NCBI GenBank assembly: GCA_937921555.1
Contig: CAKZUV010000165.1
Span: forward strand, 1-54,097
Direction of reading: 5' to 3'
Source of the DNA: an uncultured Saprospiraceae bacterium
GTDB taxonomy: Bacteria > Bacteroidota > Bacteroidia > Chitinophagales > Saprospiraceae
Length of the DNA stretch: 54,097 bases
The notes beneath the pieces are model-generated. The model worked only from the letters and a program-made list of their open reading frames with translations, was not told the DNA's origin and did no database searches. Numbering within the stretch: position 1 is the stretch's first letter; every line of letters starts with the position of its first letter. The translations under genes were made by a program, and so were the position numbers. Shown piece after piece: positions 1 through 54,097 of this stretch.

Positions 1-117
1 AGAACAAACGCCTGGCTTGATGCATTCAAGGCACTTTTAGTGAGATTTGAAACCAAGTCTGAAACTTGGTCTAGCTTACATTATTTGGCCTTCGCACTGA
101 TCTTATGCAGAAATTAA
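1..117 (+). CDS. IS5-like transposase, C-terminal fragment (cut by window edge)
   Basis: Frame 1 is open from the first base to TAA at 115-117 and gives 38 residues containing NAWLDAFKALLVRFET and SLHYLAFALI. I recognise this as the usual C-terminus of IS5/IS1182-like DDE transposases (RTNAWLD..RALLIRFET....HWLAF). The rest of the gene is outside the window, so completeness cannot be judged. The element probably ends near 140: read inward from there, the minus strand starts GAGGCTGTTTAAAA, a common type of IS5-family end. The pirin gene ends convergently at 161, so the IS end sits about 20 bp from its stop codon. The family call is from memory of the protein motif. Confidence 0.7.
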   Translation, partial: RTNAWLDAFKALLVRFETKSETWSSLHYLAFALILCRN

Positions 118-160
118 ACAAATCATTTTTAAACAGCCTCAGTAAATTCTGCATAACAGA

Positions 161-931
161 TTACCTACCCATGCTCCGTTGCATTATCTCCCCATACGTA
201 GCATACCCCACGTTCACCGGCGAAGCGATCACAAATAACTCAATCCCATCCTCCGCTGTCAGTTCCAGCTGTTCCGCGTTTTCGATAATAATAAAATCGT
301 CGGACACCGTTGATTTGCCATTTACAGTTCCGGTTCCCTTTAAGACGTAGATCGAATACACCTCGTCGGGTCGCAACGCAATGGTCTGCTCTTTTTCAGT
401 ACCGTCCAGTTTCCACCGCGCGATTGTCACGCCCGGCGTATCCATCGTCAGCGGTGCCTCCGGCGTACCCGTGTACGTAGTGACCTGCATTCCATTCCGG
501 TGCTCTACCGGAAAATCCGCCGCAGAATAATCATTATAAGTCGCTTCCTGCTGCGTGGTTTTATTGATATTGGGATCCATCCAAATCTGAAACATCACCG
601 CATCCTGCGCCATAAATTCTGCGTGACTGATGCCTTTTCCCGCCCGGATAATTTGTACGTCGCCTTTTTCTAAATCTCGCCAGCCGTCCAGCTTAGTATC
701 AAAATGTCTGATTTTTCCATTCAACACAAAAGACATAATTTCAAATCCCTGGTGCGGATGCAGTCCGATGGTACTGTCCATTTTTGCTTCGGCGTACGCC
801 CAGTAAAAGAGCGTCGAGTAAGCTTTGGTACCACCCTCACGGGGAAAACCAATCGGTTTATTTTCGATAATCTGGCCGTTGTTGAATTGACCGTAGGCTT
901 GTTCTTTTTTAGGAATGATGGTAAGTGTCAT
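161..931 (-). CDS. Pirin family protein
   Basis: 256 residues with the bicupin layout of pirins. The N-terminal cupin has HPHQGFEIMSFVLNGKIRHFDT (about residues 58-79), followed by GDVQIIRAGKGISHAEF, matching the family pattern HPHRGFE..TYVL.G...H.DS....I..GD.QWMTAG.GI.HSE with its metal-binding His and Glu residues. The C-terminal cupin (about 150-250) is more divergent, as is normal. Pirins are cytosolic iron-binding proteins; some have quercetin 2,3-dioxygenase activity, and the role here cannot be read from sequence. The start is ATG at 931. An ISAs1-family IS begins 41 bp upstream at 973, so the native promoter is probably displaced. The gene ends only about 20 bp from an IS5-like element end at about 140. 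Confidence 0.9.
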   Translation of the reverse strand: MTLTIIPKKEQAYGQFNNGQIIENKPIGFPREGGTKAYSTLFYWAYAEAKMDSTIGLHPHQGFEIMSFVLNGKIRHFDTKLDGWRDLEKGDVQIIRAGKGISHAEFMAQDAVMFQIWMDPNINKTTQQEATYNDYSAADFPVEHRNGMQVTTYTGTPEAPLTMDTPGVTIARWKLDGTEKEQTIALRPDEVYSIYVLKGTGTVNGKSTVSDDFIIIENAEQLELTAEDGIELFVIASPVNVGYATYGEIMQRSMGR

Positions 932-972
932 ATAAAAAAAATTTGATTTTTTTGCTTTTGGCTTTTTGCCAT

Positions 973-2143
973 TAGGTTGATTGCATCAAAATACGGAAAA
1001 AGTAAAAAAGCGTTTAGTTTTGCTAGATGAAACTAAAAGAAATATTTAAAGAAGTACCAGATTTTCGAGTAAAAGGTAGAACGGATCACATTTTAAGCGA
1101 AATATTGGTAATCAGTCTATGCGGCGTTTTGAGTGGAGCAGAAGATTTTGAAGAAATTGCGGAATATGGTCGTCAGAAGGAGAAATTTTTAAAACAATTT
1201 TTAGATTTGCCAAATGGTATTCCATCCCATGACACGTTTAATCGGGTGTTTCGTTATCTGAACAAAAAATCATTTGAATCTTGTCTGTTGAATTGGTCAA
1301 AAGAGATCATTGAAGAGCTTGAACATTATCAGGTAAATATAGATGGCAAAGTACTGCGAGCCACCGGCAAGCGAGGTAAAAAAACGGCAGCCTTGTGTTT
1401 GGTAAGTGCTTGGGTAAGTGAACATTGTTTGAGTTTGGGACAGTCAAAGGTAGCTAAGAAGAGTAACGAGAAAACGGCCATCCCGGATTTAATAAAAAGT
1501 TTAGATGTAAAGGGAGCTATAATAAGTATTGATGCGATGGGCTGCCACAGTAAGATAGCAGAATTAATTCGAGAAAATAAAGCAGATTACTTATTAGCTC
1601 TGAAAAAGAATCAAAAAGGAATATATGAAGAGGTTCATGATTGGATGATTGGTCGAAAAGCTGATTTTGAAATGGACACACAAGTAGATTATGTGGGAGG
1701 ACGAATAGAGAAACGAACTACATATGTTTGTGAGGATTTACGATTCATAGATGAGCTATCAGATTGGACTGACTGTGAGCGACTTGTGATGGTCGAGTGT
1801 GAACGCACGTTCAAAAATGAACCAGAAAAAACAAGTACTGCAACCCGTTTTTATGTAAGTAGTAAGAAAGAAGGCGCAGCCTATTTTGGATTATGTACTA
1901 GAAATCATTGGAGCATAGAAAACCAATTACATTGGTATCTGGACGTGGTATTTCATGAAGATTTACAGAGAGTCCAAATGGATAATGCACCGGAAAATAT
2001 GTCAACCTTAAGAAAAATGGCTTTGCAATTATTACTGAAACATAAAAATAAAGATAGCCTCAAAAAGATACGAAAAAGAGCCGCCTGGAATGAGCAGTTC
2101 TTGGTAAAGGTTCTAAAATCTATAATTTGATGCAATCAACCTA
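973..2143 (+). mobile_element. Complete ISAs1-family insertion sequence
   Basis: 1171-bp element with perfect 18-bp terminal inverted repeats: TAGGTTGATTGCATCAAA at 973-990 and its reverse complement at 2126-2143. It is flanked by a 9-bp direct repeat TTTTGCCAT at 964-972 and 2144-2152, the expected target duplication (8-10 bp is usual for the family). It carries one intact transposase gene. Perfect ends, an intact ORF and a perfect duplication point to a recent insertion. It lies between the divergent pirin and thrS genes. Confidence 0.93.
1027..2130 (+). CDS. ISAs1 family transposase
   Basis: 367 residues, full length for the family. The N-terminus (MKLKEIFKEVPDFRVKGRTDHILSEILVISLCGVLSGAEDFEEI) is the typical ISAs1 N-terminal domain. 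The DDE catalytic core shows Asp in VNIDGKVLRATGK (about residue 107), Asp in IISIDAMGCHSKIA (about 169) and Glu in HWSIENQLHWYLDVVFHED (about 298). The start is ATG at 1027, 37 bp inside the left terminal repeat. The TGA stop at 2128-2130 lies within the right terminal repeat, so the end of the gene and the end of the element overlap. No frameshift is seen, so the protein is probably active. Confidence 0.95.
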   Translation: MKLKEIFKEVPDFRVKGRTDHILSEILVISLCGVLSGAEDFEEIAEYGRQKEKFLKQFLDLPNGIPSHDTFNRVFRYLNKKSFESCLLNWSKEIIEELEHYQVNIDGKVLRATGKRGKKTAALCLVSAWVSEHCLSLGQSKVAKKSNEKTAIPDLIKSLDVKGAIISIDAMGCHSKIAELIRENKADYLLALKKNQKGIYEEVHDWMIGRKADFEMDTQVDYVGGRIEKRTTYVCEDLRFIDELSDWTDCERLVMVECERTFKNEPEKTSTATRFYVSSKKEGAAYFGLCTRNHWSIENQLHWYLDVVFHEDLQRVQMDNAPENMSTLRKMALQLLLKHKNKDSLKKIRKRAAWNEQFLVKVLKSII

Positions 2144-2153
2144 TTTTGCCATT

Positions 2154-2483
2154 AGCTTTTTGCTGCCTTCTACCGCGATTTCAGCGGTGTGTATGCAGAA
2201 ACATTAAGTTAGTTGACTTTGTAAAATCCCTGGTGTAACAAAAATTATTCAAAATAGGTTTTAGATTCATTAATTTTACGAGAGAACATCGCTGCAAATC
2301 CAGTCTTTCCAAATCTCCACAAAAATCATTGGTCACCCCGGCAAAAAGGCTTACTTTTGGATCGTTTTCTCAGGAACTTTTAAGCGTTTTTCTGCGTAAG
2401 CATTAATACAATATATTTTTAAAAAAGGATCAAAGAGGTTCTACTCGTACAGGACGTTTTTCATCCGATAATTTTTTACAACA
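2154..2483. other. Intergenic region between IS and thrS
   Basis: 330 bp without a gene. It should hold the thrS promoter, but I see no convincing TTG-N20-TAnnTTTG pair. I looked for a threonine-rich leader peptide like the Ile-rich one in front of ileS and found none; the longest ATG leader candidate encodes only MQKH. No strong terminator hairpin precedes thrS. Confidence 0.5.
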
Positions 2484-4406
2484 ATGATTAACATCACCTT
2501 ACCCGACGGCTCCGTCCGTTCTTACGAATCCGGCGCTACTTCCATGGACGTCGCAAAATCCATCAGCGAAGGGCTGGCCCGTAACGTACTTTCCGCCCGT
2601 GTCAACGGCGAAGTCTGGGACGCCAACCGCCCTATCGATCACGATGCAAAAGTGGAACTATTAACCTGGCGGGACCACGATGGTAAAAAAACGTTCTGGC
2701 ATTCTTCTGCCCACCTGATGGCGGAAGCCCTCGAAGCGGTCTATCCCGGCATCAAATTCGGAACGGGTCCGGCCATCGATAATGGTTTTTATTACGACGT
2801 CGATCCGGGAGAACATAAAATCTCTTCGGATGATTTTCCAAAAATTGAAAAGAAATTTTTAGAACTGGCACGTACTAAATCTGCTTTTGTCCGCAAGCCC
2901 ATTTCAAAAGCGGACGCGCTGGACTATTTTACCAAAAAGGGAGACGAATATAAAATCGAGTTGATCGAAAAGCGGGGCGAAGACGAAGCGTTGACGTTAT
3001 ACGAGCAGGGAAATTTTGTAGATCTTTGTCGTGGACCACACCTCGAACATACTGGCGGTATCAAAGCCATCAAACTCACCAACGTGGCGGGTGCTTTCTG
3101 GCAGGGCGACGACAGCCGTCAGCAAATGACCCGGATTTATGGTATCTCTTTTCCAAAACAAAAAGAATTAACAGAATATTTACATTTGCTGGAAGAGGCT
3201 AAAAAACGGGATCATCGTAAACTGGGCGCCGAACTGGAGTTGTTTATGTTTTCTGAAAAAGTAGGGGCCGGTCTGCCGATTTGGTTACCCAAAGGAACGG
3301 CATTGCGTACACGGCTGGAAGATTTTTTGAAAAAAGAACAAATCAAACGTGGCTACCAACCGGTCATCACGCCGCATATTGGTAAAAAAGATTTATACGT
3401 TACTTCGGGGCACTACGAAAAGTACGGGGAAGATAGTTTTCAGCCAATTCATACGCCTCGGGAAGGCGAAGAATTTTTACTTAAGCCGATGAACTGTCCC
3501 CACCACTGTGAGATTTTCGGTCACCGTCCGCATTCTTATAAAGAGTTGCCGATTCGGATTGCCGAGTTTGGTACGGTCTACCGTTACGAGCAAAGTGGTG
3601 AATTGCACGGCCTGACCCGGGTTCGTGGATTTACGCAGGATGATGCGCATATCTTTTGTACACCGGATCAATTGAAAGATGAATTTCTGAACGTGTTGGA
3701 TCTGACGATGCACGTGATTAAAAAATTGGGATTCGAAGATTTTACGGCGCAGATTTCGCTCCGTGATCCGGAAAACAAACAAAAATATATCGGTTCGGAC
3801 GAAAACTGGGAGAAAGCAGAGCAAGCGATTATTGACGCTACCAAGGAGGTTGGACTGGAAACGGTCACCGAATTAGGGGAAGCTGCTTTTTATGGTCCGA
3901 AACTCGACTTTATGGTTAAAGATGCGTTGAAGCGTAGCTGGCAGTTGGGTACCATTCAGGTGGATTATAATTTACCCGAAAGGTTTGAACTGGAATATAT
4001 CGGTGCTGATAATCAACCCCACCGTCCCGTGATGATTCACCGGGCGCCTTTTGGTAGTATGGAACGATTTATCGGAGTATTGATCGAGCATTGTGCGGGT
4101 AAATTTCCATTGTGGCTGATGCCGGAGCAGTTTGCGATTTTGCCGATTAGTGATCGTTTTAATGGCTATTGTGAAAAGGTGCTGACCGAATTAGCCGCTA
4201 AGGATGTACGGGGTTATATCGACGACCGGAGTGAAACGATTGGTAAAAAAATCCGGGATACCGAATTAAAGAAAATTCCTTTTATGCTGATTGTTGGTGA
4301 AAAAGAAGAGGCGGAAGGTAAAGTGTCGTTGCGCGTGCAGGGAGATGGAGACAAGGGCAGTATGAACGTGGACGAATTTGCGGCGTATATTGCGGAGCGG
4401 TTGTAA
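2484..4406 (+). CDS. thrS: Threonine--tRNA ligase
   Basis: 640 residues, close to E. coli ThrRS (642). It charges tRNA-Thr in the cytosol. Domains in order: TGS (1-61), editing domain (about 65-225), class II catalytic core (about 245-540) and anticodon-binding domain (about 545-640). The editing residues H73 and H77 (HSSAH) and C182 and H186 (CRGPH) are at the same positions as in E. coli. The catalytic zinc ligands are likely C338 (MNCPHH), H389 (DDAHIF) and H519 (MIHRAP). Motif 2 is around [27 protein letters not shown] at 2484 gives the standard [10 protein letters not shown] start. The usual infC-rpmI-rplT neighbours are absent downstream. Confidence 0.97.
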
Positions 4407-4634
4407 AACAGCAGGGGGAGCACGTTCAACTAACCGTATATTAAGAATTTGTCTAAACTTTTATTTTATTAATTGTCGGGGTTATTCAACAACCGTGATA
4501 AAAATAATCAGGTCTATTCACATTTTAGGGAAGCCAATAGCAAAGCTTGGCTAAGCATAAAAAAAATTCTTCGTGTCCCTGGTGACTTTGTGGCGACAAA
4601 ACATATAAAAACTTATTGCCAAAGGCATTCAACG

Positions 4635-4667
4635 TGCGGGCTGATTGAACAATCAGTCCGCATTTTT
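4635..4667 (+). terminator. Rho-independent terminator downstream of thrS
   Basis: Twelve-bp stem (TGCGGGCTGATT paired with AATCAGTCCGCA, one G-T pair), loop GAAC, followed by TTTTT at 4663-4667. The orientation fits termination of plus-strand transcription from thrS. Confidence 0.8.
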
Positions 4668-4806
4668 CATTAGAATAGTAACGAATCTGCTTTGAAAATA
4701 AGGAATGGTATTTGCTATTTAAATATTAATAGTTTTATAATACGAACCAAAAAGGGCTTAATATTGTCCGCCTTGTGTTAAATTCCGTTAAACTTTTCGA
4801 GCATAC

Positions 4807-4837
4807 TTGAATAACTGAAGATAAATCCCTACTTTGG
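4807..4837 (+). promoter_or_regulatory. Candidate Bacteroidota-type promoter for the T9SS mini-protein
   Basis: TTG at 4807-4809, a 20-bp spacer, then TACTTTGG at 4830-4837, one mismatch from the TAnnTTTG -7 consensus. It lies 30 bp upstream of the ATG at 4868. Found by eye; no expression evidence. Confidence 0.35.
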
Positions 4838-4867
4838 GAATCGACTAACGAAGAAATTGACGAATAG

Positions 4868-5209
4868 ATGAAGCAAACTTTACTTTTAATTTTACTATCC
4901 TTTTTTCTTACTGCCGGCCTTTCGGCTCAGTCGTCTTATCGTACGGCGATGGCAAGTACTGCTACGCAGCACCCTACCAAGAAAATCAAAATATTCCCCA
5001 ATCCAACGGCGGATTTTATTGGACTCAGTTCGGACGAAGGAGTTGGGACAATACGTATTCTGAATTTGATTGGAAAAGAAATCCGACAGTTCAAAGTAAT
5101 TGAAGGGCAACGCTACAACGTGGCAGACCTGGAAAATGGCATGTACCTGATTCAATTGATCAGCGACGAAAATAAAATAATTACTACCCGGCGATTGCGC
5201 AAGCTTTAA
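4868..5209 (+). CDS. Minimal secreted protein with T9SS type A sorting domain
   Basis: 113 residues. Residues 1-20 (MKQTLLLILLSFFLTAGLSA) form a signal peptide, followed by about 20 linker residues and then a T9SS type A C-terminal domain of about 75 residues. The latter has the KIFPNPT opening, the IRILNLIGKEI strand, the NGMYLIQL strand and a basic end (TTRRLRKL). T9SS tails direct proteins across the outer membrane and to the cell surface. There is essentially no cargo between the signal peptide and the tail, so this may be a naturally tiny surface protein or the remnant of a larger exoprotein. ATG at 4868 is the only sensible start. It is transcribed alone and followed by a strong terminator. 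Confidence 0.85.
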   Translation: MKQTLLLILLSFFLTAGLSAQSSYRTAMASTATQHPTKKIKIFPNPTADFIGLSSDEGVGTIRILNLIGKEIRQFKVIEGQRYNVADLENGMYLIQLISDENKIITTRRLRKL

Positions 5210-5234
5210 CCTGGGTTTAAAATACTGCAAAAAT

Positions 5235-5275
5235 AAACGCAGCAAGGAACTTTGGTTTCTTGCTGCGTTTTTGTT
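5235..5275 (+). terminator. Bidirectional terminator
   Basis: Stem AAACGCAGCAAGGA / TTCTTGCTGCGTTT (about 13 pairs) with a short loop, followed by a T-rich run on the plus strand and preceded by an A-rich run. It serves the T9SS mini-protein gene (plus) and the ATPase gene ending at 5305 (minus). Confidence 0.85.
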
Positions 5276-5304
5276 TTCGAGCGGCTTTTGAACATTTTTG
5301 AATA

Positions 5305-6723
5305 TTACAGTAAATCATCGAGCGTTATTTCTGCTTCAACTACTTCATTTGCATAGGTGTTTTTTTGGATGCCATGATTGGTGATAAAAGTTAGAAAAAC
5401 CTGCTTTTTAGTATTTGTATATTCTATAAATCGTTGCCGGCGTTCCAATAATTTTTGGTAGTAATCCTTTTGTATACTAAAGACAGTACTGTAAAACTTT
5501 ATTTCACAAAGATTGATCGCAGCGTCTTTCCGGTCGATGATTAAATCTATTTGAAATCCAGGATGCTCCATATCACTTTTAACTTTTAGTGCGGAAATCT
5601 CGGTGTATACGGCACTGATCCCGAGAGCCGCCTTTATTTTTGCCACGTGCTTCAGGCATAGATTTTCAAAAGCAAATCCTGCCCAGATTTTGTAGGGCTG
5701 TGATTGTGATAATTGCTGCCAGATTCCGGGGGCATATTTTGAGTTGGTTTTTATAAATTTATGATAAAAAATAGTGTACTCATCTGATAACCGGTATAAT
5801 ATGCCTTTCTTTTTTCTTCCGTAGACATTAAATTCCATAATAAAATCCGATAAAAGCAATTCCTCCAATGCTCTCTGAATACTTCCTGAATTATCTATTT
5901 TGAGTTCTTCTAAAATATCTTGTCTGGTAATACCTGTATGGTATTTTGCCAGTACTGCCACGATAGCCTGGTGTAATTCCGCATTACTGAATAAGGCCTG
6001 ATAAAGATTGTTGTATTCATTGCGTAGTAGTCCATTAGGCATAAAACAGAGTCTTTCAATCGCACTGGCAAAAGTTTCACCTTTTTTCAATCCATCCAGA
6101 TAAAAAGGAATCCCCCCAAAAGTCATATATATTCTGGCTAATTCCTGAGAGGTCAGCCGAAGTCCTTTATAAATTAAAAATTCATTAGCTTCCGATAATG
6201 TAAAAGGGTGCAGATGAATTTTTTCGGTAACCCGATTGTGCAATCCACCGGGATCATTAATTATTTTTTTGGTAATCCAGGAAGTAGCCGAACCACAGAT
6301 TACCAAAATAAAATGCGGTTCTTTTGATAAATAATCATTCCAAAAATGGGCTAACAATTGAATAAACCCGGATCGGGCCGTGTAGGTCCACGGCAACTCG
6401 TCAATAAAGATGACCTGCTTTCTATTTGTTGGTAATTTTTTTAGAAATGCTTTCAGTTGTAAAAATGCCATTTGCCAGTTCTTTGGCGTTTTCGGCTCGT
6501 AAGTGCCATCATACTCAGATAATTTGATGGCAAAATTTGTCAATTGAACAGAAGTATTACCTTTTTGAATACCTGTCATACTAAAACAGTAATATTCTTT
6601 CAGTAATGTGTCAATCAGAAAAGTTTTTCCTACTCTTCGCCGGCCAGTTACCGCTAAGAATTCAGATTTATTGGATGTTAGTAGTGCTTTGACCCGTTTA
6701 ATTTCTTCTTTTCTTCCAACCAT
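5305..6723 (-). CDS. AAA ATPase of the ATPase_2/DUF234 type
   Basis: 472 residues. The N-terminal AAA/STAND-like ATPase has Walker A GRRRVGKT (27-34) and Walker B VIFIDELPW (about 103-111), with an RDxx-type sensor region near HNRVTEKIHLHPF. A winged-helix region follows (about 255-330: ITRQDILEELKIDNSGSIQRALEEL). The C-terminal part has DLIIDRKDAAINLCEIKFY, a D...E-x-K pattern like the nuclease-like DUF234/DUF4143 tails. Such ATP-binding proteins are widespread in archaea and Bacteroidota and their cellular role is poorly known; some are proposed to act in mobile-element or toxin contexts. The start is ATG at 6723. A 38-bp perfect palindrome lies 29 bp upstream, a likely control site. Confidence 0.85.
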   Translation of the reverse strand: MVGRKEEIKRVKALLTSNKSEFLAVTGRRRVGKTFLIDTLLKEYYCFSMTGIQKGNTSVQLTNFAIKLSEYDGTYEPKTPKNWQMAFLQLKAFLKKLPTNRKQVIFIDELPWTYTARSGFIQLLAHFWNDYLSKEPHFILVICGSATSWITKKIINDPGGLHNRVTEKIHLHPFTLSEANEFLIYKGLRLTSQELARIYMTFGGIPFYLDGLKKGETFASAIERLCFMPNGLLRNEYNNLYQALFSNAELHQAIVAVLAKYHTGITRQDILEELKIDNSGSIQRALEELLLSDFIMEFNVYGRKKKGILYRLSDEYTIFYHKFIKTNSKYAPGIWQQLSQSQPYKIWAGFAFENLCLKHVAKIKAALGISAVYTEISALKVKSDMEHPGFQIDLIIDRKDAAINLCEIKFYSTVFSIQKDYYQKLLERRQRFIEYTNTKKQVFLTFITNHGIQKNTYANEVVEAEITLDDLL

Positions 6724-6751
6724 TTGATATTTTTTACAAAAATTTCAAGCA

Positions 6752-6822
6752 AGATAATACCAAATATAGCGCTATATTTGGTATTATCTACCATTTTTAG
6801 ACACATTATACCAAATATAACG
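6752..6822 (-). promoter_or_regulatory. 38-bp palindrome plus third half-site upstream of the ATPase gene
   Basis: Positions 6752-6789 are a perfect palindrome centred between 6770 and 6771, with half-site ATAATACCAAATATAGCG. A third, near-identical half-site (ATTATACCAAATATAACG, 6805-6822) follows in direct orientation. On the minus strand both direct copies read TATATTTGG, which matches the -7 box TAnnTTTG; the palindrome gives the same box on the plus strand. No matching -33 TTG at 19-21 bp was found, so the role as promoter, operator or both is open. Confidence 0.55.
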
Positions 6823-6840
6823 AATGCAAAAAAGCCATAA

Positions 6841-7302
6841 TCAGGAGGTTTTGATCATTTCTACGTGTTCAATTCCATCCTCCATGTACAAATCACTGGC
6901 ATTGACAAATCCAAAACTTTTATAAAATTCATTCAGGTAGGTTTGCGCACCTATCCGGATCGGTTCACCCGGAAAAAGCCGGTTCATTTCTTCCAGAGAT
7001 CTGCGCATCAGTTCCTTACCAAGCCCGGAACTACGATGTGCCGGGCTTGTACAAATTCTTCCCACCGAAGCTTCTTCGAAGGTAATTCCCGGTGGCAAAA
7101 TCCGGGCACAGGCAATCACCTTTCCATCATTTTCACAAAAAATATGCTGACACTCCCCGTCATCTTTCCCATCCATATCCTGAAAAATACAGGTTTGTTC
7201 GACGACAAAAACTTCGGTTCGCAATTGTAAAATTCCGTAGAGTTCCTGATTGGTTAGCTGGTCAAACGTTTTTAAATACCAGTTTCGGTTATTCATCATC
7301 AT
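6841..7302 (-). CDS. GNAT family N-acetyltransferase, ElaA-like
   Basis: 153 residues. The acetyl-CoA binding motif A is visible in VGRICTSPAHRSSGLGKELMRRSLE (about 80-105), with R/Q-x-x-G-x-G/A as S-S-G-L-G-K. The N-terminal segment WYLKTFDQLTNQELYGILQLRTEVFVVEQTCIFQDMDGKDD and the YLNEFYKSFGF C-terminal motif are characteristic of ElaA-type enzymes. The acceptor substrate is unknown. The gene begins 4 bp after the nadE stop on the same strand, so the two are probably co-transcribed. Three consecutive ATG codons open the frame (7302, 7299, 7296), and which one is used cannot be decided from sequence. Confidence 0.88.
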   Translation of the reverse strand: MMMNNRNWYLKTFDQLTNQELYGILQLRTEVFVVEQTCIFQDMDGKDDGECQHIFCENDGKVIACARILPPGITFEEASVGRICTSPAHRSSGLGKELMRRSLEEMNRLFPGEPIRIGAQTYLNEFYKSFGFVNASDLYMEDGIEHVEMIKTS

Positions 7303-7306
7303 TTTT

Positions 7307-8944
7307 TCAGCTTAGGTATTTTCCGACAATCGGCATTCTTCTACCCATACCGAAAGCCTTGGAGGATACTCTCAGAACCGGGGCGGTTTGGTATCTTTTG
7401 AATTCATTGATATTGACCAGTCGTAAGATCCGGCGGACCAGTTTTTCATCAAAACCCATTTTAATAATTTCTTTCGGACCTTTTCTTTTTTCAATGTATT
7501 GAAATAAAACTTCGTCCAGAATATCGTAATCCGGCAAACTATCCGAGTCTTTCTGATTAGGGCGCAACTCCGCGCTCGGTGGTTTGGTAATCGTATTTTC
7601 GGGAATAACTTCCCCATCTTTATTCATGTAGCGGGCCAGTTCGAAAACTTCGGTTTTATAAACGTCTCCGATCACGGAAAGACCGCCACACATATCCCCG
7701 TAGAGTGTGCCATAACCCACCGCAGCCTCACTTTTGTTGGAAGTGTTTAGTACAATATGTCCAAATTTATTTGATAAAGCCATCAGCAGCATTCCCCGGG
7801 AACGAGCTTGTAAATTTTCTTCGGCGATATTAAATGGTAAGTTTTTAAATTGCGGTTTTAATGTTTTTAAATAACTATCGTAGATTTTTTTGATATTGAT
7901 AATATCGTATTCAACCCCCATGTTTTCGGCCAGTTCTTTGGCGTCGTTGACACTGTGATCCGAAGAATATTGCGAAGGCATCAGTACTACCCGAACATTT
8001 TCTTTGCCCAGCGCCCGTACGGCAATCACCGCCGTTACCGCCGAATCAATTCCGCCCGACAATCCTAAAATGGCTTTTTTAAATCCTAATTTTCCAAAAT
8101 AATCTTTGACGCCCAGCACCAACGCATCGTGAATCAACTGCATCTTATCCTTGCGTTGCGGACGACTTTTTTTATTATTTACCACCGCTTTCAGTTCGTA
8201 GGTTCGTACGGCTTCTTCAAAATAAGGAAGTTCGTCGTGCAACTTTCCGTTAGCGGACATGACGATGGAACCACCATCAAAAATCAACTCCGTTTGGGCG
8301 CCAACATGATTGACGTAAAACATCGGAATTCCATAGCGTTTGATGTTTGCCCGAACTACTTTGATACGATTTTTTGCCTGCGAAAAACTAAAAGGCGATG
8401 CCGAAACATTCAGAATAAAATCGGGCTTTTGCGGCATCATTTCGTCCATCGGACAGACGGTGTAGAGCGGATTTTTATTACCAATATTCCAGATGTCCTC
8501 GCAGACGGTCAACGCAATTCGCTTGCCTTTATATTTTACGATTTTAAATTCGTTGCCCGGTTCGAAATATCGGTATTCGTCGAAGACATCATAGGTCGGC
8601 AACAACGCCTTGTGAGCAACGTGTTTGATTTTTCCATCCGCTAAAAAATAGGCGGCATTAAACAAATCTTTTCCTTCTACCACCGGATTCCGGGCGGGCG
8701 AACCGACCACGATGGCAATTTTTTTAGCAGCTTTCGCCAAACGTTTAATCGCCTTTTCCGCCTGACGGATGAAATCATCAAACTCCAGAAAATCCCGTGG
8801 CGGATAACCACACGTGGCCAGTTCGCTGAAACAAATAATATCCGCACCCTCCTTTTTTGCAGTGGCAACGGCTTCCAGCATTTTATCGACGTTCCCGGTA
8901 AAATCTCCGATCAGATAATTGAGTTGGGCAATAGTTATTTTCAT
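7307..8944 (-). CDS. nadE: Glutamine-dependent NAD+ synthetase
   Basis: 545 residues, normal for the two-domain enzyme. It makes NAD+ from deamido-NAD+, ATP and glutamine. The N-terminal nitrilase-like glutaminase (1-260) has the triad E41 (FSELATCGYPPRD), K112 (HKALLPTYDVFDE) and C148 (TVCEDIWN). The C-terminal synthetase domain has the PP-loop SGGIDS at 296-301 and downstream KSEAAVGYGTLYGDMCGGLSVIGD, typical of the NaAD-binding region. The start is ATG at 8944. It is the first gene of a probable operon with the GNAT gene. A REP-like hairpin repeat lies about 50 bp upstream. Confidence 0.96.
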   Translation of the reverse strand: MKITIAQLNYLIGDFTGNVDKMLEAVATAKKEGADIICFSELATCGYPPRDFLEFDDFIRQAEKAIKRLAKAAKKIAIVVGSPARNPVVEGKDLFNAAYFLADGKIKHVAHKALLPTYDVFDEYRYFEPGNEFKIVKYKGKRIALTVCEDIWNIGNKNPLYTVCPMDEMMPQKPDFILNVSASPFSFSQAKNRIKVVRANIKRYGIPMFYVNHVGAQTELIFDGGSIVMSANGKLHDELPYFEEAVRTYELKAVVNNKKSRPQRKDKMQLIHDALVLGVKDYFGKLGFKKAILGLSGGIDSAVTAVIAVRALGKENVRVVLMPSQYSSDHSVNDAKELAENMGVEYDIINIKKIYDSYLKTLKPQFKNLPFNIAEENLQARSRGMLLMALSNKFGHIVLNTSNKSEAAVGYGTLYGDMCGGLSVIGDVYKTEVFELARYMNKDGEVIPENTITKPPSAELRPNQKDSDSLPDYDILDEVLFQYIEKRKGPKEIIKMGFDEKLVRRILRLVNINEFKRYQTAPVLRVSSKAFGMGRRMPIVGKYLS

Positions 8945-8988
8945 GTGCGTTGAGTTGTTGAAGTGTTGAAACGCTTCGCTTGTTGAAA

Positions 8989-9015
8989 TGTTGAACCTGT
9001 GTTAGCAGGCAGGTT
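8989..9015 (+). repeat. REP-like hairpin repeat, copy 1
   Basis: ATGTTGAACCTG followed by AGCAGGCAGGT, forming a hairpin (AACCTG 8994-8999 with CAGGTT 9010-9015). The same arrangement recurs at 12602-12636 and, inverted, at 12777-12804. Located in the 5' region of nadE. Confidence 0.6.
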
Positions 9016-9260
9016 ATTGATTAAAAATATATTGGTAAAAATACGAGTACTATGGGAGTTCTAAGCTCTCAATACACATTTATTTTAGAGCTTGTTTCAA
9101 ATTTATTTTAGAGTGATAATCAATGATTTGTGGTTCTGAAGAACTAAAAAATAATGAGTTTAGCGAGCTAAATGAGTTCTTTTTTAGGAAGTCAGGTTCA
9201 CAAAGCTTTGGTTATCAGGCAATAGAAATTTAAACATGCTCTTAATTTACATTTTCCAAC
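9016..9260. other. Intergenic region between lipoprotein gene and nadE
   Basis: AT-rich stretch with no supportable gene or RNA. It contains degenerate TTTATTTTAGAG repeats around 9080-9110. It should include the nadE promoter, but no clear box pair was found. Confidence 0.4.
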
Positions 9261-9307
9261 AAAAAATCCCCGATTAATTGCACCAGGCAACCAATCGGGG
9301 ATTTTTT
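9261..9307 (-). terminator. Rho-independent terminator of the lipoprotein gene
   Basis: Fifteen-bp perfect stem AAAAAATCCCCGATT (9261-9275) / AATCGGGGATTTTTT (9293-9307). It has T-runs on both strands and lies 61 bp after the stop of the minus-strand lipoprotein gene ending at 9368. Confidence 0.88.
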
Positions 9308-9367
9308 TATTATTTTACTTTTCCAATCCACTGAGAAAAGGAAAAAGCAAACAGCAAAAACTTAGTG

Positions 9368-9739
9368 TTATTCTCTCCCTGACATTTCCCAGATATCCAC
9401 CTGATAAATGTCTTCCATAGAGATACCCGGATCCGGAAAATCAGGATTGGGTGATAATTCGTTCAGGTAGAAGCCGGCATCAAAAATCACTTTTGTTCCT
9501 TCTTCCTGATATTCTTTGTCCATATCGATAGGTACGCCGACGATGGTACGACCTTCATCCCTTGGATGATCGAACACCAGTCCGAACTGACTGAAACAGT
9601 TGAGATAAAGGACTTCCGCCTTTATATCTTTACCGGAAAATACACAGTCGCCGTCACATTCGTTGGCTTTGGAACAGGAAGAAAGACCGATAACGGCCGC
9701 AACTCCAAGAAGTAAAAGAGATAGGCTTAAATTTTTCAT
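9368..9739 (-). CDS. Hypothetical lipoprotein
   Basis: 123 residues. A lipoprotein signal peptide ends in the lipobox LSSC with the modified cysteine at residue 22 (MKNLSLSLLLLGVAAVIGLSSC). The mature part has Cys residues in NECDGDCVFSG and YLNCFSQFG and an acidic C-terminus. I do not recognise the family. The lipobox predicts membrane anchoring, probably outer membrane. It is monocistronic, with ATG at 9739 and a strong terminator downstream. Confidence 0.78.
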   Translation of the reverse strand: MKNLSLSLLLLGVAAVIGLSSCSKANECDGDCVFSGKDIKAEVLYLNCFSQFGLVFDHPRDEGRTIVGVPIDMDKEYQEEGTKVIFDAGFYLNELSPNPDFPDPGISMEDIYQVDIWEMSGRE

Positions 9740-9879
9740 AACTTTTTTTGTTGGTAAATAAATATTGTTTTAGTTCTTTAAATATAACGTGAAAAATCGG
9801 AACAATTGCGGTATTCGATATTTTTAACATTTGAGCCTGATAGTTTTCTGCTCAACAAATTTTATTTTAAGAGGAACGA

Positions 9880-10390
9880 TCAGCTGATTTGCGCTTTAAT
9901 TTTTTCAATTTGCGACTCGGTCAATTCGGTGAGTTTGGCAATTTCTTCGATGGTTTTTCCCTCTTTCAGATACTGAATCACTTTGAGCGTACGCTCTATT
10001 CCTTTAATTTCACCCTTTTCTATTCCTTCAGCCTGTCCTTCGGCGATTCCTTCGGCTTTCCCTTCAGCCTTTCCTTTTTTGTAAAGGCCATCTTTTTTTA
10101 TATCATACGTTAATGGCATACTGCTTATAATTTTTCCGGTTAATGATTCTAAATTACGAATTCTAGCCAGAATTAACAATTGTTCCAGATATTTTTTAAG
10201 GTCCTTCTCATACTTTGTGTATTTTTTGACCTTCATTAGGATCAAACGTAAAATGGCTTCCTGTTTTTCTTTACCAAAATTTGTCAACAGCGCTAACATG
10301 ATTACCGGCGGTGTTTGAGCAGAAAGAAATTCATTTTTATCGATATCATAAATACTAATGAGGTCAAATCCCTTAAATATTTTGTCATCT
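9880..10390 (-). pseudogene. Rpn-family nuclease gene lacking its N-terminal half
   Basis: Family homology covers DDKIFKGFDLISIYDIDKNEFLSAQTPPVIMLALLTNFG and the rest, ending in a charged KGKAEGKAEGIAEGQAEGIEKG repeat and a helix-turn-helix-like tail (KTIEEIAKLTELTESQIEKIKAQ). This is the C-terminal part of Rpn/PD-(D/E)XK family putative transposases; the nuclease domain with its D...E-x-Q motif is missing. The open frame runs up to 10485, but the first 32 codons overlap the end of the helicase gene in another frame and look non-homologous. Homology begins within a few bases of the helicase stop (10394), as if a deletion or insertion joined them. Compare the full-length relative at 19564-20436. 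Confidence 0.7.
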
Positions 10391-10393
10391 AAC

Positions 10394-12577
10394 CTACACC
10401 TCTTCCGTTCGCTCCTCTGTGTACCAGATAATCCAGCGCAACTCCCCATAGTTACAATCCGCATCCATCTTACCCAGAAGATCATTATACCCTTCGTAAT
10501 CTGATACCTTATTTTTTGCGTTTACCAATTTTTGAATTCGCTCTTCGGATAACAATTCCGTCAATTTGATTTTGCCCGCTTTCAGCCATTTGGTCATGTG
10601 CGTTTCAATCGTTCCGACGGCCAGTCCTCTTTTTTCTGCGATGGCCGGAATAGACATTCCTTCCCGAAAAAATTCGAGCGTAATATCATAGGTTGCTCCT
10701 TTCTTTTTAGTCGTTTGAATCCGGGCAGATTTCCAGTCCGGAAGATCCGTTTTCAAGTGTTGTTTTTCCGCAGAACAAATTTTCTGATCAAAAAGAGCCA
10801 GGCTGTAAAGTTGTTCTATCTTTCGCCAGATTTCATCGTAAAGTTTGACGGCCAGGCCCAGATATTTTTTCACTTTTGCTTTGTGCTGAATATCAGAAAT
10901 GTGCTGATGCAGTGGCTTGATCATTCCATCAAATAAAGTATTTGTAAAATAAACAATCGCCTTGTCAGATCGCTCCAGCAAATGATCCAGCATTTTATCA
11001 TCCGTCATACTCTGTGCCGACCAATTCTGCAGATGCTTTTGAAATTCCAGCGAAGTATCTTTTAGTTTGAACAACGCGGTGTGTATTTCGTCGATTACGT
11101 CGGTGTATGCTTTCTTTTCAGAAAATCCGCTTTCGTTCACATACTTCCTCCACTTCTGTAAATTACTCAACAAACCATACAACTTAAACCGTCGCTGAAT
11201 CCGGAAAAGCGCGTATGCTTTTTCCGCCGTGGGTAATTTTTCTGCGATCAATTCCGACTCGGGAAAGCCCGCATAAAAACGTCGGATTCGTTGATCAATG
11301 ATCACATGGTTGGATTTAATTTCGGAAGTCATCGACAGGCCCTTCAAGGTAGTACACCGGCTCAACGCAACGTATGTCTGCCCCGCCGCAAAACTACTTT
11401 CCAGATCCAGTTGTACCGCGTCCAGGGTCAGCCCCTGACTTTTATGAACGGTCACGGCCCAGGCCAGTCGCAGCGGAAATTGGGTAAATGATCCCGCCAC
11501 TTCCTGGGTAATTTTACCACTGTCCTCCGTGCCGTATTTTATCTTTTCCCAACTGGCCTTTTCGATCCAACAGGTAGTCTGATCATCTTGAAATTTCACC
11601 TTTAATTTTTCTAATTCTGAATCATAGCTTACCACTTCTGCTAGTTTACCATTGTAATAACGTGCCTCCCGGTCGTTGCGGATAAACATCACTTTTGCCC
11701 CTTTTTTGAGGACTAATTTTTCGGCTGCCGGGTAAGTCCATTCGTTAAATTTACCCTTAACTTTCGCCTCAAAAACCAGTTTCGGATTTTTAATAGCCTC
11801 CAGTTCCCGCTCGTTAACGCGATCCGCTTTTCGGTTATGGGTGGTTAACAAAATAGCATCATTCCCTTTTTCTTCCGCCGGATTATAACGTGTATTCAGC
11901 AATTCGATATCCTCAGGACGAGGCTTTCCATCCCGAATATTATTCAAAACATTCAGAAAATCCTGATCCTTTTGCCGATATACTTTTTTTAGCTCCAGCG
12001 GAATCATCTTTGTCTGTTTCCAAACCAGAGAATCGAAAAAATAAGGCGTTTTATAATAATCCTTGAAAGCTGACCACTCCGCGTCGTTCACCACCGGTGG
12101 TAACTGGTACAAATCTCCCACCATCACGATCTGCACTTCGCCAAAAGGCTGCGTACTTCCCCGAATGTAGCGCAACGTAAAATCAATCGCATCCAGCAAA
12201 TCGGCCCGTACCATACTGATCTCGTCAATCACCAGCATCTCCAATTCCTGAATCAACCGGCGCTTATCTTCGTTTACTTTCAGATGTTGTTTCAAGATGG
12301 AACGGGTCGTATAGCCATCGCCCATAAAGGAGGTATCCACCGGTAAAAAATTAGAAGGAGGCAACTGAAAAAAGGAGTGAATGGTGACCCCACCCGCATT
12401 GATAGCCGCTACGCCGGTAGGTGCGACGACAACGGTATTTTTATCCGTTTCCTTCATCACTTCCTGCAACAAAGTCGTTTTTCCGGAGCCTGCCCGGCCC
12501 GTCAAGAAGACATTTTCTTTAGTGTTGAGTAGATATTGCTTTGCCAGATCCCGCTCGGTGTTCTGCTCTACGTTCAT
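10394..12577 (-). CDS. PIF1-like superfamily 1 helicase with C-terminal HTH
   Basis: 727 residues. Walker A is GRAGSGKT (27-34), Walker B LVIDEISM (about 115-122), and motifs QIVMVGDLYQLPPV (motif III), AWAVTVHKSQGLTLD (motif V/VI region) and QTYVALSRC (motif VI) are all present. It therefore belongs to the PIF1/RecD2-like SF1B helicases, DNA-dependent ATPases that unwind DNA 5' to 3'. The C-terminal 80-90 residues (KGATYDITLEFFREGMSIPAIAEKRGLAVGTIETHM) form the HTH_40-type domain common in the Bacteroidota version. The start is ATG at 12577. A REP-like hairpin lies about 30 bp upstream. The C-terminus abuts a truncated Rpn gene, but the helicase itself looks complete. Confidence 0.92.
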   Translation of the reverse strand: MNVEQNTERDLAKQYLLNTKENVFLTGRAGSGKTTLLQEVMKETDKNTVVVAPTGVAAINAGGVTIHSFFQLPPSNFLPVDTSFMGDGYTTRSILKQHLKVNEDKRRLIQELEMLVIDEISMVRADLLDAIDFTLRYIRGSTQPFGEVQIVMVGDLYQLPPVVNDAEWSAFKDYYKTPYFFDSLVWKQTKMIPLELKKVYRQKDQDFLNVLNNIRDGKPRPEDIELLNTRYNPAEEKGNDAILLTTHNRKADRVNERELEAIKNPKLVFEAKVKGKFNEWTYPAAEKLVLKKGAKVMFIRNDREARYYNGKLAEVVSYDSELEKLKVKFQDDQTTCWIEKASWEKIKYGTEDSGKITQEVAGSFTQFPLRLAWAVTVHKSQGLTLDAVQLDLESSFAAGQTYVALSRCTTLKGLSMTSEIKSNHVIIDQRIRRFYAGFPESELIAEKLPTAEKAYALFRIQRRFKLYGLLSNLQKWRKYVNESGFSEKKAYTDVIDEIHTALFKLKDTSLEFQKHLQNWSAQSMTDDKMLDHLLERSDKAIVYFTNTLFDGMIKPLHQHISDIQHKAKVKKYLGLAVKLYDEIWRKIEQLYSLALFDQKICSAEKQHLKTDLPDWKSARIQTTKKKGATYDITLEFFREGMSIPAIAEKRGLAVGTIETHMTKWLKAGKIKLTELLSEERIQKLVNAKNKVSDYEGYNDLLGKMDADCNYGELRWIIWYTEERTEEV

Positions 12578-12601
12578 AATTGATATTTTTAAAATGTTGA
12601 G

Positions 12602-12636
12602 ATGTTGAACCTGCTTTCCTGCGTCAGCAGGCAGGT
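12602..12636 (+). repeat. REP-like hairpin repeat, copy 2
   Basis: Starts with the same ATGTTGAACCTG as copy 1 and ends with CAGCAGGCAGGT, followed by CGTTGA. Inner stem CCTGC / GCAGG. It lies just upstream of the helicase start, in the same position relative to a gene start as copy 1 at nadE. Confidence 0.6.
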
Positions 12637-12754
12637 CGTTGAAATATAGTATTCTTTTATTTGATTACAAAAACTAGGTTAAAAAATATGGAAAAGGGAG
12701 AAACCGTGTTCACACAGAATTTTGAAAGGTCCGTAAAACAACGATTGTACGCTC

Positions 12755-12826
12755 AAATCAATATTCAATATCGGATACCTGCCTTTGCCGTCAGGCAGGT
12801 TCAATATCCAATATTGATTGAAAACC
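12755..12826. repeat. Imperfect inverted repeat around REP-like copy 3
   Basis: Left arm TCAATATTCAATATCGG(at)ACCTGCC, right arm GGCAGGTTCAATATCCAATATTGA, with TTTGCCGTCA between. The central ACCTGCC...GGCAGGT (12777-12800) is the inverse of copies 1 and 2. The left-arm sequence recurs at 13000-13020 (21 identical bases). Confidence 0.6.
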
Positions 12827-13040
12827 ATACATTATTTCCGCAGTTTTTCCTTTACAAGGTTTGACTTTGCCGTTTCGTGGCTTCGTTTAAATATAGCAAT
12901 TAACCCATCGCATTCTTTTAATAAAATGGTCATTTCGTTTAAATCCAAAAGGTTGAGACGCTTAATAATTGTTATTCCAACAATCCAGGCTCTCGACTAA
13001 AATCAATATTCAATATCGGACATTCATCATCCAATATTCA

Positions 13041-14597
13041 TCACCCCGCCCAGCCTTCCCGGTCCAGGCTCCGATAATTAATCGCTTCCGACAAATCCGC
13101 AATACTAATGTCTTTTCGTCCCGAAAGATCCGCCGCCGTACGTGCTACTTTCAAAATCCGGTCGTACGCCCGGGCGGACAACTGAAGACGTTCCATTGCC
13201 TGTTTCAACAACTCAACACCTTCCGGTTCCAGGCGGCAAACATCCCGTACAATCCTTCCCGGCATCTGTGCATTACAAAAAATATCGGGATAATCATCAA
13301 ACCTTTCAGCTTGTATTCTTCGGGCTTCAATCACACGGGCAGAAATTTCTTCACTCGTTACTTTTGACCGTTCATTACTACTTAGCTCTTCGTAGCTAAC
13401 GGGCGTAACTTCGACGTGCAAATCAATTCGGTCGAGTAGTGGTCCGGATATTTTGTTGACGTAACGCTGTACCATGCCCGGCCCGCAAACACAATCTTTT
13501 TCCGGGTGGTTGTGGTAACCACAGGGACAGGGATTCATCGAGGCGATCAGCATAAAACTGGCGGGATAATCAACGGTTACTCTGGCGCGTGAAATGGTAA
13601 TGCGTCGCTCCTCCATCGGCTGCCGCAACACTTCCAGAACCGTTCGTTTGAATTCTGGTAGTTCGTCCAGAAAAAGTACACCGTTATGGGCCAGAGAAAT
13701 CTCACCGGGGGAAGGATTGGATCCGCCTCCGACCAGTCCCACGTCACTAATCGTGTGATGAGGAGAGCGGTAAGGCCGGGTAGCAATCAACGCGGTGTTG
13801 TCCGGTAATTGTCCTGCGACGGAGTAGACCTTGGTCGTATCCAGCGCTTCGTGCAGACTGAGGGGTGGCAGGATGGTTGGCAGCCGACGGGCCAGCATGG
13901 TTTTACCAGCACCCGGTGGTCCGATGAGAATCACATTGTGACCTCCGGCGGCGGCTATCTCGAGGGCACGTTTTATATTTTCCTGACCCTTTACATCGCT
14001 GAAATCAATATCGTATTTATTGTGTTCAATGGCGAAACGGTCACGGGTATCTACTTCGGTGGTTTGCAACGGCGCGGCGCCATTAAAGAAGTCAACGGCT
14101 TCCTGAAGGTTGTCGATTCCGTGTACTTCGATCTCGCTGACAATCGCGGCTTCTTCGGCATTTTGCCGGGGAAGAATCACCCCTTTATATTTTTTGTTGC
14201 GCGCCAGAATTGCAATCGGTAAGGCACCACGGATTGGGCGGAGTCCACCATCGAGAGCGAGTTCTCCCATGATCAGGTAATCTTTAAGTTGATCACCGAT
14301 CATCACATTGGCCGCAGCCAACATCCCCAAAGCTACTGGCAGATCATACGCAGAACCTTCTTTGGGAATATTGGCTGGGGCTAAATTTACCACCATTTTC
14401 AGATGGGGCAATTTGATATTGATATTGCGGATAGCGGCTTCGATTCGGTGAAATCCCTCCTTGACGCTTTTGTCAGGAAGGCCGACCATAAACCAGAATT
14501 GTTTTCCGCTTTCCGGAACACCACCGGCATTTACTTCGATGGTAATCGTCTGGGCATTAACTCCGGAAACGGCTCCGGCGAAAGTTTTTGCGAGCAT
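13041..14597 (-). CDS. comM: YifB/ComM family Mg chelatase-like AAA+ ATPase
   Basis: 518 residues from ATG at 14597 (MLAKTFAGAVSGVNAQTITIEV), the normal start for the family; the frame is open 8 codons further to a TTG at 14621, which I reject. The N-terminal ChlI-like fold (about 1-175) includes GLPDKSVKEGFHRIEAAIRN and NLAPANIPKEGSAYDLPVALG. The AAA+ domain has Walker A IGPPGAGKT (about 222-230), Walker B LFLDELPEF and a Cys-rich segment NPCPCGYHNHPEKDCVCG. In transforming bacteria ComM is a hexameric helicase promoting branch migration in recombination of imported DNA; a similar role here is inference. An inverted repeat (14613-14638) lies just upstream. Confidence 0.93.
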   Translation of the reverse strand: MLAKTFAGAVSGVNAQTITIEVNAGGVPESGKQFWFMVGLPDKSVKEGFHRIEAAIRNINIKLPHLKMVVNLAPANIPKEGSAYDLPVALGMLAAANVMIGDQLKDYLIMGELALDGGLRPIRGALPIAILARNKKYKGVILPRQNAEEAAIVSEIEVHGIDNLQEAVDFFNGAAPLQTTEVDTRDRFAIEHNKYDIDFSDVKGQENIKRALEIAAAGGHNVILIGPPGAGKTMLARRLPTILPPLSLHEALDTTKVYSVAGQLPDNTALIATRPYRSPHHTISDVGLVGGGSNPSPGEISLAHNGVLFLDELPEFKRTVLEVLRQPMEERRITISRARVTVDYPASFMLIASMNPCPCGYHNHPEKDCVCGPGMVQRYVNKISGPLLDRIDLHVEVTPVSYEELSSNERSKVTSEEISARVIEARRIQAERFDDYPDIFCNAQMPGRIVRDVCRLEPEGVELLKQAMERLQLSARAYDRILKVARTAADLSGRKDISIADLSEAINYRSLDREGWAG

Positions 14598-14612
14598 AAT
14601 GTTAGTTGTTCG

Positions 14613-14638
14613 ATATACCAATTTTCAGATTGGTATAT
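14613..14638. promoter_or_regulatory. Inverted repeat upstream of comM
   Basis: ATATACCAAT (14613-14622) / ATTGGTATAT (14629-14638), 10-bp perfect arms around TTTCAG, 16 bp upstream of the ATG at 14597. It could be an operator or a small 5' UTR hairpin; nothing in the sequence decides. Confidence 0.45.
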
Positions 14639-14658
14639 AAGTAAAAAAAGGAAGCTAG

Positions 14659-14816
14659 TGCCTCGGGAACTAAATAACCGACACCTTATGCGGTCTCTTT
14701 TTTCATCATACTTCTTTGCTTATCAGTCGGGTAGCTACGGCTATCCTCCTTCTGCGCGCATTGTTTGATAAAAAAATAGTCTCGCCTAATGTATCCTTTA
14801 CTTTGATCCCGAGGCA
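14659..14816. mobile_element. MITE-like element, 158 bp
   Basis: Terminal inverted repeats TGCCTCGGGA (14659-14668) and TCCCGAGGCA (14807-14816) are flanked on both sides by CTAG (14655-14658, 14817-14820), which may be a 4-bp target duplication; with flanks the match is 15 bp (GCTAGTGCCTCGGGA). CTAG fits the YTAR duplications made by IS5-type transposases. No ORF of useful length lies inside. A single copy of one end recurs at 19464-19483. The right-hand CTAG supplies the TAG stop of the HAD gene at 14817. Confidence 0.6.
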
Positions 14817-15236
14817 CTAGCGTTTAAAGACTTCGATATCTTTATTTTTAACGACCAGGTCGGTGAATTTTCCTTTAAAACGGGTTGCTTTGACAATATG
14901 ATTATCAATCCAGTGATAATTGCCGCCACGGGGTTTGCCAAAAAGAATACCGTGATATTTAAAATTATGTTTTTTCAACCAGGTCTCGGTAACCTCCCGG
15001 TGTGCTTCGGTGCGGGAAGTAAAAAAGAAAATAACATGACCTTCAGAGTACCACTTATTCAGAATTTTAAGTGCATCCGGATACGGGAGGACCGTGGCCA
15101 TTCGTTCGGCCTCTTCGTTGGGAACATCATCACAGATGGTACCATCGATGTCAATCAGAAAATTTTTGATTTCTTCGGGCAGTAATGGGCTTACCGCTTC
15201 TCCTTTTTCGTTAAACGTTTCTTTAAGATTATTCAT
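14817..15236 (-). CDS. HAD superfamily protein
   Basis: 139 residues. HAD motif I is FLIDIDGTICDD (about 26-37, nucleophile Asp and acid/base Asp of DxDGT). Motif II is FFFTSRTEAHREVTETWLKKHNF (Thr/Ser at about 73-74). Motif III/IV is only partly visible in GKPRGGNYHWIDNHIVKATRFKGK. Small single-domain HADs of this type are phosphatases of unknown substrate and are sometimes annotated as phosphoheptose isomerase-like. The start is ATG at 15236. The stop codon TAG is part of the CTAG flanking the MITE-like element, so an insertion occurred exactly at the gene end without changing its last codon. Confidence 0.8.
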   Translation of the reverse strand: MNNLKETFNEKGEAVSPLLPEEIKNFLIDIDGTICDDVPNEEAERMATVLPYPDALKILNKWYSEGHVIFFFTSRTEAHREVTETWLKKHNFKYHGILFGKPRGGNYHWIDNHIVKATRFKGKFTDLVVKNKDIEVFKR

Positions 15237-15410
15237 TTTTTGAATTTTGCGGTCAATTATCCAGGGGAGTTGTAAATTACAAAACTACAAAGCGGTCACT
15301 ACCAATAGGAGTGATGCCCTGTGAAAACACAAGTACTTAAGTAATGGTTGAATATAAGTTCCATTACTAAATTAGCATTGGATATTTGGTTAGAGAAAAG
15401 TAAAACCTGA

Positions 15411-16319
15411 TTATCTATCAAAAATAATAAAATTTTCTGGATTTACGGCTTTACCGTTGTGCCATAACTCAAAATGAAGGTGTGGTCCAGATGACAATGT
15501 ACCCGTATTGCCAATAATAGCAATTGCTTCTCCTGCCTTTACCTGACTACCGGATTCTTTTAGTAAAACGGAGTTGTGCTTGTAAAATGAAATCAAATTA
15601 TTAGCGTGTTGGATCCCAATGGTATTGCCTGTTTCCAGCGTCCAGTCCGAAGAAAAAACAAAGCCGTCCATGATCGCTTTGACGGGCGTATTCTTCGGTG
15701 CCATTACGTCGATCCCGTAATGCTTGTTATCCGGAGCGTAAGACTCACTGATGGTTCCGCCTGATATGGGAGGAATAAAGTACAATTGTTCAAGTGATAT
15801 CTGAGAACTGGCAGCTAGCGCTCCGGCAACATTTATCTGTCGCTCCTGCAGTTGCTCGTTGAGTTCGATTTCTTTTCGCAGTAGTTCGTCTTCCCGTATT
15901 CTTTCTATATTAATCAGGCTGTCGGGCATATCTTCCACGGTAGAATCAACATCTGCTACCTGGCTTTCTACTTCGACAATATCTCCGACCAGAATTTTCC
16001 GGATATTTTCCGTGTAAGCTTCCTGTGCGTTCAGGTCTTCTTTGATCGCATTGAGTTCTGCGGTTAGGCGAAGCGCTTCTTTGTGTTCCTGAATATTTCC
16101 GTATCCTGGGATATAGCGTTTGATTGGAGTTGCTACGATTAGCAGAAAGACAAGCAACGCAACAGTGGCAATCACCACGCAGATGGCCATGTAAATATTG
16201 AGTGGAGACAACTGATAGGAACCCACTTCTTCGAAGGTTTCATTATTCATTACAATCAAGCGATAATTCTCCCTTGATTTCTCAATAAATTTACGACCTC
16301 TTTTTTTTTCGTTTTCCAC
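15411..16319 (-). CDS. M23 family metallopeptidase, membrane-anchored
   Basis: 302 residues. A cytoplasmic basic N-terminus, one transmembrane helix (about 43-66: NIYMAICVVIATVALLVFLLIVA), a coiled-coil-like segment (about 75-165) and a C-terminal LytM domain (about 180-300). Zinc ligands are visible in HYGIDVMAP (HxxxD) and GPHLHFELW (HxH). Such proteins cleave peptidoglycan cross-bridges or peptides at the cell wall, often in elongation or division. The start is GTG at 16319; no ATG is available in frame upstream. It is divergent from porW across a 238-bp gap. Confidence 0.9.
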   Translation of the reverse strand: MENEKKRGRKFIEKSRENYRLIVMNNETFEEVGSYQLSPLNIYMAICVVIATVALLVFLLIVATPIKRYIPGYGNIQEHKEALRLTAELNAIKEDLNAQEAYTENIRKILVGDIVEVESQVADVDSTVEDMPDSLINIERIREDELLRKEIELNEQLQERQINVAGALAASSQISLEQLYFIPPISGGTISESYAPDNKHYGIDVMAPKNTPVKAIMDGFVFSSDWTLETGNTIGIQHANNLISFYKHNSVLLKESGSQVKAGEAIAIIGNTGTLSSGPHLHFELWHNGKAVNPENFIIFDR

Positions 16320-16557
16320 AGTACAGAAGTGTTAATACTTGTAGCAATAATAAAATAAATCGGCTAAAAATCGGTTTTAAAGAAGATAATAATTCCCTTT
16401 TACGCAGGGAAGCATCCCGTCTGCGCGATTCCCTGATTTTAAAGAATTACCTGTATTTTTGCAAGTATCTGAAAATCAAAGTAATCAACGCAACCTATTT
16501 TTATTATTTTGGTAAAAACAGGGTGGTATTGCCTCACGAAAATAAACTTTTTTTAGT

Positions 16558-19467
16558 TTGAAAAAAATCAATATACTCTTCATCTACGGTCTGATCCTGC
16601 TTTTTTCGACTTCCTGCGCCGTGCAGAAGAAAAAAGATGAGAAAGATGGACCTATCAAAAAGCTGTACCACAATGTAACGGCACATTACAACGCTTATTG
16701 GAACGCGGACGTACTGGTCAATGAAAGTATGGTCGCTCTCAGTGATCAGTATCCGGACAATTATACTAAAATTTTGCCCGTATTTGACTACGTAGCGGCG
16801 GATAATCCGGCAGCGGTTGCTGGTAGCCTCGACGAAGCAATCAAAAAGGTAACCGTGGTGGTCAATCTGCACCCCGAAAGCAACTGGAGCGATGACTGTT
16901 ACCTGCTGGCTGGAAAGGCACAATATCTGAAGCAGGACTACGAATCCGCCGAGGAAACGCTTTTGTATATGCTCAAAGAATTTAGCCCGGAAGCGGTAGC
17001 GCAGCGGGAAAAAGATGGAATCAAACGGACCGCAGCCGGAGGGAAAAAGACCAAACCCAGAAAAAAGAAAACTACCAAGAAAGACCGGAAAAAGGCTAAA
17101 AAGGCCAGAGAAAAAGCACAGAAAGCAAAACGTAAAGCAGCTAAAAAAAGAGCAGAAGCAAAAAAGAAGGAACGGGAAGCGCGTCGAAAATCCGGCAAGA
17201 AAAATACCGGAAAAGATGCCAACACCAAGACGAGCAAAGATGCGCCCCTGCCTACGGAACCACCAAAAACACTTGATACCAACGAACCGATTGTCAAAAA
17301 AGAAAAAGAAGTCGAAAAGGAAAAGTATTTCTTAAAGCATCGTCCGGCCTTCCAGGAAGGACAACTGTGGATGGCGCGTACTTACATCGAAAGAGAAGCC
17401 TACGACGAAGCGGAAAGAATGATCAGTAAACTGGAAAAAGATCCGGCCACCTACAAAGATATCAGACGGGATCTGGCACCGGTTAAAGCGCATTATCATG
17501 TCAAACAAAAAAATTACGATCAGGCCGTTGAACCACTGAAGCTGGCCATTGAGCTGGGCAAAGACCGTCAGTTGAAAGCCCGTTATGCTTATATTCTTGC
17601 ACAGATTTATCAGCAACAAGGAGACAACAAAGCTTCTGAAATAGCTTTTGCGCAAGCCAGGAAATTCAGTAATTCTTATGATATGGAATTCAGCGCTCAA
17701 CTGAATATCATTCGCAATAGCTGGGAGGCCGGGACGGTAACGGGAGCTGATGCCAGCAAGACGTTGCAAAAGATGACGAAGGATATTAAAAATTACGAAT
17801 ACCGGGATCAGATATACTTTTTGATGGCGACCATCGCACTGAAGGACAACGATCAGCTGGCCGCAATTGATTATTTAAAATCTTCTCTGAATTACAACGA
17901 AGGCAATACCGCGCAGAAAGGAGAATCTTACCTGCAGTTGGCGCAGCTGTATTTTGACAAAGAGTCATTTGTGGAGGCGAAAGCTTATTACGATAGCACA
18001 TTGCAGGTCTTGCCAAAAACGGATGACCGTTACGATCAGGTCAACGAGTATGCGAATAACCTGACTGATATTGCCAATAATCTGCTCATCATTCAAAAGC
18101 AGGATAGCTTACTCCGAATCAGCAATATGTCGGACGATGAACGCCGGGCGTTGGCTTATAAAATTAAAAAAGAAGAAGAAGAGGCGAAATTCAGTAATTT
18201 AAAAGCAGCCGAAGGGCCAAAAGGCAAACAAACTAAAGTGGGATCCGGAAAGTCGAACTACTGGGCTTATAATGAAAAAATCAGAAAAAAAGGACTCAAG
18301 GATTTCCGTAAACGCTGGGGAGATCGTCTCCTGGAAGATAACTGGCGTCGCTCTACCCGGAGTGAATTACGAAGTCTGGACGATGATCCGGAAATTGCCG
18401 AGGAGGAGATCAGCCGTGAATTAACGGACGATGATATCAAAAATATTTTCCGGGACGTACCGGGCACGCCCGCGGATGTTGCCAAATCCGAAAAAGAAAT
18501 CGCAAAAGCGATGTTAAAACTGGGTGGCCTTTACCGCGACCGGCTGCAAGACAACGAAAAATCTATTAAAATTCTTGAAGAGCGGGAACGTCGCTTCCCG
18601 ACGGCAGAAGGCCGGGATGAGATGTATTATTTCCTGTATCTGGCCCATACTGATTTGAATAATAAAACCAAAGCTAAATTTTACTATGATAAGCTGGCGG
18701 GTGAATTCCCCAATAGCAGTTATGCCCGTGTATTGACCGATCCTGATTTTCTATCCAAAAGCCGGGCGGAAGATCTGGCTTTGATGCAATATTATGATCA
18801 AACTTATCTGAGTTTTGAGGATGGAAAATATTCGGAGGTAGCCCAACGTATCGAAGCTGCCCGTAAAGAATTTGGGCCAGGCAATAAACTTCAGGCAAAA
18901 TTTGCGTTGCTGGGTGCCATGAGTAAGGGAAGTCTGGAAGGCAAAGATGCTTACCGGAATGGTCTGAGAGAAGTGATTGGTAAATATCCCAACACACCGG
19001 AAGAGGTGCGCGCCAAAGAGATTTTAAAACTGTTGGGACAGGGAGGTTCCGGGCAGGCCGGGAGAACGGAAAACTCCAAATCTGACCCCGCTGATATTGG
19101 AAAATATAAGGCAGAGCCGGACAAGTTACATTACTTTATTGTATTGATTACGGGAGGAACGGATATTTCACTCAATGAAGCCAAAGCGGCAATTTCTAAT
19201 TATAATACGGAGTTTAACAAACTGGCCAAACTCCGGATTTCTCCCGTTTCGCTGGGAGATCAGCCCATGGTGGTGATCCGGCGGTTCAAGTCCCAGGAAA
19301 AGGCGATGACCTACTACGAAGGGATCACCAAAAACGCAGAAAGCTTTCTACCGGAAGGTGTACAGTATGAAATTTACCCGATTACACAAAATAACTACCG
19401 GACGGTATTGAAGAGTAAATCCCTGGCGGGATACAAGGAATTTTTCCAAGAGAATTATTTTGATTAG
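16558..19467 (+). CDS. porW: T9SS-associated TPR lipoprotein, PorW/SprE-like
   Basis: 969 residues. A lipoprotein signal ends at C20 (MKKINILFIYGLILLFSTSC). Then KKLYHNVTAHYNAYWNADVLVNE, the segment by which I recognise the PorW/SprE family, followed by several TPR-like repeats (about 90-130, 255-500, 650-830). A very basic Lys/Arg/Ala-rich stretch (about 160-235) interrupts the first repeat region. SprE/PorW is an outer-membrane-associated component needed for T9SS secretion and gliding, which fits the four T9SS cargo genes in this window. The start must be TTG at 16558, because TAA closes the frame at 16543 with no ATG between. The TAG stop lies inside a 20-bp repeat shared with the MITE-like element. 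Confidence 0.75.
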   Translation: MKKINILFIYGLILLFSTSCAVQKKKDEKDGPIKKLYHNVTAHYNAYWNADVLVNESMVALSDQYPDNYTKILPVFDYVAADNPAAVAGSLDEAIKKVTVVVNLHPESNWSDDCYLLAGKAQYLKQDYESAEETLLYMLKEFSPEAVAQREKDGIKRTAAGGKKTKPRKKKTTKKDRKKAKKAREKAQKAKRKAAKKRAEAKKKEREARRKSGKKNTGKDANTKTSKDAPLPTEPPKTLDTNEPIVKKEKEVEKEKYFLKHRPAFQEGQLWMARTYIEREAYDEAERMISKLEKDPATYKDIRRDLAPVKAHYHVKQKNYDQAVEPLKLAIELGKDRQLKARYAYILAQIYQQQGDNKASEIAFAQARKFSNSYDMEFSAQLNIIRNSWEAGTVTGADASKTLQKMTKDIKNYEYRDQIYFLMATIALKDNDQLAAIDYLKSSLNYNEGNTAQKGESYLQLAQLYFDKESFVEAKAYYDSTLQVLPKTDDRYDQVNEYANNLTDIANNLLIIQKQDSLLRISNMSDDERRALAYKIKKEEEEAKFSNLKAAEGPKGKQTKVGSGKSNYWAYNEKIRKKGLKDFRKRWGDRLLEDNWRRSTRSELRSLDDDPEIAEEEISRELTDDDIKNIFRDVPGTPADVAKSEKEIAKAMLKLGGLYRDRLQDNEKSIKILEERERRFPTAEGRDEMYYFLYLAHTDLNNKTKAKFYYDKLAGEFPNSSYARVLTDPDFLSKSRAEDLALMQYYDQTYLSFEDGKYSEVAQRIEAARKEFGPGNKLQAKFALLGAMSKGSLEGKDAYRNGLREVIGKYPNTPEEVRAKEILKLLGQGGSGQAGRTENSKSDPADIGKYKAEPDKLHYFIVLITGGTDISLNEAKAAISNYNTEFNKLAKLRISPVSLGDQPMVVIRRFKSQEKAMTYYEGITKNAESFLPEGVQYEIYPITQNNYRTVLKSKSLAGYKEFFQENYFD

Positions 19468-19483
19468 TTCCCGAGGCACTAGC
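19464..19483. repeat. Solitary copy of the MITE end
   Basis: TTAGTTCCCGAGGCACTAGC (20 bp) is identical to the reverse complement of 14654-14673, the left end of the MITE-like element with its CTAG flank. No opposite end is seen nearby. It contains the stop codon of porW (19465-19467). Confidence 0.7.
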
Positions 19484-19508
19484 ATATTGGAAAGGTTTTT
19501 AACTTCCA

Positions 19509-19546
19509 CAAAAAAAGCGAATGCTCACCGAGCATCCGCTTTTTTG
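19509..19546. terminator. Bidirectional terminator between porW and the Rpn gene
   Basis: AAAAAAGCG(a)ATGCT / AGCAT(c)CGCTTTTTT stem with A-run on the left and T-run on the right. It serves porW (plus) and the Rpn-type gene ending at 19564 (minus). Confidence 0.85.
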
Positions 19547-19563
19547 TTCGATATTGGCGACAT

Positions 19564-20436
19564 TTATCGGCCTTGCGCTTTTATTTTTTTCACAAATTCG
19601 ACGGTAACTTTTGCAGCATCTGCTATTTGCTGTTCTGTCAAGTTTGGTATTTTTAATAAGTTTTCAACTATTTCATTTTTTTCCTTCTCGACGGCCATTT
19701 CAATTTCTATTTTGATACTTAATGCCTGGCTCGCTCTGTCGGAAAGCACCTCTCCAAATCTTTGATATTCTTTTCTTTCGTTCTCTTCCATATTGGCGAC
19801 TTTCAAAACTTCTTCTGCCTCTTTTAAACCCTTTGCGGTAAAATCTTTCTTTATTTCGCTATTTTTCAAAAAGTAAATCCATTCATCTAAAGTATCCTTA
19901 GCCGTATCATCGAAGTTATTGACTTTTATGAGGTAAATTTCCGGGTATAAATCCCTTATTTTTTCTTTTTTGAATAATTTTTTCTGAGCATTTGATAACT
20001 GTAATTCATCTTTTTGGTGTAAACCCGAGAAGGTCGTAGTTCCTTTATAAATATAATCTTCTCCTCGTCCCAAATCAAAATAGACGATATTGATCGAAAT
20101 AACTTTTTTAACAGAAGTCCATTCATTACCCGTTTTAATGTGTTCTGTAATCGCTTTAGAAATGCCATATAAAATCCTTAAAAAATAATCAATTGCATAA
20201 GAATTTTGAATTTCGATAATAATCAGTTCTCCTTTCTTATCTTTTACTAAAATGTCAACTCGATTAAATTTATCAGTTTCTGTTTCTTTATTGCTTTCGG
20301 TATCAATAATTTCTACAATAGAAATATCGTCTTTGAGTAACTCACTCAAAAATCCTTCTAAAATACTAAAATTTGCTTTTTGTCTTAGTAAGCGTTTTAT
20401 CGCCCAATCGAACCTGACATGTTTTTGCTGTTTCAT
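19564..20436 (-). CDS. Rpn family recombination-promoting nuclease / putative transposase
   Basis: 290 residues, full length. The PD-(D/E)XK core shows E27 in the N-terminal helix (RLLRQKANFSILEGFLSELL), D61 in FNRVDILVKDKKGE and E75-x-Q77 in LIIIEIQNSY. The C-terminal half (LYPEIYLIKVNNF..TLDEWIYFLKNSE) is the usual helical region, and the tail is an HTH-like helix pair (LTEQQIADAAKVTVEFVKKIKAQ). Rpn proteins are DNA endonucleases reported to stimulate RecA-independent recombination; they are common, duplicated and often decaying in Bacteroidota. The start is ATG at 20436, 28 bp after the upstream co-directional gene. A truncated relative lies at 9880-10390. Confidence 0.9.
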   Translation of the reverse strand: MKQQKHVRFDWAIKRLLRQKANFSILEGFLSELLKDDISIVEIIDTESNKETETDKFNRVDILVKDKKGELIIIEIQNSYAIDYFLRILYGISKAITEHIKTGNEWTSVKKVISINIVYFDLGRGEDYIYKGTTTFSGLHQKDELQLSNAQKKLFKKEKIRDLYPEIYLIKVNNFDDTAKDTLDEWIYFLKNSEIKKDFTAKGLKEAEEVLKVANMEENERKEYQRFGEVLSDRASQALSIKIEIEMAVEKEKNEIVENLLKIPNLTEQQIADAAKVTVEFVKKIKAQGR

Positions 20437-20464
20437 TTTCTCCGGAATTTATACCAACTCTACG

Positions 20465-21106
20465 CTAACTCAATTGCTCTCCGTCTCTTTTACTGATCTT
20501 TTTGAGAATATCTTCGATCTGTTTTAAAATACCCAGTGGCGTCATCGCGGGGGTAACTTCTGCCCCTCCCAAAGCATGAGCAACCATATCAATCAGCAAA
20601 CCATTCCGTTCAAAATTCTTTCTCAGACGGGCTTCATCTCTGGTCTCCCAATATTCTCCTTCGTCGGAAATCTGGAGGGAAAGTTCATATTTTTTATTCA
20701 AATAATCGAGCAATTTAAGGACGGCGATGTGCACTTCGGGACCAGCAAACTGGGTTTTGGTAAACGCAGAAAATGCAAAGTCGGGATTCAGATTGGTATC
20801 CACAAACTGAAGCGTGGCCGGGCTGGTGAGCGCTCCCTTTTCCGAAAAATAGAGATAGACCCACTCTGATTCCGGATGCGGACAAAACATGATACCCCGC
20901 AAAATAATACTGGATACATCTCCATAACCAATATGCTGGAGAACGTGCGTATCGAGTTTGAACTCAAAGTCCCGGTCCTGGTAACGCCAGTCCATTGTTT
21001 CGCAGATATCTTTTACTTCGTCGGACAGTGCTGTAATCCGACTGGTATCTTTAATGGTGCCCTGGTAATGAAAAGTGAGTCCCATGGAGTTGAGGTATTT
21101 ATTCAT
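20465..21106 (-). CDS. Hypothetical protein, Bacteroidota family
   Basis: About 213 residues from ATG at 21106 (MNKYLNSMGLTFHYQG); an internal ATG at 21085 (MGLTFHYQG) is an equally good start, while the longer open frame to 21154 begins with non-conserved-looking sequence. No signal peptide, membrane segment or known catalytic motif is evident. The opening LTFHYQGTIKDTSRITALSDEVKDICETMDW resembles a widespread uncharacterised Bacteroidota family with a HY-S/Q-G start, but I cannot assign a function. It is probably cytosolic and co-transcribed with the Rpn gene 28 bp downstream. Confidence 0.75.
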   Translation of the reverse strand: MNKYLNSMGLTFHYQGTIKDTSRITALSDEVKDICETMDWRYQDRDFEFKLDTHVLQHIGYGDVSSIILRGIMFCPHPESEWVYLYFSEKGALTSPATLQFVDTNLNPDFAFSAFTKTQFAGPEVHIAVLKLLDYLNKKYELSLQISDEGEYWETRDEARLRKNFERNGLLIDMVAHALGGAEVTPAMTPLGILKQIEDILKKISKRDGEQLS

Positions 21107-21236
21107 GATAAAAATAAGCATTATTATCACACAACGGGGAAACGAACCCTGCACCGGAGCGGCATTTTTTTAAAAATTATAGGTTTAGCAACCTGAAATA
21201 TTCTTTTTTCTGTTTAAAAATTACTAGTTTCATACT

Positions 21237-22763
21237 ATGAGAAACTTTGCTAATAATATCTTTCGCTGGTATTATCAACGTCGTTTTGGTCAGATTGAGC
21301 AATTTATAGCAGCACCTTATCAAACGCAACGGAAGCAGCTCGCCGAACTGTTGCAGATGGCTCGTCATACCGAATGGGGAAAAAAATACAATTTCTCAAC
21401 GATCAAAAACCGGGCAGATTTTGCCCGTCAGGTACCGGTACAAAATTACGATTCGCTCAAACCTTACATCGCCCGGATGATGGAAGGGACCGAAGATGTC
21501 CTGTGGCCCGGCCGGGTAAAAATGTTTTCAAAATCATCCGGTACTACCAGCGACAAAAGTAAATTTATTCCTGTTTCAAAAATAAATTTAAAACAAAATC
21601 ACATCAAAGGAACGTGGGATACCATGACCATGCTCTACCACCGGCGACCGGATTGCAGTATTTTTTCTGGTAAAAACTTTCTGATGGCCGGGAGTAACGA
21701 TGCGTACGGACCGTTTCCGGAAACCCTCTGTGGCGATGTTTCTGCCCTGATGGTAAAAAATATGCCCTACGTGGCCCGCCCGTTTTTCGAGCCGGATATT
21801 CCGACCGTTTTACAATCCGACTGGGAAGGGAAAATTGAAGAAATGGCACGGGTCGCTATGCAACCGGAAATCGCCAGCCAGATAAAAATGATCGGTGGCG
21901 TCCCGACGTGGACGATTGTATTTTTTCGCCATATTTTAGCGCAAAGCGGCAAAGAGAATATGCTGGAAGTATGGAAAAATTTTGAAACCTACATTCACGG
22001 CGGCGTCAGTCTGGCCCCGTACCGCGAACAATTGCAGGAGTTGCTGCCCTCCGGTCAGGTAAACTACTGGGAGGTTTATAATGCTTCCGAAGGATACTTT
22101 GCTTCGCAGTATGAACTCAATGACGATGATATGTTATTGCTGCTCGATAACGGTACGTACTTCGAATTTTTACCGGCGTCGGAATGGAACAGCGAGCACC
22201 CCGTTGCGATTCCGCTGGAAGAAGTAGAGGTGGGTAAAAATTATGCGTTGTTGGTTTCCACCAATGCTGGTTTGTGGCGATATCTCATCGGTGATACGGT
22301 GATGTTTACTTCTACGCAGCCCCACAAAATTAAAATTACTGGCAGGATTCAGCAATACATCAATGTCTTTGGAGAAGAAGTAATCGTGGCAAATACCGAT
22401 CAGGCATTACGGGCAACTTGTACGGCCACTCGTTCCGTAGTATCCGAATATACGGCTGCGCCCATCTACATGGAAACGGGGCAGCAAGGCGGACACGAGT
22501 GGCTGGTGGAGTTTGAAAAAGCACCCGAAAATCTTTTCGAATTTAAGCGGTTACTGGACGAAAATTTACAAAAAATAAATTCTGATTACGAAGCCAAACG
22601 GTATAAAAATATGGCGTTAAAAGAATTGGAGCTACACGCCTTACCACCGGGAACTTTTCTTAACTGGATGCGACGACGTGGTAAGTTTGGTAATCAGCAT
22701 AAGGTGCCGAGGCTTTGCAATGACCGGAGGTACGTGGAGGAGATTTTGGGGATGAAGAGGTGA
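21237..22763 (+). CDS. GH3 family acyl-adenylate-forming protein
   Basis: 508 residues, the normal length for bacterial GH3 proteins. The ATP-binding P-loop-like motif is KSSGTTSDKSKFIPVS (about 99-114). GPFPETLCGDVSALMVKNMPYVARPFF and YNASEGYFASQ (the adenylation-domain Y-x-x-x-E-G motif) match the family, as does GLWRYLIGDTVMFTS. Plant GH3 enzymes conjugate amino acids to auxin or jasmonate through acyl-AMP; the bacterial substrates are largely unknown. ATG at 21237. It is transcribed alone, divergent from the hypothetical gene at 20465-21106. Confidence 0.92.
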   Translation: MRNFANNIFRWYYQRRFGQIEQFIAAPYQTQRKQLAELLQMARHTEWGKKYNFSTIKNRADFARQVPVQNYDSLKPYIARMMEGTEDVLWPGRVKMFSKSSGTTSDKSKFIPVSKINLKQNHIKGTWDTMTMLYHRRPDCSIFSGKNFLMAGSNDAYGPFPETLCGDVSALMVKNMPYVARPFFEPDIPTVLQSDWEGKIEEMARVAMQPEIASQIKMIGGVPTWTIVFFRHILAQSGKENMLEVWKNFETYIHGGVSLAPYREQLQELLPSGQVNYWEVYNASEGYFASQYELNDDDMLLLLDNGTYFEFLPASEWNSEHPVAIPLEEVEVGKNYALLVSTNAGLWRYLIGDTVMFTSTQPHKIKITGRIQQYINVFGEEVIVANTDQALRATCTATRSVVSEYTAAPIYMETGQQGGHEWLVEFEKAPENLFEFKRLLDENLQKINSDYEAKRYKNMALKELELHALPPGTFLNWMRRRGKFGNQHKVPRLCNDRRYVEEILGMKR

Positions 22764-23008
22764 TTTCTTGTAATGTTCTCAAATTCTCAGGATATATGTG
22801 GAGAAATAATTAGTATTTATACACTTTAGAAAACTGACTTTTGTTAAGAGTTGTAGTGTTTTTATCATTTAAAATACTCATTTATTTATAAATTACTATT
22901 ATCAGGATGCTGACTTTTAATAATAAAATGTTTTTTAAAAATGATATTTATTCAATAGTTTTAAACCTGTTAATCAAATCTCATTTTTCCTCATAAAAAA
23001 CTATCTTC

Positions 23009-26526
<3,518 letters not shown>

Positions 26527-26533
26527 TCAGAGC

Positions 26534-28057
26534 ATGAGAATTATCAGTGTACTGTTTTTTTTACAAATCTCCTTTGGTCTGAGTGGTCAGATCAAAGGAG
26601 ACTATATCTGGTTGTTAGGGCAAGATAATAGTATCTCATCGGCTGACCTGGGATATCGTTTTGACTTTAATACAATTCCCTTTGCACCGGAGGCATATAA
26701 CGTTGGACATGCTTTTGATAGTAATAACGCAAGTATTTGTGACGAAGATGGAAATTTGTTGTTCTGGTCAAATGGTTGTGCCGTTATCAATGCCAGTTCG
26801 GAAGTAATGCCCAACGGTGACAGTATCAATCATAATTTCTGGTTTGAACTGTTATGGGGAGGAGCGTGCAGTTTTGGTTATCCGGGTACTCAGGATATTA
26901 TGATTTTGCCGGATCCGGGAAATGTAGACGGGCATTATTTATTACATAAACTTAATGTATTCTACCAGAATGAAAAAGATTCTATTGGATTTCAGTATAG
27001 CTATATAGATATGTCTTTAGATAATGGAAGAGGTGATGTAACGAAAAAAAATATCAGCTTACACGATCGGGAAAATTTTATGTATAGCTATTTAACGGCG
27101 ATTAATCATAGTAATGGAGTAGACTGGTGGGTAATCCAACCTTTTGTGGAAGATTCCAGCTTTTTTGTTTTAAAAATTGATGAGACGGGTATACATCGAC
27201 AACCAGACCAAAATACCCATCAGTATTTTAACAAATACCGTTCTAGTGCCTCTGGTACGGCCAAGTTTAGTCCCGATGGTACAAAATATGCGATTTATAA
27301 TTATTACGATAATTTACACGTGTATGATTTCGACCGAACAACGGGATTGTTATCAAATCATCAGGAGATAGTTATAGAAGAATCGCCGGATAGTTCACTA
27401 ATTATTTTCGGGAGTGTCGAATGGAGTCCTAACAGTCGGTTTATCTATACAACGACAACCTATACGTTGCACCAGATAGATACCTGGGAAGCAGACATTA
27501 ATACGAATGGTGTACGATTGATAGGTGAATACGACGGCACCTTAGATCCATTTCCAACCATCTTTCATCTGATGGCCCAGGGGCCTGATTGCAAAATTTA
27601 TATGTGTCCCACGAGTAGTACGACTGCGTACCATGTCATCAATCGTCCCGACGAATTGGGTTTGGCCTGTGATTTTGTCCAAAATGGTTTAGACCTGCCA
27701 CGGACGTCCACCGTTGCCTGCTTTCCGAATTTCCCCCGTTTTCGGGTAGATGAAGAAGAGAAATGTGATCCCTCGATTGTGACATTGCTGGGAGAACCGG
27801 TATGGTACAGACGAGAATTGTCGGTATATCCCAATCCTTCGTCGGGCCGGTCTTACGTTACATTACCGGAAGGGGTGGAAGGTGTTTTAGAGATACGGGA
27901 TATAACAGGCCGATTAGTAGAAAGCCGGAATCCGATGCTATGGGAGCGGGAATTGACGATTGACCTGGCGAAGTCGGGCACTTACGAAGTGTTATTTTAT
28001 CCGGCTATTAATGAAGATCTGATAATTTATGAAGGGAAGTTGGTGGTTACAAAGTAG
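26534..28057 (+). CDS. Secreted beta-propeller-like protein with T9SS type A tail
   Basis: 507 residues. Signal peptide 1-19 (MRIISVLFFLQISFGLSGQ). The body has WD40-like or lipoprotein-type propeller strands (for example ASGTAKFSPDGTKYAIYNYYDNLHVYDFDRTTG and SVEWSPNSRFIYTTTTYTLHQIDTW). The C-terminus is a T9SS type A sorting domain (LSVYPNPSSGRSYVTLPEGVEGVLEIRDITGRLV, ending KLVVTK). It starts 7 bp after the protease stop, so the two are very likely co-transcribed and may act together at the surface. No catalytic motif is recognised. ATG at 26534 gives a good signal peptide. Confidence 0.87.
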   Translation: MRIISVLFFLQISFGLSGQIKGDYIWLLGQDNSISSADLGYRFDFNTIPFAPEAYNVGHAFDSNNASICDEDGNLLFWSNGCAVINASSEVMPNGDSINHNFWFELLWGGACSFGYPGTQDIMILPDPGNVDGHYLLHKLNVFYQNEKDSIGFQYSYIDMSLDNGRGDVTKKNISLHDRENFMYSYLTAINHSNGVDWWVIQPFVEDSSFFVLKIDETGIHRQPDQNTHQYFNKYRSSASGTAKFSPDGTKYAIYNYYDNLHVYDFDRTTGLLSNHQEIVIEESPDSSLIIFGSVEWSPNSRFIYTTTTYTLHQIDTWEADINTNGVRLIGEYDGTLDPFPTIFHLMAQGPDCKIYMCPTSSTTAYHVINRPDELGLACDFVQNGLDLPRTSTVACFPNFPRFRVDEEEKCDPSIVTLLGEPVWYRRELSVYPNPSSGRSYVTLPEGVEGVLEIRDITGRLVESRNPMLWERELTIDLAKSGTYEVLFYPAINEDLIIYEGKLVVTK

Positions 28058-28110
28058 CCGTTAGTTTAACTGAAAAATTAATTTTATAAAAAGTATTTTG
28101 ACAAGACTGA

Positions 28111-28155
28111 TTATTAAAAAGCTGCACAGAATCCTTAAGATTATTCTGTGCAGCT
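28111..28155 (-). terminator. Terminator of the blaI-M56 operon
   Basis: Thirteen-bp perfect stem AGCTGCACAGAAT (28120-28132) / ATTCTGTGCAGCT (28143-28155). On the minus strand it is followed by TTTTTAATAA, so it mainly terminates the M56 gene ending at 28182. It may also stop plus-strand transcripts from 28057. Confidence 0.82.
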
Positions 28156-28181
28156 ATAATTCGGTTATTTTTCCCTAAATC

Positions 28182-29768
28182 TTACTGACTGACAATCATC
28201 ACTTCCATCGTATCAGTCAAAGTCTTTGATAATTCTCCGTTGTCATCGTAATAATTTATCCATTTATGATTTAACTTCACAGATCGGATATTTTTATAAT
28301 CAAAATCATCGATCGTTTTCTCCGTTTTCATACCATCCAGATAGTAAATAGTGGTGGTTTTGGCGGAAACAATTTTTTCCTTTACAATTGCCTTTTTCTC
28401 TTCCGTAAAATTATCATACGTAGTTGTACCTACTGATTTTGGATTAGTATTTTTTCTTTTTTCTCTGGTGACTGCGCGCCATTTTTTTGTATTGGCAATT
28501 AATTTATCGACCCCTTCGCGGGTAGGACGCTGACCATTGATAAAAATAAAATCCCAGTTTTTTGGTTCGCTGATCAGCGCAAAATCGTCAGACTTTAAAA
28601 CGGAACCACATCCGAAGCTGCCACTGTTTTCTCTTTTGTAATAATAATAGCTGTAAGGTTCGAAACCGTCAATGCTGGAGGTGCATTCGCCACGAATACC
28701 GGCAATCGAGGTCATATTTAAACTGGAAATGCGATCGGCGTCGTCAAATTTAAGTTCGTTAATTACGAGGGTCTCGCCCATCTTCCGATAAACTTCCTGT
28801 GCTTTTCGCAAATCCATTTCATTCGCTTCGGCGGTGATAATAGAAATAAAAGGGCTGTTGCTGCTTTTGAGGCCAGGACTTCCAAATGCGGTCCAGACCA
28901 GTAAAACGACGGGCAGCAGGAGGAAATATTTCCAGCTACTGGCAGTAGAAGATTTTTTTTGTTGCATCATGATAATTCGTTTTTTAAGGAGTGAAGAATT
29001 ATAGTTAGTCGCAAGACTGTAAGGAAAATTCGGTACGGCTATTTTTAGCAAATTATATTGATACACCTTTTGATCGGTACCATTTTCTATTAGCTGTTGG
29101 TCCACCAGAAATTCCAGATTTGTTTCTACCAGTTTGCGGTGCCACCAGGCAAAAGGATTGTACCACTGAATAATAATCAGCAACTCGGACAAGAGAATAT
29201 CCCAGGAATGTCGCTGCCGGATATGTACTTTTTCGTGCGAAATGATCTGCTCTAAGGTGGGTTGCTCGTAAGCAGTTTTGTCAATAAACAGAAAACCAAA
29301 AAAGGAAAAAGGTGCCAGTATTTTTCCCGGATAGACAAAAAAGGTTTTTTCTTTTTTTTCTCTTTCGCTGGTAATAATCAGCAGGAGAATAGAAAATATC
29401 TGTGCCAGAAAACGCAGCATAAATATGAAAAATCCGGCCAGATAAACCAGCAGAATAATGGCGTTCCAGTTCCATTGTCGGGATGGTTTTACGGCAGTAT
29501 TCGCCTGGGGAGTCTCTGCGATCAGCGGAGCAGTTGCTTCTGCGGGGCTGATAATGTTTTCAGCTTTTTGCGTTTTTATTGGTTCAAGATTTGAAAACCA
29601 GGAAGGAGTAGTCAGTAGCGGAAGTATCAGTGCCAAAATAATATTGGCCAGTAAAATCCAGCGGTTTAACTTCAGGAAAGTTTCTTTTCGTAATAAAAAT
29701 ACAAAAAATAAAAGCAGTAAGCTCAGACAAAGACTACTCTTGCCAAGGTATAGAAGTAATTCACCCAT
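28182..29768 (-). CDS. M56 family metallopeptidase, BlaR1-like sensor
   Basis: 528 residues. Several N-terminal transmembrane helices (about 5-26, 38-58, 100-132). The zinc peptidase motif HEKVH is in ISHEKVHIRQRHSWD (about 176-190), with downstream Glu candidates in ETNLEFLVDQQLIENG, and a further membrane segment is at about 276-296. The extracytoplasmic C-terminal part (about 300-528) is not a penicillin-binding sensor as in true BlaR1; it contains ITAEANEMDL-type and FINGQRPT segments I do not recognise. M56 proteases cleave their partner BlaI-type repressor on signal perception. The gene overlaps blaI by 8 bp (29761-29768), a classic coupled pair. The inducing signal and targets beyond the operon are unknown. 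Confidence 0.9.
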   Translation of the reverse strand: MGELLLYLGKSSLCLSLLLLFFVFLLRKETFLKLNRWILLANIILALILPLLTTPSWFSNLEPIKTQKAENIISPAEATAPLIAETPQANTAVKPSRQWNWNAIILLVYLAGFFIFMLRFLAQIFSILLLIITSEREKKEKTFFVYPGKILAPFSFFGFLFIDKTAYEQPTLEQIISHEKVHIRQRHSWDILLSELLIIIQWYNPFAWWHRKLVETNLEFLVDQQLIENGTDQKVYQYNLLKIAVPNFPYSLATNYNSSLLKKRIIMMQQKKSSTASSWKYFLLLPVVLLVWTAFGSPGLKSSNSPFISIITAEANEMDLRKAQEVYRKMGETLVINELKFDDADRISSLNMTSIAGIRGECTSSIDGFEPYSYYYYKRENSGSFGCGSVLKSDDFALISEPKNWDFIFINGQRPTREGVDKLIANTKKWRAVTREKRKNTNPKSVGTTTYDNFTEEKKAIVKEKIVSAKTTTIYYLDGMKTEKTIDDFDYKNIRSVKLNHKWINYYDDNGELSKTLTDTMEVMIVSQ

Positions 29769-30117
29769 TATTTTTTTCTTTTTCGATGAGTTCGATAATT
29801 TCTTTAAGTTCCTCTACCGAAAGTTTCTCTTCTTTGGCAAAAAAAGTAACCATCTTTTTGTAAGAATTATTAAAATATTTGGTGATCGTTTTTCCAAGAA
29901 AATCTTCCCGTTTGACGAGCGGAAAATAACGGTGGGTTTTTCCAAAAGCCTCATAACCAACATATTTTTTTTCTTCCAGTTTTCTAACTATTGTAGAAAC
30001 CGTATTGTAATGTGGCTTCGGATCGGGCAGTGCCGCCACAATCTCTTTCACAAATGCTTTTTCGAGATTCCAGAGTACCTGCAAAACCTCTTCTTCTTTT
30101 CTGGTTAATTTTTCCAT
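29761..30117 (-). CDS. BlaI/MecI/CopY family transcriptional repressor
   Basis: 118 residues. The winged-helix N-terminal domain is LTRKEEEVLQVLWNLEKAFVKEIVAAL..KPHYNTVSTIVRKLEEKKYVGYEAFGKTHRYFPLV, matching the family pattern. The C-terminal half is the dimerisation helix region. It represses its own operon and is inactivated by the M56 partner. The protein starts at ATG 30117, only 4 bases after a TATATTTG -7 box, so the transcript is predicted to be leaderless or nearly so. Twin operators lie directly upstream. No beta-lactamase gene is in the window, so resistance cannot be inferred. Confidence 0.94.
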   Translation of the reverse strand: MEKLTRKEEEVLQVLWNLEKAFVKEIVAALPDPKPHYNTVSTIVRKLEEKKYVGYEAFGKTHRYFPLVKREDFLGKTITKYFNNSYKKMVTFFAKEEKLSVEELKEIIELIEKEKNNG

Positions 30118-30121
30118 ACGA

Positions 30122-30166
30122 CAAATATATAACTATTTTTATAGTTATACAACTAAATTTATAGTT
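30122..30166 (-). promoter_or_regulatory. blaI promoter with two operators
   Basis: On the minus strand TTG (30152-30150), a 20-bp spacer and TATATTTG (30129-30122) match the Bacteroidota consensus exactly. Two sites of the form AACTA-N6-TAGTT lie at 30131-30146 and 30151-30166, with starts exactly 20 bp apart. The first fills the promoter spacer (extended arms TATAACTA/TAGTTATA, 30128-30149); the second overlaps the -33 box. This is the expected layout for autorepression by BlaI. Confidence 0.75.
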
Positions 30167-30225
30167 TATGGCGGTTTTTAAATTTTTACAAAGAAAATCA
30201 GGAAAAGGTGAGCTTAGTTCCGGAC

Positions 30226-30266
30226 AAAAAAAGTGCCCCTCTCCACCTGAAAAGGAGAGGGGGCAC
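30226..30266 (-). terminator. Minus-strand terminator upstream of blaI
   Basis: Strong GC-rich stem GTGCCCCTCTCC (30233-30244) / GGAGAGGGGGCAC (30254-30266). On the minus strand it is followed by TTTTTTT, on the plus strand by no T-run. It would terminate a minus-strand transcript arriving from the region 30267-30610 and so insulate blaI. Confidence 0.7.
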
Positions 30267-30877
30267 ATCCCAAAAACAGATTAAGAAATTTCATTCCGAA
30301 ATAGTGTGTGGTGGAATGAAAAATCATGAGATTACAATTGTTTGTAAAAACAATTGACAAGAAAAAAATTAAGATGTAAGGTAGATCCTGCCAGATCTGG
30401 CTTTCTCGTAAAAAATGTCGACTATATAGTGGCCAGACAAATTTTCAGTAGGTATGATTAAAGATATAATTGACCATTATTACCCCGTTCGATTCCCTTC
30501 GGGAGGCAATAACAAAATTGAGTGCCTGACGGACGTCAGGAAAAAAATTGATCGGTTGTTGAGCAGTAAGAAGGGTTTTGGGAAACATACGACTTTTGAT
30601 CGCGGCACAAATATATATAAAAAATATTAATTGTATATAACTTAATTAGGGTATATTTTACAAAAAACAAGTCGCGGTACTGCCAATTCAGATTTTTGGG
30701 TGGAATAAAACTGTAAAAAGCACTATATTTGTTCTGTTGCTTTCAATGGATAATATTTTGGCCATACTATTCAATTTTGTCTATTTTCAGACCTCCTACC
30801 CTGCAACGAATTTTCAAATAATGTTCTTATCTTATAATTTTCGCAACAGCGATAAATATATCTCATAATACAATCAC
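30267..30877. other. Long intergenic region with possible minus-strand transcript
   Basis: About 610 bp without a recognised gene. It contains hairpins at about 30289-30321 (TTTCATTCC / GGAATGAAA) and 30335-30356 (CAATTGTTT / AAACAATTG), GCCAGATCTGGC near 30393-30404, and CCTGACG-GACGTCAGG at 30525-30540, related to the REP-like repeats. A minus-strand TATATTTG box at 30610-30617 (no good -33) and the terminator at 30226-30266 could bound a transcript of about 370 nt. A 47-codon minus-strand ORF from 30588 runs through the REP-like sequence and is not supported. Confidence 0.4.
30724..30731 (+). promoter_or_regulatory. Candidate -7 box upstream of the CotH protein gene
   Basis: TATATTTG matches the -7 consensus exactly. 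The nearest upstream TTG (30696-30698) is 25 bp away, longer than the usual 19-21. It would give a 5' UTR of about 140 nt. Confidence 0.3.
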
Positions 30878-33800
30878 ATGAACTATCTCAACCGAATTAC
30901 AATCGTTTTACTTTTTTTAAGCTTTGGTATTTCTAATGCGCTCACCGCACAGATATTCATCAATGAAATAATGGCGAAAAATGACAACGTCATCGCCGAT
31001 GAGAACGGTGATTTTGACGATTGGATCGAACTCTACAACGCCGGAACAACTCCTGTGGACATCGCAGGCTATTATTTTTCCGAAGAGGCATCAGATCCTA
31101 CCTTCTGGGAAATTCCGGATACCGATCCCGCTGCGACTACGATTCCTGCGGGAGGTTACCTGATTATCTGGGCGGACGGAGATCCTGAAGATGGTCCTCA
31201 CCATATTGATTTTAAATTGAGTGCCGACGGACAGGACATATTTATGTATGCGCCAGATGGAAGTACTTTGATTGATGCGTTGACCTATCCTTCGCTTTCT
31301 ACGGACACCTCTTATGGAAGAGAAACGGATGGTGCCGCTGATTTTCAAACTTTTACAGCTCCGAGTCCCGGTGCCAACAATACTGCCGGTATCAGTTCTT
31401 ACAACGCCATCATCGTCAGCAGAATTAACGATAGCAGCGACGATGCGGAAGAACCGGTTGATCAAAGTTTCTTAACGCTAAATGATCCGGGTATTAATAT
31501 GGTCAACGACTGGAGCGGAGATCAGACGGTCGGTTTTAGGTTTGATGAATTGAATATTCCTCCGGGGGCAGTGGTAAGACGTGCCTATATACAATTTACC
31601 AACGCCAGTACTACCAATAGTAGCGGACCTTGTAATCTGAACATAAATGGTCATGCTACTGGAAACTCGGCAACTTTTGTGTCAGAAGAACAAAACATCA
31701 GCGGCAGAGCGCTCACAACTGCTACCGTTAACTGGCAACCCACTGACTGGGAAACGAGTGGCGAAGCGGGAGTCAGAGAGCGAACACCTGATCTTTCTGA
31801 AATTGTTCAGGAAATACTTGATCAGCCGGACTGGAGCGAAAATAGTGCTTTGACGTTTATCATCACCGGAACGGGAATACGGATGGCTTATGCTTACGAA
31901 AACGAGGATCCACAACGTGTTCCTCAATTATTTCTGGAAATTGCCTTGCCCGTTGTTAATGTACCCGTTACCAATTTATTTATCAACGAAATTGCTCCGG
32001 GCGGCACTTCGCATACCGACGAAACGGGCAGCTTCGAGGATTGGGTAGAAATTTATAATGGTGGAACAGAAACCGTTAATCTCGGTGGACTTTTTCTTTC
32101 GGATAGCTATGATAATATGACCAAATGGCAAATCAGCCAGCCTTATTTTCTCGAGGCTGGTGATTTTGTAGTGCTTTTTGCGGACAAAGATCCCGAAGAA
32201 GGTGGCTTACATGCGGACTTTAGCCTGGAAGCTTCCGGTGAAGAATTGGTTTTGTCTCAGGCACTCAACAATAGTATTTCTATCATTGACTCGGTTAGTT
32301 TTCCGGCAGTTCCTTTTCAGACAAGTTACGGACGGGCTACGGATGGAGCAGATAACTTTATTTTCTTTGGAGCAGTAACCCCCAATGAGTCAAATAACGG
32401 TGCATTGTTAGGGTTAGAGAAGCCTACCATTGATTTAGCAAACGGTATTTATCAGGGAACACAGATGGTCGGTTTAAGTCATCCCGATCCGACGGTGACC
32501 TTACGGTATACCCTGGATGGAAAAGAACCAACTTCCGCTTCTACTGCTTATAGTAATCCTTTTGCTATCAATGATAATACGAGTGTTAAGGCGGCAGCCT
32601 TTAAATCCGGTCACGTAAAAAGTACATCGGCTGTCGGTTCTTATCTTTTTAATATTGAATCTAATATTCCAACTTTATATATCAACTCCGATCCGGATAA
32701 TTTTTTCGATGACGAAATTGGAATTTACGTCGAAGGTACGAACGGTGTACCCGGATTTTGTCGTACTGATTCGGTCAACTGGAATCAGGTAGACTGGGAA
32801 CGCCCCATTAATCTGGGGATGTTTTTACCCGATGGTAGCGAAGCATTCAATGTAGATGCAGGAATCAGAATCAGTGGAGGATGCTCGCGTATTTACGGAC
32901 AAAAAAGTTTTAACATCTATACGCGGCGTAACATGTACGGGGATGATGCCATTGATTATCCGATTTACGAAGGTCGGGGCGATGCCGTGTACGAACGTAT
33001 AAAGCTGCGAAATAGTGGACAGGATTATCTGCGAACCATGTTCCGGGATGGTCTGGTGCAGACCTTGTTATGGGATAAAATAGATATGGATTTACTGGGG
33101 TACCAGCCAACTACTTTATATCTCAACGGAGAATTTTGGGGGATTTACAATATTCGGGAATTATTTAATGATGAGCATTTTGAGAATGTTTACGGTGTAG
33201 ATAATGATGAAATAGATTTATTAAAAAATCCGGGAATGCCCTGGGAAGAAGTTAAAAGAGGAACAGATGCTGAATATAAGGCACTTTTTGATTTTGCTTC
33301 CAATAATGATTTGAGTGTACCAGCGAATTACCAAACAGTTGCTGATCAGTTTGACATCAATCAGTTGACCAACTACTGGGCGTTCTCAATTTATATTGCC
33401 AAATTTGACTGGCCAGCTAATAATGTAATTCTTTGGAAAGAAAGAAAGTCGGGTGAAAAATGGCGCTATGGTGCGCTGGATCATGACGGTAGTACCGACA
33501 ATGGTTTTGCCTTTGAAACTACGCCCGATTTTAATACACTGGAACAAGTAATGGTCCCTAACAGTATATCGTGGCCCAACCACAGTAACAGTACTTTATT
33601 TTTGCGAAAGCTACTGGAGAACGAAAACTTCCGTAACGAATTTGTGCAGCGTAGCTGTAGTTTTATGGAATTAATTTATTCCGAGGAGCGCACTGCAAAT
33701 ATTACTGACAGTCTGCAAGCCCTCATCGAACCACACATCCCGGATCAGGAAATTCGCTGGGGAGAAGAATTATCCATCGGTGGCAACGAACAAAACTGGC

Positions 33801-34405
33801 GTGGCTGGGTCGCTAACATGAAAGACTTTTTTGTGACCCGACCGGACTTTCACCGTGGCTTTATGAATGACCAATTCAATCTGGATGGTACCTATCAGCT
33901 GACCTTAAACTACAACGAGGCGACCAACGGCCGGGTGGTCATCAACTCCAACGAAATGGAGACCCCGTATAATTTCACCAATCTTTATTTCAAAAATATA
34001 CCCGTTCAGTTGAAAGCGATTGCGGAAGAAGGATACCGGTTTTCGCACTGGTTGGAGACGGGTGAGACGACGGAAGTAGTTAACTTTGTAGCGGGAGAAG
34101 ATGCGGTGATGACACCAATATTTGACGAACTGGTAGCTGTAGATGAGCCGGAGACGCTGGTTAGTTATCAGTTGTTTCCTAATCCGACAACGGGGAAAGT
34201 GAATTTACTGGCCAGTTTTGATCAGGTTACTGAGGCGAGTATTGCAGTCTACGACCTGCTGGGAAAGGTTATTTATACCCGGAAATTCAATGGTCTTTCC
34301 ATCAATGAGCAACTGGATTTATCCGCGCATACTGCCGGTATTTATCTGGTAAATATCACCACCGAAAAAGGAACAATTACCGAAAGACTCATCCTGCAGC
34401 GATAA
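30878..34405 (+). CDS. CotH kinase-like surface protein with lamin-tail domains and T9SS tail
   Basis: 1175 residues. Signal peptide 1-24. Lamin-tail domain 1 (about 25-165, FINEIMAKNDNVIADENGDFDDWIELYNAG). A DNRLRE-like segment (about 172-355). Lamin-tail domain 2 (about 365-505, FINEIAPGGTSHTDETGSFEDWVEIYNGG). A chitobiase C-terminal-like domain (about 520-585, LRYTLDGKEPT). A CotH-type kinase fold (about 595-1000, QKSFNIYTRRNMYGDDAIDYPIYEG, YLNGEFWGIYNIRE, YGALDHDGST). A bacterial-repeat module (about 1010-1075, YNEATNGRVVINS) and a T9SS type A tail (LFPNPTTGKVNLL to LILQR). CotH proteins are atypical protein kinases or surface proteins; activity here is unproven. Monocistronic. Confidence 0.92.
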   Translation: MNYLNRITIVLLFLSFGISNALTAQIFINEIMAKNDNVIADENGDFDDWIELYNAGTTPVDIAGYYFSEEASDPTFWEIPDTDPAATTIPAGGYLIIWADGDPEDGPHHIDFKLSADGQDIFMYAPDGSTLIDALTYPSLSTDTSYGRETDGAADFQTFTAPSPGANNTAGISSYNAIIVSRINDSSDDAEEPVDQSFLTLNDPGINMVNDWSGDQTVGFRFDELNIPPGAVVRRAYIQFTNASTTNSSGPCNLNINGHATGNSATFVSEEQNISGRALTTATVNWQPTDWETSGEAGVRERTPDLSEIVQEILDQPDWSENSALTFIITGTGIRMAYAYENEDPQRVPQLFLEIALPVVNVPVTNLFINEIAPGGTSHTDETGSFEDWVEIYNGGTETVNLGGLFLSDSYDNMTKWQISQPYFLEAGDFVVLFADKDPEEGGLHADFSLEASGEELVLSQALNNSISIIDSVSFPAVPFQTSYGRATDGADNFIFFGAVTPNESNNGALLGLEKPTIDLANGIYQGTQMVGLSHPDPTVTLRYTLDGKEPTSASTAYSNPFAINDNTSVKAAAFKSGHVKSTSAVGSYLFNIESNIPTLYINSDPDNFFDDEIGIYVEGTNGVPGFCRTDSVNWNQVDWERPINLGMFLPDGSEAFNVDAGIRISGGCSRIYGQKSFNIYTRRNMYGDDAIDYPIYEGRGDAVYERIKLRNSGQDYLRTMFRDGLVQTLLWDKIDMDLLGYQPTTLYLNGEFWGIYNIRELFNDEHFENVYGVDNDEIDLLKNPGMPWEEVKRGTDAEYKALFDFASNNDLSVPANYQTVADQFDINQLTNYWAFSIYIAKFDWPANNVILWKERKSGEKWRYGALDHDGSTDNGFAFETTPDFNTLEQVMVPNSISWPNHSNSTLFLRKLLENENFRNEFVQRSCSFMELIYSEERTANITDSLQALIEPHIPDQEIRWGEELSIGGNEQNWRGWVANMKDFFVTRPDFHRGFMNDQFNLDGTYQLTLNYNEATNGRVVINSNEMETPYNFTNLYFKNIPVQLKAIAEEGYRFSHWLETGETTEVVNFVAGEDAVMTPIFDELVAVDEPETLVSYQLFPNPTTGKVNLLASFDQVTEASIAVYDLLGKVIYTRKFNGLSINEQLDLSAHTAGIYLVNITTEKGTITERLILQR

Positions 34406-34444
34406 GAAGTTGTTAGTAAAGCTGGTATTTTATCTTAAAATGTT

Positions 34445-34452
34445 TAGTTTTG
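34445..34452 (+). promoter_or_regulatory. Candidate -7 box for the MraY-like/crcB operon
   Basis: TAGTTTTG matches TAnnTTTG and lies about 90 bp upstream of the start at 34539. No TTG at the correct distance was found, so this is weak. Confidence 0.25.
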
Positions 34453-34538
34453 GAGAAGGTTATTTCAAAATAATAACTAGAATCAGACTATTTTAAAAAT
34501 GGCTGCAAAGCGATTTTTATGGGAAAAACTGGCTTTAC

Positions 34539-35600
34539 ATGTACGACACGATACTCAGTCTAATTACCGCCTTTTCGCTGACTTATCTGGCGATCCCTTC
34601 CATCATTCAGATTGCGAAGGTAAAACGTCTGTACGACGAACCGGGGGAACGTCGTTCCCATACCACTCCTACGCCATCGCTGGGAGGAATTGCCATATTT
34701 GCCGGGGTTATTTTTTCTATTATTTTATGGACACCCTTTGATGTTTTTGGAGATTTGCAATATATTCTGTGTTCCTTTATCATCATTTTTCTGATTGGAG
34801 CGAAAGACGATATCTCCCCTATTTCCCCCACTAAAAAGTTAATTGGTGAATTTCTCGCAGCCGGTATTCTTGTATTTAAGTCCAACGTTATCATAACGAG
34901 TCTTTACGGGGTGTTTGGCATTGGGGATCTGAACTATATCACCAGCGTTGTCCTGTCCATTTTTACCATTATCGTGATCATAAATGCCTTTAATTTAATT
35001 GATGGGATTAACGGCTTGTCCGGGAGTATCGGAACGTTAATTACCTTGACATTAGGCACCTGGTTTTTGCTGGTAGATCGGGTAGAACTAGCGATTGTAG
35101 CCTTTTCACTGGCCGGTGCCGTCATGGCATTTTTAAAATATAATTATTCTCCCGCAAAAATATTTATGGGAGACACCGGATCGCTGCTAATCGGCTTGAT
35201 CTGTTCGATTTTAGTGATTAAATTTATTGAATTACACCGGGTGATTGGGAACAGTCCGTACGCCTTTCAGGCCGTACCAGCCGTAGCAGTGGGTATTTTG
35301 ATTCTGCCATTGTTTGATACCCTGCGGGTTTTTATTACCCGTATTGCACGTGGCAATCATCCCCTGCATCCCGACCGTACCCACATCCATCATCTGCTGC
35401 TGGATTTTGGTCTTACACACATGCAGGCAACGAGCGTACTGGTTTTAGTGAATATATTCTTTATCGGAGTAGTGATTTATTTTCAGAATCTGGGATCGAT
35501 GAGATTATTAATGATCATCCTGATACTGGCCAGCGTGATGACCAGTTTACTCTTTTATCTGGTCGCTCATCGCAAACAAAACAAAGGACTCAATGCTTAA
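34539..35600 (+). CDS. MraY/WecA family undecaprenyl-phosphate sugar-1-phosphate transferase
   Basis: 353 residues with about 10-11 transmembrane helices. Signature motifs are KVKRLYDEPGERRSHTTPTPSLGGIAIF, the Asp pair in FLIGAKDDISPISPTKKL (about 87-90), NAFNLIDGINGLSGSIG, KIFMGDTGSLLIGL and the His loop HPLHPDRTHIHHLLLD. The His loop and lack of MraY-specific signatures place it with WecA/TagO/RgpG-type enzymes, which start lipid-linked glycan synthesis (O-antigen, teichoic acid or exopolysaccharide) by moving HexNAc-1-phosphate onto undecaprenyl phosphate at the inner membrane. The exact sugar is unknown. It overlaps crcB by 8 bp. ATG at 34539. Confidence 0.92.
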   Translation: MYDTILSLITAFSLTYLAIPSIIQIAKVKRLYDEPGERRSHTTPTPSLGGIAIFAGVIFSIILWTPFDVFGDLQYILCSFIIIFLIGAKDDISPISPTKKLIGEFLAAGILVFKSNVIITSLYGVFGIGDLNYITSVVLSIFTIIVIINAFNLIDGINGLSGSIGTLITLTLGTWFLLVDRVELAIVAFSLAGAVMAFLKYNYSPAKIFMGDTGSLLIGLICSILVIKFIELHRVIGNSPYAFQAVPAVAVGILILPLFDTLRVFITRIARGNHPLHPDRTHIHHLLLDFGLTHMQATSVLVLVNIFFIGVVIYFQNLGSMRLLMIILILASVMTSLLFYLVAHRKQNKGLNA

Positions 35601-35955
35601 TTTTTTCTGGGTCTTTCTGGGGGGAGGATTAGGAAGTATTTGCCGCTACGGAATCAGTAAAGTAATGGCAGCTAACCAGTTTGATTTTCCTTTCGCTACT
35701 TTATTAGCCAATATCATCAGTTGTCTTATTCTGGGGTACTTGTTTGGCATAGCCCTGAAATCCGGCCTTAGTGACCAGGCAAAACTACTCTGGATGACTG
35801 GGTTTTGTGGTGGATTTTCAACCTTTTCAACTTTTTCACTGGAAACTTTTGTACTTTTTGAAAGTAGCCAAATTGGTTACGCATTGTTAAACATCACCGG
35901 GAGTTTGGGGATTTGTTTACTCGCTATTTTTATTGGAATAAAAATTAGCGGATAA
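35593..35955 (+). CDS. crcB: Fluoride channel CrcB/Fluc
   Basis: 120 residues with four transmembrane helices. Family motifs are GGGLGSICRYGIS (10-22), the ANIISCLILGYLFG segment with its conserved Asn, and GFCGGFSTFSTFSLE (about 91-105), which holds the Phe-box and the Na+-site region. Fluc channels form dual-topology dimers that export fluoride. The gene overlaps the preceding transferase by 8 bp, so they are co-translated; there is no room for a separate fluoride riboswitch. Confidence 0.95.
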   Translation: MLNFFWVFLGGGLGSICRYGISKVMAANQFDFPFATLLANIISCLILGYLFGIALKSGLSDQAKLLWMTGFCGGFSTFSTFSLETFVLFESSQIGYALLNITGSLGICLLAIFIGIKISG

Positions 35956-36052
35956 CCTTTACGATAAATATTTTAAATTGCGTTGAACCTATCGAACCTT
36001 CTGGCATTCTATTATAATTCAAGTAATCATCTTTTAACCAAAATCAATTTAA

Positions 36053-36439
36053 ATGAAAATTTATCTACTTTCAATCGTCTTAGCCATTTTCTTTCTAACC
36101 CCTGCCAATACCTACGCCGTCAAACCTGTTAATCCACCCAGTAAGCAGGAAATTAAGGACGCAAAAAAACAAGCCAAAAAAGAATGGAAAAGTTTGTCAA
36201 AAGACGAACGTAAAAACCGAAAAGCGGAAATCAAAGAAGCCGTCAAACAAGCCAAAGATGCTGGTACGGACACGAATACGTTACTGCTGGTAATATTAAC
36301 AATTCTTTTACCGCCGTTGGCTATGTTCTTGTACGAAGGGGAGGCCACTACTCGTTTCTGGCTCTCGTTGATATTGACACTTCTCGGATACTTACCTGGA
36401 TTAATTTATACTTTAGTCGTAATCTTAGGTGAGAAATAA
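36053..36439 (+). CDS. YqaE/Pmp3 family membrane protein with secreted linker
   Basis: 128 residues. Signal peptide-like N-terminus (MKIYLLSIVLAIFFLTPANTYA), a strongly charged helical linker (about 28-75, rich in Lys, Glu and Ala) and a C-terminal Pmp3 domain with two membrane helices (LLLVILTILLPPLAMFLYEGEATTRFWLSLILTLLGYLPGLIYTLVVIL). Canonical Pmp3 proteins are about 50 residues and relate to membrane potential and stress; the added N-terminal part is a common Bacteroidota variant. Function is unknown. ATG at 36053; ends just before a palindromic terminator. Confidence 0.87.
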   Translation: MKIYLLSIVLAIFFLTPANTYAVKPVNPPSKQEIKDAKKQAKKEWKSLSKDERKNRKAEIKEAVKQAKDAGTDTNTLLLVILTILLPPLAMFLYEGEATTRFWLSLILTLLGYLPGLIYTLVVILGEK

Positions 36440-36453
36440 TTCCTGAAAGTAAA

Positions 36454-36497
36454 AATAAGAAGCCCCTCTTTCAGCGCTGAAAGAGGGGCTTCTTATT
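36454..36497. terminator. 44-bp perfectly palindromic bidirectional terminator
   Basis: Perfect palindrome centred between 36475 and 36476, arm AATAAGAAGCCCCTCTTTCAGC. The stem is GC-rich in the middle and ends in A/T on both sides. It separates the convergent Pmp3-like gene (plus) and ileS (minus). Confidence 0.88.
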
Positions 36498-36519
36498 CTG
36501 TAAAAAGGAACCTTTGTCA

Positions 36520-39500
36520 CTAACCCACTGCTCGTCTCACCCCGATATTCAGAGACAATTCTTCCAGTAGTTCCACCGCAATGGCGTTCTTCGGATCAGC
36601 TACCAACGTAATATCATTGGCCAGTACCTCATTGGCAATATAATCTTTAAAACCAGCGATTCCCGCCTGTACTTCCACCTTGTCCTGCACCTCCACGATG
36701 ATCCGGTCTGTAATCTCAAAGCCCTGATCTTTCCGGATATTCTGGATTCGATTGACCAACTCCCGGGCGACTCCTTCGGCGCGTAAATCATCGGTCAGCG
36801 TCACATCCAGTGCGACTGTGAGGGGGCCTTCACTCGCAACCAGCCAGCCCGGAATATCCTGCGTTGTAATTTCAAAATCTTCGAGTGTCAGTGTAAATTC
36901 CTCGTCGTTGATGACCATTTGCATGCCACCATTTCTTTCCAGATTCGCAATCTCGGCATCCCCAAATTTTCCAATAGCCTGTGCTACCGTTTTCATGTGT
37001 TTACCCATCCGGCGTCCCAGCGTCTTAAAATTAGGTTTGATTCCTTTTTTGATAATTCCTTCCGTATCGGTGATGTATTCGATTTCCTTTACGTTTACCT
37101 CCGAAAGAATCAAATCTTTTACTCCTTCTACCTGTTCCTGAAAACTGGGATTCAGAACGGGTAACAGAATTTTTTGTAAAGGCTGCCGGACCCGAATATT
37201 TTCTTTTTTCCGTAAGGATAAAACCAGCGAAGAAATAGACTGCGCGTAATCCATTCGCTGCTCGAGCGCCGGATCAATGACACTTTCGTCAGCCTTCGGA
37301 AAATCCGCCAGGTGGACCGAAATAGCGGTTTCTTTTTTGGTAATATTATTCAAATTGCCGTACATCCAGTCCGCAAAAAACGGAGCAACCGGTGCCATCA
37401 ATTTACTGATCGTCACCATGCAGGTGTAGAGCGTTTGGTAGGCCGCAATTTTGTCAGCACTATAATCTCCTTTCCAGAAACGACGACGACACAAACGTAC
37501 ATACCAGTTGCTCAGATGCTGATCGGTAAACTCCTGCACTTTTCGGGTAGCTGCGGTGGCTTCGTAATCCGCGTAGTCGGCCGTCACCTCTTTCACCAGA
37601 GAATTGAGCAAAGAAATAATCCAGCGATCAATTTCCGGACGCTCTGCCAGTGGAATCTCCGCTTCGCTAAAATCAAATTTATCAACGTTGGCGTAAAGTC
37701 CAAAGAATGAATAGGTATTATATAATGTTCCAAAAAATTTCCGGCGTACCTCCTCAATTCCGGCAATATCAAATTTAAGATTATCCCACGGTTGTGCGTT
37801 GGAGATCATATACCAGCGGGTCGCATCCGCACCGTACTTTGCCAGGGTCTCAAAAGGTTCCACTGCGTTGCCCAGACGTTTAGACATCTTTTGTCCATTC
37901 TTGTCCTGCACCAAACCATTGGACACCACATTTTTATACGCCACACTATCGAACGCCATTACAGCAATTGCGTGCAAAGTATAAAACCAGCCCCGGGTTT
38001 GGTCTACCCCTTCGGCAATAAAATCAGCCGGGAAACCCATCTTCTTTTCCGGATCAAATTTGTCCAGATTTTCAAACGGATAATGCCACTGCGCATAAGG
38101 CATCGACCCGGAATCAAACCATACGTCGATCAAGTCCAGTTCACGGGTGAGCGGTGTTCCGTCTTCGGCCACGAGGATGATTTCGTCGATGTAAGGACGG
38201 TGCATATCTTTGGGAACCGTTTGGTTTTTGCCCAGTGCGGCGTTGGCTTTTTCGATTTCTTTACCAAGTTCTTCGATCGAACCGATACATTTTTTTTGCG
38301 CTTTATCTTCCGACACCCAGATCGGTAGTGGGATTCCCCAAAAACGGGAGCGGGATAAATTCCAGTCGTTCAGATTTTCGAGCCACTTGCCAAAACGACC
38401 TTCTCCGGTGGAGGCCGGTTTCCAGTTGATGGTTTTATTCAGTTCGTACATCCGCTCTTTCATCGACGAGGCTTTGATAAACCAGCTATCGAGCGGATAG
38501 TATAAAACGGGCTTGTCCGTCCGCCAGCAATGCGGATAGGAGTGCACGTATTTTTCGATTTTAAACGCTTTATTTTCTGTTTTTAATTTGATGGAAATCA
38601 AAACATCCACACTTTTATCGGGCGCATTTCCTTCGGTATAATATTCGTTTTTAACGTACAATCCTGCTAGTTCTCCCACCTCTTTTCTGAATTTTCCTTG
38701 CAAATCTACGAGCGGAACCGGTTTGTCATTTTCATCCAAAACCAACATGGGAGGAATATCATTTTCTTTTCCGACCTGGGCATCATCGGCTCCGAAAGTG
38801 GGTGCGATGTGGACAATACCGGTACCGTCTTCGGTGGTTACAAAGTTGCCGGGAATCACGCGAAAAGCTTTTTCCGCATTTTGGTAAGGCAAAACGTAGG
38901 GTAATAATTGTTCGTAAGAAATACCGACCAGTTCGGCTCCCTTAAATTCTTTTAGAATCTGAAAAGGAATTTTTTTATCACCCGCTTTGTAGTCGTCCAG
39001 ACTTTCTCCTTCTTCCAGTGCTTTAAATTTTCCGCTTAGTTGTTTACCTACGAGGGCTTTCGCCAAAACAATATGACTCGGCTGGTGGGTATATTGATTA
39101 AAAGTCCTGACGAGCACATAATCAATTTTGTTACCTACGGCTAACGCAGTATTGGAAGGTAAGGTCCAGGGAGTCGTCGTCCAGGCAATGATACAGACCT
39201 CGTCACTATTTGCCGCCGTGAATAAGAAATCGGAAGCGGCATTTTTTTTTAATTTAAATTGGGCAATGGCCGAAGTATCGGTTACATCCTGGTAAGCACC
39301 GGGTTGATTAAGTTCGTGACTGCTCAATCCTGTTCCCGCCGCCGGAGAATACGGCTGGATGGTGTACCCTTTGTAGAGTAAATCTTTATCGTATAATTTT
39401 TTTAATAAAAACCAGACAGACTCAATATAGTTATTATCAAAAGTGATGTACGGATCATTCAGGTCCACCCAATACCCCATCTTGCGGGTGATATCATCCC

Positions 39501-39888
39501 ACATATCTTTGTAGCGCATGACCGTTTCGCGGCAAGCTTTATTATAATCGTCCACTGATATTTTGGTGCCGATATCTTCTTTGGTAATGCCCAGTTCTTT
39601 TTCCACACTCAGCTCAATGGGAAGTCCGTGCGTATCCCAGCCACCTTTTCGTTGTACGCGTTGTCCCTGCATAGTGTGAAAACGGCAGAACAAATCTTTA
39701 ACCGTCCGGGCCATTACGTGATGGATACCCGGCTTACCGTTGGCCGAAGGAGGACCTTCGTAAAAAACGTAGGTATTTGAAGCATCCTTTTCAGAAATAC
39801 TGCGTTCAAAGACGTTTTCGGATTTCCAGAAATCAAGTATTTCCCGGTCGATCTCCGGTAGATTAAGGCGGTCATAAGACTTGTACAT
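36520..39888 (-). CDS. ileS: Isoleucine--tRNA ligase
   Basis: 1122 residues. Class I HIGH-type motif is PPSANGKPGIHHVMAR (about 46-61, GIHH core) and the KMSKR loop is GQKMSKRLGN (about residue 667). The CP1 editing domain lies between (about 200-430: AWTTTPWTLPSNTALAVG, GTGIVHIAPTFGADD), followed by anticodon-binding and C-terminal domains. Length and the GKPGIHHVMAR form are those of the eukaryote-like (type 2) IleRS usual in Bacteroidota; type 2 enzymes are generally less sensitive to mupirocin, but that is family knowledge, not shown here. ATG at 39888. The 5' leader carries an Ile-rich peptide and a terminator hairpin, suggesting control by charged tRNA-Ile. Confidence 0.97.
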   Translation of the reverse strand: MYKSYDRLNLPEIDREILDFWKSENVFERSISEKDASNTYVFYEGPPSANGKPGIHHVMARTVKDLFCRFHTMQGQRVQRKGGWDTHGLPIELSVEKELGITKEDIGTKISVDDYNKACRETVMRYKDMWDDITRKMGYWVDLNDPYITFDNNYIESVWFLLKKLYDKDLLYKGYTIQPYSPAAGTGLSSHELNQPGAYQDVTDTSAIAQFKLKKNAASDFLFTAANSDEVCIIAWTTTPWTLPSNTALAVGNKIDYVLVRTFNQYTHQPSHIVLAKALVGKQLSGKFKALEEGESLDDYKAGDKKIPFQILKEFKGAELVGISYEQLLPYVLPYQNAEKAFRVIPGNFVTTEDGTGIVHIAPTFGADDAQVGKENDIPPMLVLDENDKPVPLVDLQGKFRKEVGELAGLYVKNEYYTEGNAPDKSVDVLISIKLKTENKAFKIEKYVHSYPHCWRTDKPVLYYPLDSWFIKASSMKERMYELNKTINWKPASTGEGRFGKWLENLNDWNLSRSRFWGIPLPIWVSEDKAQKKCIGSIEELGKEIEKANAALGKNQTVPKDMHRPYIDEIILVAEDGTPLTRELDLIDVWFDSGSMPYAQWHYPFENLDKFDPEKKMGFPADFIAEGVDQTRGWFYTLHAIAVMAFDSVAYKNVVSNGLVQDKNGQKMSKRLGNAVEPFETLAKYGADATRWYMISNAQPWDNLKFDIAGIEEVRRKFFGTLYNTYSFFGLYANVDKFDFSEAEIPLAERPEIDRWIISLLNSLVKEVTADYADYEATAATRKVQEFTDQHLSNWYVRLCRRRFWKGDYSADKIAAYQTLYTCMVTISKLMAPVAPFFADWMYGNLNNITKKETAISVHLADFPKADESVIDPALEQRMDYAQSISSLVLSLRKKENIRVRQPLQKILLPVLNPSFQEQVEGVKDLILSEVNVKEIEYITDTEGIIKKGIKPNFKTLGRRMGKHMKTVAQAIGKFGDAEIANLERNGGMQMVINDEEFTLTLEDFEITTQDIPGWLVASEGPLTVALDVTLTDDLRAEGVARELVNRIQNIRKDQGFEITDRIIVEVQDKVEVQAGIAGFKDYIANEVLANDITLVADPKNAIAVELLEELSLNIGVRRAVG

Positions 39889-39911
39889 AAAAAACGATTT
39901 AAAACGATCAC

Positions 39912-39949
39912 AAAAAAAAGCGCCGGCAGGTAATTAATCCGCCGGCGCT
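39912..39949 (-). terminator. Terminator in the ileS leader (candidate attenuator)
   Basis: On the minus strand AGCGCCGGC-GG-ATTAATTA-CC-T-GCCGGCGCT is followed by eight T in total (39919-39912). The stem has 9 GC-rich pairs plus 2 after a bulge. It lies between the leader peptide stop (39973) and the ileS ATG (39888) with no other gene upstream on that strand, so it can only act on ileS leader transcripts. Confidence 0.88.
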
Positions 39950-39972
39950 CTTGCATAAATACCATAAAGCTC

Positions 39973-40035
39973 CTACAGATTGGGGTTAATTCCAATAATT
40001 CGAATACTAATGATTATATTTATGCAAAATTTCAT
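39973..40035 (-). CDS. ileS leader peptide, isoleucine-rich
   Basis: ATG at 40035 to TAG at 39975-39973 encodes MKFCINIIISIRIIGINPNL: 20 residues, 8 of them Ile, with a run of three (residues 7-9) and a pair (13-14). The ATG is about 14 nt after the start site predicted from the promoter at 40055-40085. The last Ile codon is about 40 nt before the terminator hairpin. This is the pattern of leader peptides used in ribosome-mediated attenuation, where shortage of charged tRNA-Ile stalls the leader ribosome and allows read-through into ileS. I found no convincing antiterminator pairing, so the mechanism is inferred. Confidence 0.72.
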   Translation of the reverse strand: MKFCINIIISIRIIGINPNL

Positions 40036-40054
40036 TTTTACTAAATTTGGAATC

Positions 40055-40085
40055 CAAAACTAATATTTATTTATAACAATTGCAA
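40055..40085 (-). promoter_or_regulatory. ileS promoter
   Basis: On the minus strand TTG (40085-40083), exactly 20 bp, then TAGTTTTG (40062-40055), a full match to the Bacteroidota -33/-7 consensus. Expected start site is near 40049, giving a leader of about 160 nt that contains the Ile-rich peptide and terminator. Confidence 0.65.
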
Positions 40086-40096
40086 TTTAATAATCT

Positions 40097-40999
40097 ATGG
40101 GACCAGTTTGGGGTATTGATTTAGGCGGTACGAAAATCGAAGGGGTTGTATTGGAAGATCCTAATAATCCGGTTGTTTTGAAAAGGTTGCGGGTAGCGAC
40201 CGAAAAGGAAAAAGGCTATCAACATATTATCGGTCAGATCGTTAAACTGGTAGAAGTACTGATGGCCGAGACGGGCGTAAAACCTCATAAAATCGGTATC
40301 GGAACACCAGGAACCCTGGAACCTTCGACCCAGACGATGAAAAACAGCAACACCACCGTCATCAATGGTAAGTATTTGAAAAGAGATCTGGAACGGGCAC
40401 TCTCGATGCCGGTCTCGATGGCTAACGATGCCAACTGTTTTGCGATCGCGGAGACGAAGTTGGGCGTCGTAAAAGAAGAATTACCCGATGCCAAGGTGGT
40501 CTTTGGTGTCATTATGGGTACAGGTGTCGGTGGCGGACTGGTGGTGAACGGACAGGTGATTAACGGCAAGCAGGGCATCGCCGGCGAATGGGGACATAGC
40601 TTTATGGATACCTCGGGTGGGAAATGCTACTGTGGAAAAGTCGGATGTACCGAGACTATTATCTCAGGTCCGTCGCTGGAAAGATTTTATTTTGAAAAAA
40701 TGGGTATCGAAAAATCCCTGCCGGAAATTGTGGGACTTTACCGCGAGGGAAATGATGAAGCGGCTACGCAAACGGTACAGCGGTTACTCAAATTTTTTGG
40801 TCAGGGTATTGCCAGCATTATCAATATGATTGATCCCGATGCGGTAATCATTGGCGGTGGTGTGAGTAAAGTCGATTTATTATACGACGAAGGGGTGAAG
40901 TCGATTGAGCAACATGTTTTTAATCATCGTCTGGAAACACCTGTATTGCGGCCCCGGCTGGGGGATAGTGCGGGCGTATTTGGCGCTGCGCTGTTGTAG
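40097..40999 (+). CDS. ROK family sugar kinase
   Basis: 300 residues. The N-terminal phosphate-binding motif is GIDLGGTKIEGVVL (5-18). The catalytic Asp lies in MANDANCFAIAE (about 115), followed by GTGVGGGLVVNGQ and the ROK zinc/signature region EWGHSFMDTSGGKCYCGKVGCTETIISG with the CxCGxxGCxE zinc motif. Most such proteins phosphorylate glucose, fructose or N-acetylhexosamines; substrate is not readable here. No N-terminal HTH, so it is a kinase rather than a ROK repressor. ATG at 40097, divergent from ileS. Confidence 0.92.
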   Translation: MGPVWGIDLGGTKIEGVVLEDPNNPVVLKRLRVATEKEKGYQHIIGQIVKLVEVLMAETGVKPHKIGIGTPGTLEPSTQTMKNSNTTVINGKYLKRDLERALSMPVSMANDANCFAIAETKLGVVKEELPDAKVVFGVIMGTGVGGGLVVNGQVINGKQGIAGEWGHSFMDTSGGKCYCGKVGCTETIISGPSLERFYFEKMGIEKSLPEIVGLYREGNDEAATQTVQRLLKFFGQGIASIINMIDPDAVIIGGGVSKVDLLYDEGVKSIEQHVFNHRLETPVLRPRLGDSAGVFGAALL

Positions 41000-41194
41000 A
41001 AATTTTAAACAAGCTCCTATTTCAAATAAAATAAACAAATACGACAAAATCGAAGTATTCAACCCTGTTTTATCGAGATTGTCCTGTAATGTGTGTCAGC
41101 GCGTTGGCTATCCTTTAGGAATACAAGGTGCGGGATGCAAAATCACACACCTAACGGTACAGTCCCGTTTTATCTATCTAATATTTAAAAAACC

Positions 41195-41824
41195 ATGCTG
41201 CGAACTCAGCAACTAGAATATACTTACCCCGGAAACAAAACGATCACCTTTCCCGATATTCAGTGTGAAAAAGGATCGCAGTGGCTTTTGCTGGGGCAAT
41301 CCGGCACGGGTAAAACAACGTTATTACATTTGTTGGGAGGTATTCGAAAGCCACAAAAAGGAAAAGTATACGTCGCCGGTCAGGAATTAAATAATCTGTC
41401 TTCTACTGCGCTGGACCAGTTTCGTGGTAAAAATATCGGTATCGTTTTTCAGCAATCTCATTTTGTTCAGGCGCTGACCGTCGGTGAAAATTTACAACTT
41501 GCCCAAACCTTAGCGGGTCATTCTGCGGATTCCAGCCGGATAAAAAACCTCCTGGATCGACTTAATATTGGCGATAAGATCAATGACCGGACCAACCGTC
41601 TTAGTCAGGGTGAGCAGCAACGGGTCGCCATCGCACGTGCCCTGGTGAACAGCCCCGGATTGATTCTGGCGGACGAACCCACTTCGGCACTGGACGATGA
41701 AAATTGTAAAGAAGTAATTGATCTGTTGGAAACGCAGGCAAAAGAAGAGGGCGCCACGCTGGTCATCGTCACGCATGATAGTCGCCTCAAAGCATTTTTT
41801 GATCACAAAATAATTTTACAATGA
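41195..41824 (+). CDS. ABC transporter ATP-binding protein, MacB/LolD type
   Basis: 209 residues. Walker A GQSGTGKT (34-41), Q-loop IGIVFQQSHFVQALTVGENL, signature LSQGEQQRVAIARAL, Walker B LILADEPTSALD and H-loop IVTHDSR are all present. It overlaps the downstream FtsX-type permease by 4 bp (ATGA), so the two form one transporter of the MacB/LolCDE superfamily. Such systems move or release substrates at the outer face of the inner membrane rather than importing through a channel. The His-rich loop of the permease and the Cys-containing periplasmic protein downstream hint at a metal link (inference). Confidence 0.94.
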   Translation: MLRTQQLEYTYPGNKTITFPDIQCEKGSQWLLLGQSGTGKTTLLHLLGGIRKPQKGKVYVAGQELNNLSSTALDQFRGKNIGIVFQQSHFVQALTVGENLQLAQTLAGHSADSSRIKNLLDRLNIGDKINDRTNRLSQGEQQRVAIARALVNSPGLILADEPTSALDDENCKEVIDLLETQAKEEGATLVIVTHDSRLKAFFDHKIILQ

Positions 41825-43221
41825 ATCCGCTGACGCTGAGTTGGAAAAACCAGAAAGACCGGCCTTTGCAAATGCTGCTAACGTTGCTTTTGTTTGGTTT
41901 GGGCGTTGGCCTGATTTCGTTACTAATTTCACTTAATACCCAACTGGACGAAAAATTTAAAAATAATCTGGCGGGTATCGACCTCGTGATTGGTGCCAAG
42001 GGGAGTCCCCTCCAGATGATCCTGTCGAGTATGTACCACATCGACGCACCGACGGGAAATATTTCTATCAAAGAAGTAAAACCTTTTCTGAATCCAAAAC
42101 ATCCGCTCGTCAAACTAGCCGTTCCGCTTTCTCTGGGAGATAGTTATAAAACGTTCCGGATTATCGGGACCACCCACGAATACGTAGATTCTATTTTTAA
42201 AGAAAGCGTAGCGACCGGAAAACTCTGGGATAGACTTTATGAAGTGACCATCGGTGCCAATGTGGCCAGCAAAACCAATCTCAAAATTGGCGATCAGTTT
42301 CATAGTTCTCACGGATTTACGGATGATGGGATCAATACCCACGATCACGGAGAAGGGTTTAAAGTAGTCGGAATTTTAAATAAATCAAATACGGTGTTAG
42401 ATCAGTTAATTCTGACCAATACGCAATCTGTCTGGGCGGTTCACGATCATGAAGCCGAAGAAAAAAAGGCACCTGCGGACGCGCCGGAAGGAGAACACGA
42501 TCATGACCATGATCACGATCACGCAGATCATTCGGATCACGATCATGGCGAACACGATCATGGCGAACACGACCATGCGGCTCACGAAGGGCATGACCAC
42601 GACGCGCACGATCATAGTAAACATGACCACGCAGCAGCACCCGTCTTCAAACCATTGACAGCATATCCTGATAAAGATATCACGACACTACTGGTGCGTT
42701 ACCGGAACAAAAAAGACTGGCGCGCACTGAATATGCCACGTAGCATCAATGAAAATACCGATTTGCAAGCCGCCAGTCCGGCTATTGAAATGAATCGGTT
42801 GTACTCGATGATGGGCGTCGGAACGGATGCGTTACGTAATCTGGCCCTGATCATTGTGGTAGTATCGGGATTAAGTATTTTTATCTCGCTGTTTAGTTCC
42901 CTGAAGGATCGTAAATACGAACTGGCTTTGATGCGGGTGATGGGCGCGAGTCGGGGTTATCTGTTTTTTCTGATTATTCTGGAAGGTCTGCTCTTTGCAA
43001 TCATGGGATATCTGCTGGGATTGTTATTGAGTCACGGTGGAATGGCGTTGCTTTCAGGCTATCTGGAAGAAGCGTACCAGTACGAATTTAGTGGCTGGCG
43101 ATTTTTCAAGGAAGAGTTTTGGTTACTGGGTGGATCGCTGGTAATTGGCTTTTTGGCGGCATTAATTCCGGCATTTCAGGCGTACCGGACCGATATTTCT
43201 GAGACTTTAACAACGTATTAA
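41821..43221 (+). CDS. FtsX-like ABC permease with a His/Asp-rich periplasmic loop
   Basis: 466 residues with four transmembrane helices: one near the N-terminus (about 17-38) and three at the C-terminus (about 340-362, 390-415, 435-458). The large periplasmic MacB-type domain between them carries an insert at about residues 208-273 made almost wholly of HDHDH-type repeats (over 20 His, many Asp and Glu), as in zinc-handling proteins. The C-terminal FtsX motif DRKYELALMRVMGASRGYLF is clear. Start overlaps the ATPase stop. From memory, similar ATPase/permease pairs with His-rich partners occur in zinc-regulated loci of gammaproteobacteria; metal dependence here is inference. Confidence 0.92.
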   Translation: MNPLTLSWKNQKDRPLQMLLTLLLFGLGVGLISLLISLNTQLDEKFKNNLAGIDLVIGAKGSPLQMILSSMYHIDAPTGNISIKEVKPFLNPKHPLVKLAVPLSLGDSYKTFRIIGTTHEYVDSIFKESVATGKLWDRLYEVTIGANVASKTNLKIGDQFHSSHGFTDDGINTHDHGEGFKVVGILNKSNTVLDQLILTNTQSVWAVHDHEAEEKKAPADAPEGEHDHDHDHDHADHSDHDHGEHDHGEHDHAAHEGHDHDAHDHSKHDHAAAPVFKPLTAYPDKDITTLLVRYRNKKDWRALNMPRSINENTDLQAASPAIEMNRLYSMMGVGTDALRNLALIIVVVSGLSIFISLFSSLKDRKYELALMRVMGASRGYLFFLIILEGLLFAIMGYLLGLLLSHGGMALLSGYLEEAYQYEFSGWRFFKEEFWLLGGSLVIGFLAALIPAFQAYRTDISETLTTY

Positions 43222-43311
43222 GAACAGATTTGGGGGGAAAGACGTTATCTTTGGGGAGGTTGAATCGTTGATTGAGTCACTCTTGAATTACAATTACATT
43301 AAGAAAAAAAG

Positions 43312-43806
43312 ATGAAAAAAATACAATCCTTTTTACTAGCTACAGGTCTTCTAATGCTATTGACGTTTTCGCTCACGGCGCAACAAGCACCCGCCGCGTC
43401 GGATGTTCCGGATGTTGCAGAACTTGAAGTAGAAAATACCTGGAAAATGTTGAGTCGGCTGACGTATAAAAAACAGTACGATGAAATGATGGGCTTTAAA
43501 GTAGACATTCCCGTTTTTAGCAAAGATATCCGGGCGATGGAAGGAAAGGAAGTAACGGTCAAAGGTTACGTAATTCCGGTAGAAGGATACAAGAGTCACA
43601 AAGAATTTGTTTTTTCTGCTTTTCCGTATAATATGTGCTTTTTCTGTGGTGGTGCGGGACCTGAAACGGTGATGGAAATTGAGGCCGTAGAGGCCGTTGA
43701 ATATTCGGCGGATGCGATTACCCTGCGCGGAAAACTGCAGCTGAATGATAGTGATATTAACCGGTTGATTTATTCGCTGACGGATGCGCGGGTGGTGAAG
43801 GAGTAG
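43312..43806 (+). CDS. Periplasmic protein with CFFCGGAG motif, DUF3299-like
   Basis: 164 residues. Signal peptide 1-23 (MKKIQSFLLATGLLMLLTFSLTA). The mature part has an OB-like beta pattern: GKEVTVKGYVIPVEGYKSHKEFVFSAFPYNMCFFCGGAGPETVMEIE. The C-x-x-C-G-G motif could bind metal or form a redox pair. It resembles DUF3299-type proteins, which I recall next to MacB-like transporters, but I am unsure of the family name. It lies 90 bp after the permease and is followed by a terminator, so it probably ends the same operon. Confidence 0.82.
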   Translation: MKKIQSFLLATGLLMLLTFSLTAQQAPAASDVPDVAELEVENTWKMLSRLTYKKQYDEMMGFKVDIPVFSKDIRAMEGKEVTVKGYVIPVEGYKSHKEFVFSAFPYNMCFFCGGAGPETVMEIEAVEAVEYSADAITLRGKLQLNDSDINRLIYSLTDARVVKE

Positions 43807-43830
43807 GTATGATAGAAAATATTTTAAAAT

Positions 43831-43870
43831 AAAAGGGACGACTATGATTGAATTTGTAGTCGTTTCTTTT
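43831..43870. terminator. Bidirectional terminator
   Basis: GACGACTA / TAGTCGTT stem with A-rich left flank (aaaagg) and TTCTTTTTTT on the right. It separates the convergent transporter operon (plus) and the DUF5916 gene (minus). Confidence 0.72.
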
Positions 43871-43875
43871 TTTGC

Positions 43876-46080
43876 CTACAAAGGAATCCAGTAATTTAGT
43901 TTTATTACCAATGCCCGGTTCTTGGGTGCAAAACTTCCTGTCAAATAATTTTCGGTATACACCAGATGGAAGTCGGACAAAGGTTGGTAGCGCCAGTTAA
44001 AACGGGCATTGATATTAAAATTGTCTTTTTGGGTATTGTACTGTAAAAAGGTGGTGAAGGAGATATTACGGTTAAAAGAATATTCTATTTTACTACCTAA
44101 CAAGACAAAGTGAATAATTTCTTCCTGGTTGTCAAATCCGCCAAGGTCCTGCTTGGAAAAATTGATTCCCACGTTGAAATGCCGGTTTAGACGGTAAGCG
44201 AAATCACTCGTAAAATCAAAATGGTGTCCTGTGTATTCGTACCGGTAACCAATACTGGCGTGGGTGGAAAACTGTTTGCGCTGACCCGAATCATAGGTTA
44301 GCAGATAGCCCTGGTTGTGATAAACGCCCACCTCAAATGGTAGTTGCAATCCATCTAGCAACAATGGAACTTGTAGTCGTGGAGCTGTATTACTATACTG
44401 TAAACTGAAGTAAGCCGAATTTTTAAACTGCAGTGTCAGATCCAGCTCAAGCCGGTATTCCAGGAACTGATATTGTTGATTGAAAAATAAATCTAACTGA
44501 TAACTGGGGCTGAGAAAGTCGAGCGTTTCATGTTCGTTGAAAAAGAAGCGATAGTACCCGCTGTTCCTCACATCAACGTAACCAATCTGAATCGTCGTGT
44601 CTCTGACTTTATCCTGATGATACAATCGCGGCACATAATCCATCCCGGAAAAATAATCTTCCTCCACGCTGTCCAGTCCAAAAAATATACTGTAATTTTT
44701 TTCCTTGTAACGTGTCTTTAAGGTAAAAGCCCTGGCCGGTTGGGTGTTGGTATCACTAAACGCATAATGTAGAAAAACCTTACCCGTCAGACGCGAAGCT
44801 AAAAGGCGGTAATCAAATTCCAGTCCGCCGACCCGTTGATAATCACTTCCCGGCTGCCACTTGTTAAAGCCTTGCCGATTAGTCATAAAAGCGGTGATGG
44901 AAGATCCTTTTAAAATATTTCTTTGAACCGTTGCTACCGTATAATTTTTGTGGGTCGTTGCTCCCTGCGGAGATTCTGTTTGAACGTTCATCAGACCAAT
45001 TCGCCACTTATCGTTGAGGTTGCCACTCAGCCGGGCACCGTAAAGTATGTTAACGGGATCGTCTCCGGCGCTGCCGATTCTTCGGGAAAAGAAAGGACGA
45101 ATCCGGCTATTGCCCAATTTTTCAAATAAATCACTGTTCTCTAAAAAGAAAGGTCTTTTTTCCGGAAAAAACAGTTCAAAGCGCTGAAGGTCAATTACCT
45201 GACGATCTACCTCCACTTGCGAAAAATCCGGTTTGAGGGTAAGGTCCAGATTAAGCGAAGAATTGAGTGCTATTTTTGCGTCCATCCCTGTGTTAAAAAT
45301 GGCCGTTGCGGGTTCCTCCTTGCTGTGATCTTTTATTCCACCGACGGCCACGTAAGGATTAATAACCGTAGATAACCCTGGTTTTTTTAAGGTGTTTTGC
45401 CAGCGGAGTGTTCCCATGGAAGAGAGCGTTGTTGTTTCAAAACCACGGGTGATGGGAACCCACGAAGATACTTCGTTGCTTTTGAGGTCATTTCTGACAA
45501 AGTTAACTTTCCATTCTGTTTGCTGGTGATTGTACCGTAAGATATTGAAAGGAATGGCAATTTCTACGGACCAGATTTTTTTGTCCGGAGATTGCCAGAC
45601 CTCGGCGTACCACATCCCGTCCCAATTGGTGTTGATAGATTTTTTTTTGTGACCACCATCAGAGATGATCGCATCCCACTGTACTCCGAAGGGATTGACG
45701 CCAAACCCCAGGGCATTATTTCCGTCTTTGAAGGCATCGAGATAAACGGCAAAAGCATCATTGACTTCAAAATCGAAATCTCTTTTTAATGACTGGACCA
45801 CAAAATCTCCCTGCTTCTGACTGGTACAAGTTGCACCGATGTAAAGAAAATAATCATCGTGTAAAACCCGGACCCTCGTCAAGGATTGGGATGGAATAGA
45901 ATCTTGGGGAAAGGTCATCCAGAAAGGAGTTGTCTCATCGGCGGAGGTCCACTCAGGCTCGAGTAACTGACCATCGAGGTCTATCTTTTTTGTTATAAAA
46001 TGGGCACGGAGAGCCTGTTCCTGCGTGTAACCAGATAGCCACACAAGCGAAAATAAAAACCAGAGGTATGATTTTATCAG
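43876..46080 (-). CDS. DUF5916 outer-membrane beta-barrel protein with CBM9-like N-terminus
   Basis: About 734 residues. Signal peptide, then a CBM9-like domain (about 25-215: KKIDLDGQLLEPEWTSADE, DDYFLYIGATC, NDAFAVYLDAFKDGNNALGFGVNPFGVQWD) and a C-terminal DUF5916 barrel (KPDFSQVEVDRQVIDLQRFELFFPEKRPFFLENSDLF is diagnostic). Likely outer membrane; role unknown. The start is unusual: GTG at 46044 would cut into the signal peptide, while the frame stays open to TAG at 46104 and reads IKSYLWFLFSLVWLSGYTQ. No ATG is available. CTG at 46080 gives a normal signal peptide (MIKSYLW...); ATT at 46101 is another choice. I list the CTG start tentatively. Confidence 0.85.
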   Translation of the reverse strand: MIKSYLWFLFSLVWLSGYTQEQALRAHFITKKIDLDGQLLEPEWTSADETTPFWMTFPQDSIPSQSLTRVRVLHDDYFLYIGATCTSQKQGDFVVQSLKRDFDFEVNDAFAVYLDAFKDGNNALGFGVNPFGVQWDAIISDGGHKKKSINTNWDGMWYAEVWQSPDKKIWSVEIAIPFNILRYNHQQTEWKVNFVRNDLKSNEVSSWVPITRGFETTTLSSMGTLRWQNTLKKPGLSTVINPYVAVGGIKDHSKEEPATAIFNTGMDAKIALNSSLNLDLTLKPDFSQVEVDRQVIDLQRFELFFPEKRPFFLENSDLFEKLGNSRIRPFFSRRIGSAGDDPVNILYGARLSGNLNDKWRIGLMNVQTESPQGATTHKNYTVATVQRNILKGSSITAFMTNRQGFNKWQPGSDYQRVGGLEFDYRLLASRLTGKVFLHYAFSDTNTQPARAFTLKTRYKEKNYSIFFGLDSVEEDYFSGMDYVPRLYHQDKVRDTTIQIGYVDVRNSGYYRFFFNEHETLDFLSPSYQLDLFFNQQYQFLEYRLELDLTLQFKNSAYFSLQYSNTAPRLQVPLLLDGLQLPFEVGVYHNQGYLLTYDSGQRKQFSTHASIGYRYEYTGHHFDFTSDFAYRLNRHFNVGINFSKQDLGGFDNQEEIIHFVLLGSKIEYSFNRNISFTTFLQYNTQKDNFNINARFNWRYQPLSDFHLVYTENYLTGSFAPKNRALVIKLNYWIPL

Positions 46081-46254
46081 GGTTTTGATGATAAAATAAA
46101 TCTAGTTGAACCTTCCTGGGAAACAGGCGCCTGACTGTGTCAGTTTACCGTTTTTCTGAGAAGGATCGTGATCAAATGTGGGAAATAGGAAATGTAAAGT
46201 TTTGGTAAGCGGTAAGTTTTCTAAAAAAACGATTTTTTAATTTTCTCACGAAAA

Positions 46255-46764
46255 TTATTTTGCGTTGAACATCCTGCCAATCCCAAACCGGAAAACCAGC
46301 AGCAATGCGATAAACAGAATTCCAACGTAATAAAAGGGGACGACGGAAATCACGAAAATACGCGTTCGATCAATTATCCACATAAAGATCAATGCGGCAA
46401 AAATGGCCATACAAAGTCCGGATAATTTATTGAATCCCGGAACACGATCCAGTGCGACGTTATTTTTTATTAATAATAAAGTTACAAACATGGATAATAT
46501 TGGGAAAATCTGGGTATAAATATCAGCATTAAAAACACTCTGCTTTTCAAATAAAAACAAATAAACATTGAGTGTAATGGAAAAAATACCCGGAACGCAA
46601 ATCAAGTAGATCAACGCAGAGTATAGATATTTCCACGGACTAAGATGACCTTCATTTTTACCCATAAAACCAGCAATAAGCGCCGTGAGCGGAATCATAA
46701 CGAAATAAGCCATCAATAAAAGGGGCTGACCGGCCAGTAAATCAAAAAATTCCTTTAAAGTCAT
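46255..46764 (-). CDS. Multi-pass membrane protein of unknown function
   Basis: 169 residues, with about five transmembrane helices (about 14-34, 44-71, 83-99, 113-131, 136-159) and short polar loops. I do not recognise the family. A conserved-looking WKYLYSALIYLICVPGIFS segment is seen in uncharacterised Bacteroidota membrane proteins. ATG at 46764. It follows odhB on the same strand after a weak hairpin, so it may be read from its own promoter. Confidence 0.75.
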   Translation of the reverse strand: MTLKEFFDLLAGQPLLLMAYFVMIPLTALIAGFMGKNEGHLSPWKYLYSALIYLICVPGIFSITLNVYLFLFEKQSVFNADIYTQIFPILSMFVTLLLIKNNVALDRVPGFNKLSGLCMAIFAALIFMWIIDRTRIFVISVVPFYYVGILFIALLLVFRFGIGRMFNAK

Positions 46765-46854
46765 TGTGAATTAGTGTAAATGGAAATAATAAAGCAGTCT
46801 GACTCTCAAAATCAGCTGGTTCTACCTAATTTTATACAAAAATAACGCCATATA

Positions 46855-46876
46855 AACCGGTCAGAACTGACCGGTT
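46855..46876. terminator. Hairpin downstream of odhB, weak terminator
   Basis: AACCGGTCAG-AA-CTGACCGGTT, 10-bp perfect arms, just after the odhB stop (46891). Following T-runs are poor on both strands, so it may be an mRNA 3' stabiliser rather than an efficient terminator. Confidence 0.5.
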
Positions 46877-46890
46877 ATTTAGACAAGTTT

Positions 46891-48495
46891 TTATAGTAAG
46901 AGTAACTTAACCGGATCTTCCAGTAGTTGCTTTACTTTTACTAAAAATGTCACAGAAGTACTTCCATCAATTACCCGGTGATCGTAAGAAAGGGCCAGAT
47001 ACATCATCGGACGAATCTTTACTTCTCCGTCCACCGCCATCGGACGTTGCTGAATTGTATGCATTCCTAAAATGGCAGATTGAGGTTCATTCAGAATCGG
47101 TGTGCTCATCATCGATCCGAAAACACCACCATTGGTGATGGTAAAAGTTCCTCCTTTCATTTCGTCGAGGGTTAGTTCACCCGCGCGGGCCTTACCGGCC
47201 AGTGCCTTGATGGCCAGTTCAATCTCGTGGAACTTCATTTTCTCTACATTTTTTACCGGAGGAACCACGAGTCCCGTGGGCGTAGAAATCGCAATCGAAA
47301 TATCTACGTAGTCGTGGTAAACAATATTATCTCCATCAATGGATGCGTTGACGTCTGGCATTTCCATCAGAACTTTGGCGCAAGCCTTCGAAAATAAGGA
47401 CATAAAGCCGAGCTTGGTGCCATATTTTTCTACGAACTCTTCTTGGTATTTTTTACGCATCGCCATGATGTTGGTCAGATCCACTTCGTTAAAAGTGGTT
47501 AACATGGCGGTATTGTTTTTGGCGGAGACCAGCCGTTTGGCGATGGTTCGGCGCATCCGGCTCATTTTTTTGACCCGTTCGTTCCGTTCGCCCACGGGTG
47601 AAGCGGGAGCAGTGTTTGTTTTTGCCGGAGCAGCCTTTTTTCCATTGGAAGAAGCAGGCTTAGCGGGCGCAGCCGATTTACTTTTTGGATTAGCAATAGC
47701 TTTCATGACATCTTCTTTGGTAATTCGTCCGTCTTTACCGGTACCTTTGACATCCTCTTCGGTCAGCTTATTTTCTGCCATCAGTTTGGCGGCGGCGGGC
47801 GAAGGATAACCGTTGGCGTAGTGATAATCTTCTTTGTTTTCAGTTTCCAGATTTTCGACCGGAACCTCCTCAACGTCCTCCTCGGCGACTTCGTTATTAC
47901 TACCAGCGCCTACCTCTATTCTGGCTACCAGTGCGCCAATTTCCAGATCATCTCCTTCTGCTGCCACGTAAATCAGTTTACCGGAAGCCTCCGCTGGAAA
48001 TTCCAGGGTAGCTTTATCCGATTCAAATTCACAAATCGGCTCGTCGATGTTGACGTGATCGCCGTTTCCTTTCAGCCACTGAGAAAGGGTAACTTCGGTA
48101 ATTGATTCACCGATAACGGGGACTTTCATTTCAATGACCTGTCCCGTGGGTGCTGAAGTAGCTGTCTTTTTAGCCGGAGCGGCGTTGCTCGCAGCGGTTT
48201 CTTTTTTAGCTGGAGGATTTATCTTTTCTGTTTTTGGTGCCGCTTTACCTTTGCTGGCACTGGTATCTATTTTGGCGACTAGCGCACCAATTTCGAGATC
48301 ATCTTCTTCACTGGCAACAAAACTAATAATGCCCGCCGCTTCTGCCGGAAATTCGAGGGTGGCTTTGTCTGATTCAAATTCACAGATAGGATCGTCAATA
48401 TTTACGTAGTCACCGTCGGCAACCAGCCATTTGGAAAGGGTAACTTCGGTAATTGATTCACCGATGACGGGGACTTTCATTTCAATTATACTCAT
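46891..48495 (-). CDS. odhB: 2-oxoglutarate dehydrogenase E2 (dihydrolipoyl succinyltransferase) with two lipoyl domains
   Basis: 534 residues. Two lipoyl domains (about 2-77 and 120-195) each carry the lipoylation site [12 protein letters not shown]. An Ala/Pro/Lys linker follows, then the E1/E3-binding domain (about 229-266: [34 protein letters not shown]), a second flexible linker and the acyltransferase core (about 305-534) with the catalytic [13 protein letters not shown]-cycle enzyme of the cytosol. OdhB/SucB normally has one lipoyl domain; two are unusual, and their DNA is nearly identical in part (48083-48135 versus 48434-48486). The core is OdhB-like rather than AceF-like, but a branched-chain E2 is not excluded. 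sucA is not in the window. Confidence 0.92.
48083..48486. repeat. Internal tandem duplication of lipoyl domain coding sequence
   Basis: The 53-bp segments 48083-48135 and 48434-48486 differ at one base only; both encode [18 protein letters not shown]. Downstream parts of the two domains are about 80 percent identical. This points to tandem duplication with later local gene conversion or selection. Confidence 0.8.
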
Positions 48496-48707
48496 AAAGG
48501 CTACGGGTTGTATAGGTTTAAGTGTCAGAGCAGGCCGTGCTGCTGATATTTTTAATTGAGCGTTAAAGTTACAATCTTTTGGTAAATGATCCTAAGTACA
48601 ACGAAGTATTGGACCAAAAGATGCAGCCATAAATCGGAAAATTGTTATCTGAGCATTTATTGGCTGGCCAAACCCATTATTTTTTATTCGAAGAAAATAG
48701 AAAACTG

Positions 48708-49697
48708 CTAATACCGTGGTTTGTAAACGTGAACAACCCCATGGCCCCCTTTTCCTTCGTTAGAAATGTAGAGTGTACCATCTTGTCCAAAAGTAATACC
48801 TTCCGGCTGACGATGAATTTTTTTATTCAGCTTGGCTAAATATTTAATATCACCCGCTTCGTTTATAATCAAAAGCATTTTTTTGGAAGAAGACAGGATG
48901 TAAATTTCTTTTGATTCGGGATGAATGGCAATGCCGGAAGGACTAAATTTGAAATTGTCGTTCTGATTGAGGTAAGATTTAAAATTCTCAAACTCCTGGT
49001 GATCCGTCGCTCCTTTAAGAAATTGCTGGACTTTCTCTAACGTAATTTTATACAATGGTTTTTCAATCAATTTCTTTTTGGATAAGTCAAAACGATACAC
49101 CGACTTTCGGTTGTCCGCCTCTTCGGTTGTTTCGCCCATGGTGGGGATGCCTTTGCAGGCAATGAGAAGGCTATTAGACGAAGGCTGATAACAAAGACCT
49201 TCGACGTCATTTTTACCTTTCAAATTTGTTTTATGCGTAGAAACGTACGGGTCATCGCCATTTGGGTTTTCGACCTCGTAAATAGTTCCATTGCTTTTGG
49301 TAACGTAGATCGTATTCTGATGATAAGCAAGACCTTCGTAATCGCCATCTTTACCAAAATCAATTTTATCGGTTACTTCTCCTGAGCTCAAATCAATTTT
49401 ATAAATATTACCTTTTTCATCCTGCACGGTATAGAGAAATTTATTTTCTTCATCAATGGTCAGGCCCGATATTTCTTCCAGTTTGCTGGGCATCTTATAG
49501 GACTGATCGGGTTCTGTGAGCTGATAGGGAAATTGAAAATGAGGAGCATTGATGGCAATAGTAATCGGGGTATTTAAAGAGTCACTCTTAGCGTTGACCG
49601 AATAAGTGACCGCCGTTTTAAAGGTATTGCTACTGTTGGATTCCACGCACCCTAAAAAAGTGGAGAAAGTGAAAATCAGAAAAATTAATAGTTTCAT
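48708..49697 (-). CDS. SdiA-regulated-like beta-propeller lipoprotein
   Basis: 329 residues. Lipoprotein signal with C17 (MKLLIFLIFTFSTFLGC). The rest is a six-bladed propeller of the SdiA-regulated/YncE-like type: LEEISGLTIDEENKFLYTVQDEKGNIYKID, DYEGLAYHQNTIYVTKSNGTIYEV, DVEGLCYQPSSNSLLIACKG and QPEGITFGQDGTLYISNEG. Function unknown; related domains occur in phytase-like and esterase-like propellers. It starts 6 bp after the stop of the cyclase gene, so the two are co-transcribed and might be functionally linked. Confidence 0.88.
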   Translation of the reverse strand: MKLLIFLIFTFSTFLGCVESNSSNTFKTAVTYSVNAKSDSLNTPITIAINAPHFQFPYQLTEPDQSYKMPSKLEEISGLTIDEENKFLYTVQDEKGNIYKIDLSSGEVTDKIDFGKDGDYEGLAYHQNTIYVTKSNGTIYEVENPNGDDPYVSTHKTNLKGKNDVEGLCYQPSSNSLLIACKGIPTMGETTEEADNRKSVYRFDLSKKKLIEKPLYKITLEKVQQFLKGATDHQEFENFKSYLNQNDNFKFSPSGIAIHPESKEIYILSSSKKMLLIINEAGDIKYLAKLNKKIHRQPEGITFGQDGTLYISNEGKGGHGVVHVYKPRY

Positions 49698-49703
49698 GTT
49701 TTG

Positions 49704-52700
49704 TCAGGATAGGCGATTAATACGCTTTTTGTAAATAAATTTAGGGGTTGTTGAATACAAGGCAGTGTATATATTTAACGCACGCAAACGCGCAGTCTTG
49801 TGATCCGGGGCTAGTTTATTTAACTCAAAGTAAATATCCGCCGTTTTTTCGTCTTCGGGACGATTCTCTAACATTTTTTCCAGTAAATGGATGCCTTCCG
49901 CAGATTTTCCCTGGTAGTGTAAAATTTGAGCGTGGAGTAGCTGACCGTGAAAGGATAGATTCGGGTTGCCGAGTATTTCCGCAATTTGCTGTGCCTCGGC
50001 GACCAGTTCAGAGGCATTTTGCGGGTTTTGCATATCGAGCAACGTTTGTGCTTTTTCCAGCAGACTGGAACAAAGAATCAACCTGTTTTTTATATTTCTG
50101 GCGATACTGATTGCCTGTTCGTAGTGCAGGACAGAAGTTTCGTATTCTTCTTTCAGATAATAAATATCCGCCAGATTATTGACCGCTTTGGCAATTCCTT
50201 TTTGGTAGCCCAACTCTTCGCACAAAAAACTGCAATGGTTCAGATAATCCACTGCCAGGTCAAATTCTCCTTCGATACTGCGCAATTCTCCGATCAGTCC
50301 GAGTGCAATTGCGATTCCCTGTTTATCGCCCAGTTGTTCGCAAAGTTCCAGATCCTGAATAAAATGATTCGCTGCTTTTTTATAATCCCCCTTTTCCTGA
50401 TAGACGCTGCCAATGCAACCGATAGCAATTGAGGTAAGCAACTTGTTACCCAGTTTCTGACTCAGTTCTAATCCTTTTTCATAGCAGGACAAAGCGTTGT
50501 CAAAATCTCCTTTTTCAAAGCAGACGATACCCAGATTGACGTACAGCGTAGCCATTCCTCGTCGGTCTTCGTTTTTTTCACTCTTTTTTAATTGCTTTTT
50601 TTGCTCTGCAATTCCTTCGTCGTAGCGACCTAAGTTCATGTACGTGAGCCCGAGGTTAGCAACGATTTGGGCATTCGCAGTATGATAGGGAAGTGATTCC
50701 GATCCGCTAATGGTGCGTTTAAAAAATTCAATAGCCTGCTTGTAATCTCCCTGACGAAAGAAAAGGTTGCCCAGGTTTCCGGTAACCCGGACAATACCTA
50801 TCTGATCGTTTACGGTAGAAAAATATTCCAGGGCCTTGTCAAAATGCGTACGCGCTTCCTGGTAATTTCCTTTCAAAAGTAACAAGTGTCCCAATTTTGT
50901 GTGTGCTCTACCTTTTATGAGATCGTTTTCTGTTGCCAGTGCGGTTTTTAGTCCTTTCTTATAAATTTTTTCTCCTGTGTCCCACTGTCCGATGAGTTCC
51001 AGAACACTTCCTTTATTCAGCAGAATTGGAGCGACCTTTTCTCCCTCCGCTTTTGAATCTAATTTGCTTAATACCCGGTCGTAATACTTGAGCGCTTGCG
51101 CATTCTGGAAATTATTTTTTGCAAGGTCGGCTGTTTTTTCGAGGTAGAAAACTGTTTTTTCGGGCATCTCGGCTTGTTCATAGTGAAAAGCCAGGTCTAT
51201 GTATTTTTCGGATAGATTTTTTTCGTAAATTGATTCTATGGATGCTGCGATGGTCAGATGCAATTTTCTCAACTGCGTGCGCAATTGCATTTCGTAAACT
51301 GCTTCCCGTAATAATGCGTGGCGGAAGATATATTTAATCTCATTCATGGCCTGCCAGATTTGTCCTTTTTCGGCGGCATTTATCTGTTCTCTGATGGTGT
51401 TTGGAGAGTCAAAATTAAAATCTTCGTGGTTTTGTAAAACAGCCGAAAGAACCGGGATTTCAAATTCTCTACCTATGACCGCAGCCGTTTTAACCGTGGC
51501 TTTTACCAGGTCAGAAAGCCGGTCAATCCGGGCCATCAGAATAGCATTGATGGAATCAGAAACAACTCCGTGTGTCTCCTTCAGATTCCATACTCCCTCC
51601 TCTTCAGTCAGGAAGTTTTCTTCCAGGTAATATGCAATAACCTGTTCGAGGTAAAAGGGGTTTCCGTTGGTTAGCTGATGAATAGTCAAATCGAAGTCAG
51701 GGTGCGTAGCCCCGTTGAGTTTTTGTTCCAACACCCCCTTGATTGCTTTGAGCGAAAGATTTTTTAAGTTGATTCGTTGCAACCGGATGTAGTTTTCCTT
51801 TAGGACCTCTTTTGAAATCAGAAAATTTCTGGAGCCATCATCCTCGTAGCGGGAGGTAACTACCAATGCAATTGGAAATCCTGCAATCATATTACAAAAA
51901 GAAATCAAAAATTCCTGTGAACTCTCATCGTACCAGTGGCCATCCTCCAGCTCAATGACCAGTGGACGGATGATAGACAGCGATAGAAAAAAGCTGGTCA
52001 GGGCGCTGGTAATATTCTGATATCGTCCCTTCGCATCCAGTTGACTCCAAAGAGAATTTTTGTAAAAAATACCAATCTGCGCGGCGAGAATTGATTTGGT
52101 TCTCAATAATTCTTTCCGGACGGATTCTGCTTGTCCGTGCGGGGATGCGATCAGATCCTCGTGAAGGAAGTTAAAGTTTTCCTCAAATTTTTCCAGGTTA
52201 TTTATGTTGTTGTTGTCGTTGGCAGCCTGGTCAAAGAAAATATTCAGCGCGCTGATAAACGGATTAAAAGGCTTTTGTAAAATCTGGTCTGCCTGACAAA
52301 CAATCCAGGTGAGATCTTTCTTCTTTTTAAGCTTTTTACGTAGTTCGAAAGTCAGCCGGCTCTTTCCGGAACCCGCCTCTCCAAAAACGTAAGTGAGCGC
52401 ATTGTCTTTGCCGTCTAAAACGGGAGCAATAAAATTGTAAAGTTTCTTCAGGGTTTTTTTACGCCCTTTCATGGCGCCCTCGTAACCACTTTTGATGAGT
52501 ACTTTTCTGCCCTGAAAAATATAGGTAGGAATATTTGCTGCGACGCCTTTATATTGAATATCTCCTTTGTGAACAAATTTAAATTGTTTGGCTTTTCGGA
52601 TTTCTTCGTCCACCAGAATTTCACCCCAGCCAGCTTTGACCATCAGGCGGGCAGCAATGTTGACCCGGTTTCCTACCGCTGCGTACTGACAACGTTCTGC

Positions 52701-53720
52701 TCCCCCGATGATACCGGTAAATGCCAGTCCTGCGGTAATTCCCATTTTTATTTTGATGGGCATTTTCTTTGCGAGGTTTTCAGTACCCTCTTTGATCGCC
52801 AGGGCAAGTTCGAGCACTCTTTCGGTGTTATTTTCAAAAGAAACAGGCGCACCAAAAAAGCCGAGAATAACTCCTCCTTTATCCCCGAAATCTATTTCTT
52901 TAAAATAACCGGAAAAAGAATTAAACTGATTGAGAATCAGCGAAGTAAATTTATCAAAATCCTCGTGTTTAGCAATTCCATCAAAAGAAATAAAAATAGT
53001 GGTAACCCGCCGGAATTCTCCGGTGTCATTAAAGCGAACGATCGACTTGGGTAAAAAATTACGGAGTGCTTTTTCAGAAATGGTCGGAATTTGAAACTTA
53101 TCCGTGACCGTATTGTGTTCAACGTCGGTGGAAAGTAATTTTTTATAACCGTCCCCTAAATCTTCCAGTTGGTATTTATCGGATGGAATTTTTTTCAGGA
53201 TATGCTGATCAAGTACAATCTCCTGTCCGGAGGCATAATGTTCGGCGGCAGCACAGTTGTTAATAGCAGGCCCCCGGAAATAAAAAGCGTTCAGCGTTTC
53301 GCCTACAATTCCCCAATGCACTTCTCCGAAGGATATACCGATCTTAATGCCAATTTCAAAATCACCGAACCTAGTCTTTTTGATACCCTCCCGGACAAAG
53401 AGCGCACGTAACTGGCAGGCAGTCTGAATAATTTCGATGGGGTCTTTGGTGTGTTCAAAAATACCGGTAAACGCATCACCCGCAAAATAAGGAATAAATC
53501 CTCTGTTTTGGTAAACGGTCCGTACCATTGGTTCGAAAATACTATTCAAACTATTCGACAATTCCTCCGCTCCTTCATTACCCTCTTTCATGAGTGTTTC
53601 CGTCAGGGGAGTAAAACCAGACAAATCAATGAAAATCGTATAAGCGTTGAAGCAGCCACAGGTGTGGTTGCCCAAAAACTGCTCTTGAATAAAATGAGGA
53701 ATAAGTTGTTTTACAGACAC
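49704..53720 (-). CDS. Twin class III cyclase - ATPase - TPR protein (soluble adenylyl cyclase-like)
   Basis: 1338 residues. First cyclase domain (about 26-200) has both metal Asp: D32 in IFIDLSGFT and D82 in YFAGDAFTGIF. Its partner-face motif is degenerate (INNCAAAEH). Second cyclase domain (about 238-405) lacks these Asp residues (IFISFDG, GFFGAP) but has K281 (GDKGGVILG) and the transition-state pair N354 and R358 (VGNRVNIAARLM). A composite active site as in mammalian sAC is implied. Then a STAND/AAA ATPase (Walker A GEAGSGKS, 447-454), a helical region and about 10 TPRs (about 850-1310). At the residue matching the sAC Thr that reads adenine there is Ala347, so ATP versus GTP use is open. 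ATG at 53720; co-transcribed with the downstream lipoprotein. Confidence 0.9.
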   Translation of the reverse strand: MSVKQLIPHFIQEQFLGNHTCGCFNAYTIFIDLSGFTPLTETLMKEGNEGAEELSNSLNSIFEPMVRTVYQNRGFIPYFAGDAFTGIFEHTKDPIEIIQTACQLRALFVREGIKKTRFGDFEIGIKIGISFGEVHWGIVGETLNAFYFRGPAINNCAAAEHYASGQEIVLDQHILKKIPSDKYQLEDLGDGYKKLLSTDVEHNTVTDKFQIPTISEKALRNFLPKSIVRFNDTGEFRRVTTIFISFDGIAKHEDFDKFTSLILNQFNSFSGYFKEIDFGDKGGVILGFFGAPVSFENNTERVLELALAIKEGTENLAKKMPIKIKMGITAGLAFTGIIGGAERCQYAAVGNRVNIAARLMVKAGWGEILVDEEIRKAKQFKFVHKGDIQYKGVAANIPTYIFQGRKVLIKSGYEGAMKGRKKTLKKLYNFIAPVLDGKDNALTYVFGEAGSGKSRLTFELRKKLKKKKDLTWIVCQADQILQKPFNPFISALNIFFDQAANDNNNINNLEKFEENFNFLHEDLIASPHGQAESVRKELLRTKSILAAQIGIFYKNSLWSQLDAKGRYQNITSALTSFFLSLSIIRPLVIELEDGHWYDESSQEFLISFCNMIAGFPIALVVTSRYEDDGSRNFLISKEVLKENYIRLQRINLKNLSLKAIKGVLEQKLNGATHPDFDLTIHQLTNGNPFYLEQVIAYYLEENFLTEEEGVWNLKETHGVVSDSINAILMARIDRLSDLVKATVKTAAVIGREFEIPVLSAVLQNHEDFNFDSPNTIREQINAAEKGQIWQAMNEIKYIFRHALLREAVYEMQLRTQLRKLHLTIAASIESIYEKNLSEKYIDLAFHYEQAEMPEKTVFYLEKTADLAKNNFQNAQALKYYDRVLSKLDSKAEGEKVAPILLNKGSVLELIGQWDTGEKIYKKGLKTALATENDLIKGRAHTKLGHLLLLKGNYQEARTHFDKALEYFSTVNDQIGIVRVTGNLGNLFFRQGDYKQAIEFFKRTISGSESLPYHTANAQIVANLGLTYMNLGRYDEGIAEQKKQLKKSEKNEDRRGMATLYVNLGIVCFEKGDFDNALSCYEKGLELSQKLGNKLLTSIAIGCIGSVYQEKGDYKKAANHFIQDLELCEQLGDKQGIAIALGLIGELRSIEGEFDLAVDYLNHCSFLCEELGYQKGIAKAVNNLADIYYLKEEYETSVLHYEQAISIARNIKNRLILCSSLLEKAQTLLDMQNPQNASELVAEAQQIAEILGNPNLSFHGQLLHAQILHYQGKSAEGIHLLEKMLENRPEDEKTADIYFELNKLAPDHKTARLRALNIYTALYSTTPKFIYKKRINRLS

Positions 53721-53860
53721 GATGATGCTGAATATATGGTGAAGTTGTTTACTTTATCACAAGTTTACGAATTTACACTTTAATAAGGAAGTTGTTTAAG
53801 AATGTTCACGAAATGTGAGCATAAGTCCCGGCTACAAAATTAATTTTTAATCGATGTTTA

Positions 53861-53977
53861 GAATTCCCCGTACCCTTGGGTCGGGGATGAATAAACTGCC
53901 CGCAAGGGCAAACTAAAAACATAATAAATATAAAACTTTTTGTTGTTTTATAAATGAACTTTTTGTATTTTTACGTC
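53861..53977 (+). mobile_element. Probable left end of an IS200/IS605-type element
   Basis: Two adjacent hairpins precede tnpB: TCCCCG (53865-53870) / CGGGGA (53882-53887) and TGCCC-GCAA-GGGCA (53897-53910). Hairpins near the left end are recognised by the Y1 transposase in this family. TTG (53943-53945), 20 bp, TATTTTTA (53966-53973) is a possible promoter. The exact left boundary cannot be fixed without the right end. Confidence 0.5.
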
Positions 53978-54097
53978 ATGTTAAAGGCATATAAATATCG
54001 ACTTTTTCCAACTCAAGAACAATCAGATTTGCTTGCTAAGCATTTTGGTCACTGTCGGTTTATTTATAATTACTTTCTGGGAAAATCTATTACCGAA
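53978..54097 (+). CDS. tnpB: TnpB-like RNA-guided endonuclease, N-terminal fragment (cut by window edge)
   Basis: The 40 visible codons read MLKAYKYRLFPTQEQSDLLAKHFG...RFIYNYFLG, the standard TnpB/OrfB N-terminus (K.YK.RL.PT.EQ...L...FG..R...N). TnpB is a RuvC-type nuclease guided by an RNA from the right end of its element. The RuvC domain, zinc finger and omega-RNA region lie beyond the window, so activity cannot be judged. Confidence 0.85.
   Translation, partial: MLKAYKYRLFPTQEQSDLLAKHFGHCRFIYNYFLGKSITE

Follow-up and report, generated by a model that had tools for sequence, protein, structure and literature searches.

The ileS gene of an uncultured Saprospiraceae bacterium, which encodes isoleucyl-tRNA synthetase (IleRS), is very probably preceded by a ribosome-mediated transcription attenuator, in which translation of an isoleucine-rich leader peptide would decide between an intrinsic terminator and a competing antiterminator. 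The argument draws on the parts themselves, on their conservation, on a coding constraint at the isoleucine codons and on the co-variation of both alternative helices, all of which are apparent from comparison of sequences across the family. Attenuation of the trp/his/ilv type in front of ileS had been proposed from the letters of the window alone (the window being the whole stretch of 54,097 nucleotides analysed); the conserved isoleucine codons and hairpin, the contrast in folding between ribosome positions and the co-varying antiterminator bear this proposal out.

Organisation of the ileS leader

The gene is assigned by its NCBIfam score (TIGR00392, cut-off 621.4 bits, score 974.9); the protein also gives high scores, short of the cut-offs, with the MupA and MupB models. 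A promoter, a 20-codon ORF containing 8 Ile codons and a GC-rich hairpin followed by T8 before the ileS ATG, all three pointed out by the sequence-only reading on the minus strand, were found in place (Table 1). TTG-N20-TAGTTTTG fits the Bacteroidota promoter consensus and is a candidate from which the putative start site is placed. Since the neighbouring ORF is transcribed divergently, the hairpin does not end the transcript of a preceding gene. The leader RNA as a whole folds at -45.2 kcal/mol, against a mean of -29.65 kcal/mol for dinucleotide shuffles (z -4.14), and is more stable than 200 of 200 such shuffles.

Table 1. Features of the ileS leader and its surroundings in the window
Feature	Position	Strand	Details
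ileS, isoleucyl-tRNA synthetase, 1122 aa, presumed regulated gene	36520..39888, ATG 39888	(-)	ORF list and NCBIfam TIGR00392
Candidate promoter P1, Bacteroidota type, TTG-N20-TAGTTTTG	40055..40085	(-)	TTG 40085-40083, 20 nt, TAGTTTTG 40062-40055
Leader peptide ORF MKFCINIIISIRIIGINPNL, 20 codons, 8 Ile	39973..40035	(-)	stop UAG 39975-39973
Segment 1 (A), leader codons UUGCAUAAAUAU	40016..40027	(-)	pairs with 39962-39951 (helix 1:2), duplex -11.5 kcal/mol
Segment 2 (B), antiterminator strand AAUCUGUAGGAGCUUU	39966..39981	(-)	spans leader stop codon; antiterminator duplex 39981-39966 : 39951-39936
Segment 2' (A'), GUAUUUAUGCAA	39951..39962	(-)	partner of segment 1, immediately 5' of terminator
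Segment 3 (C), terminator 5' side AGAGCGCCGGCGGAUU	39936..39951	(-)	common to antiterminator and terminator
Intrinsic terminator (3:4), GCGCCGGC...GCCGGCGC	39912..39948	(-)	hairpin 39948-39920, then T8/U8 39919-39912
Divergent upstream neighbour, ROK-type kinase ORF	40097-40999	(+)	ROK kinase models, every score below cut-off

Two further helices can be drawn in the window leader. One (1:2) joins leader codons to the RNA 5' of the terminator, while the other (2:3) engages the 5' side of the terminator itself, such that the set reproduces the 1:2 / 2:3 / 3:4 layout known from the trp and his attenuators. The sequence-only reading had missed a clear competing antiterminator and was mistaken on this point; its suggestion that the switch mechanism may be unusual finds no support either, since such an antiterminator exists and co-varies. 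With flanks included (39952-39912), the terminator reaches -24.7 kcal/mol against -15.0 kcal/mol for the antiterminator duplex, and the antiterminator must therefore win by forming first; a kinetic win of this kind over a stronger terminator would be the usual argument for attenuators.

Conservation of the leader and terminator

Leaders were sought in 450 nt upstream of each gene by a criterion of at least 4 Ile residues making up at least 15% of the peptide, with a terminator within 80 nt. This arrangement occurs in 44 of 89 Saprospiraceae ileS upstream regions, of which 40 also reach 5 Ile and 25%, and in none of 25 valS or 24 thrS upstream regions, nor in any of 61 named ileS regions not classed as Saprospiraceae (taken from 70 loci, L041-L110, after omission of nine that were Saprospiraceae, unplaced or cut).

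A search with the N-terminal 200 residues of IleRS found relatives in 148 of 150 family genomes, six of them weakly (E 1e-6 to 1e-10). Upstream regions were read for 90 of these 148 and for three named loci, and 46 of the resulting 93 regions (one of 21 nt only) carry the leader and terminator, the loci coming from several dozen genera; among them is L037 of the cultivable Flavilitoribacter nigricans DSM 23189. In this count the choice of leader was set by hand for L139 and that of the start codon for L035, L147 and L115; the criterion is too strict for some loci, L034 with a 3-Ile leader and terminator being scored negative, and the degenerate leader versions of L026 and L027 are likewise not counted as positive. 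The leaders at the 46 loci have 4 to 8 Ile codons each, with a mean Ile fraction of 0.31 over 43 leaders (8/20 in the window). The leaders retain a start codon and end in frame at a stop within or close to segment 2, despite variable length and flanking residues, and the bases before the stop read ATCTG in 19/46 leaders, the same core lying just 3' of the stop elsewhere. The terminator consensus of 42 homologues comprises 14 pairs, 9 of which keep their pairing through changes on both sides. Alignment of related upstream regions had been suggested as a check on the original proposal, and conservation of both the Ile codons and the hairpin across many Saprospiraceae genera is what it yields.

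Co-variation of the alternative helices

Consensus folding of alignment A1 alone (42/46 loci, with L032, L115, L135 and L144 left out) recovers the terminator and neither of the alternative helices, because segments 1 and 2' lie at variable spacing; the energies of duplexes formed with own and with swapped partners were therefore compared. In the 43 of 46 loci used, from which the near relatives L002, L003 and L035 were omitted and which still hold at least four other genus pairs, the segment 2:3 duplexes have a mean of -15.35 kcal/mol with their own partners against -12.19 kcal/mol when swapped (z -8.37, with 0 of 20,000 permutations as low), and the segment 1:2 duplexes in these 43 genomes a mean of -11.01 against -8.44 kcal/mol (z -7.35). 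Controls gave z values of -1.21, -0.55 and -0.14 for the antiterminator and, with reversed partners, of +0.6 and +0.7 for helix 1:2; over 20 letter-shuffles of the partners the mean z was -0.55 and the lowest -2.35, and reversed or unrelated partners ranged from -1.21 to +0.73.

Within A1 a 7-pair core of the antiterminator is paired in 87.3% of cells, as against 22.6-37.1% when slid, and 15 cells carry a double change where shuffles give 3.6 (0/500 reach the observed value). The number of pairs showing a double change in A1 is itself unremarkable, the same value being reached by 81/500 shuffles. As judged from these comparisons, both alternative helices, 1:2 and 2:3, co-vary across the family.

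Coding constraint on the leader peptide

Codons were aligned for 44 of the 46 leaders (L003 and L035 were left out), and these share a peptide run resembling NIIISIII. The columns with an Ile majority contain 263 cells, distributed as 162 ATT, 48 ATA, 27 ATC, no ATG and 26 other codons, such that all 75 third-base changes at Ile codons, to ATA or ATC, are synonymous. Since ATG is never found beside these 75 changes, selection appears from the codon record to act on the amino acid, beyond the RNA alone. The last two shared columns read AAT or GAT in 23/34 and CTG in 22/30 filled cells.

Ribosome position and the proposed switch

Folding was modelled with the A-site codon plus 10 nt covered, an assumed footprint, and with the RNA transcribed only as far as the 5' half and loop of the terminator. 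Over 43 genomes, the mean number of upstream pairs into the 5' half of the terminator is 13.3 for a ribosome stalled at Ile codons, 2.8 for one that has reached the stop codon and 9.9 for ribosome-free RNA, and at least 6 pairs enter this arm in 43/43, 11/43 and 34/43 leaders, respectively. The window leader places no pairs into the terminator arm with the ribosome at the stop and 4 without a ribosome, helix 1:2 prevailing in its ribosome-free fold; the 34/43 leaders above show that this helix is not the winner everywhere. Within the limits of this model, the contrast between stall and no stall is clear and the untranslated state less so; folding with a stalled ribosome, put forward in the sequence-only reading as a means of checking it, thus gives the expected result under the assumed footprint.

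From this layout we infer where transcription starts, that the ribosome stalls, how the structures compete kinetically and what regulation results, as follows. Transcription would start from P1 and a ribosome would begin on the leader ORF. With tRNA-Ile well charged, the ribosome would reach the stop codon and mask segment 2, allowing the terminator (3:4) to form and transcription to end before ileS. When charged tRNA-Ile is scarce, the ribosome would stall on the Ile codons and leave segment 2 free to pair with the emerging 5' arm of the terminator (2:3), such that the terminator would not form and ileS would be transcribed. Without translation, helix 1:2 could form in the window leader and termination would be favoured.

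Distribution in the family and the phylum

A covariance model of the element, R1, matches 94/150 genomes of the family at E<=0.1, in many cases weakly. At E<=1e-4 the best match remains in 59/150, and in 57 of these 59 it lies upstream of ileS on the same contig and strand, 54 at 19-249 nt and three at 655-1279 nt; in the other two (G015, G122) the match is near a contig end. In the three distant cases the leader is separated from ileS by other ORFs. Between leader and ileS stand an ORF resembling an IS200/IS605 transposase at L203 (G146:C142:4700-6900), one resembling a Uma2-like protein at L204 (G046) and an unknown 253-aa protein at L202 (G003). L205 (G056:C95:10800-13200) holds two copies of the ileS leader, some 1.4 kb from each other, and between them a 380-aa ORF, presumably Fic-like. 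At L201 (G114:C269:5300-7500) a gene on the opposite strand, lipoprotein-like by eye, is enclosed by two leader copies that are almost identical and each carry a -7 motif. The best family match away from ileS, L206 (G118:C124:12582-12706, E 1.5e-4), reads by eye as a terminator near a tRNA-like stretch, with no Ile-rich leader.

On an IleRS tree of 40 rows, presence of the leader needs 9 changes, at least 6 of them forced by well-supported branches, a count inflated by the setting of L034 to 'no'; clustering on the tree is modest, 11/500 shuffles being as low. We read the leader from these sequences as an old family element that has repeatedly been lost, and repeated gain may be the alternative.

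In a phylum sample of 395 genomes, which included few Saprospiraceae, R1 matches at E<=0.001 in 11, namely in the window's own genome and in 10 outside the family. Ile-rich leaders precede ilvE-type genes in G235, the strongest outside the family, and in G213 and G402; the genes of G235 and G402 score above the NCBIfam cut-off for a branched-chain transaminase, the G213 gene is a putative ilvE, and a putative ilvD lies downstream in all three. Among the other seven outside-family matches, reading by eye revealed no case of an Ile-rich leader linked to a gene. Two tandem Ile-rich short ORFs precede ilvE in each of three non-family genomes (L221, L225, L222/L231), the pair in L221 being MNTRILNIISIIVVVIIISQG and MNRFLNIIISIVIISSPPS; such tandem ORFs are possible double attenuators.

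Within Saprospiraceae, a mixed Ile/Val/Leu leader with a terminator precedes ilvD at 11/30 loci (L232, L234, L238, L241-L244, L247, L249, L253 and L258), L242 carrying two such leaders in tandem and that of L243 being weak; none was seen upstream of ilvD in the window's own genome (L257). The same criterion finds none before valS (0/30), and no leader was seen in the family before thrS (0/30), leuS (0/29), pheS (0/26) or hisS (0/29), in a screen where contig ends truncate some loci and where many leuS and some pheS matches start within the gene, such that single cases could be missed. A general attenuation of synthetase genes in Saprospiraceae was considered and rejected on these zero counts for five genes. 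By the criterion applied, no leader rich in Thr and followed by a terminator was found before the thrS gene of the window itself (2697-4394, plus strand). On the sequences compared, the specificity within the family is that ileS leaders are Ile-rich as against the mixed composition of ilvD leaders.

Promoters and alternative explanations

The motif TAnnTTTG, by its consensus a Bacteroidota promoter motif of the -7 type, occurs at 27/46 loci in the 110 nt that precede the leader start (chance about 0.08 per locus), at 23/46 together with a TTG 17-22 nt upstream and before the leader. The same motif (P2) recurs between the terminator start and ileS at 40/46 leader-bearing loci (chance 0.09 per locus), at 18/46 with a TTG at 17-22 nt, and it lies within 130 nt of ileS in 33/43 loci without a leader (chance 0.08). 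It thus looks like the ordinary ileS promoter, presumably kept 3' of the attenuator in most of these species, which would provide a basal start beside the regulated one. The window and two congeners lack it 3' of the terminator start (0/3), and in the window genus ileS would therefore depend on P1 and the attenuator. A start site 3' of the hairpin had been named in the sequence-only reading as a ground for refutation; this condition bears on the relatives, most of which carry the motif there, and not on the window genus.

The frequency of P2 raises the question whether ileS is driven mainly by its own promoter downstream of the hairpin, the element then serving chiefly as a terminator with attenuation as a minor contribution. 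This we consider unlikely, since P2 is missing in the window genus and since the co-variation and the constraint on Ile codons indicate an attenuator under selection although P2 is present at most loci. Another explanation dispenses with the ribosome, such that the RNA would sense free isoleucine, tRNA or the IleRS protein and the ORF would be incidental. Synthetases that control their own genes are known, for example the threonyl-tRNA synthetase of E. coli (PMC2965389), and the folding allows a ribosome-free antiterminator in many leaders. An incidental ORF is nevertheless at odds with the wholly synonymous third-base changes and the complete avoidance of ATG at its Ile codons, as well as with the preserved start codon and in-frame stop, and no Rfam family, the T-box included, attains its gathering score in this region of the window; we regard such sensing as highly improbable.

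Short ORFs are common in AT-rich DNA, and one might stand by chance beside an ordinary terminator. To this we attach next to no weight, for the arrangement appears in 0/1068 first-order Markov random sequences and 0/110 control upstream regions, and recurs in 46 loci from dozens of genera. Ribosome-mediated attenuation is thus the explanation that we retain.

Comparison with known systems

Synthetase genes under attenuation are already known (pheST, cysS, hisS), and what is new here is the gene, ileS, and the clade. An ileS leader-peptide attenuator is not described in the titles and abstract openings searched, a search that left the subscription literature partly outside its scope, and Lopatovskaya et al. 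2010 may predict one. We lean, with some reserve, towards an undescribed, lineage-wide class of attenuators in Saprospiria, with an ilv-like architecture narrowed to isoleucine, that ties IleRS production to the charging of tRNA-Ile and is mostly backed by P2, but with P2 lost in the window genus, such that an essential synthetase would rely there on the attenuator alone. To our knowledge, the number of RNA switches elucidated in Bacteroidota is small, and the leader would offer a compact, testable case of an essential enzyme controlled by the charging of its own tRNA; the leader alignment could become an RNA family.

The enterobacterial trp, his, ilv and pheST attenuators operate by the logic of 1:2, 2:3 and 3:4 helices with a leader peptide and an intrinsic terminator, pheST being the textbook case for a synthetase. 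The ileS leader shares this logic and these parts, and differs in the gene concerned and, in the window, in an antiterminator strand that spans the leader stop codon. Among Rfam models run on 20 homologous loci, His_leader reached at best 37.8 bits against a gathering score of 49, and Thr_leader 32.7 against 55. In Firmicutes ileS is controlled by a T-box, which concerns the same gene and the same signal, uncharged tRNA-Ile, as the ileS leader, but in which the tRNA binds the leader RNA directly and no leader peptide is involved. No T-box match was obtained up to E = 1 in window positions 36000-44000 or in the 20 homologous loci, and a T-box or other known RNA family was rejected, there being no match at Rfam gathering level in the same regions. 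T-box control of ileS is also predicted in several Actinobacteria (PMC1262725). The present leaders thus suggest that one lineage of Bacteroidota applies ribosome-mediated attenuation to the gene for which Firmicutes and Actinobacteria use T-boxes.

Leader-peptide attenuators have been proposed for Bacillus hisS*/hisZ, which share with the ileS leader a synthetase-type gene and a leader peptide of cognate codons and differ in amino acid and phylum, being histidine and Firmicutes (PMC2965389). Closer in phylogeny, leader-peptide attenuation has been suggested for amino-acid biosynthesis operons of Flavobacterium psychrophilum, and structured 5' regions have been noted for synthetases (PMC9723704); such leaders and the ilv leaders share with the ileS leader the Bacteroidota setting and a branched-chain type of leader peptide with terminator, and differ in serving biosynthesis operons, not ileS. 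The Saprospiraceae ilvD leaders differ from those of ileS in terminator sequence as well as in their mixed Ile/Val/Leu composition. In Bacteroides thetaiotaomicron, short ORFs reminiscent of leader peptides have been noted (PMC7366714).

Ribosome-mediated attenuation has likewise been proposed for cysS in Rhodobacterales with the uORFC-8-2 motif (PMC8632094). Like the ileS leader, this motif combines a conserved short ORF containing cognate codons with two stems and a terminal U run before a synthetase gene (PMC8632094). It concerns cysteine in alphaproteobacteria, carries two Cys codons in tandem and shows a third paired region rarely and without co-variation (PMC8632094), whereas the ileS leader concerns isoleucine in Bacteroidota, with 4-8 Ile codons and a co-varying antiterminator.
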